Shown piece by piece: positions 1 through 64,000 of a stretch of DNA of 64,000 nt. The notes beneath the pieces were generated by a model that saw only the letters and a program-made list of their open reading frames with translations, was not told the DNA's origin and did not search any database. The stretch covers positions 1-64,000 of the forward strand of contig JAIXZE010000077.1 of NCBI GenBank assembly GCA_027489875.1, read 5' to 3'. Position 1 is the stretch's first letter; every line of letters begins with the position of its first letter. The DNA is from Verrucomicrobiales bacterium (GTDB taxonomy: Bacteria; Verrucomicrobiota; Verrucomicrobiia; Limisphaerales; UBA9464). The translations under genes and the position numbers were made by a program.

Positions 1-429
1 CTTTGGGCGACGTCCTTCCTCGGCAAGAAGGGCCCCACCCTCGAGGTGGAGAAGTGGATGGGCACCGAACCCAAGCGGGAGGGGCGCTGGATCCTCATCG
101 ATTTCTGGGCGACGTGGTGTGGTCCCTGTCGCAAGGCGATCCCTGAACTCAACACCTTCCACAAGCAGTTCGGCGACCGGTTGGTGGTGATCGGGATCAC
201 GGATGAATCGGAGGAAGTGATCCGGAAGATGAAGACGCCGGTGCTCGAGTATTTCCAGGCGATCGACACCCAGAAGCGCACCTCGAAGGCGTATGGCGTT
301 TCCGGCATTCCCCACGTGGTGATCCTCGATCCCGAGGGCATTGTCCGCTGGGAAGGCTACCCGCTGCTCGATGGCCATGAACTGACCGCGAAGGTGATCG
401 AAGGATTGCTGCCGGCGAAGAAGGGCTGA
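1..429 (+). CDS. Thioredoxin-like (TlpA/ResA type) protein, 5' end outside window
   Basis: The reading frame is open from base 1, so this is the C-terminal part of a longer protein; the GTG at 46 is probably an internal valine. About 35 residues in, the frame reads FWATWCGPCRKAIPEL, the redox-active CxxC of the thioredoxin fold. A cis-proline segment (GVSGIPHVVILDPEG) follows, then a typical last strand and helix ending LLPAKKG. Thioredoxin domains of the TlpA/ResA kind usually act outside the cytoplasm as thiol-disulfide reductants, and many in this phylum are C-terminal domains of larger exported proteins. The N-terminal part is missing, so export and the full architecture cannot be judged. 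The family call is secure; the specific role is not. Confidence 0.88.
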   Translation, partial: LWATSFLGKKGPTLEVEKWMGTEPKREGRWILIDFWATWCGPCRKAIPELNTFHKQFGDRLVVIGITDESEEVIRKMKTPVLEYFQAIDTQKRTSKAYGVSGIPHVVILDPEGIVRWEGYPLLDGHELTAKVIEGLLPAKKG

Positions 430-637
430 GGCCCAGGCGGATCTGCTGACCGGGGATGAGATCCCCTTCGTACGGGACGGTCTGCGGGACGGAGAACACA
501 TCCGCCACGAGATGCACCGGTGGTTCGAGGCGGCCCTGGCGGCACAGACCGTGCTGTGGCAGTTGGTGCGGGGCTCGCGCGAGGAACGGTTGGAGGCCGC
601 GTTGATGCGGATCCGGACGTTGGCGGGTCTGGGATGA
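428..637 (+). other. Possible small coding segment just downstream of the thioredoxin gene
   Basis: A second frame opens near the thioredoxin stop and runs to a TGA at 635-637. It has protein-like composition, including DLLTGDEIPFVRDGLRDGEH followed by a helical, Arg/Glu/Ala-rich tail. The first ATG is at 512 (41 codons); nothing better than CTG precedes it. It may be a very small gene, a gene with a rare start, or the remnant of a longer gene whose 5' part was lost. No family is recognised. Confidence 0.3.
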
Positions 638-639
638 CA

Positions 640-1085
640 GGCTCCGGGTGTCTAGTTTTTTGTTCCTTTCGGCCAAATCCTCAGGGAGTCGAGAAGTGGG
701 GTGGTCGAAAGACACGCAGGAGACGCAAGAAAGGTGGGCGGTGGATCGGTGGGATTCTTTGGCGGAATGGTCGGGGGGATCTGTCGCCCCGCTGGGGCTG
801 GGCTCCCATTCTGACATGGAATCCAACGCTCACGCGGTGGGCTATCCTCTTTGGGTGCTTCGCACCTGGGGGCAAACTGAGCCGCCGTCCAAGCCTGATC
901 CCGGGCTTATTCGGTCAGAGCGGAAATGGTCGTCCCAGGGCAAACCTGTGGTTCGCCCCTTCAGGGCTTTGGACCTTATCGGGCGGATTCCCGGGGCGAT
1001 GCCCCGGGCTGAAGTAGGACGCCCCCTTGGGGCTGGGGCAGGTCGCCCCGTTGGGTTTCTGTGTCTTTCGGTGCTCCGCACCTGA
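640..1085. repeat. Intergenic stretch with many short tri-loop hairpins
   Basis: No convincing gene is visible here. The stretch carries at least five short inverted repeats with three-base loops: GCCCC-GCT-GGGGC at 786-798, GGTGC-TTC-GCACC at 854-866, CCCGGGGC-GAT-GCCCCGGG at 990-1008, GCCCC-CTT-GGGGC at 1021-1033 and GGTGC-TCC-GCACC at 1070-1082. Two of the hairpin types occur twice with only the loop changed, which suggests a decayed dispersed repeat. Those nearest 1092 lie just beyond the lpxA stop (minus strand) and could help end that transcript, although there is no T-tract. Confidence 0.5.
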
Positions 1086-1091
1086 AGCCGC

Positions 1092-1868
1092 CTACTTCGC
1101 CAGACCGCGTTCGCTGGACTGGGTGAAGGCGACGAGGTGTCGGACTTCGGGGGATTCGCCGAGTTCGGCCTCGATGCGGGCGAGGGCGTTGGCGGTGGTG
1201 AGGCCGGAGCGGAACAGGACCTTGTAGGCCTTGGTGAGCTGGCTGATGGCCTCGGCAGAGAAGCCGGCACGTTCGAGTCCGACCTTGTTGGTGAAGCGGG
1301 TCTCGGCGGGGTTGCCGTCGGCCATCATGAACGGGGCGATGTCCTGAACGACCTTGGCGCATCCGCCGATCATGGCGTGGCGTCCGATGCGGCAGAACTG
1401 ATGGACGGCGGCGAGGCCGCCAATGACGACGTGGTCCTCGACGGTGACGTGGCCGGCGAGGGTGGCCACGTTGGACATGATCACGTGGCTGCCGACACGG
1501 ACGTCGTGGGCGAGGTGGGTGTAGGCGAGGAAATGGTTGTGGGAACCGACAACGGTGGACTGGCCGTCCGCGGTGGCGGCATGGACGGTGGCGTACTCGC
1601 GGAAGACGTTGTGGTCGCCGATGCGGACGTAGGTGGTGCCGCCGCGGTACTTCAGGTCCTGGGTCTTTCCGCCGAGGCAGGCGAAGGGGAACACTTCGTT
1701 GTCCGATCCCAGCTCCGTGCGTCCCTCGATGACGACGTGGGAATGCAGGGTGCAACGCGGCCCAAGGACGACGTGCTCGCCGAGGACGCAGAAGGGTCCG
1801 ACGGTGCAATCCTCGCCGAGGATGGCGTTGGGATGGATGACGGCGGAAGGATGGATGGACGTCGGCAT
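1092..1868 (-). CDS. lpxA: Acyl-[ACP]--UDP-N-acetylglucosamine O-acyltransferase (LpxA)
   Basis: LpxA transfers a 3-hydroxyacyl chain from acyl carrier protein to the 3-OH of UDP-GlcNAc, the first step of lipid A synthesis in the cytoplasm. The 258-residue length is normal for the family. The N-terminal two thirds is a left-handed beta-helix of hexapeptide repeats (IHPSAVIHPNAILGED and onward). The segment AYTHLAHD places His121 where the catalytic histidine of E. coli LpxA (His125) lies. The C-terminal third is the usual helical domain (GLTTANALARIEAEL). The gene starts 31 bp after the lpxC/fabZ stop on the same strand, so the two are almost certainly co-transcribed. Together they cover the first two lipid A steps and the dehydratase that competes for the same hydroxyacyl-ACP. 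Confidence 0.95.
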   Translation of the reverse strand: MPTSIHPSAVIHPNAILGEDCTVGPFCVLGEHVVLGPRCTLHSHVVIEGRTELGSDNEVFPFACLGGKTQDLKYRGGTTYVRIGDHNVFREYATVHAATADGQSTVVGSHNHFLAYTHLAHDVRVGSHVIMSNVATLAGHVTVEDHVVIGGLAAVHQFCRIGRHAMIGGCAKVVQDIAPFMMADGNPAETRFTNKVGLERAGFSAEAISQLTKAYKVLFRSGLTTANALARIEAELGESPEVRHLVAFTQSSERGLAK

Positions 1869-1899
1869 GGCCGTGGATGCAGTGGCGGGGCAGGGCGGG

Positions 1900-3306
1900 T
1901 CAGCGGTCCATCAGCATGAACGTGACGTTGGCCTCGGAGACGGCCTCGCCGTTGACGGAGCAGACGCCGCGGGCCTTTCCGATCTTGCCGCGGGACTTGG
2001 TCATCTCGACCTCGATGATGAGGCTGTCACCGGGGCGGACGGGCTTGCGCCATTTGACGTCCTCGGCGGACATGAAGTAGGCGAGTTTCCCGGCATTCTC
2101 GGCCTGGCGCATCATGAGGATGCCGGCGACCTGCGCGATGGCTTCGAGCTGGAGGACGCCCGGCATGATGGGATGCCCGGGAAAGTGGCCCTCGAAATAC
2201 GGCTCGCCGATGGTGACCTGCTTGAGGGCGGTGATCTTGTTGCCCTCGATGCGCGTGACGCGGTCGACCATCAGGAAGGGCGGGCGATGCGGGAGGATGC
2301 GCATGACCTGCATGATGTCGAGGGTGGCCCCATCGCGGATGAGGGCTTCCGTGGAATCGGGAGTGTGGCTCACGGTGTTGGCGGCGGCCGGTCGTTTCTC
2401 GGCGGGTTTCTCCTGCGGAGGACGTTCCTGGGGTTGCGCGGGGGGCGGAGCGAAAGTCTGGGCAGCCTCGATGGGCTTGCGCATCTGGGAGGTGAGGACG
2501 CGGGCCAGTTCCGTATTGGCGTGGTGGCTGGGGCGGACGGCGATGATGTGGGCGTGGATCGGCCGTCCGATGAGTGCCAGGTCCCCGATGATGTCGAGGA
2601 TCTTGTGCCGCACGAACTCCTCGCGGTAACGGAGGGGTTCGTTGGTGAGGATGGCGTCGTCTCGGATGACGATGGCATTCTCGAGGGATCCGCCCTTGAT
2701 GAGGCCGTTGCGGATGAGGAACTCGATCTCCTCGAAGAAGCAGAAGGTGCGGGCGTGGGCGATTTCCTTGTCCCAGGTCTCGGGGGTGATCTCGGTGCTG
2801 TAGTACTGGGTGAAGCGCCCGCCGCGGTCGGAACTCGTGCAGGTGATCTTGAATCCGTTGTGCGGGAAGACGGCCATCTGGGTTTCCCCGACCGTCAGTT
2901 CGAGGGGGGCCGTGACGCGGAACGGTTCGAAGGTCTCGTTCTGGGCCACGGAACCAGCCTCGCGCAGGATCCGTGCGAACTCGCGGGCGGAACCGTCGGC
3001 GATGGGGGGTTCGTTGGCGTCGAGTTCCACGATGGCGTTGTGGATGCCGACGCCCGCGAGGGCCGCGAGGACGTGTTCGACCGTGTGGATCTTGACGTGC
3101 CCCTTGGTGATGGTGGTGGAGCGTTGGGTCTCCGTGACGTACTCGGCGCGCGCCTCGATTTCAGGCTTTCCTTCGAGGTCGACGCGGCGGAAGCGGATGC
3201 CGGTGTTGGGAGGCGCCGGAAGCAGGGTCAGGGTGACCTTGTTTCCGGAATGGAGTCCGATGCCGGCGTAAGTCGCCGGGTTCTTGAGTGTGTGCTGTTG
3301 CGGCAC
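1900..3306 (-). CDS. lpxC/fabZ: Bifunctional UDP-3-O-acyl-GlcNAc deacetylase / 3-hydroxyacyl-ACP dehydratase (LpxC-FabZ fusion)
   Basis: This 468-residue protein joins two enzymes. Residues about 1-280 are LpxC, the zinc-dependent deacetylase that commits flux to lipid A; HTVEH (His74, His78) and FVRHKILDIIGD (His234, Asp238) match its zinc-ligand motifs. A Pro/Gln/Glu-rich linker at about 283-315 leads to FabZ at about 325-468, with HRPPFLMVD and the catalytic pair in FEGHFPGHP (His374) and LQLEAIAQ (Glu388). FabZ dehydrates 3-hydroxyacyl-ACP in fatty acid elongation, so the fusion holds together enzymes at the branch between phospholipid and lipid A. Such fusions are known in Bacteroidota and PVC bacteria. 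All key residues look intact. lpxA follows 31 bp downstream. Confidence 0.96.
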   Translation of the reverse strand: MPQQHTLKNPATYAGIGLHSGNKVTLTLLPAPPNTGIRFRRVDLEGKPEIEARAEYVTETQRSTTITKGHVKIHTVEHVLAALAGVGIHNAIVELDANEPPIADGSAREFARILREAGSVAQNETFEPFRVTAPLELTVGETQMAVFPHNGFKITCTSSDRGGRFTQYYSTEITPETWDKEIAHARTFCFFEEIEFLIRNGLIKGGSLENAIVIRDDAILTNEPLRYREEFVRHKILDIIGDLALIGRPIHAHIIAVRPSHHANTELARVLTSQMRKPIEAAQTFAPPPAQPQERPPQEKPAEKRPAAANTVSHTPDSTEALIRDGATLDIMQVMRILPHRPPFLMVDRVTRIEGNKITALKQVTIGEPYFEGHFPGHPIMPGVLQLEAIAQVAGILMMRQAENAGKLAYFMSAEDVKWRKPVRPGDSLIIEVEMTKSRGKIGKARGVCSVNGEAVSEANVTFMLMDR

Positions 3307-3414
3307 GGGGCGGAGTTGTAACCAACGGGGTTGCCACGGCGCAACGGGTCAGTTCGTCAAGTTTCAGGGGAAGATCCCAGTCGCCAGTTCCCGGTTTCCA
3401 GATTCCTTCGCCGC

Positions 3415-3548
3415 GGGCGCATCTTGACACTGCCCCGTTTGAGAACGGGAACGGGGTGGCGATGTCCTCATCGCCCTACGAAAGTTTTGGAACGGCGACG
3501 AGGATGTCGCCACCCCGTTCCATGCGAGGGCAGTGTCAAGATGCGCCC
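3415..3548. mobile_element. MITE-like palindromic element, copy 1 of 5
   Basis: This 134 bp element starts GGGCGCATCTTGACACTGCC and ends with the reverse complement of the same sequence (about 21 bp perfect). Inside are two short stem-loops, GGCGATG-TCCT-CATCGCC and GGCGACG-AGGA-TGTCGCC. It is flanked by a perfect 9-bp direct repeat, CTTCGCCGC (3406-3414 and 3549-3557), read as a target-site duplication. It carries no gene. It sits between lpxC/fabZ and the sugar isomerase, in the opposite orientation to copies 2-4. The rest of this gap holds only a GC hairpin at 3570-3591. Confidence 0.88.
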
Positions 3549-3631
3549 CTTCGCCGCCGGGTGGGGGCACCCGGCCTTCATTGCGGCCGGGCTTCACACT
3601 TGAATCCTGAAACTTGAAACTCCCCCCCCGG

Positions 3632-4684
3632 TCAGGCCTTCCAGCCGTGGTTTTCGCGGACCTGGAGCATGGCGGCGAGGATGTTGTTCCACGTGTCCTG
3701 CTTGGTCATGGTGTCGTTGGGGAACATGCAACCGTCCCAGCAGATGTGCTTGGTCTTCTTGGTGACCTTGCCGGCGTCGTCTCGGAGCCAATAGGAGGCG
3801 TCGCGGGGGACGTTCAGCTTGCCGTTGGGATCGTTGACGACGCAGTGCTTGCCGGTCTTGTCGTGGGAGCCGGAGCCTTTGACCGTGGCGTCGTTCTGGG
3901 CGACGTGGAAGTCGAACATCCACGGGCGCAGGGCGGACGTCATCTTCTTCATGGCCTTGTGGAAGGCTTCGGGTTCCCAGTGGAACTTGGGCGGCACGAT
4001 GCGGTGCTCGGGCGCGTTGTAGCCGAGGGTGTAGAGGAGGGTGTGCGCCATGTCCGCCTGGAAGCCGACGACCTTGGGCATGTCGGTTTCTTCGAGGGTC
4101 TGGAGCATGTACTTCCAGGAGTGCATGCCGGCCCAGCAGATCTCGCCTTCGGCAGCGAGGCGTTCGCCGAGGTCCTTGGCGACCTTCCCACCCTCGCGGA
4201 ACGTCTGGGCGATGATCTTGGTGTTGGCCTTGGGATTCGTCGCCCAGTCATGGACGCCGGCGGCGGAATCGATGCGGACGATGCCGTAGGGGCGGACGCC
4301 GAGTTCGCGGAGCTTGGAAGCGATGCGGCAGGCCTTGCGGACGGCCGCGACCCAGTTGGCGCGTTTGGTGGCGTCGCCCATGGCGGAACCGTCGAACCAG
4401 ACGGGGGCCACCACGGAACCCACGACGAACCCCTTGGACTGGATCTTCTCGGCGAGGGCCTTGATGCCGTCGTCGGAGATGTCGATGTCGACGTGCGGGT
4501 TGTAGAGGAAGAGGTCGACGCCATCGAACTTCTGCCCGTTGACCTCCGCCTTGGCGGTGAGGTCGAGCATGGTGTCGAGGTCGATGAACGGTTCGGCGCC
4601 GGGGCTGCCCTTGCCGACGAGGCCGGGCCACATGGCGTTGTGGAGTTTCGGGAAATTGTTGGAAGCGGCGGCAGGAGTGCTCAT
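3632..4684 (-). CDS. Sugar isomerase/epimerase-like TIM-barrel protein (xylose isomerase-like)
   Basis: The chosen start is ATG at 4684 ([11 protein letters not shown]), giving 350 residues. The frame stays open further upstream, but that part runs into the divergent gcvP region and does not look coding. The protein has the features of a xylose-isomerase-like TIM barrel: acidic and histidine residues at strand ends ([63 protein letters not shown]) suited to a divalent metal and sugar phosphate or sugar. There is no signal peptide, so it is cytoplasmic. Substrate cannot be deduced: this superfamily covers isomerases, epimerases and dehydratases, and no sugar kinase or transporter lies beside it. 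Downstream is the first MITE-like element. Confidence 0.75.
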
Positions 4685-4835
4685 GGCGTGGAGATGATGG
4701 GGCTTAGTTGCCGGAAAGCGGGCTTCACGGCAAGGACGAGTTCGTCCGGACTGCAATTGGGAGCAAAACCCGCTTGCCCGTGCGGGGTCCGGGCCTAACG
4801 TCGCCCCTTCCGCCGCCGGCGGATCCGATCTCTTC

Positions 4836-7730
4836 ATGAGCCACGTCACCGACCATTCGCGGGGCGACCATCGTCTGCCCCATCCTGACCGTTTTGTCCG
4901 TCGCCACATTGGTCCGTCCGAAGCGGACCAGCAGGCGATGCTGAAAGAGTTGGGGTTTGAAACCCTGGCTGCCCTGACCGAGGCCGCGGTGCCGGCGACG
5001 ATCCGGGTGTCGAAACCGATGGACCTGCCGCCGGCCCTGTCCGAGAGCGAAGCGCTGGCCCACCTGCGGTCGATCGCGTCGAAGAACCAGGTTTTCCGGT
5101 CGTACATTGGCGTTGGCTACTACGGAACGGTGACCCCGCCGGTGATCCAGCGGAACATCCTCGAGAATCCGGGTTGGTACACCCAGTACACGCCGTACCA
5201 GGCGGAGATCTCGCAGGGGCGGTTGGAAGGGTTGCTGAACTTCCAGACCATGGTCTGCGACCTGACGGCGATGGACATTGCCAATGCCTCGCTGCTGGAC
5301 GAGGCCACCGCGTGCGCCGAGGCGATGATGCTGTGTCACCGGGTGAAGGAAGGGGAAGGCGCTGAACGGAACACCTTCTTCGTTTCCTCGGATTGCCATC
5401 CGCAGAATGTCGATCTGGTGCGGACACGCGCCAAGGCGCTGGGGTTGGAGGTCGTGGTGGGCGACTGGCGAACGTTTGCGTTTGGGCCGCAGGTGTTCGG
5501 TGCGCTGGTGCAATACCCGGGCACCTCGGGGGTGGTGGAGGATTTCACGGCGTTCACGACGGCGGCCCATGCAGCCGGGGCGATGGTGGTGGTAGCCACG
5601 GACCTGCTGGCGCTGACGCTCCTGAAGGCTCCCGGGGAGTTCGGAGCCGATGTGGCCGTGGGCAGCGCGCAGCGGTTCGGTGTTCCGCTCGGATACGGCG
5701 GACCGCACGCCGCCTTCTTTGCGACGCGCGACGCGTTCAAGCGCCAGATGCCCGGTCGGCTGGTGGGCGTCTCCAAGGATGCCCGGGGGCGGCCGGCGCT
5801 GCGGCTTTCGCTGGGAACGCGCGAGCAACACATCCGACGCGACAAGGCGACCTCGAACATCTGCACGGCGCAGGCGCTGTTGGCGAACATGGCGATGGCT
5901 TATGCGGCCTACCATGGTCCGGACGGACTGAAAGGCATCGCCCAACGGGTGACCCGGCTCACGTCCATCCTGGCCGGCGGCCTGCGGAAGCTGGGGCACC
6001 GCATCGTGAACGGGAGCTTCTTCGACACCCTGACCGTCGAGTTGGTGGGAACGACCGCGGCAGACGTGCATCGGATCGCCGCTCAGCATCACGTTAATTT
6101 GCGGGCGCTGGACGCGAAGCATGTGGGGGTCTCGCTGGATGAAGCGACGACGGTCTCGGAGATCGAGGCGCTGCTGAAGATCTTCCACGGCGGCAATGCG
6201 GTCGCCTTCGACGTGATGTCCGTGGCCGCCGACTCCGGTCTTCCTGCGGCCATGGGACGGACCTCTCCCTACCTCCAGAATGCCGTGTTCCAGGAGCACC
6301 ACAGCGAGACCGAGATGCTGCGGTACCTGCGGCGGTTGGAGTCCAAGGATCTGTCGCTCTGCCACTCGATGATCCCGCTGGGCAGTTGCACGATGAAGCT
6401 CAACGCCTCCGCGGAGATGTTCCCGGTGAGTTGGCCGGAGTTTGCGGGCATCCATCCGTTTGCGCCGTTGTCGCAGACCCGGGGTTACCAGCAGCTGTTC
6501 GATGAGTTGGAGGCGTGGTTGTCGGAGGCGACGGGCTTTGCGGGTGTTTCCCTGCAACCGAATGCCGGGTCGCAAGGCGAGTACGCCGGGTTGTTGGTGA
6601 TCCGCGCGTATCACGAAAGCCGGGGTGAAGGCCGTCGCAGTGTGTGCCTGATTCCCACCAGCGCCCATGGGACGAATCCGGCTTCGGCCGTGATGGCCGG
6701 TTTCTCGGTGGTGCCGGTGGCCTGCGATGCGAGCGGCAACATCGACATCCCTGACCTCAAGGCAAAGGTGGCGGCGCATGCCTCGGACCTTGCGTGCCTG
6801 ATGGTGACGTATCCCTCGACCCACGGTGTGTTCGAAGCGGGGATCAAGGAGATCTGCGAAGTGGTGCACGCCGCCGGCGGCCAGGTCTACATGGACGGTG
6901 CCAACATGAACGCTCAGGTCGGATTGACCTCGCCGGGTGCCATCGGCGCGGACGTCTGCCACCTGAACCTCCACAAGACCTTCTGCATCCCTCACGGGGG
7001 CGGTGGTCCCGGAGTGGGCCCCATCGCGGTTGCGGAGCATCTGGTGCCGTTCCTTCCCGGTCATCCGGTGGTCAACCTCGGGGGTGAGGACCCGATCGGC
7101 GCCGTATCTGCCGCGCCGTGGGGATCCGCCAGCATCTGTACGATTCCGTGGATGTACATCGCGATGATGGGTCCGGAGGGGCTCAAGCAGGCGACCGAGG
7201 TCGCCATCCTGAACGCCAATTACATCGCCCGCCGTCTGGAGCCGCACTTCGCGACGCTTTACCGCGGCGAGAATGGGTTGGTGGCGCATGAGTGCATCCT
7301 GGACCTGCGCCCGTTCAAGACCGTCACGGCAGAAGACGTGGCCAAGCGCCTCATGGATTACGGATTCCACGCACCGACGTTGAGTTGGCCCGTGGCCGGA
7401 ACGCTGATGGTGGAACCGACGGAATCGGAACCGCGCGCCGAGTTGGATCGATTCATCGAGGCGATGGCGGCGATCCGCGAAGAAATCCAGGCGGTGGAAG
7501 AGGGGCGCGTCGACGCCAAGAACAACCTCCTGAAGAACGCGCCGCACACGGCCGATGTGGTCTGCGGTGATGTGTGGGACCGGCCGTACAGCCGAGCCCA
7601 GGCGGCGTTCCCGGTGCCGGCGTTGAAGGACTTCAAGTTCTGGCCTGCTTCGGCGCGGGTGGACAACGTCTTCGGCGACCGGAACCTGGTCTGTTCGTGT
7701 ATCGGGATGGAGGCCTACGGGCGTCCCTGA
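4836..7730 (+). CDS. gcvP: Glycine dehydrogenase (decarboxylating), P-protein of the glycine cleavage system
   Basis: At 964 residues this is the single-chain P-protein, with the N-terminal (catalytically inactive) and C-terminal PLP halves fused. It decarboxylates glycine and passes the aminomethyl group to the lipoyl arm of H-protein. Typical segments are [14 protein letters not shown] near the start, [30 protein letters not shown], and in the second half [18 protein letters not shown], where Lys714 should form the PLP Schiff base. No gcvT, gcvH or lpd gene is in the window, so this gene stands apart from the rest of the system. A clear intrinsic terminator follows within 55 bp, which suggests a monocistronic unit. 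A 1035-codon open frame lies antisense to it but is a codon-bias shadow. Confidence 0.97.
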
Positions 7731-7751
7731 ACCGGTGCTTTCGAAGTCCAG

Positions 7752-7785
7752 AAGCCGCGGAATCCCCAGATTTCGCGGCTTTTTG
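7752..7785 (+). terminator. Intrinsic terminator after gcvP
   Basis: The stem AGCCGCG / CGCGGCT (7753-7759 and 7774-7780) is followed at once by five T residues. It lies 20-50 bp after the gcvP stop and fits a rho-independent terminator. Confidence 0.8.
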
Positions 7786-7789
7786 CGTT

Positions 7790-8306
7790 TTGTTGGGGTG
7801 CGGGTTGAACGGGATTGGGAAAGTTGCAACATATCTTTGACTTCCTCAGCTTGGGACTTGTCAGGCTCGGGAAATCCCGTACACCCTGCGTACGTTCATA
7901 ACGGACAGGGGAGTTGGGATACTCCCTTCTGGAGGAGGCTTTGGAGCGGTTTCGATTTCACCCCCCCCCTTGGAATCGAACCTTCCTGACGCCACCAGGA
8001 GGCCCCACCCGATGGAAACAATGCCGAGGTCGTGCGCCATGGAGCGGCGGCGGAGGCGGGTAATGCTGGCGGTGAAGCCGCCCTTCGATTTCCGCGGGTT
8101 CCCCAAGAGCGCAATGAGAGGTGCCGTACTGTCAGGGACGCGGCTCTGCCGCGTGCAGTCGTTCCGGGTTTCGAAGGACCCGGAGTCGTAGGCTGCGTGT
8201 GGTCCGGAGGTTCCGGAAGCGTCCATGCGGTGGCTGGAGGAAAATCACGGATGGAAGTGATCTCCCGGTGAAGGCCAGGCGCGTTGAGCAAAGGAAGAAC
8301 CAACAC
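7790..8306. other. Long untranslated or unassigned stretch before the SdrD-B repeat gene
   Basis: About 515 bp without a recognisable gene. It contains a C-homopolymer near 7963 and a small perfect hairpin ACGCGGC-TCT-GCCGCGT at 8138-8154. Short open frames cross it, but none has a family signature. It may hold the promoter and a long leader of the downstream surface-protein gene; no convincing -10/-35 pair could be fixed. Confidence 0.4.
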
Positions 8307-11300
8307 ATGAAGACCCAAAGCATGCCCGTCAGGTGGTCCCTGACAGGGCGATGGTCCGGTTTGCAGGCAGCGCTGATGATGCTGCTCCTGTTGCTGGGCG
8401 TAAGGTCCGGGGAGGCGCGTGCCGCCCTCATGACCCAGAGTTATACCACGGCCATCCAGTTCACGGACTGGACGAACTCGGTGACGTTTCCGCAGTTCGA
8501 CACGGGGCTCAGGACCCTGATTGCGGTACGTTTCCAGATCGTTGGGACAGCGCGCAGCATCTCCCGTGTCGAGAACCTCAGCACGGTGGCTGTCCCCGGG
8601 GTCATTTCGGGAGCACAGGTGAACTCGGTGGTGAAGGATGCCTTTGGGACACCGCTGGTCTCGATGTCGCAGTTCGTGAGGTTCACGAACAACCTGGCGG
8701 CCTATGACGGGCTTTCGGACTATGGTGGGTCATCGGGTGTGTCCAATGCGCGGCGGACGGTGACCGGCAATCAGATCAGTGCCGTGCTTCCGCCCTACAC
8801 GCCGTACGAGGGACTGGGCAGCTACACGCTGGATGTGGAGGCCGTTGGAACCGGGTTTTGCATCGGGCCGGCCAACTACCTCCTGCAGGTCCGCCCGGAG
8901 TTGGGAGCCACCGTCACGGTGTTTTACGACTACGAGGAGGCGGTCATCCCGACGCTCATCGGTGATCTGGTCTGGAATGATTACAACGCGAACGGGGTCC
9001 TGGAACCGGGCGAGCCAGGATTGGCCGGCGTGACGGTGAGCCTGTTGGATGAATTCGGATCTCCGGTGGCAGGTTTCCTGCCGACGGTAACCGACCTGAA
9101 TGGGTACTATGCGTTCTCCGGCGTCCCGCCGGGCAACTACTACGTCGTGGTCGAGGCTCCGGTAGGTTTCACGCCAACCTACGATCTCGATGGCGTGGAT
9201 GGCTCTTTCTCGGCCTTCGTCTCCCTGGCCTCGGGTGAAACCCAGGACGATGTCGACTTCGGGTTTGCTCAGTTGACCAGCACCGTGGGTGACCGCGTCT
9301 GGATTGATGTGAATGGTGATGGAATTCAGGACCTCGACGAAATCGGGTTGTCGGGGGTCACGGTGCTGTTGCTGGACGAGTTTGGCACCGAGCTGACTTC
9401 GACGGTGACCGACATCAACGGGACCTACGGCTTTGCCGGTCTGAACCCGGGATTGTACACGGTCGTGGTCACGAACGTGCCTGCGGGATACGTGCAAAGC
9501 TTCGATGCCGACGGCATCGGCACGTCGGGCCTGACGGCGGTGCTGCTGGGGACAGGTGAAGTCTGGGACACCATCGACTTCGGGTATCAGCCCCGGACGT
9601 CTGGGTTGGGCGACATTGTCTGGCAGGACCGGGATCTTGACGGGGTTCAGGACGTGGGTGAGCCCGGGCTTGCCGGGGTGACCGTCGAGTTGCGTTCAGC
9701 GGTGGATACGTCGTTGCTGGCGACCACGCTGACGGATGCCAATGGCGCTTACTCCTTCACGGGTCTTGCCGCGGGCAACTATCTGGTCGTGGTGCTGGCT
9801 CCGGCCGGGTACCTGCCGACATACGACCTCGATGGCACCGGGACGGCGAGCCAGGCCCAGGTGGCATTGGCTGTGGACGAGATCCTGAATGACGTCGACT
9901 TCGGATATTCTGGGGGGCGACTGGGTGACCGCGTCTGGGCGGATGCGGATGCCGATGGGGTGCAGGACTCCGGCGAAACCGGTTTGGCGGGCGCGACAGT
10001 GACACTGTCGACCGGGCAGACCACGACGACCGATGCGAACGGCTATTACTCGTTCGCGGACCTTCCGGCGGGCACCTACACGGTGACGGTGGCAGTTCCC
10101 ACCGGATGGGTTGCGACCTACGACCTGGATGGCGTGGGAACGGTCGGTTCCACGGTGGTGACGCTCGCCGCGGGCGAGGTGACGGATACGGTGGACTTCG
10201 GATACCAGGAGCAGACGGCGAGCCTCGGCGACCGCGTTTGGCGGGATGACGACGGCGATGGCGTCCAGGACTCCGGGGAAGTCGGATTGGCGGGTGTGAC
10301 CGTGGAGTTGCGGGATGCCACGGGTACCACGGTGGTCGCGAGCGTGGTCTCGGATTCCAACGGGTTCTACGAATTCGAGAATCTGGCGGCGGGCACGTAT
10401 GTGGTGACGGCGGTCCAGCCGGCTTCCCACGTGCCGACCTTCGACTTCGATGGCCTGACGGTTCCGAACCGCACGGTGGTTGTGGTCGCCGGCAGCGAGG
10501 CCCGCAACGATGTGGATTTCGGGTACCAGCCGCTGGGAACGATCGGAAACCTCGTGTGGTTGGACCTCGACGAGAACGGTGCCTATCAGCCCGGGGTTGA
10601 ACCGGAGTTGGTCGGCGTGGTGGTGACGATCTCTGGCACGGGTGGCACGTTTACCACCACAACGGATTCGCTGGGGCTCTATACGTTCCCCAACCTGCCG
10701 CCGGGCACCTACACGGTGGCGGTGACCCCGATTCCGGGATTGGATCCTTCCTATGACTGGGATGGTACGGCGACGCCGGATACGGCCGTGGTCGTTCTCG
10801 GACCGGGTGAGGTCAACCTGGGTGTCGACTTCGGTTACAGCATCGGTTCGAACCTCTCCGACGCGCAGGTCGGGGATCGGGTCTGGCTCGATGTCGACAA
10901 CAACGGTGTCCAGGACATCGGTGAGGCCGGGATTTCCGGTCTGACGGTGTTGCTGAAGGACGGTTTCGGAACGGTCATCGATTTCCGGACGACAGATGGG
11001 AACGGTGAATTCCTCTTCAGCGGACTGCCGGCGGATACGTACACCGTGCAGGTGACGGGAACGTCGGGGTATATCCGGACCTACGATGCCGACGGCGTCA
11101 TTTCGGCGAACACGGCGACGGTGACCCTGGACAATGGTGAACAACGGTTGGACGTGGACTTCGGCTATCGGTTGCCGCCGCCGCCACCCGCGTCCGTTGC
11201 GGGTCGTGTGTGGGATGACGCGGATGCGAATGGTGTTCCGAACGGCAGCGAGACCGGGTTGTCCGGTTTGGCGGTCACCCTCTGGAACTCCAGTGGCACG

Positions 11301-14255
11301 GCATTGCTGACGATTCCGACGGATGCGCTCGGTTATTACAGCTTCACCGGATTGGTTGCCGGATCCTACGCGGTCACGGTGGCACCGGCGAGTTACTGGG
11401 GGCCCACGTTCGATGTTGATGGAACGGGGACGCCGAACATCGCAGGCGTTGCGATGGTTGCGGGACAGAACCGCACAGGCGTGGACTTCGGCTACCAATA
11501 CGCCCCGCCGCCGGGCAGCCTCGGCGACCGGGTGTGGCATGACCTCAACGGCGACGGTTTGCAGGATTCCGGAGAACCCGGCCTTTCCGGCGTGACCGTG
11601 GAGTTGCGCGATGCGGGCGGGACGCTGCTGGCATCGGTGCCTACGGACGCCGCGGGCTACTATGGATTCCTGACGGTGGACGCGGGGGATTACACGATCA
11701 GTATCCTGCCGCCGACGTACTATGATGCGACGGGCGATGCGGATGGATCTGCATCCCCGAACGTGACCGCGTTGACACTGGGGATCGGCGAGGAGATCGA
11801 GACCCTTGATTTCGGCCTGATCTACAATCCGCCGCCGGCGTTGATCGGCGACCGGGTCTGGGAGGATCTGAACAGCAACGGCGTCCAGGACCCGGGTGAA
11901 AACGGATTGTCCGGGTTGTCCGTCATCCTGCGCGATTCGTTGGGTGCGGTGATTGCCACGACCACGACCGGAACTTCCGGTGAGTATGCGTTCGGCGATC
12001 TGGAAGTAGGGACCTACTCGGTCACCGTGACGCCGCCGACGTATTACATCCCGACCTACGATCTGGACGGGATTGCGACGACAAACGTGGTGACGCTGAC
12101 AGTCGCCATTGGGGAGACCAACGCGTTGGTGGACTTCGGCCTGATTTACGCGCCGCCCCTGGGCAGCCTGGGTGACCGGGTTTGGATCGACGGCAACTCC
12201 AACAGCGTTCAGGACGTGGGTGAGTTGGGGATGACCAACATTCCCGTCACGCTGAAGGATTCGGGGGGCGTTGTCCTTGCGACCACCACGACGGATGCCG
12301 CGGGCGAATACCGGTTCACCGGATTGTCCGCACGCACCTACATCGTGGAGGTTTCTGTTCCGACGAATGCAGTGCCCACGTTTGATGCGGACGGTGCGGG
12401 GTCCGCCCATGTGGCCACGGTGGCGCTGGCCATTGGCGAAGATCGCACCGACGTGGATTTCGGTTACTTCATCCCCGCGGCTCCGCTCCTCGGAAAGATC
12501 GGCAACCGTGTCTGGATCGATGCCAACGAAAACGGGGCACAGGACGTGGGTGAGGTGGGCCTGACCAATGCGGTCGTGACCCTTCACAACGGGCTGGGAG
12601 CCCTCGTGGGCACGGTCACGGTGGGTGCCACGGGAGCCTATGAGTTCACTGCGCTCGAGGCCGATACCTATACGGTGACGGTGGCTCCTCCGGCGGATTA
12701 CGCTGCGACGTTCGACATCGACGGGCTGTCGACCATGAATTCGGCCGAGGTCTTCCTCGCGGCTGGTGATGAGCGGGACGACGTGGACTTTGGTTACGTC
12801 TACGTCCCGCCTGATCCGATGACTGGACGCGTGGGTGACCGGGTGTGGTCGGACGTGAATGGCAACGGTCTGGCGGAGATTTCCGAACCTGGACTGACCA
12901 ACGTGGTCGTCGAGCTCCGCAGTTCCGGCGGCACCTTGCTGGCGGTCACGACGACCACCAACAACGGCGCGTACGAGTTCACCGGTCTTGCCGCCGGAAC
13001 CTACTCGGTGCGGGTCTTCCCGCCCTCGGGCTTTACGCCCACGACGGACGCCGACGGAACGTCGACGCCGAACGAGGCGGCGGTGAGCCTCGCTCCAGGC
13101 GAGCAACGGTTGGATATCGACTTCGGATATTGCCCGCCGGCACCGGCGACCATCGGTGATCGGGTCTGGATTGATCGGAACAGCAACGGTGTTCAGGAGT
13201 CCTCGGAAGTTGGGCTGACGAACGTCGTGGTCGTCCTGCGCAATGGGTTCGGGATGCCGATTGCGACCAATTCCACCGGGGCGAACGGAACCTACGCGTT
13301 CACCAACCTCACCGCTGGAACGTACACGGTGGTGGTGACGCCGCCGGCCAACTACGGACCGACGTTCGATCGCGACGGTACCGCGACGCCGAACCGGGCG
13401 ACGGTAACGGTGGTGACGGGCGAGCAACGCCTCAACGTGGACTTTGGTTATGTGTTCTGCCCGGGAACGGGTCGGATCGGTGACCTGGTCTGGATCGATT
13501 CAGACGCCGACGGTACCCGCGACAACGATGGATGCCGTGGTTCCGAGTCGGGTCTCCCGAACGCGACCGTCCGGCTCTTTGATGTGAACGGCTCATTGAT
13601 TGGCACGGACGTGACCGACTGCAATGGCCGGTATGAGTTCACGGCCTTGTTCGCCGGGACGTACTCGGTGGTGGTGACGCCTCCCTCGGGTTACACGGCG
13701 ACGTACGACCTGGACGGGTTGCTCACGTTGAACCGTGCGAGCGTCACACTGGCCAACGGTCAGACGCGGAACGACGTGGACTTTGGTTACACGCGGTACA
13801 CACCGAAGCAAACGACCGGAACCGGATGCACGATTGGTTTCTGGCGGAACAACAACGGATTGTCCCTGATCCGTCCGTATGACTTCGCGGTGCTCACGTC
13901 CCTGCGGTTGGTCAACGACAACGGATCGGATCGCAACTTCACGTCCAACCTGGCTTCAAACAAGTCGGCGTTCGCGAGTTGGTTGCAAGCGAGCACCGCC
14001 ACGAACATGGCGCGGATGTTGTCGGCGCAGTTGGCGGCATTCCAATTGAACGTGCTCCACGGCTTCTACGAGGCCACGGACATCATCCCGACGCCGGCCA
14101 TTGGCACGGGCAGCATGACGGCCCAGCAGTTGATCGATGCCGCGAATGCGGCGCTGACCGCGGATGGTTTCACGCCGACGGGTGATCCGAACCGTCTCGG
14201 ACAGGAGCGCCTGAAGAACGCGCTCGACGCGGCCAACATTGCCGCCCAGCGCTGA
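8307..14255 (+). CDS. Giant secreted protein with a choice-of-anchor-E-like domain, 15 SdrD-B repeats and a CTIGFW C-terminal domain
   Basis: The start chosen is ATG 8307, preceded by AAGGAAG, giving 1982 residues. A signal peptide (hydrophobic [11 protein letters not shown], then EARA) is followed at about 30-210 by a domain resembling choice-of-anchor E. Then come 15 tandem SdrD-B (prealbumin-like) modules of about 108 residues at about 212-1830. Each opens like LGDRVWxDxNxNGVQDxGE, with a calcium-binding-type acidic loop, and closes with DFGY or DFGL. Residues about 1836-1982 start with [13 protein letters not shown] and form a separate helical domain. In staphylococcal Sdr proteins B domains are Ca-stabilised stalks; here a stalk or adhesin role is inference. 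No LPXTG, PEP-CTERM or Por tail is visible, so the anchoring route is unknown. The gene stands alone, with a terminator behind it. Confidence 0.9.
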
Positions 14256-14294
14256 ACGGGGCAGCCCATCGCCCGGTCACCGGGTTGAGATCAC

Positions 14295-14339
14295 AGCCCG
14301 CCGTGTGTCGCACAGGTTGCGCGCACGGCGGGCTTTTCT
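14295..14339 (+). terminator. Intrinsic terminator after the SdrD-B repeat gene
   Basis: An 11-bp perfect stem AGCCCGCCGTG / CACGGCGGGCT (14295-14305 and 14324-14334) is followed by TTTCT, 40-80 bp after the stop at 14255. This is a strong rho-independent terminator that separates the gene from purE. Confidence 0.8.
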
Positions 14340-14388
14340 GTGTTCAGGCGGGCTCGCCTTGCCGTGGGTGGCTGGTTATCGTGGCCAC

Positions 14389-14907
14389 ATGGAACAGCGC
14401 GGAGCATCGCCTTTGGTTGGCATCATCATGGGAAGTCAGTCGGACTGGGAGACGATGGAGCATGCGGCCAACCAGTTGAAGGAACTGGGCGTGCCGTACG
14501 AAGCCTCCGTGGTGAGTGCGCATCGGACTCCGGACCTGTTGTTTGAGTATGCGGCCTCGGCTGCGGAGCGAGGTTTGGAGGTCATCATCGCCGGCGCAGG
14601 CGGCGCGGCTCATCTACCGGGGATGTGTGCGAGCAAGACGGTCCTGCCGGTGCTGGGTGTGCCGGTTCAATCCAAGGCGCTGAACGGCATGGATTCGTTG
14701 CTGAGCATCGTCCAGATGCCAGCGGGCGTCCCGGTCGGAACCATGGCGATTGGGCGTGCCGGAGCTGTCAACGCTGCGCTGCTGGCGACGGCCATGCTCG
14801 GGGCCAAGCATCCCGGGTTTCGGGCCGCGTACGATGCCTTCCGGAAGCGTCAGACGGATGCGGTGTTGGCGAAGCGCGAGGTGGGTGGGGCTCCGGCACC
14901 CCACTGA
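14389..14907 (+). CDS. purE: N5-carboxyaminoimidazole ribonucleotide mutase (PurE, class I)
   Basis: PurE moves the carboxyl group of N5-CAIR to give CAIR in de novo purine synthesis. The start at ATG 14389 gives 172 residues, the usual length of class I PurE. Diagnostic stretches are [12 protein letters not shown] near residue 15, [12 protein letters not shown] (the conserved SAHR histidine) and [14 protein letters not shown]. No purK lies beside it, although class I PurE normally depends on PurK to make N5-CAIR. purN is 14 kb away on the same strand, so purine genes are scattered. The open frame extends upstream of 14389, but that part overlaps the preceding terminator and is not coding. 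Confidence 0.96.
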
Positions 14908-14928
14908 TTGTATCAGGCGATTTCTCGA

Positions 14929-17211
14929 TCAGGGATTGAGTCGCCGGATCATCTCGGCGATGCGCTCGGCATCGATGCCTTCGGGTGCGGAGTCGAGGAT
15001 CCAACGCAGGTCCGAGGCCGCGCCGGCCGTGTCGCCCGACTGGGCGCGGAGGCGGGCGCGATCGACGCGTTGGGCCGCTTCGGCCCGTGGTTCTCCGGCC
15101 AGGGCCACGAGGATGTCGGCGTAGTGGAGCGAGGCGGCGGCCCCCGATTCCCGTTCGGTGAAGGCCTGAAGATTCGTGACCAGGCGCACCAGCATCTCCC
15201 GTTTGGTCGCGGGTCGAAGCAACTCGGAGCGGACAGGAACTCCGGCATGGCTGCCTCCGAGTTCGTCTGCCTCGGAGTGGGTGAGGTATCGACCGCCATT
15301 GTAGACGTCGATCAGGCGTTCGTCGGCGTTGGGAGGCGCATGCTTCACGAGGAAATGGCCGGGCAGGGGAACGCCGCGGACATGTTCGATGCCGGCGTCA
15401 CCCGCGATCACGAGGAATACAAGGCTGAGGGTGATGGGCAGTCCCTCGCGGTCGTCGAGGACGTCGTTGAGGTAACTGTTGGCGCGGTTGTAATAGTCGT
15501 GGCGGCTGCCATGGAATCCATTTTCCTCGAACAGGAACTTCCGGAGCTGATCGACGCGTTCACTGGCGGGCATCGCCTCGGAGAGTCGGGTCCGGACTTC
15601 CGAGGCGAGGGAACGCAGTTGTTGGCGGTAGGCCGGCACGTCGAGGTCCGGATTGTCGAGTTGCGCGATGAGCAGGGCGGCGCGGGCGAGGTCGATCTGG
15701 GTTTCGGCTTGGCCGAGTTCGGCGACAAGTGCGTCACGGACGGTTTCCCGGTGGAGGCGGAGTGAGAGTTCGCGAAGGCGTGCTGCTTCCAGGTCGAGGC
15801 TGCGGGCGCGGGCCGCAATGAAGGTCCGGGCCGCGTTCAGATTGGTTCGGAGCTGGACCATGTCCTCAGGACCGACCGTGGTCGTGGGGACGTTGGGCCC
15901 GCCCAGCGCCATGATGAGGGCGGGATCGAGACCGGGGGCGGTTGCTTTGGAATCCCCGACGCTGAAGTCCCGGAACTCGGCGGAGGTGTCGCGAAACTTG
16001 GCGAGGCCAACCCTTCGACCATCGAACGCGGTATCCGCCATGGAGAAGACGGGAGCGTCATTCACCCAGCACTGGATGCGGCCGGCCTCGTGGCGGATGC
16101 GCAGGAGGTTCCAATCGTCGGGACGATACGCAGCGCTCGGGACGGTCCCGAGGATCCGCCAGGAGAACACATCGGGGCCTTCAAACGCCGTCAGGCGGAG
16201 TTGGCCGCTGGTTGGGTAGAAACCGTAGTGACGACCGTCGGGCAGGCTGCCGAAGACCAGTCCTGCGGCGCCGGATTCATTGCCGAGGCGGACCTGAACG
16301 GAGACGTCGTACGTGTTGGTCTGGGCTTCCGTGCGATGGAGGATGAAGGCGCGTCCGCCAAAACCTGAGCCGGTGCCCTCCACAGCGATCCTTCCGGCGC
16401 GCTGCCGCCAGCGGGCTCCGAGGTGGGACTCCCACTGGGCCGGGTCGAGTGTGCCGATGCGCACCCAGCGTTCAAACGGAACGGGGTTGGGCTGTTCGAG
16501 GAGGGGCTTGAGGAGGTTGATGGGGGTGGCGAACCCGAGGTTGCGGGTGAGGAGGGACTTGGCATTCACGATGCCATGGACGTTCCCGGCCCGGTCGAGG
16601 AGTGGTCCGCCGGAGTTCCCGGGTTCGATGGGGATCGCCACCTGGAGCATCTCGACCTCCTCGAGCGTCCGCCGTCCGGAGAGCACGCCCGCCACGACGG
16701 AGTTCTCGAGGCCCAGCGGGTTTCCCAAGGCCACGACCTCGGCTCCCACTTCCAGGGCGGAGGAGTCCCCGAGATTGAGGGAGGGCAGGTTGGTGGCATC
16801 GACGCGCAGGATGGCGAGGTCGGCATGCCGATCGAAGGCGTGGATGGCAAGGATCGGGATCTCGCGTCCATCGACAAGACGGGCGACAACCGGCCGGGAT
16901 TCCCCCACGACGTGGAGGCTGGTGGCGACAAGGCCGGAAGGGTCGATGACGAATCCGGTGCCGACGCCTTCGCCGATGCCATCCCGGCCTCGGGTGGCGA
17001 GGACGACCAGCGAGTTGCGGGATTTACGGGCCAGTTCCTCGGTGGAGAAATTTGCCGCGGGAGCGGCGTTGGTGGGCGAGCCCGGAATGGTTCGGGTGGC
17101 GGATTTCGTGCGGGCCCGCGGGGACTTCAGTTCGATCGCTGGGGCAGCGGCCAGCGGCACGGCGAGCCCGCAGGCAAGGAAACAGGACAAGCCGGCGCCA
17201 AGGAACGTCAT
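14929..17211 (-). CDS. Exported S1C (HtrA-like) serine protease fused to a LamG-like domain and a SirB1-type transglutaminase-like domain
   Basis: ATG 17211 is preferred, with AGGA about 8 bp upstream, giving 760 residues and a signal peptide (FLGAGLSCFLACGLAVPLAAAPA). An in-frame TTG at 17247 is the alternative. Residues about 60-235 are a trypsin-like S1C protease with an intact triad: His100 in TSLHVVG, Asp131 in HADLAIL and Ser200 in EPGNSGGPL. About 245-420 is a beta-sandwich resembling LamG or DUF1080. About 505-690 is a SirB1/transglutaminase-like domain (FLFEENGFHG, then DREGLPITLSLVFLVIA and GVPLPGHFLVKH). The last 70 residues look like a TPR-type helical pair. PDZ domains, usual in HtrA, are missing. 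The S8 protease gene lies directly upstream on the same strand, so the two may be co-expressed. Confidence 0.87.
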   Translation of the reverse strand: MTFLGAGLSCFLACGLAVPLAAAPAIELKSPRARTKSATRTIPGSPTNAAPAANFSTEELARKSRNSLVVLATRGRDGIGEGVGTGFVIDPSGLVATSLHVVGESRPVVARLVDGREIPILAIHAFDRHADLAILRVDATNLPSLNLGDSSALEVGAEVVALGNPLGLENSVVAGVLSGRRTLEEVEMLQVAIPIEPGNSGGPLLDRAGNVHGIVNAKSLLTRNLGFATPINLLKPLLEQPNPVPFERWVRIGTLDPAQWESHLGARWRQRAGRIAVEGTGSGFGGRAFILHRTEAQTNTYDVSVQVRLGNESGAAGLVFGSLPDGRHYGFYPTSGQLRLTAFEGPDVFSWRILGTVPSAAYRPDDWNLLRIRHEAGRIQCWVNDAPVFSMADTAFDGRRVGLAKFRDTSAEFRDFSVGDSKATAPGLDPALIMALGGPNVPTTTVGPEDMVQLRTNLNAARTFIAARARSLDLEAARLRELSLRLHRETVRDALVAELGQAETQIDLARAALLIAQLDNPDLDVPAYRQQLRSLASEVRTRLSEAMPASERVDQLRKFLFEENGFHGSRHDYYNRANSYLNDVLDDREGLPITLSLVFLVIAGDAGIEHVRGVPLPGHFLVKHAPPNADERLIDVYNGGRYLTHSEADELGGSHAGVPVRSELLRPATKREMLVRLVTNLQAFTERESGAAASLHYADILVALAGEPRAEAAQRVDRARLRAQSGDTAGAASDLRWILDSAPEGIDAERIAEMIRRLNP

Positions 17212-17256
17212 GGATCGAATCCTAGGCGAGGAACGCGGGGGAGCCAACTGGCCAAG

Positions 17257-18723
17257 TCAGGGCTTGGTGACGCCGAACTTCTGGCGAAGCAGGGTGTTCA
17301 GGTTCGCGGGGCTTCCAACGGACGGGTTCCACAGGGCACCGGCGATACCGCTGGCGTAGGCGGTTGCGGTGGATGTTCCGGTGACAAGCCAGCGGTCGCC
17401 GCCGTAGGGCACAATTCCGGACCCGGGAAGCATGAGGTCCACAAAGGGGCCGCGGTTCGCGTAGGGTGCGTATTGGCCTGAGGAATTTCCTGCGGTCACC
17501 GCGAGGACTTCGGGGTACGAGGCGGGGAACGTCGGGGACACGATGGGATCGTTGCCGGCAGCGGCGAGGAACAGGACACCGCGTTGGTTGTAGGTCTGGA
17601 TGACGCCATGCAGGAAGGGGGAGTCCACCGCGCTGCTCAGGCTCAGGTTGATGACATTGGCTCCGCGTTCGACGGCACGTTGGATGCCCAGGGCGACGTC
17701 ATAGGCGGTGGTGCTTTCGCTGGCACCGTACACGTCGACCGCCACCACGCCGAAGGAAGCGGTGCCGCCTTGGCCCGCCGTTGTCTCCGCCGCCTTTACC
17801 AGGTTGGCGAACATCGAGGTGCCGTGGGACAGCTCGGAAGAGGCGGACTGCGAACCCACGACCGACTCGCGTCCCAGGAGGAAGGCGTCATAAGCGGGGT
17901 TGATGGGCTGCACGGCGGAATCGATGAGGCCGATCACCAGCTTCCCGGTGGAGACGGCTGCCGGCCGTATGCCGAGTCCAGCACCCGCTTCCAACCCCGA
18001 GAGCAGGCCGGCCGAGTCCTGGTTGGGCAGCCGGTGGTTGTCTTCGACCGAAACCCCTTCCATCGCCGCCAGCTTCTCGCGGGCCGCATCCGCGGCGGCC
18101 GCGTCCGGGTACCGCAGGCGCGCGGTATTCAGTGCCTCCAGCTTTCCGGCGACTTCACCGCCGGTCAGCTTGGCGAGTTCTTCCGGGGTGAGGCGCGACC
18201 CGTCCTTGAGTCGCACGACGACTTCCTCGTCCACACGCAGGGCGTCGCTGGGATCCACCTCTTCGGTGGCCGAGCCCGAAGAGGTTCGGAACACGAGCAG
18301 CCTGGGCCGGTTGTTGGTTCCGGGAAGTATGGCGTAGCTGAAATTGGACAGGATCCGGCCGATGGCTTCCCGTGCGGGCTGGTTGCGGAAGGCAGACGAG
18401 ATCAGGCTGTCTGTCCCGGGTTCGGTAAACACCTGCCAACCGGAGGCCTTGGCGATGTGGGGAAGGACCTTGGACAGGGGTTGACGGATGATCCGGGCAT
18501 CGACGGAGTCGGGCTCGGTCCGCCAGGTCAGGGAAAGATCGTTCGTGGCTGGTCGGGCTCCCACCGGGGCCTTCGCAGCGGGGTTCGTTGCCACGATCCT
18601 GCTGCCGCTGGAGTACGATGGGCGAGGCCTGAGAGCGCCGACGGATGGGGGGAGGTCCTGTGCGTGGATCGCAAGCAATGGCAGGACCAACAGCAGTCCA
18701 GTCAGGATGGCGTGGCGGCGCAT
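17257..18723 (-). CDS. Exported subtilisin-like (S8) serine protease with an STN-like N-terminal domain
   Basis: The start at ATG 18723 gives 488 residues with a clear signal peptide (MRRHAILTGLLLVLPLLAIHAQ). Residues about 64-146 (RIIRQPLSKVLPHIAKASGW through RLLVF) resemble the short secretin/TonB N-terminal (STN) fold. About 165-232 looks like an I9-type propeptide, with a VVVRLKDG strand and a final SVEDNHRL. The S8 domain follows, with Asp268 (GLIDSA), His300 (ELSHGTSMFA), Asn391 of the oxyanion hole (AAAGND) and Ser451 (TGTSTATAYASG). All catalytic residues are present, so it should be active after propeptide removal. The catalytic domain is compact (about 230 residues). It is followed 45 bp on by the S1C fusion gene. 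Confidence 0.88.
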   Translation of the reverse strand: MRRHAILTGLLLVLPLLAIHAQDLPPSVGALRPRPSYSSGSRIVATNPAAKAPVGARPATNDLSLTWRTEPDSVDARIIRQPLSKVLPHIAKASGWQVFTEPGTDSLISSAFRNQPAREAIGRILSNFSYAILPGTNNRPRLLVFRTSSGSATEEVDPSDALRVDEEVVVRLKDGSRLTPEELAKLTGGEVAGKLEALNTARLRYPDAAAADAAREKLAAMEGVSVEDNHRLPNQDSAGLLSGLEAGAGLGIRPAAVSTGKLVIGLIDSAVQPINPAYDAFLLGRESVVGSQSASSELSHGTSMFANLVKAAETTAGQGGTASFGVVAVDVYGASESTTAYDVALGIQRAVERGANVINLSLSSAVDSPFLHGVIQTYNQRGVLFLAAAGNDPIVSPTFPASYPEVLAVTAGNSSGQYAPYANRGPFVDLMLPGSGIVPYGGDRWLVTGTSTATAYASGIAGALWNPSVGSPANLNTLLRQKFGVTKP

Positions 18724-18812
18724 GGTGGGAATATGGCAAATGACCGTGCAGAAGGCGAACCCCAAGGGTTGGGCGAAGTTGCGCGCGTTTTGCGGTGATG
18801 TCGGGTGGGGAC

Positions 18813-18948
18813 GGGCGCATCTTGACACTGCCCCCGCATGGAACGGGGTGGCGACGTCCTCGTCGCCGTTCCGAAGCCTTTCCCAAGGCGATGAGGACAT
18901 CGCCGCCCCGTTCGGAGTCTCAAACGGGGGCAGAGTCAAGATGCGCCC
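18813..18948. mobile_element. MITE-like palindromic element, copy 2 of 5
   Basis: 136 bp with terminal repeats GGGCGCATCTTGACACTGCC and its complement, with one mismatch at the right end (CAGAGTCAAG). Internal hairpins GGCGACG-TCCT-CGTCGCC and GGCGATG-AGGA-CATCGCC are both perfect. It is flanked by a perfect 9-bp duplication GGTGGGGAC (18804-18812 and 18949-18957). It occupies the divergent promoter gap between the S8 protease and the oligopeptidase gene, so it could influence either promoter. The remainder of this 295 bp gap has no other visible feature. Confidence 0.88.
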
Positions 18949-19018
18949 GGTGGGGACCACCGATGCACGGGTGGCTTGTCATCCGGAAGCACGGGCGTAG
19001 CCTCATTGTCCAAGGATC

Positions 19019-21241
19019 ATGAACACCCCAATGCCAGCCCGAGCGAGCCACGCAACCGCCCGTATGGAACCCGCGTCCAGCCTCTCGTGGGTTGGCTCGG
19101 GAGTGGGACGGCGCACGGCCTTTCTCGTCTTGGGAGCCCTGTTGGTGTTCCATACGGCGATGTCGAAAGAGTCAGCCCCAGTTGCCGCTCCGCCCGCCCC
19201 GCCAGTGGAACCCCCGGTGGCGGCCCGGAAGGATCACCCCATGACGTGGCACGGGGAGACCGTGAACGATCCGTACTTCTGGCTGCGCGAGAAGACGAAT
19301 CCCGACGTGATCCGGTATCTGGAGGCGGAGAATGCCTACACCGAATCGCGGACAACGCAGGAGAAGGCATTCGGCGAGAAGCTTTATGCGGAGATTCTTG
19401 GCCGGATCCAGCAGACCGACCTGAGCGTGCCGGTGCGGCGTGGGGCCTTTGAGTACTTCTCGAGGACTGTCGAAGGGCGCCAGTATCCGATCCACATGCG
19501 TCGACCGGTCGGTCGGGGGAAGGCCGAGTCAGCTGACCAGGTACTTCTGGACCTCAATCAACTGGCGGAGGGGCGACCCTTTCTTGGTCTGGGCGGGCTT
19601 GAGGTCAGTGACGATGGAAATCAACTGCTCTACAGCACTGACGTGACCGGATTCCGGCAGTACACGCTTTATCGGAAGGACCTCGTGACGGGTCAGACCG
19701 GGGCAGCCCTTGCGGAGCGTGTGCGGGGTTTTGAATGGGCTGCGGACGGACGGACGGTCTTCTACGTGACCGAGGATGAGGTGACCAAGCGGAGTGACAA
19801 ACTCTGGCGCCGGGATCTTCAAGGAGGGAAACCGGAGTTGGTGGTCGAGGAGAAGGACGAGCTCTTCAGTCTCGGAGTGAGCCGGACCAAGGACCGCAAG
19901 TTCCTCGTGTGTGGGAGTGGCAGCACCGACACCTGGGAGCAGCGGATCCTTTCCTCTGCTGAACCGCAGGGGACGTTCCGGGTCGTGATCCCGCGCGAAA
20001 AGGGGCACAAGTACGACGTCGAACACCGGGACGGCTTGCTCTATCTGCGGACCAATCGGGGGGCGAAAAACTTCCGGTTGGTGACGGCTCCCGTCGGGTC
20101 GCCGACGCAGTGGACCGAAGTGTTGGCGCATCGTTCGGATGTCCTTCTGGAAGGCCTGGAGGTTTTCGAGCGGCACCTGGTTGTCCAGGAACAGAGGGAG
20201 GCGCTGACCCGGTTGCGCATCCAGGACCTGCGCTCAGGGGATTGGCGCGAGGTCACCTTTCCTGAGCCCGTGTACTGGGCTTCGGCGTCCGGCACACCGG
20301 AGTATGGGGCCACGCATGTCCGGTTGAACTACCAGTCGATGGTCACACCCCAGAGCGTCTACGACTGCGACCTGGGTTCGGGTGAATTGACGCTGTTGAA
20401 GCGGACGGCCGTGCTCGGGACGTACGATCCTTCACGGTACGTGACCGAGCGACGTTGGGCGGTCGCCCGGGATGGCGTGCGGGTACCTCTGTCGGTGATG
20501 TACCTGAAGGGCACTCCCATGAACGGAACGGCCCCCTGCCACCTTTACGGCTATGGGTCCTATGGTCTGGGCATGGAGGCGTCTTTTTCCATTCCCCGCC
20601 TGTCCTTGGTGGATCGGGGAATGGTTTCGGTGATCGCCCATATCCGGGGTGGAAACGAGATGGGGGAGGGGTGGCACGATGATGGCATGCTGATGCGGAA
20701 GAAGAACACCTTCCACGATTTCATCGACAGTGCGGAATGGTTGGTGGCCCAACGGATCGTGGCCCGGGACCGCATCGTGATCGAGGGCGGTAGCGCCGGT
20801 GGATTGTTGATGGGCGCGGTCGTGAACCTTCGGCCGGATCTGTTCCGCGCCGTGCATTCCGCGGTGCCCTTCGTGGACGTGATGAACACGATGATGGACG
20901 CGAGCCTGCCCCTGACCGTTGGCGAGTATCTGGAATGGGGGAATCCCAATGAAAAGGCCGCCTTCGACTACATGCGGTCCTACAGTCCGTATGACAACCT
21001 TCGCCGTGCGGCCTATCCGGCCATGCTCGTGACCACGAGCCTGAATGACAGTCAGGTGATGTATTGGGAACCCGCCAAGTACGTGGCCAAACTGCGTACC
21101 CTCAAGACGGATTCAAACCCGCTGCTGCTGAAGTGCAACATGGGGGCTGGCCACGGTGGTGCGAGCGGACGCTACGATCGTTTGAAGGAGGTGGCCTTTG
21201 AATACGCATGGTTGATGCGCCAGGTCGGGATCGAGAAGTAA
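19019..21241 (+). CDS. Oligopeptidase B-like prolyl oligopeptidase family protein (S9A), exported
   Basis: ATG 19019 has AAGGA just upstream and gives 740 residues. An N-terminal hydrophobic segment (RRTAFLVLGALLVFHTAM) suggests export or membrane anchoring, unlike the cytosolic E. coli enzyme. The N-terminal half is the S9 beta-propeller with the family signature NDPYFWLREKTNPDVIRYLE. The C-terminal alpha/beta hydrolase has Ser592 in EGGSAGG, Asp677 in SLNDSQVMYWEP and His712 in GAGHGGASGRYD, a complete triad. S9A enzymes cut short peptides, oligopeptidase B after Arg or Lys. Together with the S1C and S8 proteases on the other side of the promoter gap, this gene could finish digestion of protein outside the inner membrane, which is inference from context. 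Confidence 0.92.
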   Translation: MNTPMPARASHATARMEPASSLSWVGSGVGRRTAFLVLGALLVFHTAMSKESAPVAAPPAPPVEPPVAARKDHPMTWHGETVNDPYFWLREKTNPDVIRYLEAENAYTESRTTQEKAFGEKLYAEILGRIQQTDLSVPVRRGAFEYFSRTVEGRQYPIHMRRPVGRGKAESADQVLLDLNQLAEGRPFLGLGGLEVSDDGNQLLYSTDVTGFRQYTLYRKDLVTGQTGAALAERVRGFEWAADGRTVFYVTEDEVTKRSDKLWRRDLQGGKPELVVEEKDELFSLGVSRTKDRKFLVCGSGSTDTWEQRILSSAEPQGTFRVVIPREKGHKYDVEHRDGLLYLRTNRGAKNFRLVTAPVGSPTQWTEVLAHRSDVLLEGLEVFERHLVVQEQREALTRLRIQDLRSGDWREVTFPEPVYWASASGTPEYGATHVRLNYQSMVTPQSVYDCDLGSGELTLLKRTAVLGTYDPSRYVTERRWAVARDGVRVPLSVMYLKGTPMNGTAPCHLYGYGSYGLGMEASFSIPRLSLVDRGMVSVIAHIRGGNEMGEGWHDDGMLMRKKNTFHDFIDSAEWLVAQRIVARDRIVIEGGSAGGLLMGAVVNLRPDLFRAVHSAVPFVDVMNTMMDASLPLTVGEYLEWGNPNEKAAFDYMRSYSPYDNLRRAAYPAMLVTTSLNDSQVMYWEPAKYVAKLRTLKTDSNPLLLKCNMGAGHGGASGRYDRLKEVAFEYAWLMRQVGIEK

Positions 21242-21254
21242 CGTCGGGTGCGTG

Positions 21255-21731
21255 TCACCGTGCGGGCAACGCGAGGAGTTCGGCTGGTGCCACCTCCAAT
21301 TGCCGGCCGAGCGATTCCGGAATGGCGGTGGCTTCCATCCGTCCGTCGGGATTCTTCGACACGCAGACCACCACCAGACGCCCCGTCCCGATCTCCTCGG
21401 TGGGCCCCGGTTCAAGGCGGCGGATCCGGATCTGGTAGGCGAGGCTTCGTGGCCTGATTTCGGCGACCAGGAGGTGGAGTTCCATGACGTCCTCGAATCG
21501 CAGGGGGCGGCGGAAGTCGCACGACGCATGGACGCGCGGAAACCCGATGGGCGGTTGCAGTCCCGGCATCACCACCGAATGGCCGAGGGATCGGAGGAAC
21601 GCATGTTCCACCGATTCCATGTAGCGGAAGAAGTTGGCAAAATGGACGATACCGGCGAGGTCGGTTTCGTTGAACTCCACCCGGCGGGTCATCTTGAACT
21701 CGAAAGGCACGCCGGAAGAATGCCATCGCAC
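21255..21731 (-). CDS. Acyl-CoA thioesterase, 4-hydroxybenzoyl-CoA thioesterase / YbgC family
   Basis: The protein is 158 residues long, or 145 if translation starts at the internal ATG (MTRRVEF). It has the hot-dog fold signature of the 4HBT/YbgC family: RRVEFNETDLAGIVHFANFF, with the Asp that activates water, followed by YMESVEHAFL. Family members hydrolyse acyl-CoA or acyl-ACP thioesters in the cytoplasm, and YbgC itself is often linked to the Tol-Pal envelope system. No tol genes are present here. The gene converges with the oligopeptidase gene (14 bp apart) and lies 16 bp beyond the antiporter gene in the same direction, so it may belong to an antiporter-thioesterase unit. Confidence 0.85.
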   Translation of the reverse strand: MRWHSSGVPFEFKMTRRVEFNETDLAGIVHFANFFRYMESVEHAFLRSLGHSVVMPGLQPPIGFPRVHASCDFRRPLRFEDVMELHLLVAEIRPRSLAYQIRIRRLEPGPTEEIGTGRLVVVCVSKNPDGRMEATAIPESLGRQLEVAPAELLALPAR

Positions 21732-21747
21732 CGGCGTTTGTCAGGCG

Positions 21748-23028
21748 TCAGGCGGATTGAAGCGTGCCGCGGGCGCGGGCATCCCGTCCGTAGACCCATT
21801 CGAAGACCGGCGTCGCCATCAGCGTGGTGACGATCGCCATGACCACCATGATGGAAAAGAGCTCCGGGGTGATGAGGCCCCGTTCCAATCCGATGTTCAG
21901 GATGATCAGTTCCATCAGCCCCCGGGCATTCATCAGGGTGCCGATGGCCAGCGAGGTGCGCTGGTCCTCCCCGTGCATCCGGGCCGCACCCCAGCACGCG
22001 CCGAACTTGCCGAGGCAGGCCGCGAGCAGGACCACGAGCGCAACAGCCCACAGCGTCGGCGTTGTGACCAGATCGAGGCGCGTGTTCAAACCCGAGTACG
22101 TGAAGAATGTGGGCAACAGGAAGACCACGACGAACGGTTCGATCTGGCGTGTCACCGCAGCGGCAAAGGCCCCCCGGGGCATCGCACATCCCAGGATGAA
22201 GGCTCCGAAGACAGCGTAGATGCCGATGACGTCGGTGAACCACGACCCCAGCATCACCAGCATCAGGACGGTCGCCAGCACCGCATTCGGCAGGGTTCCA
22301 TCCGGGTTCACCCGACTGCCGAGTCTGGCCAACAACCGTTTGCCCACCGTCAGGGTGAAGGTGGCGTACGCGATCCCGCCACCAATGGCCTTCACGGCAA
22401 TGGCGGCGTCCGATTGAAAGCTCGCGAGGACGACCGCCAGGAGGCACCACGCCGCGGCGTCGTCCATGGCACCGGCGGCCAACGCAAGGGTTCCCAATGA
22501 AGTTCCGGCAAGACCGCGCTCGACGATGATCCGTGCGAGCATCGGGAATGCGGTGATGCACATGGAGGCACCCAGAAAGAGGACCGCCTCCCAGGTTTGG
22601 ACCTTGACCGTGAAATACGCGCCAGGGTGCTGGGCCATCCAAAGGGCGATCACCGCTCCAAGGGCAAATGGGGCGAGCATTCCCGCCAGCGAGACGCTGG
22701 CGGCCGCCCGGATTCTGGACCGGAAGAGGTCTGACCTGAACTCCACCCCGACGAGGAACATGTAGATCGAGAGGCCAATCTGGCAGGTGGCGAAGAAGAT
22801 GGCCTTGGATTCCTTTGGGAAGAGCCACTGCTGAAGCGGACGGGAGAACTCGAAGAGCCCCAGCAGCGACGGACCCAGGAGGACGCCGGTGATCATTTCC
22901 GCCACGACCTGGGGTTGCCCCACGCGACGGGCCAGAATTCCCACGATGCGGCACGCGCCGAGGACGACGGCGAGTTGCAGGAAAAACCGCACGGACAGGT
23001 CAAACGTTGACGGTGGCAACGGTGTCAT
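21748..23028 (-). CDS. Cation/proton antiporter, CPA2 (KefB-like) family
   Basis: ATG 23028 gives 426 residues and about 12 predicted membrane helices. It matches monovalent cation/H+ exchangers: VAEMITGVLLGPSLLG after the first helix, the helix-5/6 region MCITAFPMLARIIVERGLAG followed by AAGAMDDAAAWCLLA with the paired acidic residues (the ND/DD motif that carries ions), and a C-terminal NARGLMELIILNIG. No RCK/TrkA-N regulatory domain follows, so it is a short form. It exchanges Na+ or K+ for protons in the inner membrane; ion choice cannot be read from sequence. The thioesterase follows 16 bp downstream. Confidence 0.92.
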   Translation of the reverse strand: MTPLPPSTFDLSVRFFLQLAVVLGACRIVGILARRVGQPQVVAEMITGVLLGPSLLGLFEFSRPLQQWLFPKESKAIFFATCQIGLSIYMFLVGVEFRSDLFRSRIRAAASVSLAGMLAPFALGAVIALWMAQHPGAYFTVKVQTWEAVLFLGASMCITAFPMLARIIVERGLAGTSLGTLALAAGAMDDAAAWCLLAVVLASFQSDAAIAVKAIGGGIAYATFTLTVGKRLLARLGSRVNPDGTLPNAVLATVLMLVMLGSWFTDVIGIYAVFGAFILGCAMPRGAFAAAVTRQIEPFVVVFLLPTFFTYSGLNTRLDLVTTPTLWAVALVVLLAACLGKFGACWGAARMHGEDQRTSLAIGTLMNARGLMELIILNIGLERGLITPELFSIMVVMAIVTTLMATPVFEWVYGRDARARGTLQSA

Positions 23029-23189
23029 TCGCGACCCATAAGCTCCCCATTGGTTTTTCAAGGTCAACATCTGCGTCAGGCAAACTGTGATCTCGGGGAC
23101 GGTAGGCCGGAATTGAGGGGTGAAATGGGGTGGCCCCAAGATTGCCAGCGTGCCGGTCCGGCCGGCCGCCGAATCCGCCGGTGGCATTG

Positions 23190-23324
23190 GGGCGCATCTT
23201 GACACTGCCCCCCCACGCAACGGGGAGGCGACGTCCTCGTCGCCATTCCAAAGCCATTCCCAAGGCGATGAGGACATCGCCACCCCGAATCCTTCCCAAA
23301 AGGGGGCAGTGTCAAGATGCGCCC
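23190..23324. mobile_element. MITE-like palindromic element, copy 3 of 5
   Basis: This 135 bp copy is the cleanest. Terminal inverted repeats match perfectly for at least 23 bp (GGGCGCATCTTGACACTGCC then CCC at each end). Internal hairpins GGCGACG-TCCT-CGTCGCC and GGCGATG-AGGA-CATCGCC are intact. The 9-bp flanking duplication is perfect: GTGGCATTG at 23181-23189 and 23325-23333. It lies in the divergent gap between the antiporter and the CAP-domain gene. The rest of this gap (23029-23180 and 23334-23390) shows nothing distinctive. Confidence 0.9.
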
Positions 23325-23390
23325 GTGGCATTGATCCCGCGGATTCTGGCCTCGCCATGACGCCGCATTCTGCGGTAACCCGATGCCTGA

Positions 23391-25391
23391 GTGAAACCTC
23401 TCCGGAAGCTCCCTCTTGTCGTCCTTCCCCTTCTGGTCGGGACGGGTTTGTCCGATGTGCCCAAGCCACCGGGGCCCGCCGTTCCGCCAATGGTCCCCGC
23501 CACCATCCGGGCGGACCGCGAAGCCGTTCCGAGCGCGGACCCAACGCAGTTGTGGGATGTCGGGGCCTGGACGGACGCCGAGCAACTCGTCCTCGAACGT
23601 GTGAACCGGACCCGCGCCAATCCGCGGGCGGAGACCGAGATCCTCCGGCAATTGCCGGATCCGCTGATCCAGTTCGCTTATTCCTTCTTCCTGGTCGACT
23701 TCCGTGTGATGGCGGCCGACATGGAAACTTACAGCCCGCAGCCACCGTTGGCACCGCATCGCCTGCTCCTCCAATCCGCCCGCGGCCACAGCCAATGGAT
23801 GTTGGCGAATGCGACCCAGTCCCACGTCCAGGGCACCGTGGACATCCTGGCTCGCGTGCTCGCCACCTCCTACCCGGTGGCCATCGTTGGCGAGAACATC
23901 TACGCATCCTCTGAGGGGCCGGAACACGCCCACGCCGGCCTGGAGGTGGATTGGGGCTATCCCGGGAACACCACTGTTCCGACCCCTCCCGGCATGCAGG
24001 AGCCGCCCGGGCACCGCATCAACAACCACGATTCCCGCTTTCGCGAAGCGGGAGTCGGCGTGGTCTACGGACGCAACAGCCGCTCCGAGGGAGGTTTCAC
24101 TGAGACGGTCGGCCCGGAGTTGTACACCATCAATTTCGGCGCGAGGCCGGGTGCCGGGCCCATGGTCACCGGCGTTGCCTATTTCGATCTGGATTCGAAC
24201 CAGCAATACGATGTCGGGGAAGGGATCAGCGGGGTTCGGGTGGAGGTGACCGACTCTTCCTATCATGGCGTCACGTCTCCGGCGGGTGGATATGCAGTCC
24301 CTACCGCTGATGGGGCGCGCACGGTTTCGTTCCTGGCACCCGGTCTGACGACCGTTTCGCGGACCTTGAGCGTGGTGGGCGGAAGCAATATCAAGTCGGA
24401 CCTGAGGCTGGCCTACACGCCGCCGGCGGTCAGCGGCACGGCCACTCCCGTGATCGGGCAGGAAAACGCGTACACGCCGGCGTTGGTGCCCGCAGCAACG
24501 GCCTACGACTGGAGCCTGGGACGGCGGGAATCCACCGGAGGCTTGTGGACGGCCGAGCAGGGCCTCGGCCGGTTGCTGGTGCAGGCCACTCCGGGATATG
24601 ACGTGCGGACCACCGTCCGCCGTGCCAACGGTGCCTACAGCTATCGGTTGACCACGCCACAGCCCGTGGACCAGATCCTCGCATTGGAGGGGCGGTACGT
24701 GGGCGGAAGCAGTCCTGCGCTGGCCTTCTCCGTGGCCCTGGGATTCGCGACGGAGGATCAGACCGTATCAGCCGAAACCTCCGACGATGGGGGTGTCACG
24801 TGGAAGGTTGCCTGGAGACGCTCCGGCGTGACCGGGCTGTCCGATGCCGCCTTTTCGCGGGTTGTCCTGCCGCTGCCTGCCTACCGGGAGCGCGATTACC
24901 AGGTGCGCTTCCGCTATTCCGTTGGTTTGGGGCCCTATTACAACACCACGACTGCTGGCGAGGGGGTGTTCCTCGACGACATCGAACTCGTGGACAGCCA
25001 CAAGCTGGTCGAGTTGAGCACCGGGCGCGTTTCCGCGGGAAGTCCCGTCAACTTCACCCCGTCCCAGGCAGGTGAATTCCTGTTGGCCGTCCGCCCCCTG
25101 GTCGGAACACGACTCTTTCCTCAGGGGCCTCGAAAAGTTGTCAACGCCGTGGTCGGCCCGCCCATCCTCCGCTTGGGGCGGCCGATGGTCCTGGCGGACG
25201 GTCGGATCGAGCTCGGATTCACGGTTGCAGGAGGAACGGCAAGCACCTTCGTACTGGAGCGGACCTCGCAGCCGGGGGGGACGTGGACCACGGAGTCCGG
25301 TGCGACCCTGACGACCGTTTCCGCGGGGAACTTCCTGTTCCGGGTGGCCATGACAGGGGATCGAGCGCTGTACCGGATCCGGTTGCCCTGA
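23391..25391 (+). CDS. Secreted CAP (SCP/PR-1) domain protein with an SdrD-B-like module
   Basis: A GTG start at 23391 gives 666 residues with a hydrophobic leader (KLPLVVLPLLVGTGLS). Residues about 60-250 form a CAP/SCP domain: LVLERVNRTRANPRAE, a histidine-containing helix (SARGHSQWMLANATQSHVQG) and VGENIYAS, with the His and Glu expected in the central cavity. Next comes an SdrD-B-like module (VTGVAYFDLDSNQQYDVGEG), then a beta-rich region that includes TFVLERTSQPGGTW near the end, common in secreted proteins of this phylum. CAP proteins act outside the cell, in some cases as lipid-binding or protease-like proteins; the role in bacteria is mostly unknown. It shares the B-module type with the giant protein at 8307. 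Confidence 0.85.
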   Translation: MKPLRKLPLVVLPLLVGTGLSDVPKPPGPAVPPMVPATIRADREAVPSADPTQLWDVGAWTDAEQLVLERVNRTRANPRAETEILRQLPDPLIQFAYSFFLVDFRVMAADMETYSPQPPLAPHRLLLQSARGHSQWMLANATQSHVQGTVDILARVLATSYPVAIVGENIYASSEGPEHAHAGLEVDWGYPGNTTVPTPPGMQEPPGHRINNHDSRFREAGVGVVYGRNSRSEGGFTETVGPELYTINFGARPGAGPMVTGVAYFDLDSNQQYDVGEGISGVRVEVTDSSYHGVTSPAGGYAVPTADGARTVSFLAPGLTTVSRTLSVVGGSNIKSDLRLAYTPPAVSGTATPVIGQENAYTPALVPAATAYDWSLGRRESTGGLWTAEQGLGRLLVQATPGYDVRTTVRRANGAYSYRLTTPQPVDQILALEGRYVGGSSPALAFSVALGFATEDQTVSAETSDDGGVTWKVAWRRSGVTGLSDAAFSRVVLPLPAYRERDYQVRFRYSVGLGPYYNTTTAGEGVFLDDIELVDSHKLVELSTGRVSAGSPVNFTPSQAGEFLLAVRPLVGTRLFPQGPRKVVNAVVGPPILRLGRPMVLADGRIELGFTVAGGTASTFVLERTSQPGGTWTTESGATLTTVSAGNFLFRVAMTGDRALYRIRLP

Positions 25392-25450
25392 GATCGGCGT
25401 AAGCGTCCCTGATGCTGCGTCAAGGCGCGCTGATACCCGGAGCTAATGGT

Positions 25451-25479
25451 TTGACGTATGAGGGAGTCGGTCATTAGAT
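25451..25479 (+). promoter_or_regulatory. Putative sigma-70-type promoter for sdhCAB
   Basis: TTGACG (25451-25456) is followed after 17 bp by TTAGAT (25474-25479), about 43 bp before the sdhC start. The -35 box is good and the -10 box is weak (three of six). This is the only candidate in the gap before sdhC. Confidence 0.4.
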
Positions 25480-25521
25480 GGCCTGACCTTGCCCGATCCG
25501 GGCTTGAGCGGAGATTTTTCA

Positions 25522-26286
25522 ATGAACCTGATCACGCGCTTCTGGCGCTCGTCGTTGGGTAAGAAGTACGTCATGGCCCTGACCGGGGCAGCGTTGTTCG
25601 TGTTCCTGATCGGCCATCTGGTGGGCAACCTCCAGGTATTTGGCCATCCGGACCTGATCAACGGGTACGCCCATTTACTCAAAAGCAACCGTGGCCTGTT
25701 GTGGGGTGCGCGGCTTGGATTGCTGGGCTGCGTCGGTCTGCACATCGCCGCGGCGGTGACTCTGGTGCTGGCAAACAAGGCCGCCCGGCCCGAGGGCTAC
25801 GCCGGCAAGTCGGCCTACGGATCGACCTTGGCCTCGCGTTGGATGCCGATGAGCGGTTTGGTGGTCCTGGCCTTCATCGTTTACCACCTGCTGCATTTCA
25901 CCGCCCTTCAGCCGGGCATCAACGGGGTCGGTGACTTCTCCAAGTTGACGACCACACTGAATGGGGAATCGGTTCCGGACGTGTACGCCATGATGATCCT
26001 TGGCTTCAACGTGCCCTGGGTGGCGCTGGCCTATCTGGTCGCGCAGGCGCTGCTCTTCATGCATCTGGGACATGGCCTCTCGTCGATGTTCCAGTCACTG
26101 GGACTCCGCAATCATGTGTGGTGGCCCCGTATTCGCGTCTTTGCCCAGCTGGCCAGCATCGCAATCTTCCTTGGGTACGCCTCGATCCCGGTCGCCATTC
26201 TGGCCGGTGGATTGGGACGTGACCACGCCCAGAAGGCGAAGGCGCAGTTGACCGTGGCCGCCGCAGGAAAGGAGGTCGTTCGCTGA
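25522..26286 (+). CDS. sdhC: Succinate dehydrogenase cytochrome b558 subunit
   Basis: ATG 25522 has GGAGA a few bases upstream and gives 254 residues. The protein has five membrane helices, as in the single-anchor cytochrome b558 type of succinate dehydrogenase/fumarate reductase (Bacillus, Bacteroidota, PVC). Histidines positioned to hold two haem b groups lie in [31 protein letters not shown] and [10 protein letters not shown]. It anchors the SdhAB heads and passes electrons to or from quinone. One base separates its stop from the sdhA start, so the subunits are translated together. Confidence 0.93.
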
Positions 26287-26287
26287 C

Positions 26288-28246
26288 ATGGCAACGCTCA
26301 AATCAAACATTCCTTCAGGCCCGCTTTCCGAGAAGTGGGAGAACCACAAGTTCAACAGCAAGCTGATCAACCCGGCCAACAAGCGGAAATACAAGATCAT
26401 CGTCATCGGAGCTGGCCTCGCCGGGTCCAGTGCCTCCGCGACGCTTGCCGAGCTCGGATACGAGGTGCACAACTTCGTGTTCCATGATTCGCCGCGGCGC
26501 GCGCACTCCATCGCGGCGCAGGGTGGAATCAATGCCGCCAAGAATTACCAGAACGACGGCGACTCGGTGCACCGTCTGTTCTACGACACCATCAAGGGTG
26601 GCGACTACCGCGCCCGCGAGGCCAACGTCCATCGTCTCGCGGAGGTCTCGGTCAACATCATCGATCAGTGTGCTGCCCAGGGTGTGCCCTTTGCCCGCGA
26701 GTACGGTGGTCTGCTGGACAACCGGTCCTTCGGTGGGGCTCAGGTCAGCCGTACCTTCTATGCACGCGGTCAGACGGGTCAGCAGTTGCTGCTGGGGGCC
26801 TATTCGGCGCTCTCGCGCATGATTGGCTCCGGGGCCGTGAAGTCCTATACCCATTCCGAGATGCTGGACCTGGTGGTCGTGGATGGGCACGCGAAGGGTG
26901 TGATCGTTCGGAACCTCCAGACCGGTGAGATCACGAGGCACTCGGCCGATGCTGTGGTTCTCGCAACGGGTGGGTACGGGAACGTGTTCAACCTTTCAAC
27001 CTACGCCCGCGGCTCCAACACCACTGCAATCTGGCGGGCCTACAAGCGTGGCGCTTGCTTTGGCAATCCCTGCTATACCCAGATCCATCCGACCTGCATT
27101 CCGGTCAGTGGAGACTATCAGTCCAAGCTGACCTTGATGTCGGAGTCCTTGCGCAACGACGGACGCATCTGGGTCCCGAAGCGTGCGGAGGACTGCAAGA
27201 AGAACCCTGCGGATATTCCGGAGGACGCCCGCGACTATTTCCTAGAGCGCATGTATGGCGCGTTTGGCAACCTGGCACCCCGTGACGTTTCCAGCCGGGC
27301 CGCGAAGTATGTCTGTGATGAGGGGCGGGGCGTGGGCGGCACAGGACTCGGGGTGTATCTTGACTTCTCCGACGCCATCAAACGACTGGGTGAGGACAAG
27401 ATCCGGGAGCGGTACGGCAACCTGTTTGCGATCTATCACGAGATCACGGACGAGGATGCCTACAAGACCCCCATGCGCATCTTCCCGGCAGTTCATTACA
27501 CGATGGGTGGCCTCTGGGTGGATTATAACCTGATGTCCAATGTGCCCGGTCTGTTCGTCTTGGGAGAGGCCAATTTCTCGGACCACGGGGCCAACCGACT
27601 GGGTGCTTCGGCGCTCATGCAGGGATTGGCTGATGGGTATTTCGTGCTGCCTTCGACCATTGCGACCTATCTGGCGACGGTGAAGGCGGGCAGCCGTCCT
27701 TCAGAAGACAAGGCTGAGTTCAAGCAGGCCGAGGAATCCGTCCGCAAGGAGGTTGCCGCGTTTCTTGGATCCAAGGGCAAGCGGACACCGTCGAGCTTCC
27801 ACAAGGAACTGGGCAAGATCATGTGGGATCATTGCGGCATGGCACGGACCAAGGCCGGGTTGGAGAAGGCGATTTCACGCATCTCTGCTCTGCGCGAGGA
27901 ATATCGGACCAACCTCCACGTCTCCGGTGAGGCCGGTGAATGGAACCAGTCGCTCGAACAGGCTGGGCGGGTTGCCGATTTCATCGAATTGGGCGAACTG
28001 ATGTGCCGGGACGCCCTGATGCGCGAGGAGAGTTGCGGTGGGCACTTCCGGGAGGAGTACCAGTACACGAAGGACGATCCGGAGGTGCAGCAGGGAATCG
28101 TCAACGCAGGCGACGTGAAGCGACGCGACGAAGACTTCGCTTTCGTGGCTGCCTGGGAATACGCGGGAGCCGGCAAGGCTCCGATCCTCAACAAGGAACC
28201 GCTCAACTATGAGGAAGTGAAGATGAGCACCCGGTCTTACAAGTGA
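26288..28246 (+). CDS. sdhA: Succinate dehydrogenase/fumarate reductase flavoprotein subunit
   Basis: The protein has 652 residues. The Rossmann motif [20 protein letters not shown] begins at about residue 38, [15 protein letters not shown] is the segment where FAD is attached to the histidine, and the active site includes HPTCIP and [23 protein letters not shown]-type and [19 protein letters not shown] segments match the family. It oxidises succinate to fumarate, or runs in reverse, at the cytoplasmic face of the membrane. A strong Shine-Dalgarno (AAGGAGG) lies at the end of sdhC. The sequence belongs to the group with non-classical (b558) anchors, not the E. coli SdhCD type. Confidence 0.97.
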
Positions 28247-28283
28247 CCTGGCAGTCAGACACCCAAACCCATTTATCCGAGCC

Positions 28284-29057
28284 ATGAAGGTCAAACTGAA
28301 GGTCTGGCGGCAGAAGAATCGGAACAGCCCCGGTGGATTCGTTACCTACGATTCACCCGAGCTGAACCCCAACATGTCCTTCCTGGAGATGTTGGACGTG
28401 ATCAACGAACACCTCGCCAACAAGGGTGAGGAGCCCATCGCATTCGATCATGACTGTCGGGAGGGCATTTGCGGGACGTGTTCCCTGGTCATCGACGGAA
28501 AACCCCACGGCCCACACAAGGCCGTCGCGTCCTGTCAGACCTACATGCGGAGCTTCAAGGATGGCGATCTGATCACCGTCGAACCGTTTCGCGCGAAGCC
28601 TTTCCCGTTGGTGAAGGACCTTGTTGTGGATCGGAAGTCCTTCGACCGGATCCAACAGGCGGGTGGCTTCATCAGCGTCCGTACGGGAAGTGCTCCCGAT
28701 GCCAATGCCATCCCGGTCCCGAAGGAGAATGCGGACCTGGCGATGGATGCAGCGCAGTGCATCGGTTGCGGTGCGTGTGTTGCCGCGTGCAAGAACGCAT
28801 CCGCCATGCTGTTCGTCTCGGCCAAGGTCTCGCATCTGGGCCTGCTGCCTCAGGGGCAGCCCGAACGGTATCGGCGGGTGAAGGCCATGGTGGACCAGAT
28901 GGACACCGAGGGCTTTGGCGGGTGCACCGTCACGGGATCCTGCGAAGCGGTCTGCCCGAAGGAAATCAGTTTGGATTTCATCGCGCGGATGAATCGGGAT
29001 TACGGACTCGCGCTGTTGATGGGAGACGCCAAGAAGGTGTCGGGTGGCGGGGCCTAG
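28284..29057 (+). CDS. sdhB: Succinate dehydrogenase/fumarate reductase iron-sulfur subunit
   Basis: The protein has 257 residues. An N-terminal ferredoxin domain carries the [2Fe-2S] ligands CREGICGTC (Cys58, Cys63, Cys66) and a later VASCQTYM. The C-terminal domain has [15 protein letters not shown] and [15 protein letters not shown] for the [4Fe-4S] and [3Fe-4S] clusters. It wires electrons from the flavin of SdhA to the haem/quinone sites of SdhC. It ends the sdhCAB operon; the next gene, purN, begins 27 bp after its stop and may be read through, since no terminator is visible. Confidence 0.97.
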
Positions 29058-29084
29058 TCAGAGCACTTGGCCTTTGCCTACCTC

Positions 29085-29747
29085 ATGAACCCCACATCTC
29101 CCCCAGTCATGTCTCCTCGGCTTCGGCTGGGTGTTCTGGGTTCCGGCAAGGGCTCCAATTTTGTCGCCATCGCAGATGCAATCCGTGAGAGGAATCTGCC
29201 GGTGGAGGTGGCCTTGGTCATCAGCGACGTACCGGATGCCGGAATCCTGCAGCACGCAAAAGACCGTGGGATCGCAGCCCGGTTCATTGAACCGGGTCGG
29301 TTCCGGACCAAGCTGGATGAGGAGTCCGAGGTCGCCTACACCTCGGCCCTCCGTGAGGCAGGGGTGGAGTGGGTCGCCTTGGCTGGCTTCATGCGGATCC
29401 TGAAGGGGGAGTTCCTCCGTGCCTTCCCGGGACGGGTCCTGAACATCCACCCTTCCTTGCTTCCGTCCTTTCCCGGCTTGGAGGCCTGGCGACAGGCGCT
29501 GGATTACGGGGTCAAGGTGACGGGTTGCACCGTGCACCTGGTCGATCAGGGGATCGATACCGGGCCCATCCTTGCCCAACGGGCGGTGCCTGTTCATCCG
29601 GACGATACTCCTTCAACCCTTCACGCCCGGATCCAGCAGGCGGAGAAGTTGGCTTATCCGGCAGTGATCGAGACCATCGCGCGTTCCGAATTGCGCGTTC
29701 GCGGGCGGTTGACCGGGGGTGTCCCGGGAAATGTCACCGGATTGTGA
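29085..29747 (+). CDS. purN: Phosphoribosylglycinamide formyltransferase
   Basis: PurN transfers a formyl group from 10-formyl-tetrahydrofolate to GAR in de novo purine synthesis. From ATG 29085 the protein is 220 residues; ATG 29109 (MSPRLRLG) is equally possible because neither has a clear ribosome site. [11 protein letters not shown] binds the ribosyl phosphate. The catalytic trio is Asn120 and His122 ([12 protein letters not shown]) and Asp158 (GIDTGPI). It sits closely behind sdhB on the same strand. Confidence 0.94.
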
Positions 29748-29792
29748 ATCGGATGGCGTCCTGGTGTCGCTTGTTTGCGGCACAAGAGGCTC

Positions 29793-31711
29793 ATGTCGAT
29801 TGTTTCCTGGATGAGGCGATTGCCCATTGTGGCCTCCCTTCTTGTGCTTCCGTCGGTGGTTGCCCAACTTGCGATCACCGAGGTTCATTCCAGCGCCTCC
29901 ACCAATGGAACCGTCACCCTCCATGCGGATTGGTGGGAGTTGACGAATCTGGGCTCCCAGTCGGTCGATCTGACAGGGTATCGATTCAACGACGCCACTG
30001 GCGGGTTGGCTGCTGGTTCGGTCACACTGCCGAGTCTCACATTGGCCGCCGGGGAATCCATGGTCCTGGTGGAAGCCATCAGCGCAGATGACTTCCGGCA
30101 ATGGTGGGGTGCCGGACTGCCTGCCGGGTTGCAGATCTTCACCTACACCACCAATGGCATTGGCCTGAGTTCCAGCGGGGATTCTGTGCAACTTTGGGGG
30201 CCAACGACCACCAATGAACTGGAGTGGGTGGACTCCGTTGCGATCGGAGCCGCGGGATTGGATTCCTCGACGTTCATCTATGATCCCGTCACAGGGCAGA
30301 TGAGCGCGCGTTCGGTGGTGGGGCAGGGAGGCGCTTTCGCTGCAGCGGACAATGGGGATGCGGGTTCACCGGGAGTTGCCGGATCTGCCGCTGCACTGGA
30401 GATCCTCCAGCAGCCGGCGGATGTCGTGGTGAACCCCGGTGATTCGGCGACCTTCACGGTCACCGCCCGTGGGCTTCCCCGGGCGCGGTACCAATGGAAG
30501 TTTGGCGGACAGGCGATCCCTGGGGCCATCAGGTCCCAATTGGTCGTTTCGAATGTGAGTGCAGCCTCCGTCGGTGGGTACTCGGTGGAGTTAGCCAACG
30601 GGTTGGAATCGATTCAGAGCCGTGCGGCAGTCCTGAGACTCGCCGAGTCCCCAAAGGCTCCCGTCTTCACATTGGAATTGACCAACCAAGCGGTCCTCGC
30701 GGGCGGGACGGTGGTCTTTCAGGCAGCGGCCTCCGGCGTTCCCCAGCCGACGTATGTGTGGCGCTTCGGCACCACGATTCTTCCGGGCGTCACAGGCAGT
30801 CAGTTGATCCTGACAAATGTCGCGGCGAATGCGGCAGGCACCTACTCGGTAACCGCGACCAACGCTCTGGGAGCGGTGATTTCGACAGCGGTGCTGACGG
30901 TTCGTGCAAAGCCTGACTTGCGGATTACCGAAGTTCGATCGACCGACACCCTCGATCCGGACTTTTCCCGTCGGAATGGATTCACCCCGCAGGATTGGTT
31001 TGAGGTCACCTCGTTCGAGTCCTCCCCCATCAACCTCCTCGGGTGGCGACTGGACGACAACAGTTCGAGCCTGACCGCCGCTTACGTCGTCACCAATGCG
31101 GTGACGATCCTTCCCGGGGAGTCGGTCATTTTCGTGGAGCGTCTGACCGCGGATCAGTTCCGGGTGTGGTGGGGAACCAATGAATTGCCGGCGGGGCTGA
31201 AGATCATCACCTACTCCGGGAGCGGCTTTGGGCTCAGCTCGGGTGGGGATGGGGTTCGGATCTGGGATCCCACGACGGCGAACAATACCGACACGGTCAG
31301 TACGGTGGATTTTCCCGCGGGCACGGCGGGTGTGACCTTCAACTATGATCTGACGACGTCGACCTTCGGCGCTCTCAGTGTGGAGGGCGTGAACGGCGTC
31401 TACCAGGCTCCCGGGAGCATTGATCGGGACCTCAACCTCACCGTGAAGGACATCGGATCCCCGGGCAGGGTGCGGGAGGGCGGGGTGGTTTTGCCTCCGC
31501 GGGCACCGGAATTGTCCGTCGTATTCGACGGAACGGGCCTCAAGGTTCGTTTCGAAGGACAGGCTGGGCGTGCGTATCGCCTTGAGCGCCGGACACTCCT
31601 TGCGAGTGGTTCGTGGGAGTCGATTGGAACAGCGACCGGCGTTGATGGAACGATTGAGATCCATGCGGGTGCGCCGGGTGATTTCCAAGGCTTCTTCCGA
31701 GTGGTGGTGCC

Positions 31712-31715
<4 letters not shown>
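29793..31715 (+). CDS. Exported protein with lamin-tail, Ig-like, Ig-like and lamin-tail domains
   Basis: ATG 29793 gives 640 residues with a signal peptide ([19 protein letters not shown]). Two lamin-tail domains (LTD) of about 150-170 residues bracket two Ig-like domains. The first LTD starts [11 protein letters not shown] and contains [18 protein letters not shown]; the second starts [11 protein letters not shown] and contains [18 protein letters not shown]. The Ig modules read [18 protein letters not shown] and [20 protein letters not shown]-terminal strand region ([17 protein letters not shown]) is of the kind common at the ends of secreted proteins in this phylum. The symmetric layout implies internal duplication. 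The stop overlaps the start of the pseudopilin gene by 4 bp (ATGA), so the two are translationally coupled. Function is unknown; binding or surface display is inference. Confidence 0.82.
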
Positions 31716-32491
<776 letters not shown>

Positions 32492-34147
32492 TCACGGAAG
32501 TCGGCTGAGGCGGAAGCCTTTGGTGTCAAAGAATCCCGTTCCCTTCTGTCCGCGCATCTCGGCCACGAGTTCCACCTCTGACGTGGATTCGAGCGAGAAT
32601 TCAAACTGGACGGTTGTCCAACCGGTGGTGCCCTGAAGTTCGTTCTGGGAGCGGTTCTGACGCGTGGTGCCGCTGAGGCGCACACCCAATCCCGTTCCAC
32701 GTTCGTTGGGGCTTGTGACGAGGTCCTGGACCTTGGCTCGAGCCTCCAGCCGATAGCGGCCTTCGGGGAGTTCCAGACGGGTCCGCCAGGAAAGGATACC
32801 GGCGCGCGTGAGTTCGATGCGCAGCATTTGTCTTCCATCCGCCGGCTCTTGGACGATGTCCGTCCGGCCGCCTTCGGCATCCTGGGTTCTGGGCTGCCAT
32901 CGACCCACCTCGATCAGGCCATTTGCGGCGACCTTCGCGGGCTTGGGTCGGCTGGCGATCTGTCGCTGGATGTCGTCGACCCGGTCAATGATGCGACGGC
33001 GCAGATCGCGGGTGTTGCCGCGAATGTCATCAGCCTCTCCGCGGGAGAGCTTCGCCAAGGCGGGCTCACGCCTGGAAACTGCCGCGTCAAAAGTCGCGAG
33101 GATGGCGTTTGTCGTGAAGACGTTCGTCAGCAGGGACTCGATCCGATCGAAATATCCGCTCCGCCATTCCGGAACCTGGATGATCCGCGCGGCAACGATG
33201 CCTTCAAACCCGCGGTTCAAGGGCATCCCTCCCTGGCTGAACATCTGATCCATGCCATGCGGCATGAAGGTGAAACGACCCGCGGATGGGTCATGGTAGA
33301 CACGATAGTTGTTCCTGTTGCACGGGTACCCATCCCAGTCCTCGGTCATGACCTGGAGCGCGAGGTAGGTGAGGAATCGGTCCACATCGACAAGCTTGGC
33401 GATCTGCGCTTTCCGGGCAGTCGCATCGGGAAGATTGCAGACGGCAGACAGGGTTTGCAGGTCCTTCCAGTCCGGCGGTGTTTTGCCGGCGTCGAGTTCC
33501 AGTTGCTGGTCGATGTCCCGGAGGAAGCCGCCATCGTAAAGGTTTCCTGAGGAATCCTTGAAGTTGCGGTTCAGGAAGGACCGATCGAAACCTTCCTTGA
33601 GGACATAAAGGCCGAGGTTTCGGCCGTTCAACCGGACCAATGCATGGGTGGCGCGGGTTGCCGGAACCCCAGCGCGCCGATAGAGGTCCGAGCAGACGAT
33701 TTCGCTCATCCGACTGCCATCCTGCACGGAATTGTTCAGGTGCAGCTTGTCCAGACCGAAGATCTTCTGGCCGGGTTTGAACTTGTCGACATTCAGCGTG
33801 AGCGCCGGCAGGTCATCGATCGGACGGGTCGATCCCGCCGCCCCCTTCACCCGCACGCCGACCGAGGTCCATTCGTTGGTGCCGCTGCGGACAATCGCCG
33901 GCACGGACTTCCTCGGCTCACGGCGAAGGGATTCAAACTGATCGGCGGCAATGACCAGTTCGAAGGTCTGGATGGGGCCTGAAAAGAGGGCGTCGGAAGG
34001 CTGGGGTGTGTTCGGGAGGGCAGGGTGGATCTGGCTGGCGGGTTGTTCCGCGTGGCCGCACCCGAACCCAAGTGGCAGCCAGATCAGGATGGCCAACACT
34101 AACGGGGGGCAGCATGACAGCGAACCTGCGCGGGTTCCGGGATTCAT
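32492..34147 (-). CDS. CotH-like kinase-fold exported protein
   Basis: ATG 34147 gives 551 residues. An N-terminal hydrophobic segment (CCPPLVLAILIWLPLGFGCGHAE) could be a signal peptide; the GFGC site is only a weak lipobox. The middle matches the CotH family: FELVIAADQFESL, KGAAGSTR, LHLNNSVQDGSRMSEIVCSD, LYVLKEGFDRSFLNRNF and MPHGMDQMFSQGG, which resemble the ATP-binding and catalytic segments of the atypical kinase fold. In Bacillus CotH phosphorylates spore coat proteins; in other bacteria these proteins are secreted and their substrates are unknown. A C-terminal beta-sandwich (about 440-550; LEPEGRY-type and TTVQFEFSLES segments) resembles a carbohydrate-binding module. It converges with the pseudopilin gene. 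Confidence 0.85.
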   Translation of the reverse strand: MNPGTRAGSLSCCPPLVLAILIWLPLGFGCGHAEQPASQIHPALPNTPQPSDALFSGPIQTFELVIAADQFESLRREPRKSVPAIVRSGTNEWTSVGVRVKGAAGSTRPIDDLPALTLNVDKFKPGQKIFGLDKLHLNNSVQDGSRMSEIVCSDLYRRAGVPATRATHALVRLNGRNLGLYVLKEGFDRSFLNRNFKDSSGNLYDGGFLRDIDQQLELDAGKTPPDWKDLQTLSAVCNLPDATARKAQIAKLVDVDRFLTYLALQVMTEDWDGYPCNRNNYRVYHDPSAGRFTFMPHGMDQMFSQGGMPLNRGFEGIVAARIIQVPEWRSGYFDRIESLLTNVFTTNAILATFDAAVSRREPALAKLSRGEADDIRGNTRDLRRRIIDRVDDIQRQIASRPKPAKVAANGLIEVGRWQPRTQDAEGGRTDIVQEPADGRQMLRIELTRAGILSWRTRLELPEGRYRLEARAKVQDLVTSPNERGTGLGVRLSGTTRQNRSQNELQGTTGWTTVQFEFSLESTSEVELVAEMRGQKGTGFFDTKGFRLSRLP

Positions 34148-34237
34148 AGGTAATGGGGTTCCCGGAGACGCCGGGGGCCAGTCCGGGAAGCATTCACCGG
34201 ACCGGCCGCGACCGTGGTGACGAAATGTCACCCATTC

Positions 34238-34786
34238 TCAACGGGGGATCATGCCGGACGCCCGGGCGTAATCGAAGATCCCGCCGGCATCCACCACCGG
34301 GCGCACTTCGCCCAGCGACTTGAGGCTATAAAGCTTGCCCGTGCCGTGGTGCAGGATGGTGTTGGCGTCGATATCGACCGTGGCCTCGTCACCCGTCTTG
34401 AAGATCTCGCACAGACGGTCCTGGCATTCGATCGGATAGAGTTCTCCCGTGGCGACGCAGTTCCGGAAGAAGATCCGGGCATACGATTCCGCGACGACGC
34501 ATTGGCAATTGGCGGATCCAAGGGCGATGGGGGCGTGTTCGCGGGAGCTTCCACACCCGAAGTTCCGCCCGCCAATCACGATGGGGAACTGGGTGTCGAG
34601 CTGGCCCTCGGCGACGTAGCGCGTCGGGTAAAGGGAATCAGGAAGGCCCCAGAGGGCGTAGGCGCCAAGCTTCTCGTACTCCTCCGGAATCGTGGGCACC
34701 AGGTTGAGGAACTGGGCCGGAATGATCTGGTCGGTGTCGATGTTGTCGCGGACCACGTACACCGGGCCGGTGAACTTCGATTGCAT
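34238..34786 (-). CDS. leuD: 3-isopropylmalate dehydratase small subunit
   Basis: ATG 34786 gives 182 residues. The aconitase swivel-domain signatures are DNIDTDQIIPAQFL near the N-terminus and GGRNFGCGSSREHAP in the middle. Together with LeuC it isomerises 2-isopropylmalate to 3-isopropylmalate in leucine synthesis; the related homoaconitase or citraconate hydratase small subunits have the same fold and cannot be excluded. leuC, leuB and leuA are not nearby, so it is separated from its large subunit. The gene is divergent from rpsO. Confidence 0.88.
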   Translation of the reverse strand: MQSKFTGPVYVVRDNIDTDQIIPAQFLNLVPTIPEEYEKLGAYALWGLPDSLYPTRYVAEGQLDTQFPIVIGGRNFGCGSSREHAPIALGSANCQCVVAESYARIFFRNCVATGELYPIECQDRLCEIFKTGDEATVDIDANTILHHGTGKLYSLKSLGEVRPVVDAGGIFDYARASGMIPR

Positions 34787-34927
34787 CAGGCCCACAGTTT
34801 CGGCAGACGTGGCCAGAACGCAAAGGCGAAATCGTTTCTCGACACGTTCGCAGGGGCTCCCTAGTTTTTGGGCTCGATAAACGGAGTTGTACCGGGCGGT
34901 GGTTTGCTGCCCAACACCGAGATCAAT

Positions 34928-35185
34928 ATGCAAGAAAAGACTACAGTCATTACGGAGTTCCGCACGCACGAGAAGGACACGGGTTCCCCCGACGTCCAGA
35001 TTGCCCTGCTGACGGAACGGATCAACAACCTGACGGAGCACCTGCAGAACAATCGCAAGGACGTGGCTTCCCGCCGCGGTCTGATGGCGATGGTGAGCAA
35101 GCGCCGTCGTCTTCTCGACTACCTGAAGCGCAAGGATGAGCCCCGTTATCAGGCAGTGACGAAGAAACTGAAGCTCCGGCGCTAA
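34928..35185 (+). CDS. rpsO: Small ribosomal subunit protein uS15
   Basis: The protein has 85 residues, close to the usual length for S15, and is recognised by [20 protein letters not shown], the [15 protein letters not shown] helix and [14 protein letters not shown]15 binds 16S rRNA early in assembly of the small subunit. It is followed by pnp on the same strand after 250 bp, the rpsO-pnp order conserved across many bacteria. Confidence 0.98.
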
Positions 35186-35241
35186 TCCGCCGGGAAAGGA
35201 TGGAGGTTGGGTGGTTGCCTGATCTCCATCGTCGGTTGGCG

Positions 35242-35263
35242 AACCGTACCTGCGGGTACGGTT
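35242..35263 (+). promoter_or_regulatory. Perfect hairpin in the rpsO-pnp spacer
   Basis: AACCGTACC-TGCG-GGTACGGTT forms a 9-bp perfect stem with a four-base loop, 57 bp after the rpsO stop. No T-tract follows, so it is more likely an RNA processing or stability element than a terminator. Confidence 0.55.
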
Positions 35264-35357
35264 GGTTGCCGCAACGAGGCGCGCGCGGCAGCCTGCTGGC
35301 CGTATCCATGCCCGATTGTCGCGTCCGAAAAGCAGTCAACTGTGCCCGCCCATCTGG

Positions 35358-35410
35358 GAAACTTCACTCAACTCCCCCGACCCGTTGTCGGGGAGGCTGA
35401 CTGAAGTTTC
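35358..35410 (+). promoter_or_regulatory. Long two-part stem-loop in the pnp leader
   Basis: GAAACTTCA (35358-35366) pairs with TGAAGTTTC (35402-35410). Inside it CCCCGAC (35375-35381) pairs with GTCGGGG (35387-35393). The structure ends 25 bp before the pnp ATG. In E. coli an RNase III-cut stem-loop in the pnp leader is the target of PNPase autoregulation; the position here is comparable, but the sequence is unrelated and the role is inferred. Confidence 0.6.
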
Positions 35411-35435
35411 TCATGTGGGGCGGGCTGAATTACAT

Positions 35436-38400
35436 ATGCCCGAGAAAGTTATCATCCCGGTGGGTGATCAGGAGATCATCATCGAGACCGGAAAATACGC
35501 CAAGCAGGCGGACGGTTCAGTGACCGTTCAGTTGGGTGAAACGGTTATCCTTGTGGCCGCTGTGGCCGCGTCCAAAGCCAAGCCCGGCCAGGACTTCTTC
35601 CCCCTCACCGTCGATTACCGCGAGAAGGCGGCGGCGGCTGGCAAGTTCCCCGGGGGTTACTTCAAGCGTGAGGGTCGTCCGACTGAAAAGGAGATCCTGA
35701 CCTGCCGGTTGACGGATCGTCCCATTCGTCCCCTCTTTCCGAAGGGGTGGTACAACGAAGTGCAGGTGCAGAGCGTCCTGCTCTCCGCCGATGGTCAGAA
35801 TGACCCGGACATCCTCTCCATCCTGGGAGCTTCTGCTGCCCTGACGGTTTCTGACATTCCTTGGGATGGTCCTCTCGGAGCTGTCCGCATCGGCCGCGTG
35901 GCTGGCCAGTTCGTGGTCAATCCCACCCACGCCCAGCAGGCGGAGTCCGACCTGGATCTGATCTACGTCGGCAACAAGACCGACGTCGTGATGTACGAAG
36001 GTGCGGCCAATGAAATCTCCGAGGAGGACTTCATCGCTGCCCTCAAGTTCGCCCAGGAAGCCTGCCAGCCGCAGATCGCGGCCCAGGAGGAGTTGCGGGC
36101 GAAGGCCGGGAAAACGAAGCGGACCATCACGGTCAACATCGTTCCCGAGGAAATCCTGGCCGAAGCCAAGGCGTTGGCGGGTGATCGGATCATCCCGGCG
36201 CTGCTGGTGCCCCAGAAGCTCGCCCGCGAAGCAGCCGTGAATGCGGTCTTCGCTGATGTCGGTGAGAAGCTGAAGCAGAAATTCGGAGCCGAGAAGGTCA
36301 CCGATTACGTCCTCAAGGACGCCCAATACTACATCCAGAAGGAAACGGTCCGTCTCCTGATCCTGGATTCTGGCAAGCGGCTCGATGGCCGTGCCACGGG
36401 TGAAATCCGGCCCATCTCCAGCGAGGTTGGCTTCCTCCCACGGGCTCATGGATCTTCGGTGTTTTGCCGTGGTGAGACCCAGGCGGTGTGTCTCGCCACC
36501 TTGGGAACCAGCGACGACATCCAGGAGTTCGATTCCTACACCGGTGGGGAGACCAAGAAGCAGTTCCTGCTGCATTACAACTTCCCGAACTTCTCGGTCG
36601 GTGAAACGGGCCGGATCTCGGGCCCTGGACGTAGAGAGATCGGTCACGGCGCATTGGCGGAACGTTCCGTTGCGCCCGTCATTCCGTTGAAGGAATACCC
36701 CTACGCCATCCGGATCACCTCCGAGATCATGGAGTCGAACGGCTCCACCTCGATGGCGTCGGTCTGCGGTGCGACCCTGGCATTGATGGATGCCGGTGTG
36801 CCGCTGATCCGTCCGGTGGCTGGCATCTCGATCGGCATCTGTACCGAGTATGGTGCGGATCATCAGATCAGCCGTTACAGCCTCCTGACCGACATCATCG
36901 GGTGGGAAGACGCGTTCTGCGACATGGATTGCAAGATCGCGGGTACGGAGAAGGGCATCACCGGGTTCCAGTTGGACCTCAAGCTGCGTGGATTGCCGCT
37001 GCCGATCATGGCGGAGGCGGTTGAGGCAGCGCGGATTGCCCGGCTTTCGATTCTGGGCGACATGGCCAAGACGTTGTCTGCCCCGCGTACGGACATCTCC
37101 AAGTACGCTCCGCGGATCACGGTCATCCGGATCAATCCCGAGAAGATCGGCCTGCTGATCGGGCCTGGCGGCAAGAATATCAAGCGCATCGTCGATGAGT
37201 CGGGATGCGAGATCAACATCGAGGACGACGGAACGGTTAAGGTGTTCTCGGTCACTCCCGAGGGCATGGAGATTGCCCGTCGTGAGATCGAGGCACTTGG
37301 CGCTGAAATCGAGATCGGCAAGACCTACAAGGGTCGCGTCGTCACGATCAAGGAGTTCGGTGCGTTCGTCGAAGTGTTCCCGGGTCAGGATGGTCTGGTT
37401 CATGTTTCCGAACTGTCCAACCGTCGCGTCAACCGCCCCGAAGACGTCGTCAAGATGGGCGACGAAGTCTGGGTCAAGTGCATCGGTGTCGACGACAAGG
37501 GGCGTGTGAAACTGAGCCGCAAGGCCGCCATGGAAGAGCGTGGCGAAGCGGCCGCGGTGCAGACTGAAACGGCAGGCACTCCGAGGCCTGAACGGTCGGA
37601 GCGGCCGGAGCGGGTTGAGCGACCTGAGCGCACAGAACGCCCGGAGCGTCCGGAGCGCAGCGAGCGGTTTGAGCGTCCGGCACGCGAAGAGCGGGTTGAA
37701 CGTCCTGCACGTGAAGAGCGCCCCGTGCGTGAAGACCGTGGGCCTGAGCGCGCAGAGCGCCCTGTTCGCGATGATCGGGGTTCAGATCGTCCTGAGCGTC
37801 CGGTGCGTGATGATCGTGCTCCTGAGCGGGCGGAACGTCCTGTGCGTGACGAACGCGCTGAACGTCCTGTGCGTGATGATCGGGCCCCGGAGCGTTCTCC
37901 GGAGCGCGCGCCACGTGGTGAACGTTCCGAACGTTCCGATCGCGGTCCTCGTGAAGAGCGTGTCGAGCGTCCTGTCCGGGACGATCGCGGTGAACGTACC
38001 GAGAGGGTCACCCGTGATGTCCGTAGCGATCGCCCCGTGCGTGATGACCGTGGCGAACGGTCCGAGCGTCCTGTCCGGGATGATCGTGCGGAGCGCCCTG
38101 TCCGCGATGATCGTGGCGACCGCCCTGAACGGCCTGTCCGCGACGATCGCAGTGAGCGCAGCGAACGTGCCCCGCGTGATGATCGTGGCGAGCGGAGCGT
38201 GCGTGATGACCGTGGTGATCGCGTTGAACGTCCGGTGCGCGATGAGCGGGCTGAGCGTCCGGTGCGCGACGACCGTGGTGAGCGTCCGGTGCGGGATGAC
38301 CGCAGTGAACGTCCCGTACGGGATGATCGTGGCGAGCGTCCGGTCCGCAGTGATCGTGGAGAGCGTGCACCGCGCGCCGAGCGTGTGGACCGCGTCGACG

Positions 38401-38921
38401 ACCGCTTTGAGCGTCCGGCGCCTCCCGTTGAGGACCGCGGCGAGCGTCCCGTCCGCGCAGAGCGCAGCGATCGATATGATCGTGGCGAACGTGCTGAGCG
38501 CCCGCCTGAGCGTGGAGAACGTCCTGAACGCGGCGGCAGTCGCGAACGTTCGGTGGATCGCGGTGGAGACCGGAGCCGCCGGTCGTCTGCCGATGACGGA
38601 GCCGATGGTCTTGAGACCGGAAAGCTCTACCGTGCGAAAGTTGCATCCATCAAGGACTTCGGTGCCTTTGTGGAGTTCATCCCCGGCCGTGAAGGTTTGG
38701 TGCACGTCAGCGAACTCGCCAACTTCCGCGTGAAGCAGGTTGAAGACATCGTCCAGATCGGTGACGAGATCTGGGTCAAGTTGTTGGGTGTCGATGACAA
38801 GGGGCGTGTCCGACTGAGCCGTCGTGCGGCGATGGAAGAGCGCGAAAAGGCGGAGAATGGCGAGGCGGGAGGAGCTCCCGAGCCAGCTCCGGCTCCTGAG
38901 GACGATCGGTTCCTCGACTGA
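35436..38921 (+). CDS. pnp: Polyribonucleotide nucleotidyltransferase with two S1 domains separated by a long charged linker
   Basis: PNPase degrades RNA 3' to 5' by phosphorolysis and can add tails. From ATG 35436 the protein is 1161 residues, against about 700 usually. Residues 1-555 hold the two RNase PH domains and the all-helical domain, with the catalytic-region segment CDMDCKIAGT at about 495-504. A KH domain follows (IGLLIGPGGKNIKRIVDESG), then S1 domain 1 at about 628-702. Residues about 716-1053 are a low-complexity linker built from variants of ERPVRDDRG, rich in Arg, Glu, Asp and Pro. A second S1 domain at about 1061-1135 is identical to the first at about 51 of 75 positions by eye. 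The frame stays open through the linker with no frameshift. Confidence 0.97.
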   Translation: MPEKVIIPVGDQEIIIETGKYAKQADGSVTVQLGETVILVAAVAASKAKPGQDFFPLTVDYREKAAAAGKFPGGYFKREGRPTEKEILTCRLTDRPIRPLFPKGWYNEVQVQSVLLSADGQNDPDILSILGASAALTVSDIPWDGPLGAVRIGRVAGQFVVNPTHAQQAESDLDLIYVGNKTDVVMYEGAANEISEEDFIAALKFAQEACQPQIAAQEELRAKAGKTKRTITVNIVPEEILAEAKALAGDRIIPALLVPQKLAREAAVNAVFADVGEKLKQKFGAEKVTDYVLKDAQYYIQKETVRLLILDSGKRLDGRATGEIRPISSEVGFLPRAHGSSVFCRGETQAVCLATLGTSDDIQEFDSYTGGETKKQFLLHYNFPNFSVGETGRISGPGRREIGHGALAERSVAPVIPLKEYPYAIRITSEIMESNGSTSMASVCGATLALMDAGVPLIRPVAGISIGICTEYGADHQISRYSLLTDIIGWEDAFCDMDCKIAGTEKGITGFQLDLKLRGLPLPIMAEAVEAARIARLSILGDMAKTLSAPRTDISKYAPRITVIRINPEKIGLLIGPGGKNIKRIVDESGCEINIEDDGTVKVFSVTPEGMEIARREIEALGAEIEIGKTYKGRVVTIKEFGAFVEVFPGQDGLVHVSELSNRRVNRPEDVVKMGDEVWVKCIGVDDKGRVKLSRKAAMEERGEAAAVQTETAGTPRPERSERPERVERPERTERPERPERSERFERPAREERVERPAREERPVREDRGPERAERPVRDDRGSDRPERPVRDDRAPERAERPVRDERAERPVRDDRAPERSPERAPRGERSERSDRGPREERVERPVRDDRGERTERVTRDVRSDRPVRDDRGERSERPVRDDRAERPVRDDRGDRPERPVRDDRSERSERAPRDDRGERSVRDDRGDRVERPVRDERAERPVRDDRGERPVRDDRSERPVRDDRGERPVRSDRGERAPRAERVDRVDDRFERPAPPVEDRGERPVRAERSDRYDRGERAERPPERGERPERGGSRERSVDRGGDRSRRSSADDGADGLETGKLYRAKVASIKDFGAFVEFIPGREGLVHVSELANFRVKQVEDIVQIGDEIWVKLLGVDDKGRVRLSRRAAMEEREKAENGEAGGAPEPAPAPEDDRFLD

Positions 38922-38944
38922 GAGCCATCTGTTTGACGGAATCA

Positions 38945-38976
38945 GGGCGGTCCGCGTGAGCGGACCGCCTTTTTTG
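38945..38976 (+). terminator. Intrinsic terminator after pnp
   Basis: A 10-bp perfect stem GGCGGTCCGC / GCGGACCGCC (38946-38955 and 38960-38969) with a GTGA loop is followed by six T residues, starting 24 bp after the pnp stop. Confidence 0.9.
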
Positions 38977-39025
38977 TTGGCTTGGCGATTGGGTTTCCCT
39001 CGGTTCAGGGTTAGGCTCGCCGCCA

Positions 39026-39658
39026 ATGAAGGAAGCCTACATCGCGGCCAAGGAGCGCTGGGCAAGGAAGATGGCTGGCCTGGAGAAGCCGTCCGTCCGG
39101 TCTGTCGACCGTCTTCCTCCCGGCCAGCGTCAGGTTCAGAATTTCCCTGTCCTTGACCTGGGTGTGAAGCCCGAGGTTCCCGTCGATCGGTGGGAGCTCA
39201 AGATCGGGGGCCACGTCGATAATCCCGTGGTGCTGCGGTGGTCCGATTTCATGGGGTTGCCGCAATTCCGGGATAGCAGTGACTTCCATTGCGTCACCAC
39301 CTGGAGCCAATTTGACATGTCGTGGGAGGGAGTTGCCTTCCTGACATTGGCTGAACTTGTGCAGCCGAAGGCATCTGCGACGCACGTCTTTTTCAAGAGT
39401 CATGATGGCTATTCCACGAGCAATCCTCTCGACGTGTGCATGGATGACGACGTTCTGGTCGCGCACTCGTGGGATGGAAAACCGTTGGCGGTCGAGCATG
39501 GGGGGCCGGCGCGGGTCATCGTTCCCAAGAAGTACGCCTGGAAGGGGGCCAAGTGGATCCGGGAGATCACGTTTCTGGATAGGGACATCCTCGGTTTCTG
39601 GGAAGTACGCGGGTACTCGAACACCGCGGATCCATGGACGGAGGACCGGTTCTCGTGA
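39026..39658 (+). CDS. Sulfite oxidase-family molybdopterin-dependent oxidoreductase
   Basis: The protein has 210 residues and is a compact Moco-binding domain of the sulfite oxidase superfamily. The expected molybdenum ligand is Cys89 in DFHCVTTWSQFDMSWEG, and HGGPARVIVPKKYAWKGAKW is the conserved cofactor-binding loop. No Tat or Sec signal is present, so it should be cytoplasmic unless helped by a partner. No dimerisation domain or haem domain is attached. Substrate is unknown; family members oxidise sulfite or reduce oxidised methionine and other S- or N-oxides. Its stop overlaps the comB start by 4 bp (GTGA), which implies one transcript and coupled translation. Confidence 0.88.
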   Translation: MKEAYIAAKERWARKMAGLEKPSVRSVDRLPPGQRQVQNFPVLDLGVKPEVPVDRWELKIGGHVDNPVVLRWSDFMGLPQFRDSSDFHCVTTWSQFDMSWEGVAFLTLAELVQPKASATHVFFKSHDGYSTSNPLDVCMDDDVLVAHSWDGKPLAVEHGGPARVIVPKKYAWKGAKWIREITFLDRDILGFWEVRGYSNTADPWTEDRFS

Positions 39659-40461
39659 ACACCGGTAGGCACGGGGGGCGGAGAAGGGTGGACGTCCTCT
39701 TTACGCCGGCGGATTTTGCTGCGCTGTCCCGGAGGGATTTGTCCCGGACGACCTGCGTTGTCTTTGATGTGCTGAGGGCGACAACCAGCATGGTGACCGC
39801 CTTGTCGGCGGGGGCCGAAGCCATCGTGCCCGTGACTGACATCCCGGAGGCGATTGCCTGGAGGAATCGGCTTCCTGACGTGCTGCTTGCGGGGGAGCGC
39901 GATGGGCGGCGGATCCTCTCGGACCGGACGGGTGGTGTGGACTTTGACCTGGGTAACTCGCCTCGGGAGTTTGTTTCCGATCGCGTTGGAGGTCGATGGA
40001 TCGTTGCGACAACGAGCAACGGAACCCGGGCCCTCAGGGCGAGCGTGGGCGCTCGGGTCGTGCTGCCTGCCTGCCTTCGAAACCGGAATGCCGTCGCCCA
40101 GTGGCTGCATTCCGATACTTCTGAGGAATGGATGCTGGTCTGCAGTGGGACCCTCGAGGATTCCGCCTACGAGGATGTGCTCGGGGCAGGAGCTCTGGTG
40201 GATCGCTTGTGGCCGATGTTGTCCGAGTTCGAGGTGCTGGATGGGGCACGCATGGCGCGATTGTTGTACCTCGCTGCGCGGGGCGATCTGGCCGGTGCCA
40301 TGCGGCAGCATTCCCGGAATGGTCGCCGGCTTGCGCGCATGGATGAGTTGGCGGCGGATATCGAGCTCTGTGCAGTGGAAGACGACGTGGACCTGGTCGC
40401 CGCGATGGACGAAGGCGGGGTGATCCGTAGGCTCAAGGAGCGCGATCGGCCATCGGAGTGA
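39655..40461 (+). CDS. comB: 2-phosphosulfolactate phosphatase-like protein (ComB family)
   Basis: The start chosen is GTG 39655, overlapping the upstream stop, with GGAGGA about 10 bp before it; an in-frame ATG at 39634 is the alternative. The 268-residue protein matches the ComB family: VDVLFTPADF, TTCVVFDVLRATTSMVTAL, AGERDGRRI, GNSPREF and TTSNGTRAL. ComB removes phosphate from 2-phospho-3-sulfolactate, made by ComA from sulfite and phosphoenolpyruvate, in coenzyme M-type or sulfolactate metabolism. Many bacteria carry comB without the rest of the pathway, so the true substrate here is open. The overlap with a sulfite oxidase-like gene makes a role in sulfite or sulfonate chemistry plausible. 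Confidence 0.85.
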   Translation: MNTGRHGGRRRVDVLFTPADFAALSRRDLSRTTCVVFDVLRATTSMVTALSAGAEAIVPVTDIPEAIAWRNRLPDVLLAGERDGRRILSDRTGGVDFDLGNSPREFVSDRVGGRWIVATTSNGTRALRASVGARVVLPACLRNRNAVAQWLHSDTSEEWMLVCSGTLEDSAYEDVLGAGALVDRLWPMLSEFEVLDGARMARLLYLAARGDLAGAMRQHSRNGRRLARMDELAADIELCAVEDDVDLVAAMDEGGVIRRLKERDRPSE

Positions 40462-40464
40462 GAC

Positions 40465-40977
40465 TCAGTCGATGAGCTTCCGCGCCATCGGCCAGAGCAC
40501 GCGAAAGGCGGAGGCAAAGTCCTCGGGATGACGTTCGATCCAGGAGTCGATGGTGGTGGGCTTGAACCAGGCTCCCCCCCGCACCTCGCTTGCCTGAAGG
40601 GTGAACGGTCCTTCGTGGACCAGTCGATAGACCCAGCAGAATTCCATGCCCGTCTCCGGGCTGGCGACGAGCCGGAACCATCGCTGCGGGGAGGTGGGGG
40701 TGACCAGTCCCAGTTCCTCGCCCAATTCGCGGACCGCGCAGGCATCGTATTCCTCACCGGAGTCCACATGGCCGGACGCGGAGGAATCCCACACACCTGG
40801 CCACATGTCCTTGAGCATGGAACGTTGCTGCAGGAACAGCTCCCCGGCTGTGTTGAACACGAGCATGTGGGTCGCTCGATGGCGAAGCCCCAGTTGGTGA
40901 ACGGAGGGACGTGGCATCTGGCCAACCACGATGTCCTGTTCATCAACCACATCGAAGATCTCCACGGCGTTTGACAT
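40465..40977 (-). CDS. Nudix hydrolase (isopentenyl-diphosphate isomerase-like, YfcD type)
   Basis: ATG 40977 gives 170 residues. The Nudix box reads GHVDSGEEYDACAVRELGEE followed by LGL, matching GX5EX7REUXEEXGU and so retaining the metal-binding glutamates. The N-terminal part (EIFDVVDEQDIVVGQMPR, then HRATHMLVFNTAGELFLQQR) is typical of the YfcD/IDI-like branch, whose members hydrolyse nucleoside diphosphate derivatives or related compounds. It lacks the Cys of true IPP isomerase in the expected place, so isomerase activity is unlikely. The gene converges with comB (3 bp between stops) and is divergent from the zinc peptidase. Confidence 0.87.
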   Translation of the reverse strand: MSNAVEIFDVVDEQDIVVGQMPRPSVHQLGLRHRATHMLVFNTAGELFLQQRSMLKDMWPGVWDSSASGHVDSGEEYDACAVRELGEELGLVTPTSPQRWFRLVASPETGMEFCWVYRLVHEGPFTLQASEVRGGAWFKPTTIDSWIERHPEDFASAFRVLWPMARKLID

Positions 40978-41144
40978 GCCAACAGGTTGGTGGGCTTGAC
41001 GGCGTGCGGTCAATGCGCCGGGTGGGAAGTGGTGCTGGTCCGAAGCCGGACTGGACGGGAGGTTTGCCATGTTGCGCACGGGTGACTTTCTGTTAACCCT
41101 AGGGACATCAACGTTGCATTCATGGGGAGAAGGCATCGGTTGGG

Positions 41145-41879
41145 ATGCCAATGATTGGGCTATTGTACTTTGATCCATACTTCTGGGTTACCATCCCGGG
41201 AATACTGCTTGCTGCGTGGGCGCAGATGAAACTGTCGGCGGCTTACGGGCGTTACTCGCGCGTCGGAACCGTACGAGGGGTTACGGGTGCCGATGTGGCG
41301 AGGTTGATGTTGGATCGAAACGGGATGGCGAACGTGGAGGTTTACAGGATCAGTGGGGAATTGACGGACCATTACGATCCGGGTCGGAGGGCGGTTTTCC
41401 TGTCGCATGGGGTTCACGACACCCCTTCAGTGGCAGCTGCGGGAATTGCTGCACATGAGGTGGGGCATGCCATCCAGCACAAGACCGGGTATGCGTGGCT
41501 TGGGTTCCGGATGGCCATGGTGGGCCTGACCGGTTTCGCGTCGAAAGCATCCTGGTTCCTGATCCTGGGTGGCATGATATTCTCAAATGCCAATCCGAGG
41601 AGCAATCTGGGTCGATCCCTCCTCTTCTTCGGCATCATGCTTTTCGGCGTTACGGTCGCGTTTCAATTGGTGACCTTGCCCGTCGAGTTTGATGCCAGCA
41701 GTCGGGCAAAGCGCGAGTTGCTTCGTCTTGGCATCATTGTCCCGGAGGAATCCACCGGCATCAGCAAGGTTCTGTCAGCCGCCGCCCTGACCTATGTTGC
41801 TGGACTCCTGACCTCTGTCCTTGAGTTGGTCCGCCTGCTCCTGATCTTTCGTCGCCCACGAGATGAAGACCACGGATGA
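41145..41879 (+). CDS. Membrane zinc metallopeptidase, YugP family
   Basis: The protein has 244 residues. An N-terminal membrane helix (YFWVTIPGILLAAWAQMKLS) is followed by a cytoplasm-facing catalytic region with AAHEVGHAIQH (His104, Glu105, His108), then three further hydrophobic segments. This is the YugP/Zn_peptidase_2 family, widespread but without an established substrate. A conserved PVEFDASSRAKREL segment, holding the third probable metal ligand, is also present. The last codons overlap the start of the ABC binding-protein gene by 17 bp, implying joint expression, although the functional link is unclear. Confidence 0.88.
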   Translation: MPMIGLLYFDPYFWVTIPGILLAAWAQMKLSAAYGRYSRVGTVRGVTGADVARLMLDRNGMANVEVYRISGELTDHYDPGRRAVFLSHGVHDTPSVAAAGIAAHEVGHAIQHKTGYAWLGFRMAMVGLTGFASKASWFLILGGMIFSNANPRSNLGRSLLFFGIMLFGVTVAFQLVTLPVEFDASSRAKRELLRLGIIVPEESTGISKVLSAAALTYVAGLLTSVLELVRLLLIFRRPRDEDHG

Positions 41880-43233
41880 AGTGGCACAACGGACCTGGGC
41901 TCGAAAGCTCCGCGCCTACCTCCGGGTGTTCGCTTTGTTCGTCGGTGGGTTGAGCCACGCGGAGTCCGTCGTCGTTGTCCTCACACCGCATCCCGAAGAG
42001 ATCCGGCAGGAGTTCGAGGCTGGATTCAACAAGTGGCACCAAGCGCGCCATGGTGAGCCAGTACGCATCGAATGGCGCGATGTGGGTGGGTCGGGCGAGG
42101 CCCAGCGGTTCGTTGAATCGGAATTCGCCTCGAAGCCTACCGGGATCGGGATCGACGTGTTCTTTGGAGGGGGCCCGGAGCCGTTCTTGGCGCTCGGGGA
42201 TCGGAAGTTGGTCGAGATCCATCGGCCTCCTGCCGAAGTCTTCGATGGATTGGGCCGGCAGGCCAATGGGGCGGAGGTCTTCGACCCGGGTTTGGGTTGG
42301 TTTGGTGCGTGCCTTTCGAGTTTTGGAATTCTTGAGAACACCCGGGTTCAGCGTCTGGTGGGGCTACCGTTGGTGGAGCGCTGGGATCAATTGGCCGATC
42401 CGAGGCTCGTGGGTTGGGTTGGGGCAGGGGACCCGCGGTTGAGCGGGACCATGAACAACATGTACGAGGCGTTCCTGCAGGCTTACGGATGGGAGAAGGG
42501 GTGGGAACTGCTGACCCAGATCGCCGGCAACGTGCGTCAGTTTGATCGGTTGAGTTCCTCCACGGCCAAGGAAGCCTTGCTGGGCCAGGTGGCCTACGCG
42601 TTCTGCATCGACTACTACGGATTCATCCAGATCGAAGCCTCGGGAAGCACGAACATGACGTTCGTGCTTCCGAAGGATTTTGTATCCATCAGTCCGGACG
42701 GCATCGCGATCCTGAAGGGGGCACCGCACCGGGAGGTTGCGGGGCGGTTGTTGGACTTCGTCCTTGGCGACGCCGGGCAGGCCTTGTGGATGCTGCCGGC
42801 GGGACACCCGGATGGGCCGCGGCGTCACTCGTTGGTGCGTCTGCCCGTGCGTCCAAGCCTTTACCAGAAATACGCAGGGCAATCTCCGATTCCGGTGAAC
42901 CCATTCACGGTGGAATCGGAGTTTCGCTACAACGCCCGGATCGCCCGTGCGCGCCGGGACATTGTCCGGAACCTGTTTGGTTCGCTGATCGTGGACTGCC
43001 ATTCGGATTTGGTGCCGGCATGGCGCCGGGTGATTGCTGCCGGCTCGCCGGGAGCTGCGGTTCGCCTGCTGGGTTCCGTTCCGATGACCGAGGCCGAAGC
43101 CCTGGCCTTGGCGAAGGGGGAGTGGTCACAGGCGGAGGCGCGCAATCGATTGAAGGCTGGATGGCAGGCGTGGGCACAGGACAAGTACCGCCGAATTGCC
43201 CGCGATCCGAAAGTTGTCTTGCAGGAACACTGA
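41863..43233 (+). CDS. ABC transporter extracellular solute-binding protein (iron/thiamine/polyamine-like)
   Basis: The protein has 456 residues, overlapping the preceding gene by 17 bp. A signal-peptide-like segment (LRAYLRVFALFVGGLSHAE) leads into a class 2-type periplasmic binding protein: VVVLTPHPEEIRQEFEAGFN, IDVFFGGGPEPFLAL, GWVGAGDPRLSGTMNNMYEAF, GQVAYAFCIDYYGFIQ and FVLPKDFVSISPDGIAILKGA. This pattern resembles ferric-ion, thiamine and 2-aminoethylphosphonate binders. It is longer than usual, with about 100 extra C-terminal residues. The ATPase follows 3 bp downstream. No permease gene accompanies the pair, so ligand and transporter partner are uncertain. Confidence 0.85.
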   Translation: MKTTDEVAQRTWARKLRAYLRVFALFVGGLSHAESVVVVLTPHPEEIRQEFEAGFNKWHQARHGEPVRIEWRDVGGSGEAQRFVESEFASKPTGIGIDVFFGGGPEPFLALGDRKLVEIHRPPAEVFDGLGRQANGAEVFDPGLGWFGACLSSFGILENTRVQRLVGLPLVERWDQLADPRLVGWVGAGDPRLSGTMNNMYEAFLQAYGWEKGWELLTQIAGNVRQFDRLSSSTAKEALLGQVAYAFCIDYYGFIQIEASGSTNMTFVLPKDFVSISPDGIAILKGAPHREVAGRLLDFVLGDAGQALWMLPAGHPDGPRRHSLVRLPVRPSLYQKYAGQSPIPVNPFTVESEFRYNARIARARRDIVRNLFGSLIVDCHSDLVPAWRRVIAAGSPGAAVRLLGSVPMTEAEALALAKGEWSQAEARNRLKAGWQAWAQDKYRRIARDPKVVLQEH

Positions 43234-43236
43234 CTC

Positions 43237-44286
43237 ATGCAGATCACCATTCGAGAGCTGACCAAGACCTTTGGATCCACCCCAGTCCTGAAGGGAGTCT
43301 CCCTGGAGATCCGGTCGGGTGAACTGTTTTTCCTGCTCGGGCCCTCCGGATGTGGAAAGACGACGCTGCTTCGCTTGGTGGCGGGCTTCTATCCTCCTGA
43401 TTCCGGGGATGTGCGTTTTGGAGATCGTTGTGTCAACGATGTGCCTCCGCATCTTCGAAATACCGGGATGGTGTTTCAGAGCTATGCGTTGTGGCCACAC
43501 ATGACGGTGGCCGAGAACGTGGCCTACGGTCTGGACGTTCGGAGCGTGCCAGCCAAGGAGCGGGCGCAAAGGGTCCGAGAAGCCTTGGGGATGGTGCGGA
43601 TGGAGGATCTGGCGGACAGGACGCCGAACCAGTTGTCGGGCGGGCAGCAGCAACGCGTGGCATTGGCGCGGGCCCTGGTGATCCGTCCGGACGTCCTCCT
43701 GCTGGACGAGCCGCTCTCGAATCTGGATGCGCGGTTGCGGTTGGAGATGCGCGACGAGATCCGACGCCTGCATCAGGAATTGAAGCTGACGACGATCTAC
43801 GTGACGCACGACCAGAAGGAGGCCTTGTCCCTGGCGGATCGGATGGCAGTCCTGCGCGGTGGTGTGATCGAGCAGTTGGCGGATCCACGCACGGTGTACC
43901 GGCGGCCGAGTTCGAGGTTTGTGGCGGACTTCATCGGCGAGAGCAATTGGTTGGAGGGAGAAATCGAGGAGGCGGGTGACCAACGATTGGTGGCCCGAAC
44001 GGGAATCGGAGACTTTGAAGCAAGCCCGCGCGCTGGAGTCCAGCGGGGGATGAAGGTTTGGGTCGGCATCCGGCCGGAGGCCTTGGATTGGGCCGAGGGA
44101 GGAACCAACGTCATCGAGGCGGAACTGCGGCAGACCAACTACCTGGGTGAGATCGAGGAATATGTCCTCGCCGTCGGAGAGGCGTCGTTCAAATGTTTCG
44201 TCCAGAATCCGGAAAGGGTTCTCGCACCCGGTACGAAACTGAAGATGCGGGTCCGGCCAGACGACCTGCTGGTGCTGCCGCGGTGA
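43237..44286 (+). CDS. ABC transporter ATP-binding protein (Fbp/Pot-type with TOBE domain)
   Basis: The protein has 349 residues. Walker A is GPSGCGKTT (35-43), the Q-loop lies in VFQSYALWP, the signature is LSGGQQQR (133-140), Walker B is VLLLDEP (153-159), and the switch histidine is His191 (YVTHDQ). About 250-345 forms a TOBE-type beta-barrel ([21 protein letters not shown]), as in ferric-ion, polyamine and maltose importers. It starts 3 bp after the binding-protein stop. It powers an importer at the inner membrane, but the permease must be encoded elsewhere, because the next gene is unrelated and on the opposite strand. Confidence 0.93.
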
Positions 44287-44312
44287 GGCAGGAGGTTGGA
44301 AGCTGGCTGCGG

Positions 44313-47264
44313 CTAGCGTCCCTCCTGGATGAAGGCAATCAGGTCCCGTACGTCCTGCGGGGTTCGTCCTGCTTCGAGTCCTTCGGGCATCAAGGAGGAT
44401 CCACTGCTGGAAACACGCACCGCGTCGCGTCGGTTGATGACGGAGCGTACCCCGCCTGCCTGAACCAGGGTGATCAGGTCACCAGTCCCTTCAACCAGGA
44501 GACCTGAGATCGTCTCGCCATCCTTGGTCTCGACGTTGTACGCCACGAAGCCGGGGTTGATGGCCATGTTGGGATCCAGAATGTTGCCCACGAGATCTTC
44601 GACGCTTCGGTGGGCGACCCCGGAAAGATCGGGTCCAACGCGTTGTCCCAGGTCGGCACAGCGATGGCAGGGAGCGCACGATTGGCGGAAGTACTCGCGT
44701 CCGCGTGAAGCATTGCCCATGGGCGGAAGTCGACGGATCCAGTCCTCCACGGTTTGCCTGCGATTGGAGTATTCCTCGTCGCCCATGAACTTCGCCGCGC
44801 GGCGGCCAATCTCTGCGGAGGAGCCACGGAGGAGACGACGGCGTTGTTCGAGATCCAGATGAAGTTCACCGACGGAAAGCGTGCCGCCTTCGAGGGCTGC
44901 GATGAGCGGGGCATGGAAGTTTCGCCGGTCCAGAAGGATCTTGAGGATGCTTGGTCTCGTTTCCGGCCCGTAGCTTCGCCAGGCCGCGACGAGTGCTTCG
45001 CCGATGGACGTTTCCCGTTGCTCGCGGAGGATGCCCAGGGCCGCCGTCTGGACATCGAGGGATTCCCGGGCAGACAGGAGAGACACCAATGGTGCCGGGG
45101 ACTCGGCATGGGCGAGCAGCGAGATGGCCTGAACGCGATCATGTTCGGCCAGCGCGGTGTTGGTCGCGCGTGCCCAGGCACCTTTCAATCGCTCGGGGGC
45201 CGTCAGGGTCCCTTGCCCGAGTTTCGCCAGAGCCCAGATCTCGCTGACTTCCGTGTCACTGAGCTTTTCCGAGCTCCGGCCTGCGAAGCCGATGAATTCC
45301 GCCGACCAGATGGGCGGCTCCGCGCGTCGGGCAATGCCTTTGCGAAGCCCGTTGAACAGCGCCACCCGAACCTCGATCTGGGGAAGGCGGGCGGCATTCT
45401 CAAGGATTTGCCGAATCTCCGTCTCGCCTACGTCAGCCGTAGACGCCACCGATTCGGCCGCTTCGTGGAAGGCAGCTGCTGGTAGGGGCTGCGGCCCGGC
45501 CGCTGCCAGCATTCTTTCGAGCAATCGGGGACGGTCTGAATCCGCCACGGCGATCAGCACCGCCCTTCGGATCCATGGATCATTGGGATCCCGCTGGAGG
45601 AGGTCAGCCAACGCGGTGAATGAGGCTTTCTCGCGAGCGTGCCTGAGGGTGATCGCTGCCTGAAACCGTACGCGACCATCCGGATCCCGGGTCAGGCTCC
45701 GCACGAGGGCTTCCAGGGATGCGTAGCGGGTGGTCTCCAAGTGCACCAGGCGAAGTGTTGCTTCCCTGACTTCATTGGTGGTGTGCCGGAGTCCATGGGC
45801 GAGGTCGGAGGCGTCCAGGGTTCCGAGGCCATCGAGGGTCCAAAGGGCGTGCAGGACGCTACTTGGGCCATGTGCATTGGTCTCCGATCCAGCGACCATT
45901 TGGCGCAAGGCAGGTGTCAGATGGGTCGCCTGACGCTCAATGCTGAGGCGCTGGGCGGTGACCCGCCACCATTGATCGGGATGACGGAGTCCGGAGATCA
46001 GGGACTGGTCATCTGGAAAGCCGTTGGGAACGACGATCCCTGACTTCGGGCCTTTGGGGCGGATGCGCCAGATGCGGCCTCGGTCCGAGCCTTGGCGGAT
46101 GTCTACTTTCTCCCGTGCTTTCGCCGGGATGTAGTCGGGGTGCTCGATGACTTCCCGCTGCATGTCGAGGAGGTAGAGAGCCCCGTCGGGCCCTGCCTCG
46201 AGCCCGACCGGCCGGAAGGCGGGATCCTTGCCCGCCAGGAATTCCCGACCCTGTTCATCCGGAGAACGACTGGCGACGAGAGCGGCTCCATGGGACCGGA
46301 TGATGTCGCGGTGGACGAGGTTCCCGACGACGTCACAAACAAAGACGGACCCGGGAAGGTCTCCCGGCCAGCCAGGGACACCCAGATAGCCCATGCCGCC
46401 CGCCGCGGAAAAATGGCCTGACTGCTCGGGATGGTTGGGGCGGGTGACGGCGGTCGAGATCGGGTAGATCCGAGCCATTTCCCCGTGGTCCGAGATGCTT
46501 GCCGTGGTGTTTCCAGCGGGAAGTCCGCTCCTGCCGATCCCGTCCGCGACGTCCATGTAACGGTGCTGGATGTGGTCGATGTTGTATGTGGTGAAAGCAC
46601 GGCCCCATTGGTCGAAAACGAGCCCGAAGCCACCGCCGGTGCGGCCTGTGATGCGCACGGAACCGTTGTCGGGGTTGAAGGAAAAGTCGTTTTCCCCCAA
46701 CTCCACGGTGGGTCCTCCTTTGGGTGAGCGAAGTCGTCCGCCGTTGCCCCCATTGGCCCCGTGGATCCGGTTGTCCGGGCCGAATCGCAATCCGTTGACG
46801 AGGCTGTCGCTCACACCCGGGAGGAATCCGGTGAGAACAACTTCCCGAACATCGGCGATGCCGTCTCCGTTCGTGTCCTTCAGAAACAGCAGATCCGGTG
46901 CAGCCGCCACGAGCACCCCACCGCGCCAGGGGGTCACCGAGGTTGCGTAACTGATGTTGGTCGCGAAAAGCGTCGATCGGTCGGCCCGACCGTCGGCGTT
47001 GGTATCCTGAATCCATCGGATCGAGGAACCGACCTGTCCGTTTGGCCCGACGCCGTAGGGATAGTCGCGGCATTCGGCGACGTAGGCGCTGCCCCATTCA
47101 TCGAAGGCGATGGCGACGGGATCAATGACATCGGGTTCCGAGGCCCACAGCTGAATCTCGAGGCGGGGGTCGACCTGGAAGTCTTCTGCTGTGGGAGGGG
47201 TGGCCGTGTTGCCGGACTCCAGGACAGTGGCCATCAGGAGAGCGGCCATGGGGAGTGCTTTCAT
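44313..47264 (-). CDS. PVC-type membrane-bound dehydrogenase with HEAT repeats and a C-terminal cytochrome c domain
   Basis: ATG 47264 gives 983 residues with a signal peptide (MKALPMAALLMATVLESGNTA). Residues about 30-440 form a beta-propeller of the PVC dehydrogenase type: DPVAIAFDEWGSAYVAE, GGVLVAAAPDLLFLKDTNGDG, VNGLRFGPDNRIHGANGG, FVCDVVGNLVHRD and GPDGALYLLDMQRE. About 470-850 is an alpha-helical HEAT-like array (REATLRLVHLETTRYASLEA). At the C-terminus CAPCHRCADLGQRVGPDL is a covalent haem c site (CxxCH) with the usual VGPDLSG sequel and a PINP-type motif in NMAINPGFVAYNV. Such proteins are abundant in Planctomycetota and Verrucomicrobiota and probably oxidise sugars or alcohols in the periplasm; the substrate is unknown. 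Confidence 0.93.
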   Translation of the reverse strand: MKALPMAALLMATVLESGNTATPPTAEDFQVDPRLEIQLWASEPDVIDPVAIAFDEWGSAYVAECRDYPYGVGPNGQVGSSIRWIQDTNADGRADRSTLFATNISYATSVTPWRGGVLVAAAPDLLFLKDTNGDGIADVREVVLTGFLPGVSDSLVNGLRFGPDNRIHGANGGNGGRLRSPKGGPTVELGENDFSFNPDNGSVRITGRTGGGFGLVFDQWGRAFTTYNIDHIQHRYMDVADGIGRSGLPAGNTTASISDHGEMARIYPISTAVTRPNHPEQSGHFSAAGGMGYLGVPGWPGDLPGSVFVCDVVGNLVHRDIIRSHGAALVASRSPDEQGREFLAGKDPAFRPVGLEAGPDGALYLLDMQREVIEHPDYIPAKAREKVDIRQGSDRGRIWRIRPKGPKSGIVVPNGFPDDQSLISGLRHPDQWWRVTAQRLSIERQATHLTPALRQMVAGSETNAHGPSSVLHALWTLDGLGTLDASDLAHGLRHTTNEVREATLRLVHLETTRYASLEALVRSLTRDPDGRVRFQAAITLRHAREKASFTALADLLQRDPNDPWIRRAVLIAVADSDRPRLLERMLAAAGPQPLPAAAFHEAAESVASTADVGETEIRQILENAARLPQIEVRVALFNGLRKGIARRAEPPIWSAEFIGFAGRSSEKLSDTEVSEIWALAKLGQGTLTAPERLKGAWARATNTALAEHDRVQAISLLAHAESPAPLVSLLSARESLDVQTAALGILREQRETSIGEALVAAWRSYGPETRPSILKILLDRRNFHAPLIAALEGGTLSVGELHLDLEQRRRLLRGSSAEIGRRAAKFMGDEEYSNRRQTVEDWIRRLPPMGNASRGREYFRQSCAPCHRCADLGQRVGPDLSGVAHRSVEDLVGNILDPNMAINPGFVAYNVETKDGETISGLLVEGTGDLITLVQAGGVRSVINRRDAVRVSSSGSSLMPEGLEAGRTPQDVRDLIAFIQEGR

Positions 47265-47386
47265 CCGGCGGCAGATTGACAGGGGTTGGTCACGGCTGGG
47301 AAGGACAGGGTGGCGGAGGTCGCGAGAGAGTTGCTTCGCCACAACTTGAGGGTTGCGGTGGGGGGGGGCTTACCTATGCTGCCGCC

Positions 47387-47614
47387 ATGAAACTTGGGCG
47401 AAGACTGACTTTGGTCGCCGGGGCCGCCGCTGCCGGATTACTGATGACCGGTTGTGGCGGAGTCAATGCGACTGGTAGTGTTTCGCCGGCAACGTTTCTC
47501 CTGCCTGGCATCCTGTACAAAACCCCCGAGGTGAAGCCTCTGGATCCGGTGCGTGCGCCCGAGGTGGTGGGTCGCTCCGATGGGCAGGAAAGCAGTGCCG
47601 CCGGCCAGCCTTGA
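47387..47614 (+). CDS. Small putative lipoprotein
   Basis: The 75-residue product has a classical lipoprotein signal: MKLGRRLTLVAGAAAAGLLMTGCGG, with lipobox MTGC and the modified cysteine at position 24. The mature part is only about 50 residues, without structure or family signature (GILYKTPEVKPLDPVRAPEV). It is divergent from the haem dehydrogenase gene and lies 74 bp before hpnH on the same strand. A role is not known. Confidence 0.65.
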   Translation: MKLGRRLTLVAGAAAAGLLMTGCGGVNATGSVSPATFLLPGILYKTPEVKPLDPVRAPEVVGRSDGQESSAAGQP

Positions 47615-47688
47615 TCCGCAACGTTTCAGGATGATTTACCCGTCGACCCGAGGGTCTGTCCGCTTCCAGTTTCGAGTCTGATTTTCCC

Positions 47689-49134
47689 ATGCGTTTCCCC
47701 CTTGCTCCGACCGCCAAAATTGCGCGGCACATCGTCAAAAACAAACTTCAGGGCAACAAGAAGTTCGCCATGGTCCTGCAGCTGGAGCCGCTGCATACCT
47801 GCAACTTGACCTGCACCGGTTGCGGACGGATCCGGGAGTATTCGACGTCCCTGAAAGACCTTGTTCCTCTGGATCAATGTCTGGCGGCGGCAGCCGAGTG
47901 CGACGCCCCGATGATTTCCATCTGCGGCGGGGAGCCCCTCATCTACCCGAAGATCGAGGAATTGGTTGCCGGACTCCTGGGGCAGGGACGCCTGGTCTAC
48001 ATCTGCACCAACGGCGTCTTCATGCGGAAGAAGATGCGGGAGTACATGGCTGCGGTGTATTCGCCGGAGATCGAAGCGATCCTGGTTCGATTGGTGGCGG
48101 AGAAGCTGGTGACGGAGAAGGAAGCCGAGACCATCCGGAATCCGGATGCGACGGCGCGGCAGAAAGTCGTGATCCGCCCTTCGCAGTGGCACTACTGGAA
48201 CGTCCATGTCGACGGCCTTGAGTACACCCACGACCTGATCGTGGAACGGGAGGGTGTCTTCAAGGAATGCGTTGCGGCCATCCGGATGGCGAAACATCTG
48301 GGGTATCAGATCGCGACCAATACGACGGTGTACAAGGAGACGGACACCGCGGAACTCGAGGAGATGTTCAAGTTCCTGAGCTCGCTGGGTGTGGATGGGC
48401 ACACCATTTCTCCTGGATACGACTACGACGCGGCCAAGAAGGACATGGTGAAGCGTCTGGGCAAGGATCCTGCCGCCTTCTTCCTCACACGTGACCTGAC
48501 CCGAAACAAATTCCGGGACATCGAGCGTTGGGGCGACATGTTCACGATCTTTGGCACCCCGGGCTATCTGGAGTTCCTGGCAGGCAAGCGTGAACTCGCA
48601 TGCAGTGCGTGGGCCGTGCCGACCTATAATGTCCGGGGATGGAAAGCCCCCTGTTATGTGATGACCGAGGGCCATTACAAGACCTATGCCGAGATGCTGG
48701 AAAAGGTGGCGTGGGATCGGTTCGGTGTGGACGACAAGGGCTGTGGTCGGGATGCCCGTTGCGAGAACTGCATGATGCACTCCGGCTTTGAGCCGACAGC
48801 GGCATTGTCCGGCGGGATCCGTGATTCCTGGATCAATTTCAAATACAACTTTGGATCCAAGCCGCCGGCGTTTCCGCATACGGCTGCACTTGAGAAGACT
48901 GCGTTCAACGGCGTGACCATCGGTAAGGGTCACCTTGCGGAAGCGAAGGCCGCTGTAAACCGGGAACTGTCCGGCGCCAAGAGTGCATTCGCCCGCGGGG
49001 GCAATGACATTCCCCATGCACACGGTGCGGAGGAGGGGACGGGTGGTGGCTGCAGTACCGGCGATACGAGCCAGCGGGACGCGCTTCTGGCGAAGATCAA
49101 TCTGGCCGGCAAGATTGAGGTCAAATCCGAGTAG
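47689..49134 (+). CDS. hpnH: Adenosyl-hopene transferase HpnH-like radical SAM protein
   Basis: HpnH joins a 5'-deoxyadenosyl radical to diploptene to give adenosylhopane, the first step of C35 hopanoid side-chain synthesis. The 481-residue protein has the radical SAM cluster CNLTCTGC (Cys38, Cys42, Cys45), the GGEP motif (SICGGEPLIYPKIEEL) and NVHVDGLEYTHDLI. Further on are SPGYDYDAA and the late cysteines GWKAPCYVM and CENCMMHSGFEPTAA, typical of the family. It is longer than the roughly 330-390 residues familiar for HpnH: about 43 residues are inserted near 120-163 and about 80 Lys/Glu/Ala/Gly-rich residues extend the C-terminus. The next gene is hpnJ, which supports the assignment. Confidence 0.85.
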   Translation: MRFPLAPTAKIARHIVKNKLQGNKKFAMVLQLEPLHTCNLTCTGCGRIREYSTSLKDLVPLDQCLAAAAECDAPMISICGGEPLIYPKIEELVAGLLGQGRLVYICTNGVFMRKKMREYMAAVYSPEIEAILVRLVAEKLVTEKEAETIRNPDATARQKVVIRPSQWHYWNVHVDGLEYTHDLIVEREGVFKECVAAIRMAKHLGYQIATNTTVYKETDTAELEEMFKFLSSLGVDGHTISPGYDYDAAKKDMVKRLGKDPAAFFLTRDLTRNKFRDIERWGDMFTIFGTPGYLEFLAGKRELACSAWAVPTYNVRGWKAPCYVMTEGHYKTYAEMLEKVAWDRFGVDDKGCGRDARCENCMMHSGFEPTAALSGGIRDSWINFKYNFGSKPPAFPHTAALEKTAFNGVTIGKGHLAEAKAAVNRELSGAKSAFARGGNDIPHAHGAEEGTGGGCSTGDTSQRDALLAKINLAGKIEVKSE

Positions 49135-49191
49135 AACGGCCGGATGACTGGATCCGATGGCAGTGAAGGATTCGGATTCCGGTGCCCGTAG

Positions 49192-50649
49192 ATGAGTGCC
49201 TTGTTCTTATCACCGCCGTCCTTTGACGGTTTTGATGGTGGTGCTGGATCGCGATACCAAGCGCGTCGGGAGGTCACCTCTTACTGGTACCCGACGTGGT
49301 TGGCGCAACCCGCGGCGTTGGTGCACGGTTCCCGGCTCCTGGATTGTCCGCCACTCGGGATGGGCATTGCCGAGTGCCTGACGATCGCGTCTGGGTATGA
49401 TGACGTTATCATCCACACCTCGACTCCGTCGCTTCGGAATGATTCCCGGGTGGCGGAGGCGATCAAGGCACAGCGTCCTGAAACTCGGATTGGGTTCGTG
49501 GGTGCCCACGCCGCGGTACTTCCAACGGAGACCTTGAAAGTGTCACCGGCGGTGGATTGGGTGGGGCGGAAGGAATTTGATTTCACCTGCCTGGAGGTTT
49601 GTGAAGGCCGGCCGATGGAAGGGATCGCCGGACTCAGCTTCAAGAAGGACGGCCGGATCATCCACAACCGGGAGCGGGAGTTGATCCAGGACATGGACAC
49701 GTTGCCTTGGGTTGCTGACGTGTATCGGCGGGATCTGGCCATCGAGAAGTACTTCATCGGCTATCTTCTGCATCCCTACGTCAGCATGTACACGGGGCGA
49801 GGGTGTCCCGCGCAGTGCACGTTCTGTCTCTGGCCGCAGACGATTGGTGGGCATCGATATCGGGTTCGCTCTGCAGCGAACGTTGCGGGGGAGATGGCCT
49901 ATATGAAGGGGATCTTCCCGCAGGTGAAGGAGTTCTTCTTTGATGACGACACGTTCACGGCCAACCTGCCTCGTGCACGCGAGATTGCCCGCCAATTGGC
50001 ACCGCTTGGCCTGACCTGGAGTTGCAACAGTCGGGCCAACCTGGAGTACGACACCATCTCTTACCTTCGTGACTGCGGATTGCGGCTCTTCCTGGTCGGT
50101 TACGAATCGGGTAACGACGACATCCTGCGTCGCATCAAGAAGGGCGTGACCACGGAGGAAATGCGACGATTTACGCGTTCCTGTCACGAAGCGGGGGTGG
50201 TGATCCACGGAACGTTCATTCTTGGGTTGCCGGTGGAAACGCCCGAGACGATCGAGCAGACGATCCGTTTCGCGATGGAGTTGGACGTCTTTTCCATCCA
50301 GGTCTCACTGGCTGCCCCGTATCCGGGAACGGAGTTGTATGAGATGGCGCGGCAGAACGGGTGGTTCTCAAAGAAGGACAAGACGGACATTGTGCATGGC
50401 GACGGGTTCCAGCAATCGACGCTGGAGTATCCTGGCCTGAGCAAGGAGCGGGTCTTCGAAGAGGTGGATCGATTTTACCGGAGTTACTACCTGCGTCCCA
50501 AGCCGGTGCTCCGAATCATCCGAACCATGCTGGAGGAAAAGGATGTTTTCGTTCGACGCTGTCGGGAGGGGTTCGAGTTTTTCCGGAGCCTGAGACAGCG
50601 GAAGGACAGCATGGGAAGTCAGCGTCCGGGTTGGTCCGACAGGCAGTGA
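49192..50649 (+). CDS. hpnJ: Hopanoid biosynthesis radical SAM protein HpnJ
   Basis: HpnJ is a B12-binding-type radical SAM enzyme needed for the cyclitol ether head group of hopanoids. The 485-residue protein opens with the diagnostic SFDGFDGGAGSRYQARRE and YWYPTWLAQPAALV. A cobalamin-binding-like Rossmann region lies at about 55-140. The cluster motif is GRGCPAQCTFCLWPQ (Cys205, Cys209, Cys212), followed by FFFDDDTFTANLPRAREIA and GYESGNDDILRRIKKG. The gene starts 57 bp after hpnH, so they are probably one transcription unit. Squalene-hopene cyclase and hpnG/hpnI/hpnK genes are not in the window. Confidence 0.92.
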   Translation: MSALFLSPPSFDGFDGGAGSRYQARREVTSYWYPTWLAQPAALVHGSRLLDCPPLGMGIAECLTIASGYDDVIIHTSTPSLRNDSRVAEAIKAQRPETRIGFVGAHAAVLPTETLKVSPAVDWVGRKEFDFTCLEVCEGRPMEGIAGLSFKKDGRIIHNRERELIQDMDTLPWVADVYRRDLAIEKYFIGYLLHPYVSMYTGRGCPAQCTFCLWPQTIGGHRYRVRSAANVAGEMAYMKGIFPQVKEFFFDDDTFTANLPRAREIARQLAPLGLTWSCNSRANLEYDTISYLRDCGLRLFLVGYESGNDDILRRIKKGVTTEEMRRFTRSCHEAGVVIHGTFILGLPVETPETIEQTIRFAMELDVFSIQVSLAAPYPGTELYEMARQNGWFSKKDKTDIVHGDGFQQSTLEYPGLSKERVFEEVDRFYRSYYLRPKPVLRIIRTMLEEKDVFVRRCREGFEFFRSLRQRKDSMGSQRPGWSDRQ

Positions 50650-50652
50650 GCT

Positions 50653-50671
50653 CCGCCGGACGAACCGGCGG
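50653..50671. terminator. Hairpin between convergent hpnJ and the membrane glycosyltransferase-like gene
   Basis: A perfect 7-bp stem CCGCCGG-ACGAA-CCGGCGG lies 4 bp after the hpnJ stop, between two convergent genes. It may act as a two-way terminator, but there is no T-tract on either side. Confidence 0.35.
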
Positions 50672-50691
50672 GTGGCACTCCTCGAAGGCCG

Positions 50692-52284
50692 TTACGGCGA
50701 AGGCGCGCGGTTGATCTGGTAGAGGTTCTCGGATGCACCCTTCGCACTTCCGGTCCAGACGGGTTCCCCGAGCAGGTCGCGCAAGGGCTGCAATTCCTCG
50801 AACTTGATGAGTCTTGGGCGGGTTCCGAGATCGCTCGTACTCCACTTCTCCCTGGACCTGTCGACGACGCCATAGATGAAGACGCGATTGCCTGATGCGA
50901 GGTGCCCGCGAATCCTTGACCACAGTTCCACCGGGCCGTCGTGGTAATTCATGAGGTCCAACCGCTTCTGGTCTGGGTTGCTTGCGCAGAAGAATGCCGG
51001 GTCACCCCAGGCGTCGCAGATGAGGAGATCCGAGGGTTTCAGCGTTTCGGAAAGGGCCTTTGCGGTGCTGATTGGGGCGGAATTGGGGTTGTTGGAGCGT
51101 ACGAGGATTCTGGGAACATTGCAGGCGACCTGAATCATGAGGCAGAACACAAGGAAGCCCGAGCCGCGTCTGTAGGAGGTGGCAACAATGATGCCCAGGA
51201 GTTGGATCACTGAAACGGGGAGCAGCCAGAGCTTCCAGTATTGGGGGTTGAGGTAGAGAGGGGGAAAAGTGCAGGCGGCAAAGCCCAGCGCCAGCGGCCA
51301 CCGAAACCGTTGGAGGTGATCTCGAGGGGTGATCAGCAAGGATGCGCCTGCCAGTGCCCAAATGGTGAGGATCTGAAGGGAGCAGACAACTTTCCAAACC
51401 GGACTGAGCCTCTTGAAGCCGGCCAACAGACCTGGCCACTCTGACAAAGGCCATGGGTTTGCGAGGGCAACGGAGAAGCCCAGAGGCACCCGGATGGTTT
51501 GGCCGAGGGTGAAGAATCCCCAGTACTCCCCATCGTTCTTTGCGGTCGCGTATTTGATGAAGCCCGAGAGGCCAGGCTTGCCATTGAGATGTGCAGCCAG
51601 CCCGAACAACAAGAAGCCCATTGCACCCGCGGCCACGGTCCATGGCAGGACGTCCCGCCATCGGCGACAGTGGATCCAGAGCACGAAAGGGCCGACGAGA
51701 AAGTAACTCTGATAGGATGCGACCGCGATGGCCCAACAGGCACCACTCAGAATCCCGGATCCCTTCCCGAGGTTCGAAAAGGTTCCGAGGTAGAGGGAAA
51801 GCATGAACCAGAACTGAGCGGACATGGGCTCGGTCGTCTGGGTGCTGTGATAGGTCGAAGCACTCGTCAGACCCAGTGCGAGCCCACCAAGGAGGGCAAG
51901 GTTGCGCTTTACCCCGATTCGTCCGAGCCACGCACAGCCGATGGCGGATGCGGCTGCCCCAAGGATCGAATTCATCGCGGTCAATGCGTCCAGCCGGTGG
52001 ACCATGTCAGTGCCTGCCCAGCCCTTCACCAAGGCCCACCAAGCGGCAAAATAAACGCTGGTGAAGGGGTGGTTGGCTCCCTCGACACTCGGTGGGCCGA
52101 ACATGACGCCAACACGCTTCAAGGCATCGCCATCGTAGTGTCGTGCTGGAAACGCCAAGTAGAGCGCACACAGAACTGCGAAGATCGTCCAGGGCCCCCA
52201 GGCTGGAAGGGAACTCTGGACGCTCGGCTCTTCGGGGGACTGGTGTGCGGCTTTGGCCGTGGTGCCTTCCATGTTCCCAATCAT
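50692..52284 (-). CDS. Polytopic membrane protein, probable GT-C glycosyltransferase-like
   Basis: The protein has 530 residues; a second in-frame ATG 12 bp downstream could be the start. About ten hydrophobic segments (for example IFAVLCALYLAFP, FMLSLYLGTFSNL, VAAGAMGFLLFGLAAHL, LWLLPVSVIQLLGIIVATSY) are followed by a soluble C-terminal domain of about 130 residues. The first loop after helix 1 has ARHYDGDALKR, with the acidic residue expected in GT-C enzymes, and TSASTYHSTQTTEPMSAQF resembles PMT/ArnT-type proteins. Substrate is unknown. It is divergent from the EF-hand protein gene. The neighbouring hopanoid genes hint at envelope lipids, but no direct link is visible. Confidence 0.6.
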   Translation of the reverse strand: MIGNMEGTTAKAAHQSPEEPSVQSSLPAWGPWTIFAVLCALYLAFPARHYDGDALKRVGVMFGPPSVEGANHPFTSVYFAAWWALVKGWAGTDMVHRLDALTAMNSILGAAASAIGCAWLGRIGVKRNLALLGGLALGLTSASTYHSTQTTEPMSAQFWFMLSLYLGTFSNLGKGSGILSGACWAIAVASYQSYFLVGPFVLWIHCRRWRDVLPWTVAAGAMGFLLFGLAAHLNGKPGLSGFIKYATAKNDGEYWGFFTLGQTIRVPLGFSVALANPWPLSEWPGLLAGFKRLSPVWKVVCSLQILTIWALAGASLLITPRDHLQRFRWPLALGFAACTFPPLYLNPQYWKLWLLPVSVIQLLGIIVATSYRRGSGFLVFCLMIQVACNVPRILVRSNNPNSAPISTAKALSETLKPSDLLICDAWGDPAFFCASNPDQKRLDLMNYHDGPVELWSRIRGHLASGNRVFIYGVVDRSREKWSTSDLGTRPRLIKFEELQPLRDLLGEPVWTGSAKGASENLYQINRAPSP

Positions 52285-52388
52285 TGGGAAATCGAGTTCT
52301 TCAAGTCACGACCATATCTGGATCGAATTTGTTCCGTCCTTGGAGGTGCGTTGACTCCCGCGGGCTGGAGACGGACGCTGGCTTCCGC

Positions 52389-54194
52389 GTGAATCGGTTG
52401 CTGCTAACGGCTTGTTGTCTCATTGGGTTTTGGATCGGAGTGACTGCGCTTGGTGGTCCCCTGCGTACGAACGAAGTTCCGGATGTGTTTCCAGCGCGAC
52501 CGATCGAATGGTTGCCGGCGCCGGTCGCACTTCCTCTGCGACCCCTTCGTTTTCCTCCGGCGGTAGCCGTGCAGCGGGTGGAGCATCTGGCAATTGCGGG
52601 TGGCAAGGTCTGGATGGTGGTGGCCTTTCGTAGCGGCGCCACCAATGCGGCACGGAACGCGCTGTGGGTGTTTTCTCCCGTTGATGGTCGTTTGGACCCG
52701 GTGAGGGGACAGGTGGAGCATCATTCGATCAGGGATCTCAGGGTGGGACCCGAGGGGTTATGGATGGCGGTGGACGGTGGTGCGGCGGTTCTGGACCCAA
52801 AGAATCTGGTGGTGGATGCGTTTTCGTCGGCACATGGATTGACCACGGGAAACCTCACTGCGTTTGCGGCGGCTGGTCGGCGTTGGTTTGGGATGTCGGA
52901 CGCCGGCGCATTGTTTGCCCTGCACCCGGATGGTCGTTCGTGGTCGCGGTTGCCGGGCTCACCTGGGCTTGCGGCCAAGGATGCCTCACGTTACGGGCAT
53001 CTTGCAGGCTCAGGAGAGTGGCTACTGGGAATGTCCGAGGGCGAGATCTTGCTGCGAAACCATGCCGCTTCGAGTTGGGAAACGGTTGACCCGAAGCAGT
53101 GGCTCGGGCTTCCGGTGGATCAACCGGTTCGCTTTCAGAGTGTGGTGGAGGACGGCGATGGTGGGTTTTGGGTTGGGAGTGATCTTGGCCTTCATTTCGT
53201 TGCCGCGGAGACGGGCTCGGTTCGACATCATCTGGCGACCAAGCCGGTGCGGGTGCCGGGTGGGTTGGGGGTCGATGTGCCGGCGGGTTTCCAGCCATCG
53301 GCGGCGGCGTATGTGCAAGCGCGCAGACGTCAGGCGGACGGGATACGCGAGAGGATGCGCTTTCGAGCGCGGCTAGGACGGAAGTCGGTGGAGATCGGGC
53401 AGAAGCTGGATCCGGTCACACCTAAGAGTCGGATTCCCGGCGGAGTTCGCACCATGGTAAGGGATGGAGCTTTTGTGTGGGTGGCCTGCGAGGATCCGGC
53501 GAGTCCGCTTCGGACACGGCTTCTGCTGTGGCACGGATCCAGCCAGCGATGGGTTGGACAAGTTCCAGTTTCACTGCCAGTTGCCCGGATGGCGGTGGAT
53601 TCGCAGCACGTCTGGTTGGGAGCGGATCTTGGGCTGTTGCCCAACGGGGCTCCGGTGCTGGTCCTGGAAAAGACCGGGTTGATGGCGGTGCCGGCGGGCA
53701 GGTGGGTTGCTGATGAGATCGGGACGGAGGAGCGGGAACGACGGTTGGGCGAGCGGCCTGTGCGCGAGCAGGCTGTCCAGGCATTCTTCTCCGGTAACGC
53801 GGCGAGGGTGGTGGACCTTCTGGGCGCTGAAGGGACCGATGCGGAGTCGCTGTTCCTGTTGGCGTTCGCCCACGACCCGCTGGGATTGGATGACCCCATG
53901 AAGCGGGAGGCGTATCTTTCCCGATTGAGAAAGGACTTCCCGGATTCGCCCTATGGCGAGGTGGCTCGCGGATTGAAGCCTCCCGCGAAGACCGACGCGT
54001 CCGTGGGAGGCGGAAGCAGTGTGCTCCAAACCCTGTTCAAGCGCCGGGACACGAATGGTGACGGTAGGATCTCCGACGCAGAGTGGACAGAGTGGAAAGG
54101 GGCTGGGGCCGACATGAAGGCCTTTGATGTCGACGGGGACGGGGTTCTGGGAATCGAGGAATTTGACGCGGTATTGCGCGGAACCAGCCGATGA
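52389..54194 (+). CDS. Exported protein with beta-propeller-like repeats and C-terminal EF-hands
   Basis: The only good start is GTG 52389, giving 601 residues with a signal peptide (NRLLLTACCLIGFWIGVTALG). The middle has repeated strand patterns of a two-component-regulator or Kelch-like propeller: HLAIAGGKVWMVVAF, DLRVGPEGLWMAVDGGAAVL, SVVEDGDGGFWVGSDLGLHF and RMAVDSQHVWLGADLGLL. At the C-terminus two EF-hand calcium loops are clear, DTNGDGRISDAEW and DVDGDGVLGIEEF. The arrangement suggests a Ca-binding exported protein, but no enzyme motif is seen and the function is unknown. Confidence 0.8.
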   Translation: MNRLLLTACCLIGFWIGVTALGGPLRTNEVPDVFPARPIEWLPAPVALPLRPLRFPPAVAVQRVEHLAIAGGKVWMVVAFRSGATNAARNALWVFSPVDGRLDPVRGQVEHHSIRDLRVGPEGLWMAVDGGAAVLDPKNLVVDAFSSAHGLTTGNLTAFAAAGRRWFGMSDAGALFALHPDGRSWSRLPGSPGLAAKDASRYGHLAGSGEWLLGMSEGEILLRNHAASSWETVDPKQWLGLPVDQPVRFQSVVEDGDGGFWVGSDLGLHFVAAETGSVRHHLATKPVRVPGGLGVDVPAGFQPSAAAYVQARRRQADGIRERMRFRARLGRKSVEIGQKLDPVTPKSRIPGGVRTMVRDGAFVWVACEDPASPLRTRLLLWHGSSQRWVGQVPVSLPVARMAVDSQHVWLGADLGLLPNGAPVLVLEKTGLMAVPAGRWVADEIGTEERERRLGERPVREQAVQAFFSGNAARVVDLLGAEGTDAESLFLLAFAHDPLGLDDPMKREAYLSRLRKDFPDSPYGEVARGLKPPAKTDASVGGGSSVLQTLFKRRDTNGDGRISDAEWTEWKGAGADMKAFDVDGDGVLGIEEFDAVLRGTSR

Positions 54195-54204
54195 GGCCCC
54201 GGGG

Positions 54205-55629
54205 TCAGCGGTTTGTCGTGGAGAGGGAGGCTGGTGGGGGATTGGTGGACAGCGGCTGGGTGGAGGGGGCTTGGACGACGCTTTCCTGACTGAACACCGA
54301 GCGTAGAAGAGGGATGCTGCGGACGTCGTTGTAGAAGACGAAGGCCATGAACGACAGCAGGAGGACGCCAAAGACAAGGGTCACGGACTCGTAGACCTGC
54401 GCTGGAATCCTGCGGAAGGTCAGGAGTTCGATGATCGAAAAGGTGATGTGGCCGCCGTCGAGGACGGGCAAGGGCAGGAGATTCAGGATGGCCAGATTCA
54501 CGTTGATGATGACCATCAGTGCCAAGGCCCGGCGGATGTCGACTTTCATCTCCATGGCGATTCCCGTGAGCATGCCTGCGGGGCCTTGGAGATTTTCGAC
54601 ACCGATGCGGGACTCTTTCTTGTGGGCGATGGCGCGGACCAGTTGGGCCATCTGGCTGATGGTCCCCTCGATCTGTTTCCAGGGTGTAGGCCCGGGCCGT
54701 TCCACGGTGAAGGTCATGCGAGGTGAAGGTCCCAGCGTGACCCCCATGCGGCCAACCTTGTCCTTCGGGTCCAGGATGGGCGTTACGGTCAGGCGCAGGG
54801 GTTTGCCATCGCGCAGGAGTTCGAGCAGGACAGGTCGGTCGGCGCTTCCCTTGATGATGTCGATCAACTGCTGTTGGCCGGCGATCTCGATGCCATCGAT
54901 GGAGATCAGTTCATCGCCCTTGCGCAGGCCGGATGTCTCCGCGGGGTAACCCTTCATGAGGTCCAGGACGGCGGGGTGATCCTTGGGGCCCAGCTTGAGG
55001 AATTTGAGGCGGGCGGCGGTGGAATACTCGGTCGGGATGGAGTAGGTGGCGATCCGGCCGTCGACGTGCTTGATGGTGACGGCAAGAGTGGACGTGATCG
55101 AGAGGGCGGCTGTTCGCTGGACTTCTTCCCAATTCAGGACCGGACGGCCGTTGACGGCCTGGATCCTGTCTCCCTCGCGGATGCCCAGATTGGCTTCCGC
55201 GCCCCCGGGCGGGACGTATCCGATGATGGTGTTGTTGTAGGCCCTCGGAAGGCCAACCCACCAGACGATGCCGCCGATGAAGAAGGCGAAAAGGATGTTC
55301 ATGACCGGACCTGCGAGGGACACGGCGATCTTCTTGCCCGGGGAAATGGGGGGGATGGAGGGGTTGGAGCGTCCCTCGATGGCCTCGGAGGTGATCATCT
55401 GGGGCAACTTGACGAACCCGCCGAGAGGGAGCCAACGCAGGGCCCATTCGACCCCATCACGATCGGTCCACGAGAATACCTTCGGGCCGAAGCCGATGGA
55501 GAAACCATCGACCTTGAGTCCCAGTTTCCGCGCCACCCAGTAGTGTCCGAACTCGTGGACGAAGATCGTCAACGTGAACAGGAGGGCGACGCCGATGGCG
55601 ATGATGACCCACGTCAGCAGGACAGGCAT
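54205..55629 (-). CDS. rseP: Site-2 (intramembrane) metalloprotease RseP
   Basis: RseP cuts membrane-embedded anti-sigma factors and remnant signal peptides. The 474-residue protein begins with a membrane helix holding FVHEFGHYWVA (zinc ligands His25 and His29, catalytic Glu26). Two PDZ domains follow (about 135-205, VPPGGAEANLGIREGDRIQAV; and about 218-290, GYPAETSGLRKGDELISI). The third ligand is Asp391 in NLLPLPVLDGGHI, then a final membrane helix. About 30 unusual Ser/Thr/Pro-rich residues end the protein. dxr and bamA, frequent neighbours elsewhere, are absent. It converges with the EF-hand gene. Confidence 0.95.
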   Translation of the reverse strand: MPVLLTWVIIAIGVALLFTLTIFVHEFGHYWVARKLGLKVDGFSIGFGPKVFSWTDRDGVEWALRWLPLGGFVKLPQMITSEAIEGRSNPSIPPISPGKKIAVSLAGPVMNILFAFFIGGIVWWVGLPRAYNNTIIGYVPPGGAEANLGIREGDRIQAVNGRPVLNWEEVQRTAALSITSTLAVTIKHVDGRIATYSIPTEYSTAARLKFLKLGPKDHPAVLDLMKGYPAETSGLRKGDELISIDGIEIAGQQQLIDIIKGSADRPVLLELLRDGKPLRLTVTPILDPKDKVGRMGVTLGPSPRMTFTVERPGPTPWKQIEGTISQMAQLVRAIAHKKESRIGVENLQGPAGMLTGIAMEMKVDIRRALALMVIINVNLAILNLLPLPVLDGGHITFSIIELLTFRRIPAQVYESVTLVFGVLLLSFMAFVFYNDVRSIPLLRSVFSQESVVQAPSTQPLSTNPPPASLSTTNR

Positions 55630-55743
55630 GTGCCATCAGACTAACTCGGTTCGGAGCCGTGTCCCAAAGATCTTTTTCGAGGATGCGTGCGGGGGAGTTG
55701 AAGCGTTGGGGCGGAGCGTGGTTGGCTGGGAGGCGTGGACGTC

Positions 55744-56625
55744 ATGAAATGCTGGGTGACTGGAGCGGCAGGCCTGATCGGAGGGACCTTGATGCGGAGT
55801 CCAGGCATCCCTCAGGGATGGGAAGCTGTTGCCTTGCATCGCGGCATCCTTGAACTCACGGACTTTGCGGCCGTTGAACGACGGTTTGAAGCTGATGGGC
55901 CGTTGGCCCTCATCCACTGCGCGGCCATGAGCCGAAGTCCGCAATGTCAGCAAGAACCTGCGAAGGCACGTCAATGGAACGTCGACGTGACCCGCCACCT
56001 GGCCGGGTTGTTTGCTGGAAGACGGATGGTCTTCCTGTCCACTGATCTTGTGTTTGATGGCCAGCGCGGCGGTTATGGAGAGGATTGCGCGGTGGCTCCC
56101 CTGAGCATTTATGCAGAGACGAAGGTGGAGGCCGAGCAATGGGTTCTGCGGGACCCGCGACATCTCGTCGTGCGTACCTCCCTGAACCATGGTCGGTCCA
56201 CGACGGCGGATCGTGGATTCAACGAGGAGATGGTTCGGGCGTGGCGTGCGGGAAGGACCCTCCAGCTGTTCCGGGACGAGTATCGGAGTCCGATTCCTGC
56301 CGAGCATACAGCGCGAGCGCTCTGGGAGTTGTTGGGCAAGGAATGCGGGGGGATCCTTCACCTGGCAGGGGCACAGCGGCTTTCACGATGGGAGATCGGA
56401 TGTGCGTTGGCTGCGATACTGGAGGGTGAAGGCCTTTCCTGTCCGATCGAGCCCGGAACCTTGCGGGACTACAATGGGGCACCCCGGCCGCCGGACACCT
56501 CCCTGGATAGTTCCCGGGCTCAGGCCCTGTTGGGCTTCCGGATTCCGGGGTATGCGGAATGGCTGGCGGCTGGATCTCCGCCCGCTTTCCCGGAATCGGG
56601 TTCCAGATGCGGAGGGCAGCGATGA
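55744..56625 (+). CDS. NAD(P)-dependent sugar-nucleotide reductase/epimerase (RmlD-like extended SDR)
   Basis: ATG 55744 has GGGAGG at a good distance and is preferred over GTG 55735; it gives 293 residues. The nucleotide-binding motif is WVTGAAGLIGGTL, the substrate region FLSTDLVFDG matches RmlD (STDYVFDG in typical members), and the catalytic pair is in IYAETKVEAE (YxxxK). RmlD makes dTDP-rhamnose; close relatives act on other nucleotide sugars or as the regulatory MAT subunit. No rmlABC genes are nearby, so the substrate is open. The stop overlaps gluQ by 4 bp (ATGA). Confidence 0.85.
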   Translation: MKCWVTGAAGLIGGTLMRSPGIPQGWEAVALHRGILELTDFAAVERRFEADGPLALIHCAAMSRSPQCQQEPAKARQWNVDVTRHLAGLFAGRRMVFLSTDLVFDGQRGGYGEDCAVAPLSIYAETKVEAEQWVLRDPRHLVVRTSLNHGRSTTADRGFNEEMVRAWRAGRTLQLFRDEYRSPIPAEHTARALWELLGKECGGILHLAGAQRLSRWEIGCALAAILEGEGLSCPIEPGTLRDYNGAPRPPDTSLDSSRAQALLGFRIPGYAEWLAAGSPPAFPESGSRCGGQR

Positions 56626-57473
56626 GCACGGAAGTTCAGGGCGGCTATCGGGGTAGGATTGCGCCATCGCCCACGGGATACCTGCACCTTGGGCACGGGC
56701 GGACCTTCTGGATCGCGTGGGAGAGGGCGCGGAAGGCCGGGGGTACGGTGGTTCTGCGGAACGACGATCTGGATCGGGATCGCGTGAGAACCGAGTTCAT
56801 CACGGGATTCATCGAGGACCTGAAGTGGTTGGGTGTGGAATGGGACGAAGGCCCGGACCGCGGGGGGCCGCATCGGCCGTATAGCCAATCCGAGCGGATG
56901 TCCCACTACGCGGCGGCTTTGTCCCGCTTGCGGGATCTGGGGTGGGTTTATCCATGCACCTGTTCGCGGCGGGAGATCCTCGCGTCGCTTTCGGCGCCTC
57001 ACGCGGGTGACGAGGAGCCCGTTTACGCCGGGCACTGTCGGGGTCGGCGAATGGAGGACCTGAAGTGGGGCACGCGGTTCAGTTGGAGGTTTCGCGTTCC
57101 CGATGGAGAGGCCATCGAGTTTGAGGACGGGTTCGCCGGCAGGGTGCGGTACGAAGCCGGGCGGGATTTTGGCGACTTCGTGGTGTGGCGGCACGATGGA
57201 GTTCCGGCGTACCAATTGGCGTGCGTGGTCGACGATGCGCTGATGCGGATCACCGAAGTGGTGCGTGGGGAGGACCTGCTATTGAGCACGGCGCGCCAGA
57301 TCCTCCTGTACCGGGCGCTCGGTTGGTCAGTACCGCGGTTCTGTCACTGTCCTTTGGTTCGAGACGCTCAGGGGCAACGATTGGCGAAGCGGCACGCCTC
57401 GCTGAGCCTGCGAGAGTTGCGGGCGGCGGGCAAACAGCCGGAAGAGGTCAGGGCCCTCTGGGGCGCATCTTGA
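56622..57473 (+). CDS. gluQ: Glutamyl-Q tRNA(Asp) synthetase, 3' end rewritten by a MITE-like element
   Basis: GluQ-RS is a shortened glutamyl-tRNA synthetase that attaches glutamate to queuosine in tRNA(Asp). ATG 56622, with GGAGGG just upstream, gives 283 residues. HIGH-type motif: PSPTGYLHLGHGRTFW; zinc-binding-type cysteines in PCTCSRRE; LVRDAQGQRLAKRH stands for KMSKS. The anticodon-binding domain is absent, as expected. The last three codons (GAS) and the stop lie inside the element that begins at 57461. Joining the sequences on either side at the 9-bp duplication would give ALWVQAH and a stop, so the insertion changed only the last few residues. The enzyme is probably still active. Confidence 0.92.
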   Translation: MSTEVQGGYRGRIAPSPTGYLHLGHGRTFWIAWERARKAGGTVVLRNDDLDRDRVRTEFITGFIEDLKWLGVEWDEGPDRGGPHRPYSQSERMSHYAAALSRLRDLGWVYPCTCSRREILASLSAPHAGDEEPVYAGHCRGRRMEDLKWGTRFSWRFRVPDGEAIEFEDGFAGRVRYEAGRDFGDFVVWRHDGVPAYQLACVVDDALMRITEVVRGEDLLLSTARQILLYRALGWSVPRFCHCPLVRDAQGQRLAKRHASLSLRELRAAGKQPEEVRALWGAS

Positions 57474-57595
57474 CACTGCCCCCGCATGCGCCGGGGAGCG
57501 ACGTCCTCGTCGTCGTTCCGAAGCCATTCCCAATGGCGATGAGGACATCGCCGCCCCGAATCCTTTCCAAAAGGGCGCAGTGGCAAGATGCGCCC
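57461..57595. mobile_element. MITE-like palindromic element, copy 4 of 5, at the 3' end of gluQ
   Basis: This 135 bp copy has left end GGGCGCATCTTGACACTGCC; the right end has two changes (GCGCAGTGGCAAGATGCGCCC). The internal hairpin GGCGATG-AGGA-CATCGCC is intact, while the other is slightly decayed (AGCGACG-TCCT-CGTCGTC). Flanking repeats GGCCCTCTG (57452-57460) and GACCCTCTG (57596-57604) agree at 8 of 9 bases. The left end overlaps the gluQ frame and provides its TGA. Confidence 0.85.
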
Positions 57596-57640
57596 GACCC
57601 TCTGGGTGCAAGCACACTGAGCAACTCCGTGGCGATGGAA

Positions 57641-58768
57641 TCAGCGTCGGACGAACGGGCTGGCGAGAACCGTTTCTGTCGAGGTCGGAATGAATCCGAG
57701 ACGCAAGGGTTGGTTGGGGAGCGGGAGCGGGATTGGGGAACCCTGATTGACCCTGAGGGCCCATCCGTTCTGGGCGCGTTCGAGGGTCAGTCGGTTCCAG
57801 CCTTCCTTCACGCCTGTGGCGATGGAGGGGAGGGGATGGATCGTGGAGTCCGGGGTCTGGAAGAGGATCGGCGGGCGGTTATCGGTGGGCTTTCCCGAGG
57901 GTCTCCAGTCGACAAAGAGTTCGGTCGTGGCGGCCGGTGCCGTGGACCAGAGGATGGCGTTGGTCGGTGCGCTGGCGCTGCATCGGAGGTTCCAGTCGGA
58001 AGGTTTCCAGACCTCCATCGCGGCCGGTGAACCCGTCCAGCCACGGAGGCTGCGTCCGTCGTAAAGACTTTCCCAGGGAACGGCGGCTGGGGCTGACATT
58101 TCAGCGGCGGGATTGCTGGAGGGGAGTTCCTGGATCCGGAGGTTCCGCCAATCGACGATGCCGCCTTCGGATTCGAGGGCGATGTAGCCCTTGCGCCAGG
58201 AGCAGTCCGTGCCGCCGGAGACTTCAGCACCATTCACGGAAAGGCGGATGACGCCGTTGGTCGCCACGATGCGGTAGTGATTCCATTCGTTGGTGCCCTT
58301 GCTGCGGAACTCCTTTGGAAAGGAGCGGTCGCCCTTGCTCGGGCTGAAGGGTTTCATCGTCGAGCCGTGGATCGGGAAGATGTCTCCGTGCGTGGTGAAC
58401 CAGTCGGATTTCCCGTAGCCGTGGTCGAGGACCTGGACCTCGATGGCACGCAGGAAGGGTTGACCGGGAGCCGGGAGCGATCCTGACCAGATGAAGACCC
58501 CGGCGTTGCCGCCTGACTTCATGTGTCGCCACTCCAGTTCGAGGATGAAGTTTTCGAACTGGCGTTCGGTGCGGAGTGCGCCGGTCGGGATGCCATCGCA
58601 ATGGATCATCCCATCGCGCACCGTGAACGTTTCGGGTGCGCAGTTCACGTTGACCCAGCCCGAGAGGTCACGCCCGTTGAAGAGGGGGGTGAAGGTGTTC
58701 GAAGGTTCTGCTGCGATTGAAGTCGCGGTGGTGAGGCAAAGGGTCAGCAGGAGGAGTGGGGGATTCAT
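57641..58768 (-). CDS. Secreted DUF1080 (3-keto-disaccharide hydrolase-like) protein with two domains
   Basis: The protein has 375 residues and a signal peptide (MNPPLLLLTLCLTTATSIAA). Residues about 26-215 form one DUF1080 jelly-roll: FTPLFNGRDLSGWVNVN, FILELEWRHMKSGGNAGVFI, AIEVQVLDHGYG and GYIALESEGGIVDWRNLRI. A second, less complete copy follows at about 230-375 (ESLYDGRSLRGWTGSPA). DUF1080 domains relate to concanavalin-like folds, and some hydrolyse 3-keto-glycosides; most are uncharacterised. It is the last gene of a minus-strand group with yggS and the SGNH-DUF1080 gene. Confidence 0.88.
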   Translation of the reverse strand: MNPPLLLLTLCLTTATSIAAEPSNTFTPLFNGRDLSGWVNVNCAPETFTVRDGMIHCDGIPTGALRTERQFENFILELEWRHMKSGGNAGVFIWSGSLPAPGQPFLRAIEVQVLDHGYGKSDWFTTHGDIFPIHGSTMKPFSPSKGDRSFPKEFRSKGTNEWNHYRIVATNGVIRLSVNGAEVSGGTDCSWRKGYIALESEGGIVDWRNLRIQELPSSNPAAEMSAPAAVPWESLYDGRSLRGWTGSPAAMEVWKPSDWNLRCSASAPTNAILWSTAPAATTELFVDWRPSGKPTDNRPPILFQTPDSTIHPLPSIATGVKEGWNRLTLERAQNGWALRVNQGSPIPLPLPNQPLRLGFIPTSTETVLASPFVRR

Positions 58769-58786
58769 GGCGGGCGGGTTCTGGAG

Positions 58787-59506
58787 TCAGGGCTGGGAAG
58801 GAGTGGGTTCCGGCCGAATGGGACGCGGCCGATCGCCAAAGAGGGCAGTGCCGACCCGGACAAGGGTGGCCCCCTCCTCGATGGCGACTTCGAGGTCACC
58901 GCTCATTCCCATGCTGAGGATGGGCAGCGGGTGTTGGAGGCGTTGTTCGCATTGATCCCGGAGTTCGCGCAGTCGACGGAAGATAGGCCGGGCTGTCTCA
59001 GGATCGGGGGCGTAGGGAGCAATGGTCATGAGACCCTTCAGGGGGAGCCGATCCAGCGCTGACAGGGCTGGGAGGGCGCCGAGAAGCGCGTCCGGGGTCC
59101 AGCCGAACTTGCTGGATTCACCGGCGACGTTGACCTCGGCAAGGATCGCGGGTTGGCGGGACTGCTTCTGAGCCTGCTTCTGGAGTTCGCGGGCGAGCTC
59201 GAGCGAGTCGACGCCCTGAACCGTCTCAAAGAGTGCGACGGCATCGCGTGCCTTGTTGGATTGCAGGTGTCCGATGAAATGCCATCGGGCTGTGGGCGGG
59301 CTCAAAGGGATCTTGGCCCGGGCCTCCTGGATGCGGTTCTCCCCGAAGAGGGTCAGCCCGAGTTGGACGGCTTCGGAGACGGCCTCCGGGGGGTGATTCT
59401 TGGAGACGCCCATCAGTTCCACACTGGCGACGGATCGGCCCGAACGATCGCAGGCGGAGGCGATCCGCTGGCGGATGGAAATCAGGCGTTCTGCGAGGGC
59501 TGACAT
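58787..59506 (-). CDS. YggS/PLPBP family pyridoxal 5'-phosphate homeostasis protein
   Basis: ATG 59506 gives 239 residues, the usual size. The alanine-racemase-like barrel binds PLP at Lys36 in LMGVSKNHPPEAV. Other markers are FGENRIQEARAKI, WHFIGHLQSNKARDAV, LAEVNVAGESSKFGW, GLMTIAP and ILSMGMSGDLEVAIEEGATL with VRVGTALFG. These proteins have no known enzyme activity but keep free PLP and amino acid pools in balance. The gene lies 7 bp after the SGNH-DUF1080 gene and 18 bp before the DUF1080 gene. Confidence 0.95.
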   Translation of the reverse strand: MSALAERLISIRQRIASACDRSGRSVASVELMGVSKNHPPEAVSEAVQLGLTLFGENRIQEARAKIPLSPPTARWHFIGHLQSNKARDAVALFETVQGVDSLELARELQKQAQKQSRQPAILAEVNVAGESSKFGWTPDALLGALPALSALDRLPLKGLMTIAPYAPDPETARPIFRRLRELRDQCEQRLQHPLPILSMGMSGDLEVAIEEGATLVRVGTALFGDRPRPIRPEPTPSQP

Positions 59507-59513
59507 GATGGGC

Positions 59514-60797
59514 TCAGGGCTCCTCGCGGAGTCGGATGCGGCGGTACTCCATCTGCCCGGAATCGCCTTCCAGGCCGATGGGGCCGGTCGGGGGCACGGG
59601 AAGGGCGGCTTCGAGAACTTCTCCGTTGCACGTGCAGTGGGCGGTCCCATTGCGGACGACGACGACGACCTCGTTCCAATCCTGAGGCTTGTAGTTCTTG
59701 AGCGTCTTGTAGGGCCCGGCGAGGGGGTAATCCCGGCACTGCAACTGCGGTTGCCGGATGAAGATGCCGCTGTCGGCGTTGGGGGTGGCGCGGAACTCCA
59801 GCTTGAGGGTGAAGTTCTTGGGGAATTCCCGGGTCGTCCAGATCTGCTGGACGCGGCGGCCTTCGGTAGGGGTGGTCACGATCAGGCGCCCATGTTTGGC
59901 GTGATAACGGCCGTCCGTGCTCTGGGTGAGACCGTCGAAGCGGTTGGTCTTGAATCCCCATCCGGTCAGGTCGCGCCCATTGAACAGGCTCGTGAAGCCG
60001 GGTTCCGGGGTGAAGGCATCGTTCGTCAACTCCGTGAATCCGAGCGTGGCGAGCAGGGGGCGCAACGCTGCCGCCCACTTCGAGTATCCGATGGCGTTCG
60101 GGTGGAGGAGGTCCGGGAACTCGGCAGCCTTGGCGTCGCCATTGGCATCTGCGAACAGAGGCCAGGTTTCGGCGCGGGTGACCTGGGAGCGTCCCTTGGC
60201 GATTCCGGCGTAGAGTTGGTTGAGCTTCCGGATCTTGTCGGCGGGACGCCGCATGGAAGCGGAGCTCGGGAACACCTCGCAAAGGATGACGGGAAGGTGG
60301 GGGTCGTGTTGGCGAAGCAGGTTGAGGATCTGTTCGACATTCGAGGCGATGGTTTCCGGGGACGCGTTCTCCTCGAGGTCATTGGTGCCGATGAGCAGCA
60401 CCACCCCGGTGGGCTTGAGGGCGAGGACATCCTCCGCGAGACGGATCAGGACGCCGCGGGAGGTGTCCCCCGAGATCCCACGATTGGATACCTTGATGCC
60501 GGGAAACGCATCACTCATCCGATCGCCCCAGCCCTGGGTGATGGAGTCGCCCAGGAACACCACGGAGTGGCGGTCCCGGTCGGCATTTGCGGCCCAGTCG
60601 GTGCGGCGCTGGAGCCAAAGTTTCTGGAACCAATCCTGCCGTCGGATGGGCCCGGCCCCGGGAAGGCCGTCATCCGAAGCGGGGATAGCGAGCCTGGGAG
60701 TGTTCTGCGCCATGACGACGGGCGGCGTGAGCGTGGCGGCGAGCATCAGGCTGGCGACGATTCCAGCGCGGACTATGGACGAGAGTTCTCTCCTCAT
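59514..60797 (-). CDS. SGNH/GDSL hydrolase fused to a DUF1080 domain, exported
   Basis: ATG 60797 gives 427 residues with a signal peptide (IVRAGIVASLMLAATLTPPVVMAQ). Residues about 40-230 are an SGNH esterase: block I VVFLGDSITQGW (Ser), block II NRGISGDTSRG (Gly), block III LLIGTNDLEE (Asn) and block V FPDLLHPNAIGYSKW (Asp and His). Residues about 240-427 are a DUF1080 jelly-roll (FTSLFNGRDLTGWGFKT, FTLKLEFRATPNADSGIFI, EYRRIRLREEP). The pairing suggests de-esterification of a polysaccharide with carbohydrate recognition or cleavage by the second domain, which is inference. It is the first gene of the minus-strand group. Confidence 0.9.
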   Translation of the reverse strand: MRRELSSIVRAGIVASLMLAATLTPPVVMAQNTPRLAIPASDDGLPGAGPIRRQDWFQKLWLQRRTDWAANADRDRHSVVFLGDSITQGWGDRMSDAFPGIKVSNRGISGDTSRGVLIRLAEDVLALKPTGVVLLIGTNDLEENASPETIASNVEQILNLLRQHDPHLPVILCEVFPSSASMRRPADKIRKLNQLYAGIAKGRSQVTRAETWPLFADANGDAKAAEFPDLLHPNAIGYSKWAAALRPLLATLGFTELTNDAFTPEPGFTSLFNGRDLTGWGFKTNRFDGLTQSTDGRYHAKHGRLIVTTPTEGRRVQQIWTTREFPKNFTLKLEFRATPNADSGIFIRQPQLQCRDYPLAGPYKTLKNYKPQDWNEVVVVVRNGTAHCTCNGEVLEAALPVPPTGPIGLEGDSGQMEYRRIRLREEP

Positions 60798-60866
60798 GGG
60801 TGGGGGCTCAGGATGGGCGCACGGGCGTGGTGCTTCCAAGGTTCAAGTGGGTGAATGTGGGGCTGG

Positions 60867-60995
60867 GGGCGCATCGTGGCACTGCCCCCTTTTGGAAAGG
60901 ATTCGGGGTGGCGATGTCCTCATCGCCTTGGGAAGGGCTTTGGAACGGCGACGAGGACGACGCCACCCTTGCGGGGGCAGTTTCAAGATGCGCCC
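60867..60995. mobile_element. MITE-like palindromic element, copy 5 of 5 (most diverged)
   Basis: This 129 bp copy has the same orientation as copy 1. The left end GGGCGCATCGTGGCACTGCC and right-end complement GGGCGCATCTTGAAACTGCC differ from the consensus by two or three bases. One internal hairpin is intact (GGCGATG-TCCT-CATCGCC); the other is damaged. The flanks TGGGGCTGG (60858-60866) and TGTGGCTGG (60996-61004) match at 8 of 9 bases. It lies in the 290 bp gap between the SGNH gene and the large partial gene, upstream of the terminator of the latter on the other strand. Confidence 0.82.
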
Positions 60996-61027
60996 TGTGG
61001 CTGGGGGAATGGGTCTGGCAGGGTACG

Positions 61028-61058
61028 AAAAAGGGGCGGCCGGTAATCCGGCCGCCCC
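61028..61058 (-). terminator. Intrinsic terminator of the large secreted-protein gene (minus strand)
   Basis: On the minus strand a perfect 11-bp stem GGGGCGGCCGG / CCGGCCGCCCC (61033-61043 and 61048-61058) with a four-base loop is followed by a run of T residues (AAAAA at 61028-61032 on the plus strand), 30 bp after the stop of the gene ending at 61088. Confidence 0.88.
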
Positions 61059-61087
61059 GTGCGATGGAAGGTTCAGACTGAGTGCGC

Positions 61088-64000
61088 TCAGTTGTAACGG
61101 ACCACCAATTTGTCGCCGGCAGCCTGGACGCTCAGGATGGTGTGGCGGGGCGAGATGGTGATATATCCCTGCTCGCCGCTGGTGGGCATATCGACCGTGA
61201 TCGTCTTGTTGGCGTGATCAATCACGATATTGGTCATGGTGGCTCCGGTCATGCCTGCCGGAGGCACGCCGCTGACGGTAATGGGCGGCGGGGTGACAGC
61301 CCGGTAGGTCTTGAGCGCGGCCACATCATGGGCGCTGTTGAGGAGCACTTCGGAGCCGTCAGGCTTCACAACCGTCCACTCCATGGAGTAGTCGCCGCCG
61401 CCATTGCCGCTGACGAAGCGGAACGGGTAGATGGCGGGCTTGTCGACGAACACGGAGTAGGTCCAGCCGCCCGTCCAACCATCGTTGGGGATGAGGGCCT
61501 GTTGCTCCGGGTTGTCCTGGAGGCTGACGGTGATCGGGCCCTTGGCGAGTTCGGCGACAAGGTTCGTGCCATCACGGTAGTTGATGAACAAGCAGGGGAT
61601 GTCCACGCCCTCGGCGGTGCCACCCATGAAGATGGGCGGACGATCCGCGCGATCACCACTGGCATCATTGAAGATGATGACTGCCTTGGCACCGGCGGCC
61701 TTGGCTTGAACCGCCTTCAGGCCGAAGGCGACGCCACCGCGTTGGATAAGGACGGCGGCATCCTTGGCCTGGGCGGCGTTTGTGAGTGCGGTGTTGGCAA
61801 GGATGGGGCTGGCAGCCACCAGGTTCAAAACCAGCGGTTCAGCGGTGGGCAGGTCAACGCCGAATCCGGAACCGATGGACGTACGGGTGGCCGACATGCC
61901 GATGCGCTTGCCGGCCAGCGAAGGCGGCGAGGTGATGACGACGCAGCCGAATTGGAACGACTGCTCCTCCTGCTGCATGATGCGCGGAGAGTCGTCGGAG
62001 TGGACCGAGAGTTGGTACAGACCCGCCGTCGGCATCTCGATGTAAGTGATGGCTTCGGCCGCGTAGTGGTCCATGCGGCCAGACTTGCCGGGGAGACCGG
62101 GGAGCTTGATGTCGTCCCGGATCGAACCCAGGGTCCCGGGTCCGAAGTTGATGGTATCCACCTGCCACCATTCGCCGTCGCGCGGGTAGGTGGTGTCCGT
62201 GAAGTCGACGTCATTGGCACCGGGCAGGATGCCGGCGAGCATGGCTTCGGACTTGGTCACGGAACCGTTTTCGCCCGAGACGAATCCGATCGGGAGCTGC
62301 CACGTGCGGACCTTGAAGCCGCGGGTGTTGGCGACCTGGGAACCGAGAGGATAGGACCGGGCAACGTCCGGGATGAAGGCTTCGACGATCTCGAAATCCC
62401 ATTCGTTGGTGACGGTTGTTCCGGCGCTGTCGGTGTACACCAAGGTCGCTGTATGGGAAGTGGCAGGCAGGAAGTCCGCCGTGCGGGTGAAGGTGACGGT
62501 GGTGACCTTGCCGTTCTTGACCGCAGTGGAAGTGCCAGCACCGTCCACCTTCAGGCTGACGTTGCTCGGAGAAACCGTGGTGCCGTCATCGACGATGTTG
62601 GCGGTCACGTTCGCGTTGGGGAGGACTTCCGTGATGGTGAACTCCTGCATGCCGGCGATGTTCACGCCGGGCGTGACGTTGCGGACATAGGCCGGGAACG
62701 AGGCCGGGGGTTGGTAGGCCTGGATGCCACCCGGGGTATTGATCAGCTTGAGGTTGGATCCATCGGGATCGGCCGAGAAGAACTCGAGGTCGCCCTGGCG
62801 GATGCCGATATTGTGGATCAGGCGGACGGGGTAATAGCCGGGGGTCGGGACGAAGAACGAGAACAGGTAGTTCTCGGTGATGTTGCCGTCGAAGTCGCCG
62901 AGCACGGTGGCGAACAGATCCTTCGGTCCGCGTTTGCCATCACCGATGGCGACGGAGAAGGAGTCGATGCCGAAGATGCCGAGGGTATAGCTGCCGGCAG
63001 TGGGGAAGTGCAGGACGGTCATCACCTCGGTGGCGAGATTGTCCGCGGTCCAGTCCAGGCCGCCGTTGCCGGGAGTGCCCGGGAAGGGAAGGTCGGCAAA
63101 TCCGTTGGTTGTGGTGAAATTGCCCTTCTCGACGACCTCGTAGAAGTTGTTGAGGTTGATGACGCTGTTCGCGGGTGTGTTGAACAGGAAGTAGCCGTTG
63201 GCATCGGCGTTTGAGAGATCTGCGAGGTTGTTGCCTTCGAGGCCTTCCAATTGATTGCGGATGTTGTCCAGCGACGCGGCGTTGTCGAAGTCGGCGCCGT
63301 CGGCTTGGTGGACGAACAGTCGGAAGCCCTTCTTGGTCTTGTCGACCTGGGACTCAGGGATGGCCGCGGCGGCCTCGATGGCGGCTGTGCTGACCCTGAA
63401 GGACCACGTGTTGGTTCGCGGCAAGGGCGGCGTGCCGGCGTCGGTGAACTTCAGCGTGACATTGTACAGTGCGCCGACTTCCAGGGCCGCGGACGGTGTG
63501 AATGTTGCCGTTGTCTGCGTGCCAACCTTGTTGAGGGTGAGGGCTCCGGCAACAGCCGCGCCGCCTTCATTGGCAGCCACAGTGAGCGACACGGACGAAC
63601 CGTTGAGTGCGATTGAATCGTCCCTGAGATTGGCCACGATGGCGGCCGTCGGAGAGACACCGACGGCTCCGGATTCAGGAAAGATGTTGGCCACGTATGG
63701 GCGGAGAGGCCCGGAGTAGTACGACTTGACGGTGTTGGTCGGATTTCCGACGGCAATGCGATTGCCTGCGCCGTCGAAGAGGAACCATTCCCAGCCGCTG
63801 GCGCCGAGGCGATTGGCCCAGAGGCAGCGGAACGGGTAGATGCCGGGTTGGGTGACATTGACCAGGATGACGCGTGTCTCGGTCATCGCGCGTTCTCCGG
63901 AAAACTGGCGGAGCACGGTGGCGAAACGGTCTCGCGGGTTGACACCGAAGGTCAGCTTGAAGGCGTCATCGGAGGAGACGCCGAACTCGTAGGTTCCTGC
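61088..64000 (-). CDS. Large secreted multidomain protein with Ig-like and PA domains, N-terminus outside window
   Basis: The frame is open from the right edge of the window to a stop at 61088-61090, giving at least 970 residues of C-terminal sequence. The GTG at 63916 is internal, since coding similarity continues upstream (AGTYEFGVSSDDAFKLTFG). Segments of the type AGLYQLSVHSDDSPRI, AGSYTLGIFGIDSFSVAIGD and PGYYPVRLIHNIG recur, resembling PA14-like sugar-binding sandwiches, alternating with cadherin/Big-type Ig strands (VSPTAAIVANLRDD, NVTANIVDDGTTVSPSNVSL). About 670-770 residues in, AAVLIQRGGVAFGLKAVQA and AKAVIIFNDA mark a protease-associated (PA) domain. No catalytic site is visible in this part. 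It is probably a surface or exported carbohydrate-interacting protein. Confidence 0.82.
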   Translation of the reverse strand, partial: AGTYEFGVSSDDAFKLTFGVNPRDRFATVLRQFSGERAMTETRVILVNVTQPGIYPFRCLWANRLGASGWEWFLFDGAGNRIAVGNPTNTVKSYYSGPLRPYVANIFPESGAVGVSPTAAIVANLRDDSIALNGSSVSLTVAANEGGAAVAGALTLNKVGTQTTATFTPSAALEVGALYNVTLKFTDAGTPPLPRTNTWSFRVSTAAIEAAAAIPESQVDKTKKGFRLFVHQADGADFDNAASLDNIRNQLEGLEGNNLADLSNADANGYFLFNTPANSVINLNNFYEVVEKGNFTTTNGFADLPFPGTPGNGGLDWTADNLATEVMTVLHFPTAGSYTLGIFGIDSFSVAIGDGKRGPKDLFATVLGDFDGNITENYLFSFFVPTPGYYPVRLIHNIGIRQGDLEFFSADPDGSNLKLINTPGGIQAYQPPASFPAYVRNVTPGVNIAGMQEFTITEVLPNANVTANIVDDGTTVSPSNVSLKVDGAGTSTAVKNGKVTTVTFTRTADFLPATSHTATLVYTDSAGTTVTNEWDFEIVEAFIPDVARSYPLGSQVANTRGFKVRTWQLPIGFVSGENGSVTKSEAMLAGILPGANDVDFTDTTYPRDGEWWQVDTINFGPGTLGSIRDDIKLPGLPGKSGRMDHYAAEAITYIEMPTAGLYQLSVHSDDSPRIMQQEEQSFQFGCVVITSPPSLAGKRIGMSATRTSIGSGFGVDLPTAEPLVLNLVAASPILANTALTNAAQAKDAAVLIQRGGVAFGLKAVQAKAAGAKAVIIFNDASGDRADRPPIFMGGTAEGVDIPCLFINYRDGTNLVAELAKGPITVSLQDNPEQQALIPNDGWTGGWTYSVFVDKPAIYPFRFVSGNGGGDYSMEWTVVKPDGSEVLLNSAHDVAALKTYRAVTPPPITVSGVPPAGMTGATMTNIVIDHANKTITVDMPTSGEQGYITISPRHTILSVQAAGDKLVVRYN

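Follow-up and report, generated by a model that had tools for sequence, protein, structure and literature searches.

Short mobile repeats are known to reach into the 3' ends of bacterial genes. The Coxiella burnetii elements QMITE1 and QMITE2 overlap the 3' ends of functional genes, including ubiB, mutT, ruvB, recN, ogt and others, by 1 to 50 bp, and have changed the C-terminus of enhC (PMC5896051). In enterobacteria, the small mobile repeats RU-1 and RU-2 are found fused to gene 3' ends (PMC2759123). Elements of the Mutator-like superfamily, to which the ISKra4 group belongs, have 18- to 39-bp inverted repeats ending in C, and duplicate 8 to 9 bp of target (PMC3942029). The MITE described here, at the end of gluQ in an uncultured Verrucomicrobiales bacterium, resembles QMITE1 and QMITE2 in overlapping gene 3' ends and altering C-termini, and RU-1 and RU-2 in that the normal stop is replaced beyond the conserved domain.

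A MITE copy at the 3' end of gluQ

The window, the 64,000-nucleotide stretch of DNA that was analysed, lies on contig C162 of a draft genome of 6.2 Mb, which comprises 451 contigs. The features at and around the gluQ end are:

56622 to 57473, plus strand: gluQ, glutamyl-Q tRNA(Asp) synthetase (GluQRS), 283 aa (NCBIfam NF004315, Pfam PF00749)
57452 to 57460, no strand: left copy of the target duplication, GGCCCTCTG (the 9-bp duplication seen family-wide)
57461 to 57595, no strand: MITE copy, 135 bp, near-palindromic, too small for a transposase gene, recognised by family and 9-bp duplication
57461 to 57483, plus strand: left terminal inverted repeat GGGCGCATCTTGACACTGCCCCC, 23 bp, equal to the family consensus
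57471 to 57473, plus strand: TGA of the terminal repeat (element bases 11 to 13), the current gluQ stop
57573 to 57595, minus strand: right terminal inverted repeat TGGCAAGATGCGCCC, slightly diverged, the equivalent TGA absent
57596 to 57604, no strand: right copy of the target duplication, GACCCTCTG, with one mismatch to the left copy
57605 to 57620, plus strand: presumed displaced gluQ 3' end, ...G GTG CAA GCA CAC TGA (VQAH stop), from joining the flanks
57641 to 58768, minus strand: neighbour convergent to gluQ, 3-keto-disaccharide hydrolase domain protein (PF06439)

The gluQ product passes the cut-off of the GluQRS family model (NF004315; 278 bits versus 250, residues 11 to 278), and its top named matches are from Verrucomicrobiota MAGs. 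By this family assignment the gene encodes GluQRS, with glutamylation of queuosine-34 in tRNA(Asp) as its predicted function. It starts with the ATG at 56622, which overlaps the stop of an rmlD-like gene, and its frame is open up to the TGA at 57471 to 57473. The stop of the convergent neighbour is 45 bp away from the element.

The interval 57452 to 57604, put forward as the element region in a preliminary description of this DNA, corresponds exactly to one 9-bp duplication, the 135-bp element and a second 9-bp duplication. That description spoke of a duplicated 9 bp; the duplication is indeed present, but its copies, GGCCCTCTG and GACCCTCTG, are identical at eight of nine positions, which implies a change of one base or more after the insertion. 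For a single copy, the probability that at least eight of nine flanking bases match by chance is about 2e-4. Four more copies of the MITE are present in the window (3415-3548, 18813-18948, 23190-23324 and 60867-60995), the first three of them with perfect 9-bp duplications.

The MITE family and its location

The terminal 15-mer, allowing one mismatch, has 335 matches in the genome, compared with none for the reversed control. Nearly all of the 110 complete copies are 127 to 137 bp long, with the 23-bp inverted repeat conserved at both family ends, and isolated ends in the sampled stretches are mostly truncated or decayed copies. Among 109 complete copies with usable flanks, the adjoining 9 bp match perfectly in 42 and with no more than one mismatch in 64, and there is almost nothing at 5 to 7 or 11 to 13 bp. 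The family thus has the properties of a MITE, being a short, multicopy, noncoding element with terminal inverted repeats and a target duplication of fixed length.

The element sits almost wholly between genes: about three quarters of random points fall within a predicted gene, but only 1 of 80 complete copies does. Twenty frames that run from stop to stop across complete elements were considered as intragenic insertions and rejected; their upstream coding scores are negative, and the element therefore lies in 5' noncoding sequence. An apparent preference for divergent sites in the raw counts is also lost when intergenic length is weighted (p = 0.53). Some copies adjoin one another at a distance of about 10 bp (L158:1381-1515 and 1525-1658; also L192 around 19386-19625), which may reflect a later insertion next to an existing copy or else a tandem event.

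When folded as RNA, the gluQ copy forms a hairpin of -82 kcal/mol (z -8.7); an Rfam search returned one meaningless match (E 0.29). Such a near-perfect palindrome, located between two converging genes, raises the question as to whether it has been domesticated as a 3' structure that ends or protects the gluQ transcript, the stop codon being incidental. We consider this improbable, because no U-run was seen after the hairpin, convergent junctions are not enriched in copies (9 observed versus 11 expected, with intergenic length allowed for), and the great majority of copies are elsewhere between genes.

The repeat extends beyond this genome, and its first 18 bases have exact matches in 12 of 57 related genomes. 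The same terminal repeat also bounds MITEs of other lengths (181, 288, 302 and 310 bp) in genomes G002, G004, G007, G039 and G043 (loci L312, L317, L321 and L331), most of them with matching 9-bp flanks; on the evidence of this repeat, these MITEs form a group across the order. We note that the CTTGACA motif within the repeat contains TTGACA, the sigma-70 -35 hexamer (57470 to 57475 in the window). In the family consensus the hexamer also stands at the mirrored position on the right, such that TTGACA points inward at either end.

The insertion supplies the gluQ stop codon

The present end of gluQ reads AGG GCC CTC TGG GGC GCA TCT TGA (...A L W G A S stop), and the protein ends in GAS at the TGA within CTTGACA of the terminal repeat, as had been noted. 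The element contributes the third base of TGG, then GGC GCA TCT and the TGA; the Trp codon is retained because the first base of the element is also G. Removal of the element and one duplication copy joins ...CCCTCTG directly to GGTGCAAGCACACTGA, the presumed pre-insertion junction, and restores the frame that the preliminary description had reconstructed, GCC CTC TGG GTG CAA GCA CAC TGA (ALW-VQAH), with its stop at 57618 to 57620. The ancestral tail would accordingly have ended in WVQAH. The exchange had been given as four residues for two, which is a miscount, as VQAH (four residues) is replaced by GAS (three). The family membership of the element, the 9-bp duplication that abuts it exactly and the gluQ frame, which stays open into the element, together establish that the insertion, rather than native sequence, supplies the stop codon, in agreement with the central claim of that description.

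Comparison with the gluQ genes of relatives shows what the insertion has altered. In 39 relatives, the tail that follows the R(L/M)(A/S)KR motif has 22 to 42 residues (median, 27); the gluQ tail has 26 residues, and 27 in the joined version. Conservation fades near the Trp, where several relatives stop (LRSGW, LREKW, LRAGW), and beyond it the tails are dissimilar. The comparison of C-termini bears out the expected similarity in tail length but not the expected sequence: WVQAH is seen in none of the compared relatives, nor ALWVQAH, and the tails vary too much for an ancestral end to be checked against them. None of the gluQ loci fetched from public genomes has the element. With these loci free of the element and the tail lengths scattered around the same value, gluQ is not truncated, in line with the preliminary description, and the conserved GluQRS body is intact. 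Since the change is beyond the catalytic body, in a freely variable tail, the enzyme ending in GAS is very probably functional, its activity presumably retained.

Tails as long as that of gluQ occur in some relatives, such as L117 (26 residues), which could suggest that gluQ natively ends at this codon and that its likeness to the element is coincidental. We regard this as scarcely credible. A perfect 23-base terminal repeat begins inside the last codons and the duplication is flush on both sides; boundary and duplication each prove the insertion without recourse to relatives, and equal tail lengths, which some relatives have by chance, do not count against it.

Other genes run into the element

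The gluQ configuration raises the question as to whether other genes end within the element. We surveyed about 1.76 Mb of sequence stretches (about 28% of the genome) together with the flanks of further copies, calling genes with a 3-periodic Markov model that was trained iteratively; this superseded a 50-codon codon-usage score, which was too weak for gene calls. Element ends were located with a profile, giving 296 distinct ends, of which 195 have TGA at bases 11 to 13. With complete copies and a strict score only gluQ is recovered, and the other genes are added when decayed copies and weaker scores are allowed. Confident coding frames enter the element at 5 of the 296 ends. Besides gluQ, these are:

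L168, 971 to 1513: Sel1-repeat gene (weak Sel1 match), ending STAP-GAS at a complete copy
L250, 11475 to 12938: PEP-CTERM-like gene (coding score 68), ending FLR-GAS at a decayed copy
L220: DUF1501 gene (282.9 bits), ending RELTG-SAT at a decayed element end
L198 (G000:C312), 4085 to 6976, minus strand: 964-codon gene with a decayed copy inside, element at 5023 to 5142

The four gene 3' ends that enter the element (gluQ and the Sel1-repeat, DUF1501 and PEP-CTERM-like genes) all stop at the same TGA, and the suggestion that other copies at gene ends would use this stop thus holds for at least three further genes. The element copy at the Sel1-repeat gene of L168 has a duplication, CACCGCCCC/CACCACCCC, that is identical at eight of nine positions, and the gene has an ortholog 59% identical over residues 1 to 171. 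At L250 and L220, the element ends are decayed and have no recognisable duplication. The L250 product has no match in Pfam or NCBIfam, and by inspection its end resembles a PEP-CTERM signal. At L220, 13 of 18 positions agree with the repeat, with a 3-base insertion; among 11 relatives, the equivalent Gly is the last residue in nine, and two end one or two residues later, thus stopping 1 to 3 residues before the L220 end.

The copy in L198 behaves differently. It is positioned after the TPR part of the protein and before the downstream part, in a different and open phase, and an ortholog in G006 aligns to the protein over residues 32 to 621 and 657 to 948, the segment between being absent. Because this relative is without the intervening segment, the L198 copy seems now to be read in frame as a linker of about 40 residues, illustrating that another phase can turn into protein sequence.

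A plausible account of recurrent TGA use

We propose that a transposase brought a non-autonomous MITE into a tight convergent gene junction, 13 bp before the original stop codon of gluQ, with duplication of 9 bp of target. The gluQ frame enters the element in the one phase of three that meets the TGA at bases 11 to 13 of the repeat, such that the translated end changed from a presumed ...ALWVQAH to ...ALWGAS. An insertion in the TGA phase just before a natural stop would alter the C-terminus only slightly. In either of the remaining phases, frames would run on into the element because the consensus has few other stops. Purifying selection could thus act as a filter on insertion phase, with gene-end insertions persisting where the TGA closes the frame immediately and being lost where the frame runs on. 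The finding of at least three other genes ending at the same TGA suggests that landing at a gene end is tolerated in that frame. We hold this account, in which the MITE insertion now ends gluQ, with high confidence. The element, its duplication, the reading frame, the tail lengths and the recurrence are direct observations; the ancestral tail, the retained activity, the selective filter and the ISKra4-like mobilisation are deduced from them.

The simplest alternative to a filter is accident, in which insertions strike gene ends randomly and TGA use is shared only because one frame in three meets it. There are only four cases, and the chance that all four fall in the TGA phase, at one-third each, is about 0.012, or 0.045 if the internal L198 insertion is counted as a fifth; moreover, the TGA is no better conserved than the rest of the repeat. 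However, no gene 3' ends in the two other phases were found among the element ends examined, and the two best candidates for such run-ins, L240 and L262, which have matches in relatives, are shadow frames of opposite-strand genes scoring 86.8 and 82.7 and were rejected. Among 40 candidate run-in frames in all three phases, Pfam matches were found only for the reported cases. We therefore regard pure accident as unlikely, although it is the alternative that carries the most weight. The earlier proposal that the TGA of the repeat makes 3'-end insertions tolerable receives modest support from the four of four gene ends, tempered by the small count from part of the genome.

A stronger version of the selective account is that the TGA is itself an evolved 'soft landing', closing a frame that enters from either side, in one phase of three, within four codons, and kept since it would lower the cost of insertions at gene 3' ends. 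We think this very improbable. Among the first 22 repeat positions, conservation is lowest at the T of the TGA (179 of 220), and the stop function is for this reason probably a by-product of the repeat, with no sign of selection on the TGA itself.

With four unrelated genes stopping at this TGA, the gluQ case is more than an anecdote and yields a testable rule on which insertions selection permits; it is also a clean example of a mobile element reshaping the end of a housekeeping gene with the gene unbroken. For annotation of MITE-rich Verrucomicrobiota genomes, -GAS tails should not be assumed to be native.

Relationship to known elements

The MITE shares GGG-type inverted repeats and a 9-bp duplication with the ISKra4 group. 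ISKra4-family transposase loci in related genomes (L284, L287, L288, L291 and L304) have GGG-type inverted repeats and exact 9-bp duplications, and L287 starts with GGGCGCATTTC, close to the tip of the MITE. An ISKra4-like transposase may thus mobilise the MITE, which we offer as a lead only: an autonomous element with GGGCGCATCTTGACA ends was found neither in the sampled stretches of this genome nor in the loci of relatives, the ISKra4 model NF033572 has no match in this genome, and none of the fetched transposase loci of relatives has the MITE terminal repeat at both ends.

MITE overlap with gene 3' ends being known elsewhere, the gluQ case is ordinary in kind. QMITE1 and QMITE2 are unrelated to it in sequence, and enhC has gained 33 residues, whereas here the frame is closed after three codons. 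RU-1 is translated for tens of residues, in contrast to the immediate stop provided by the gluQ MITE; the closer parallel to RU-1 is the in-frame linker copy at L198. What this family adds to the known systems is the recurrence of the same stop in four genes, together with one copy that appears to have become an in-frame linker.
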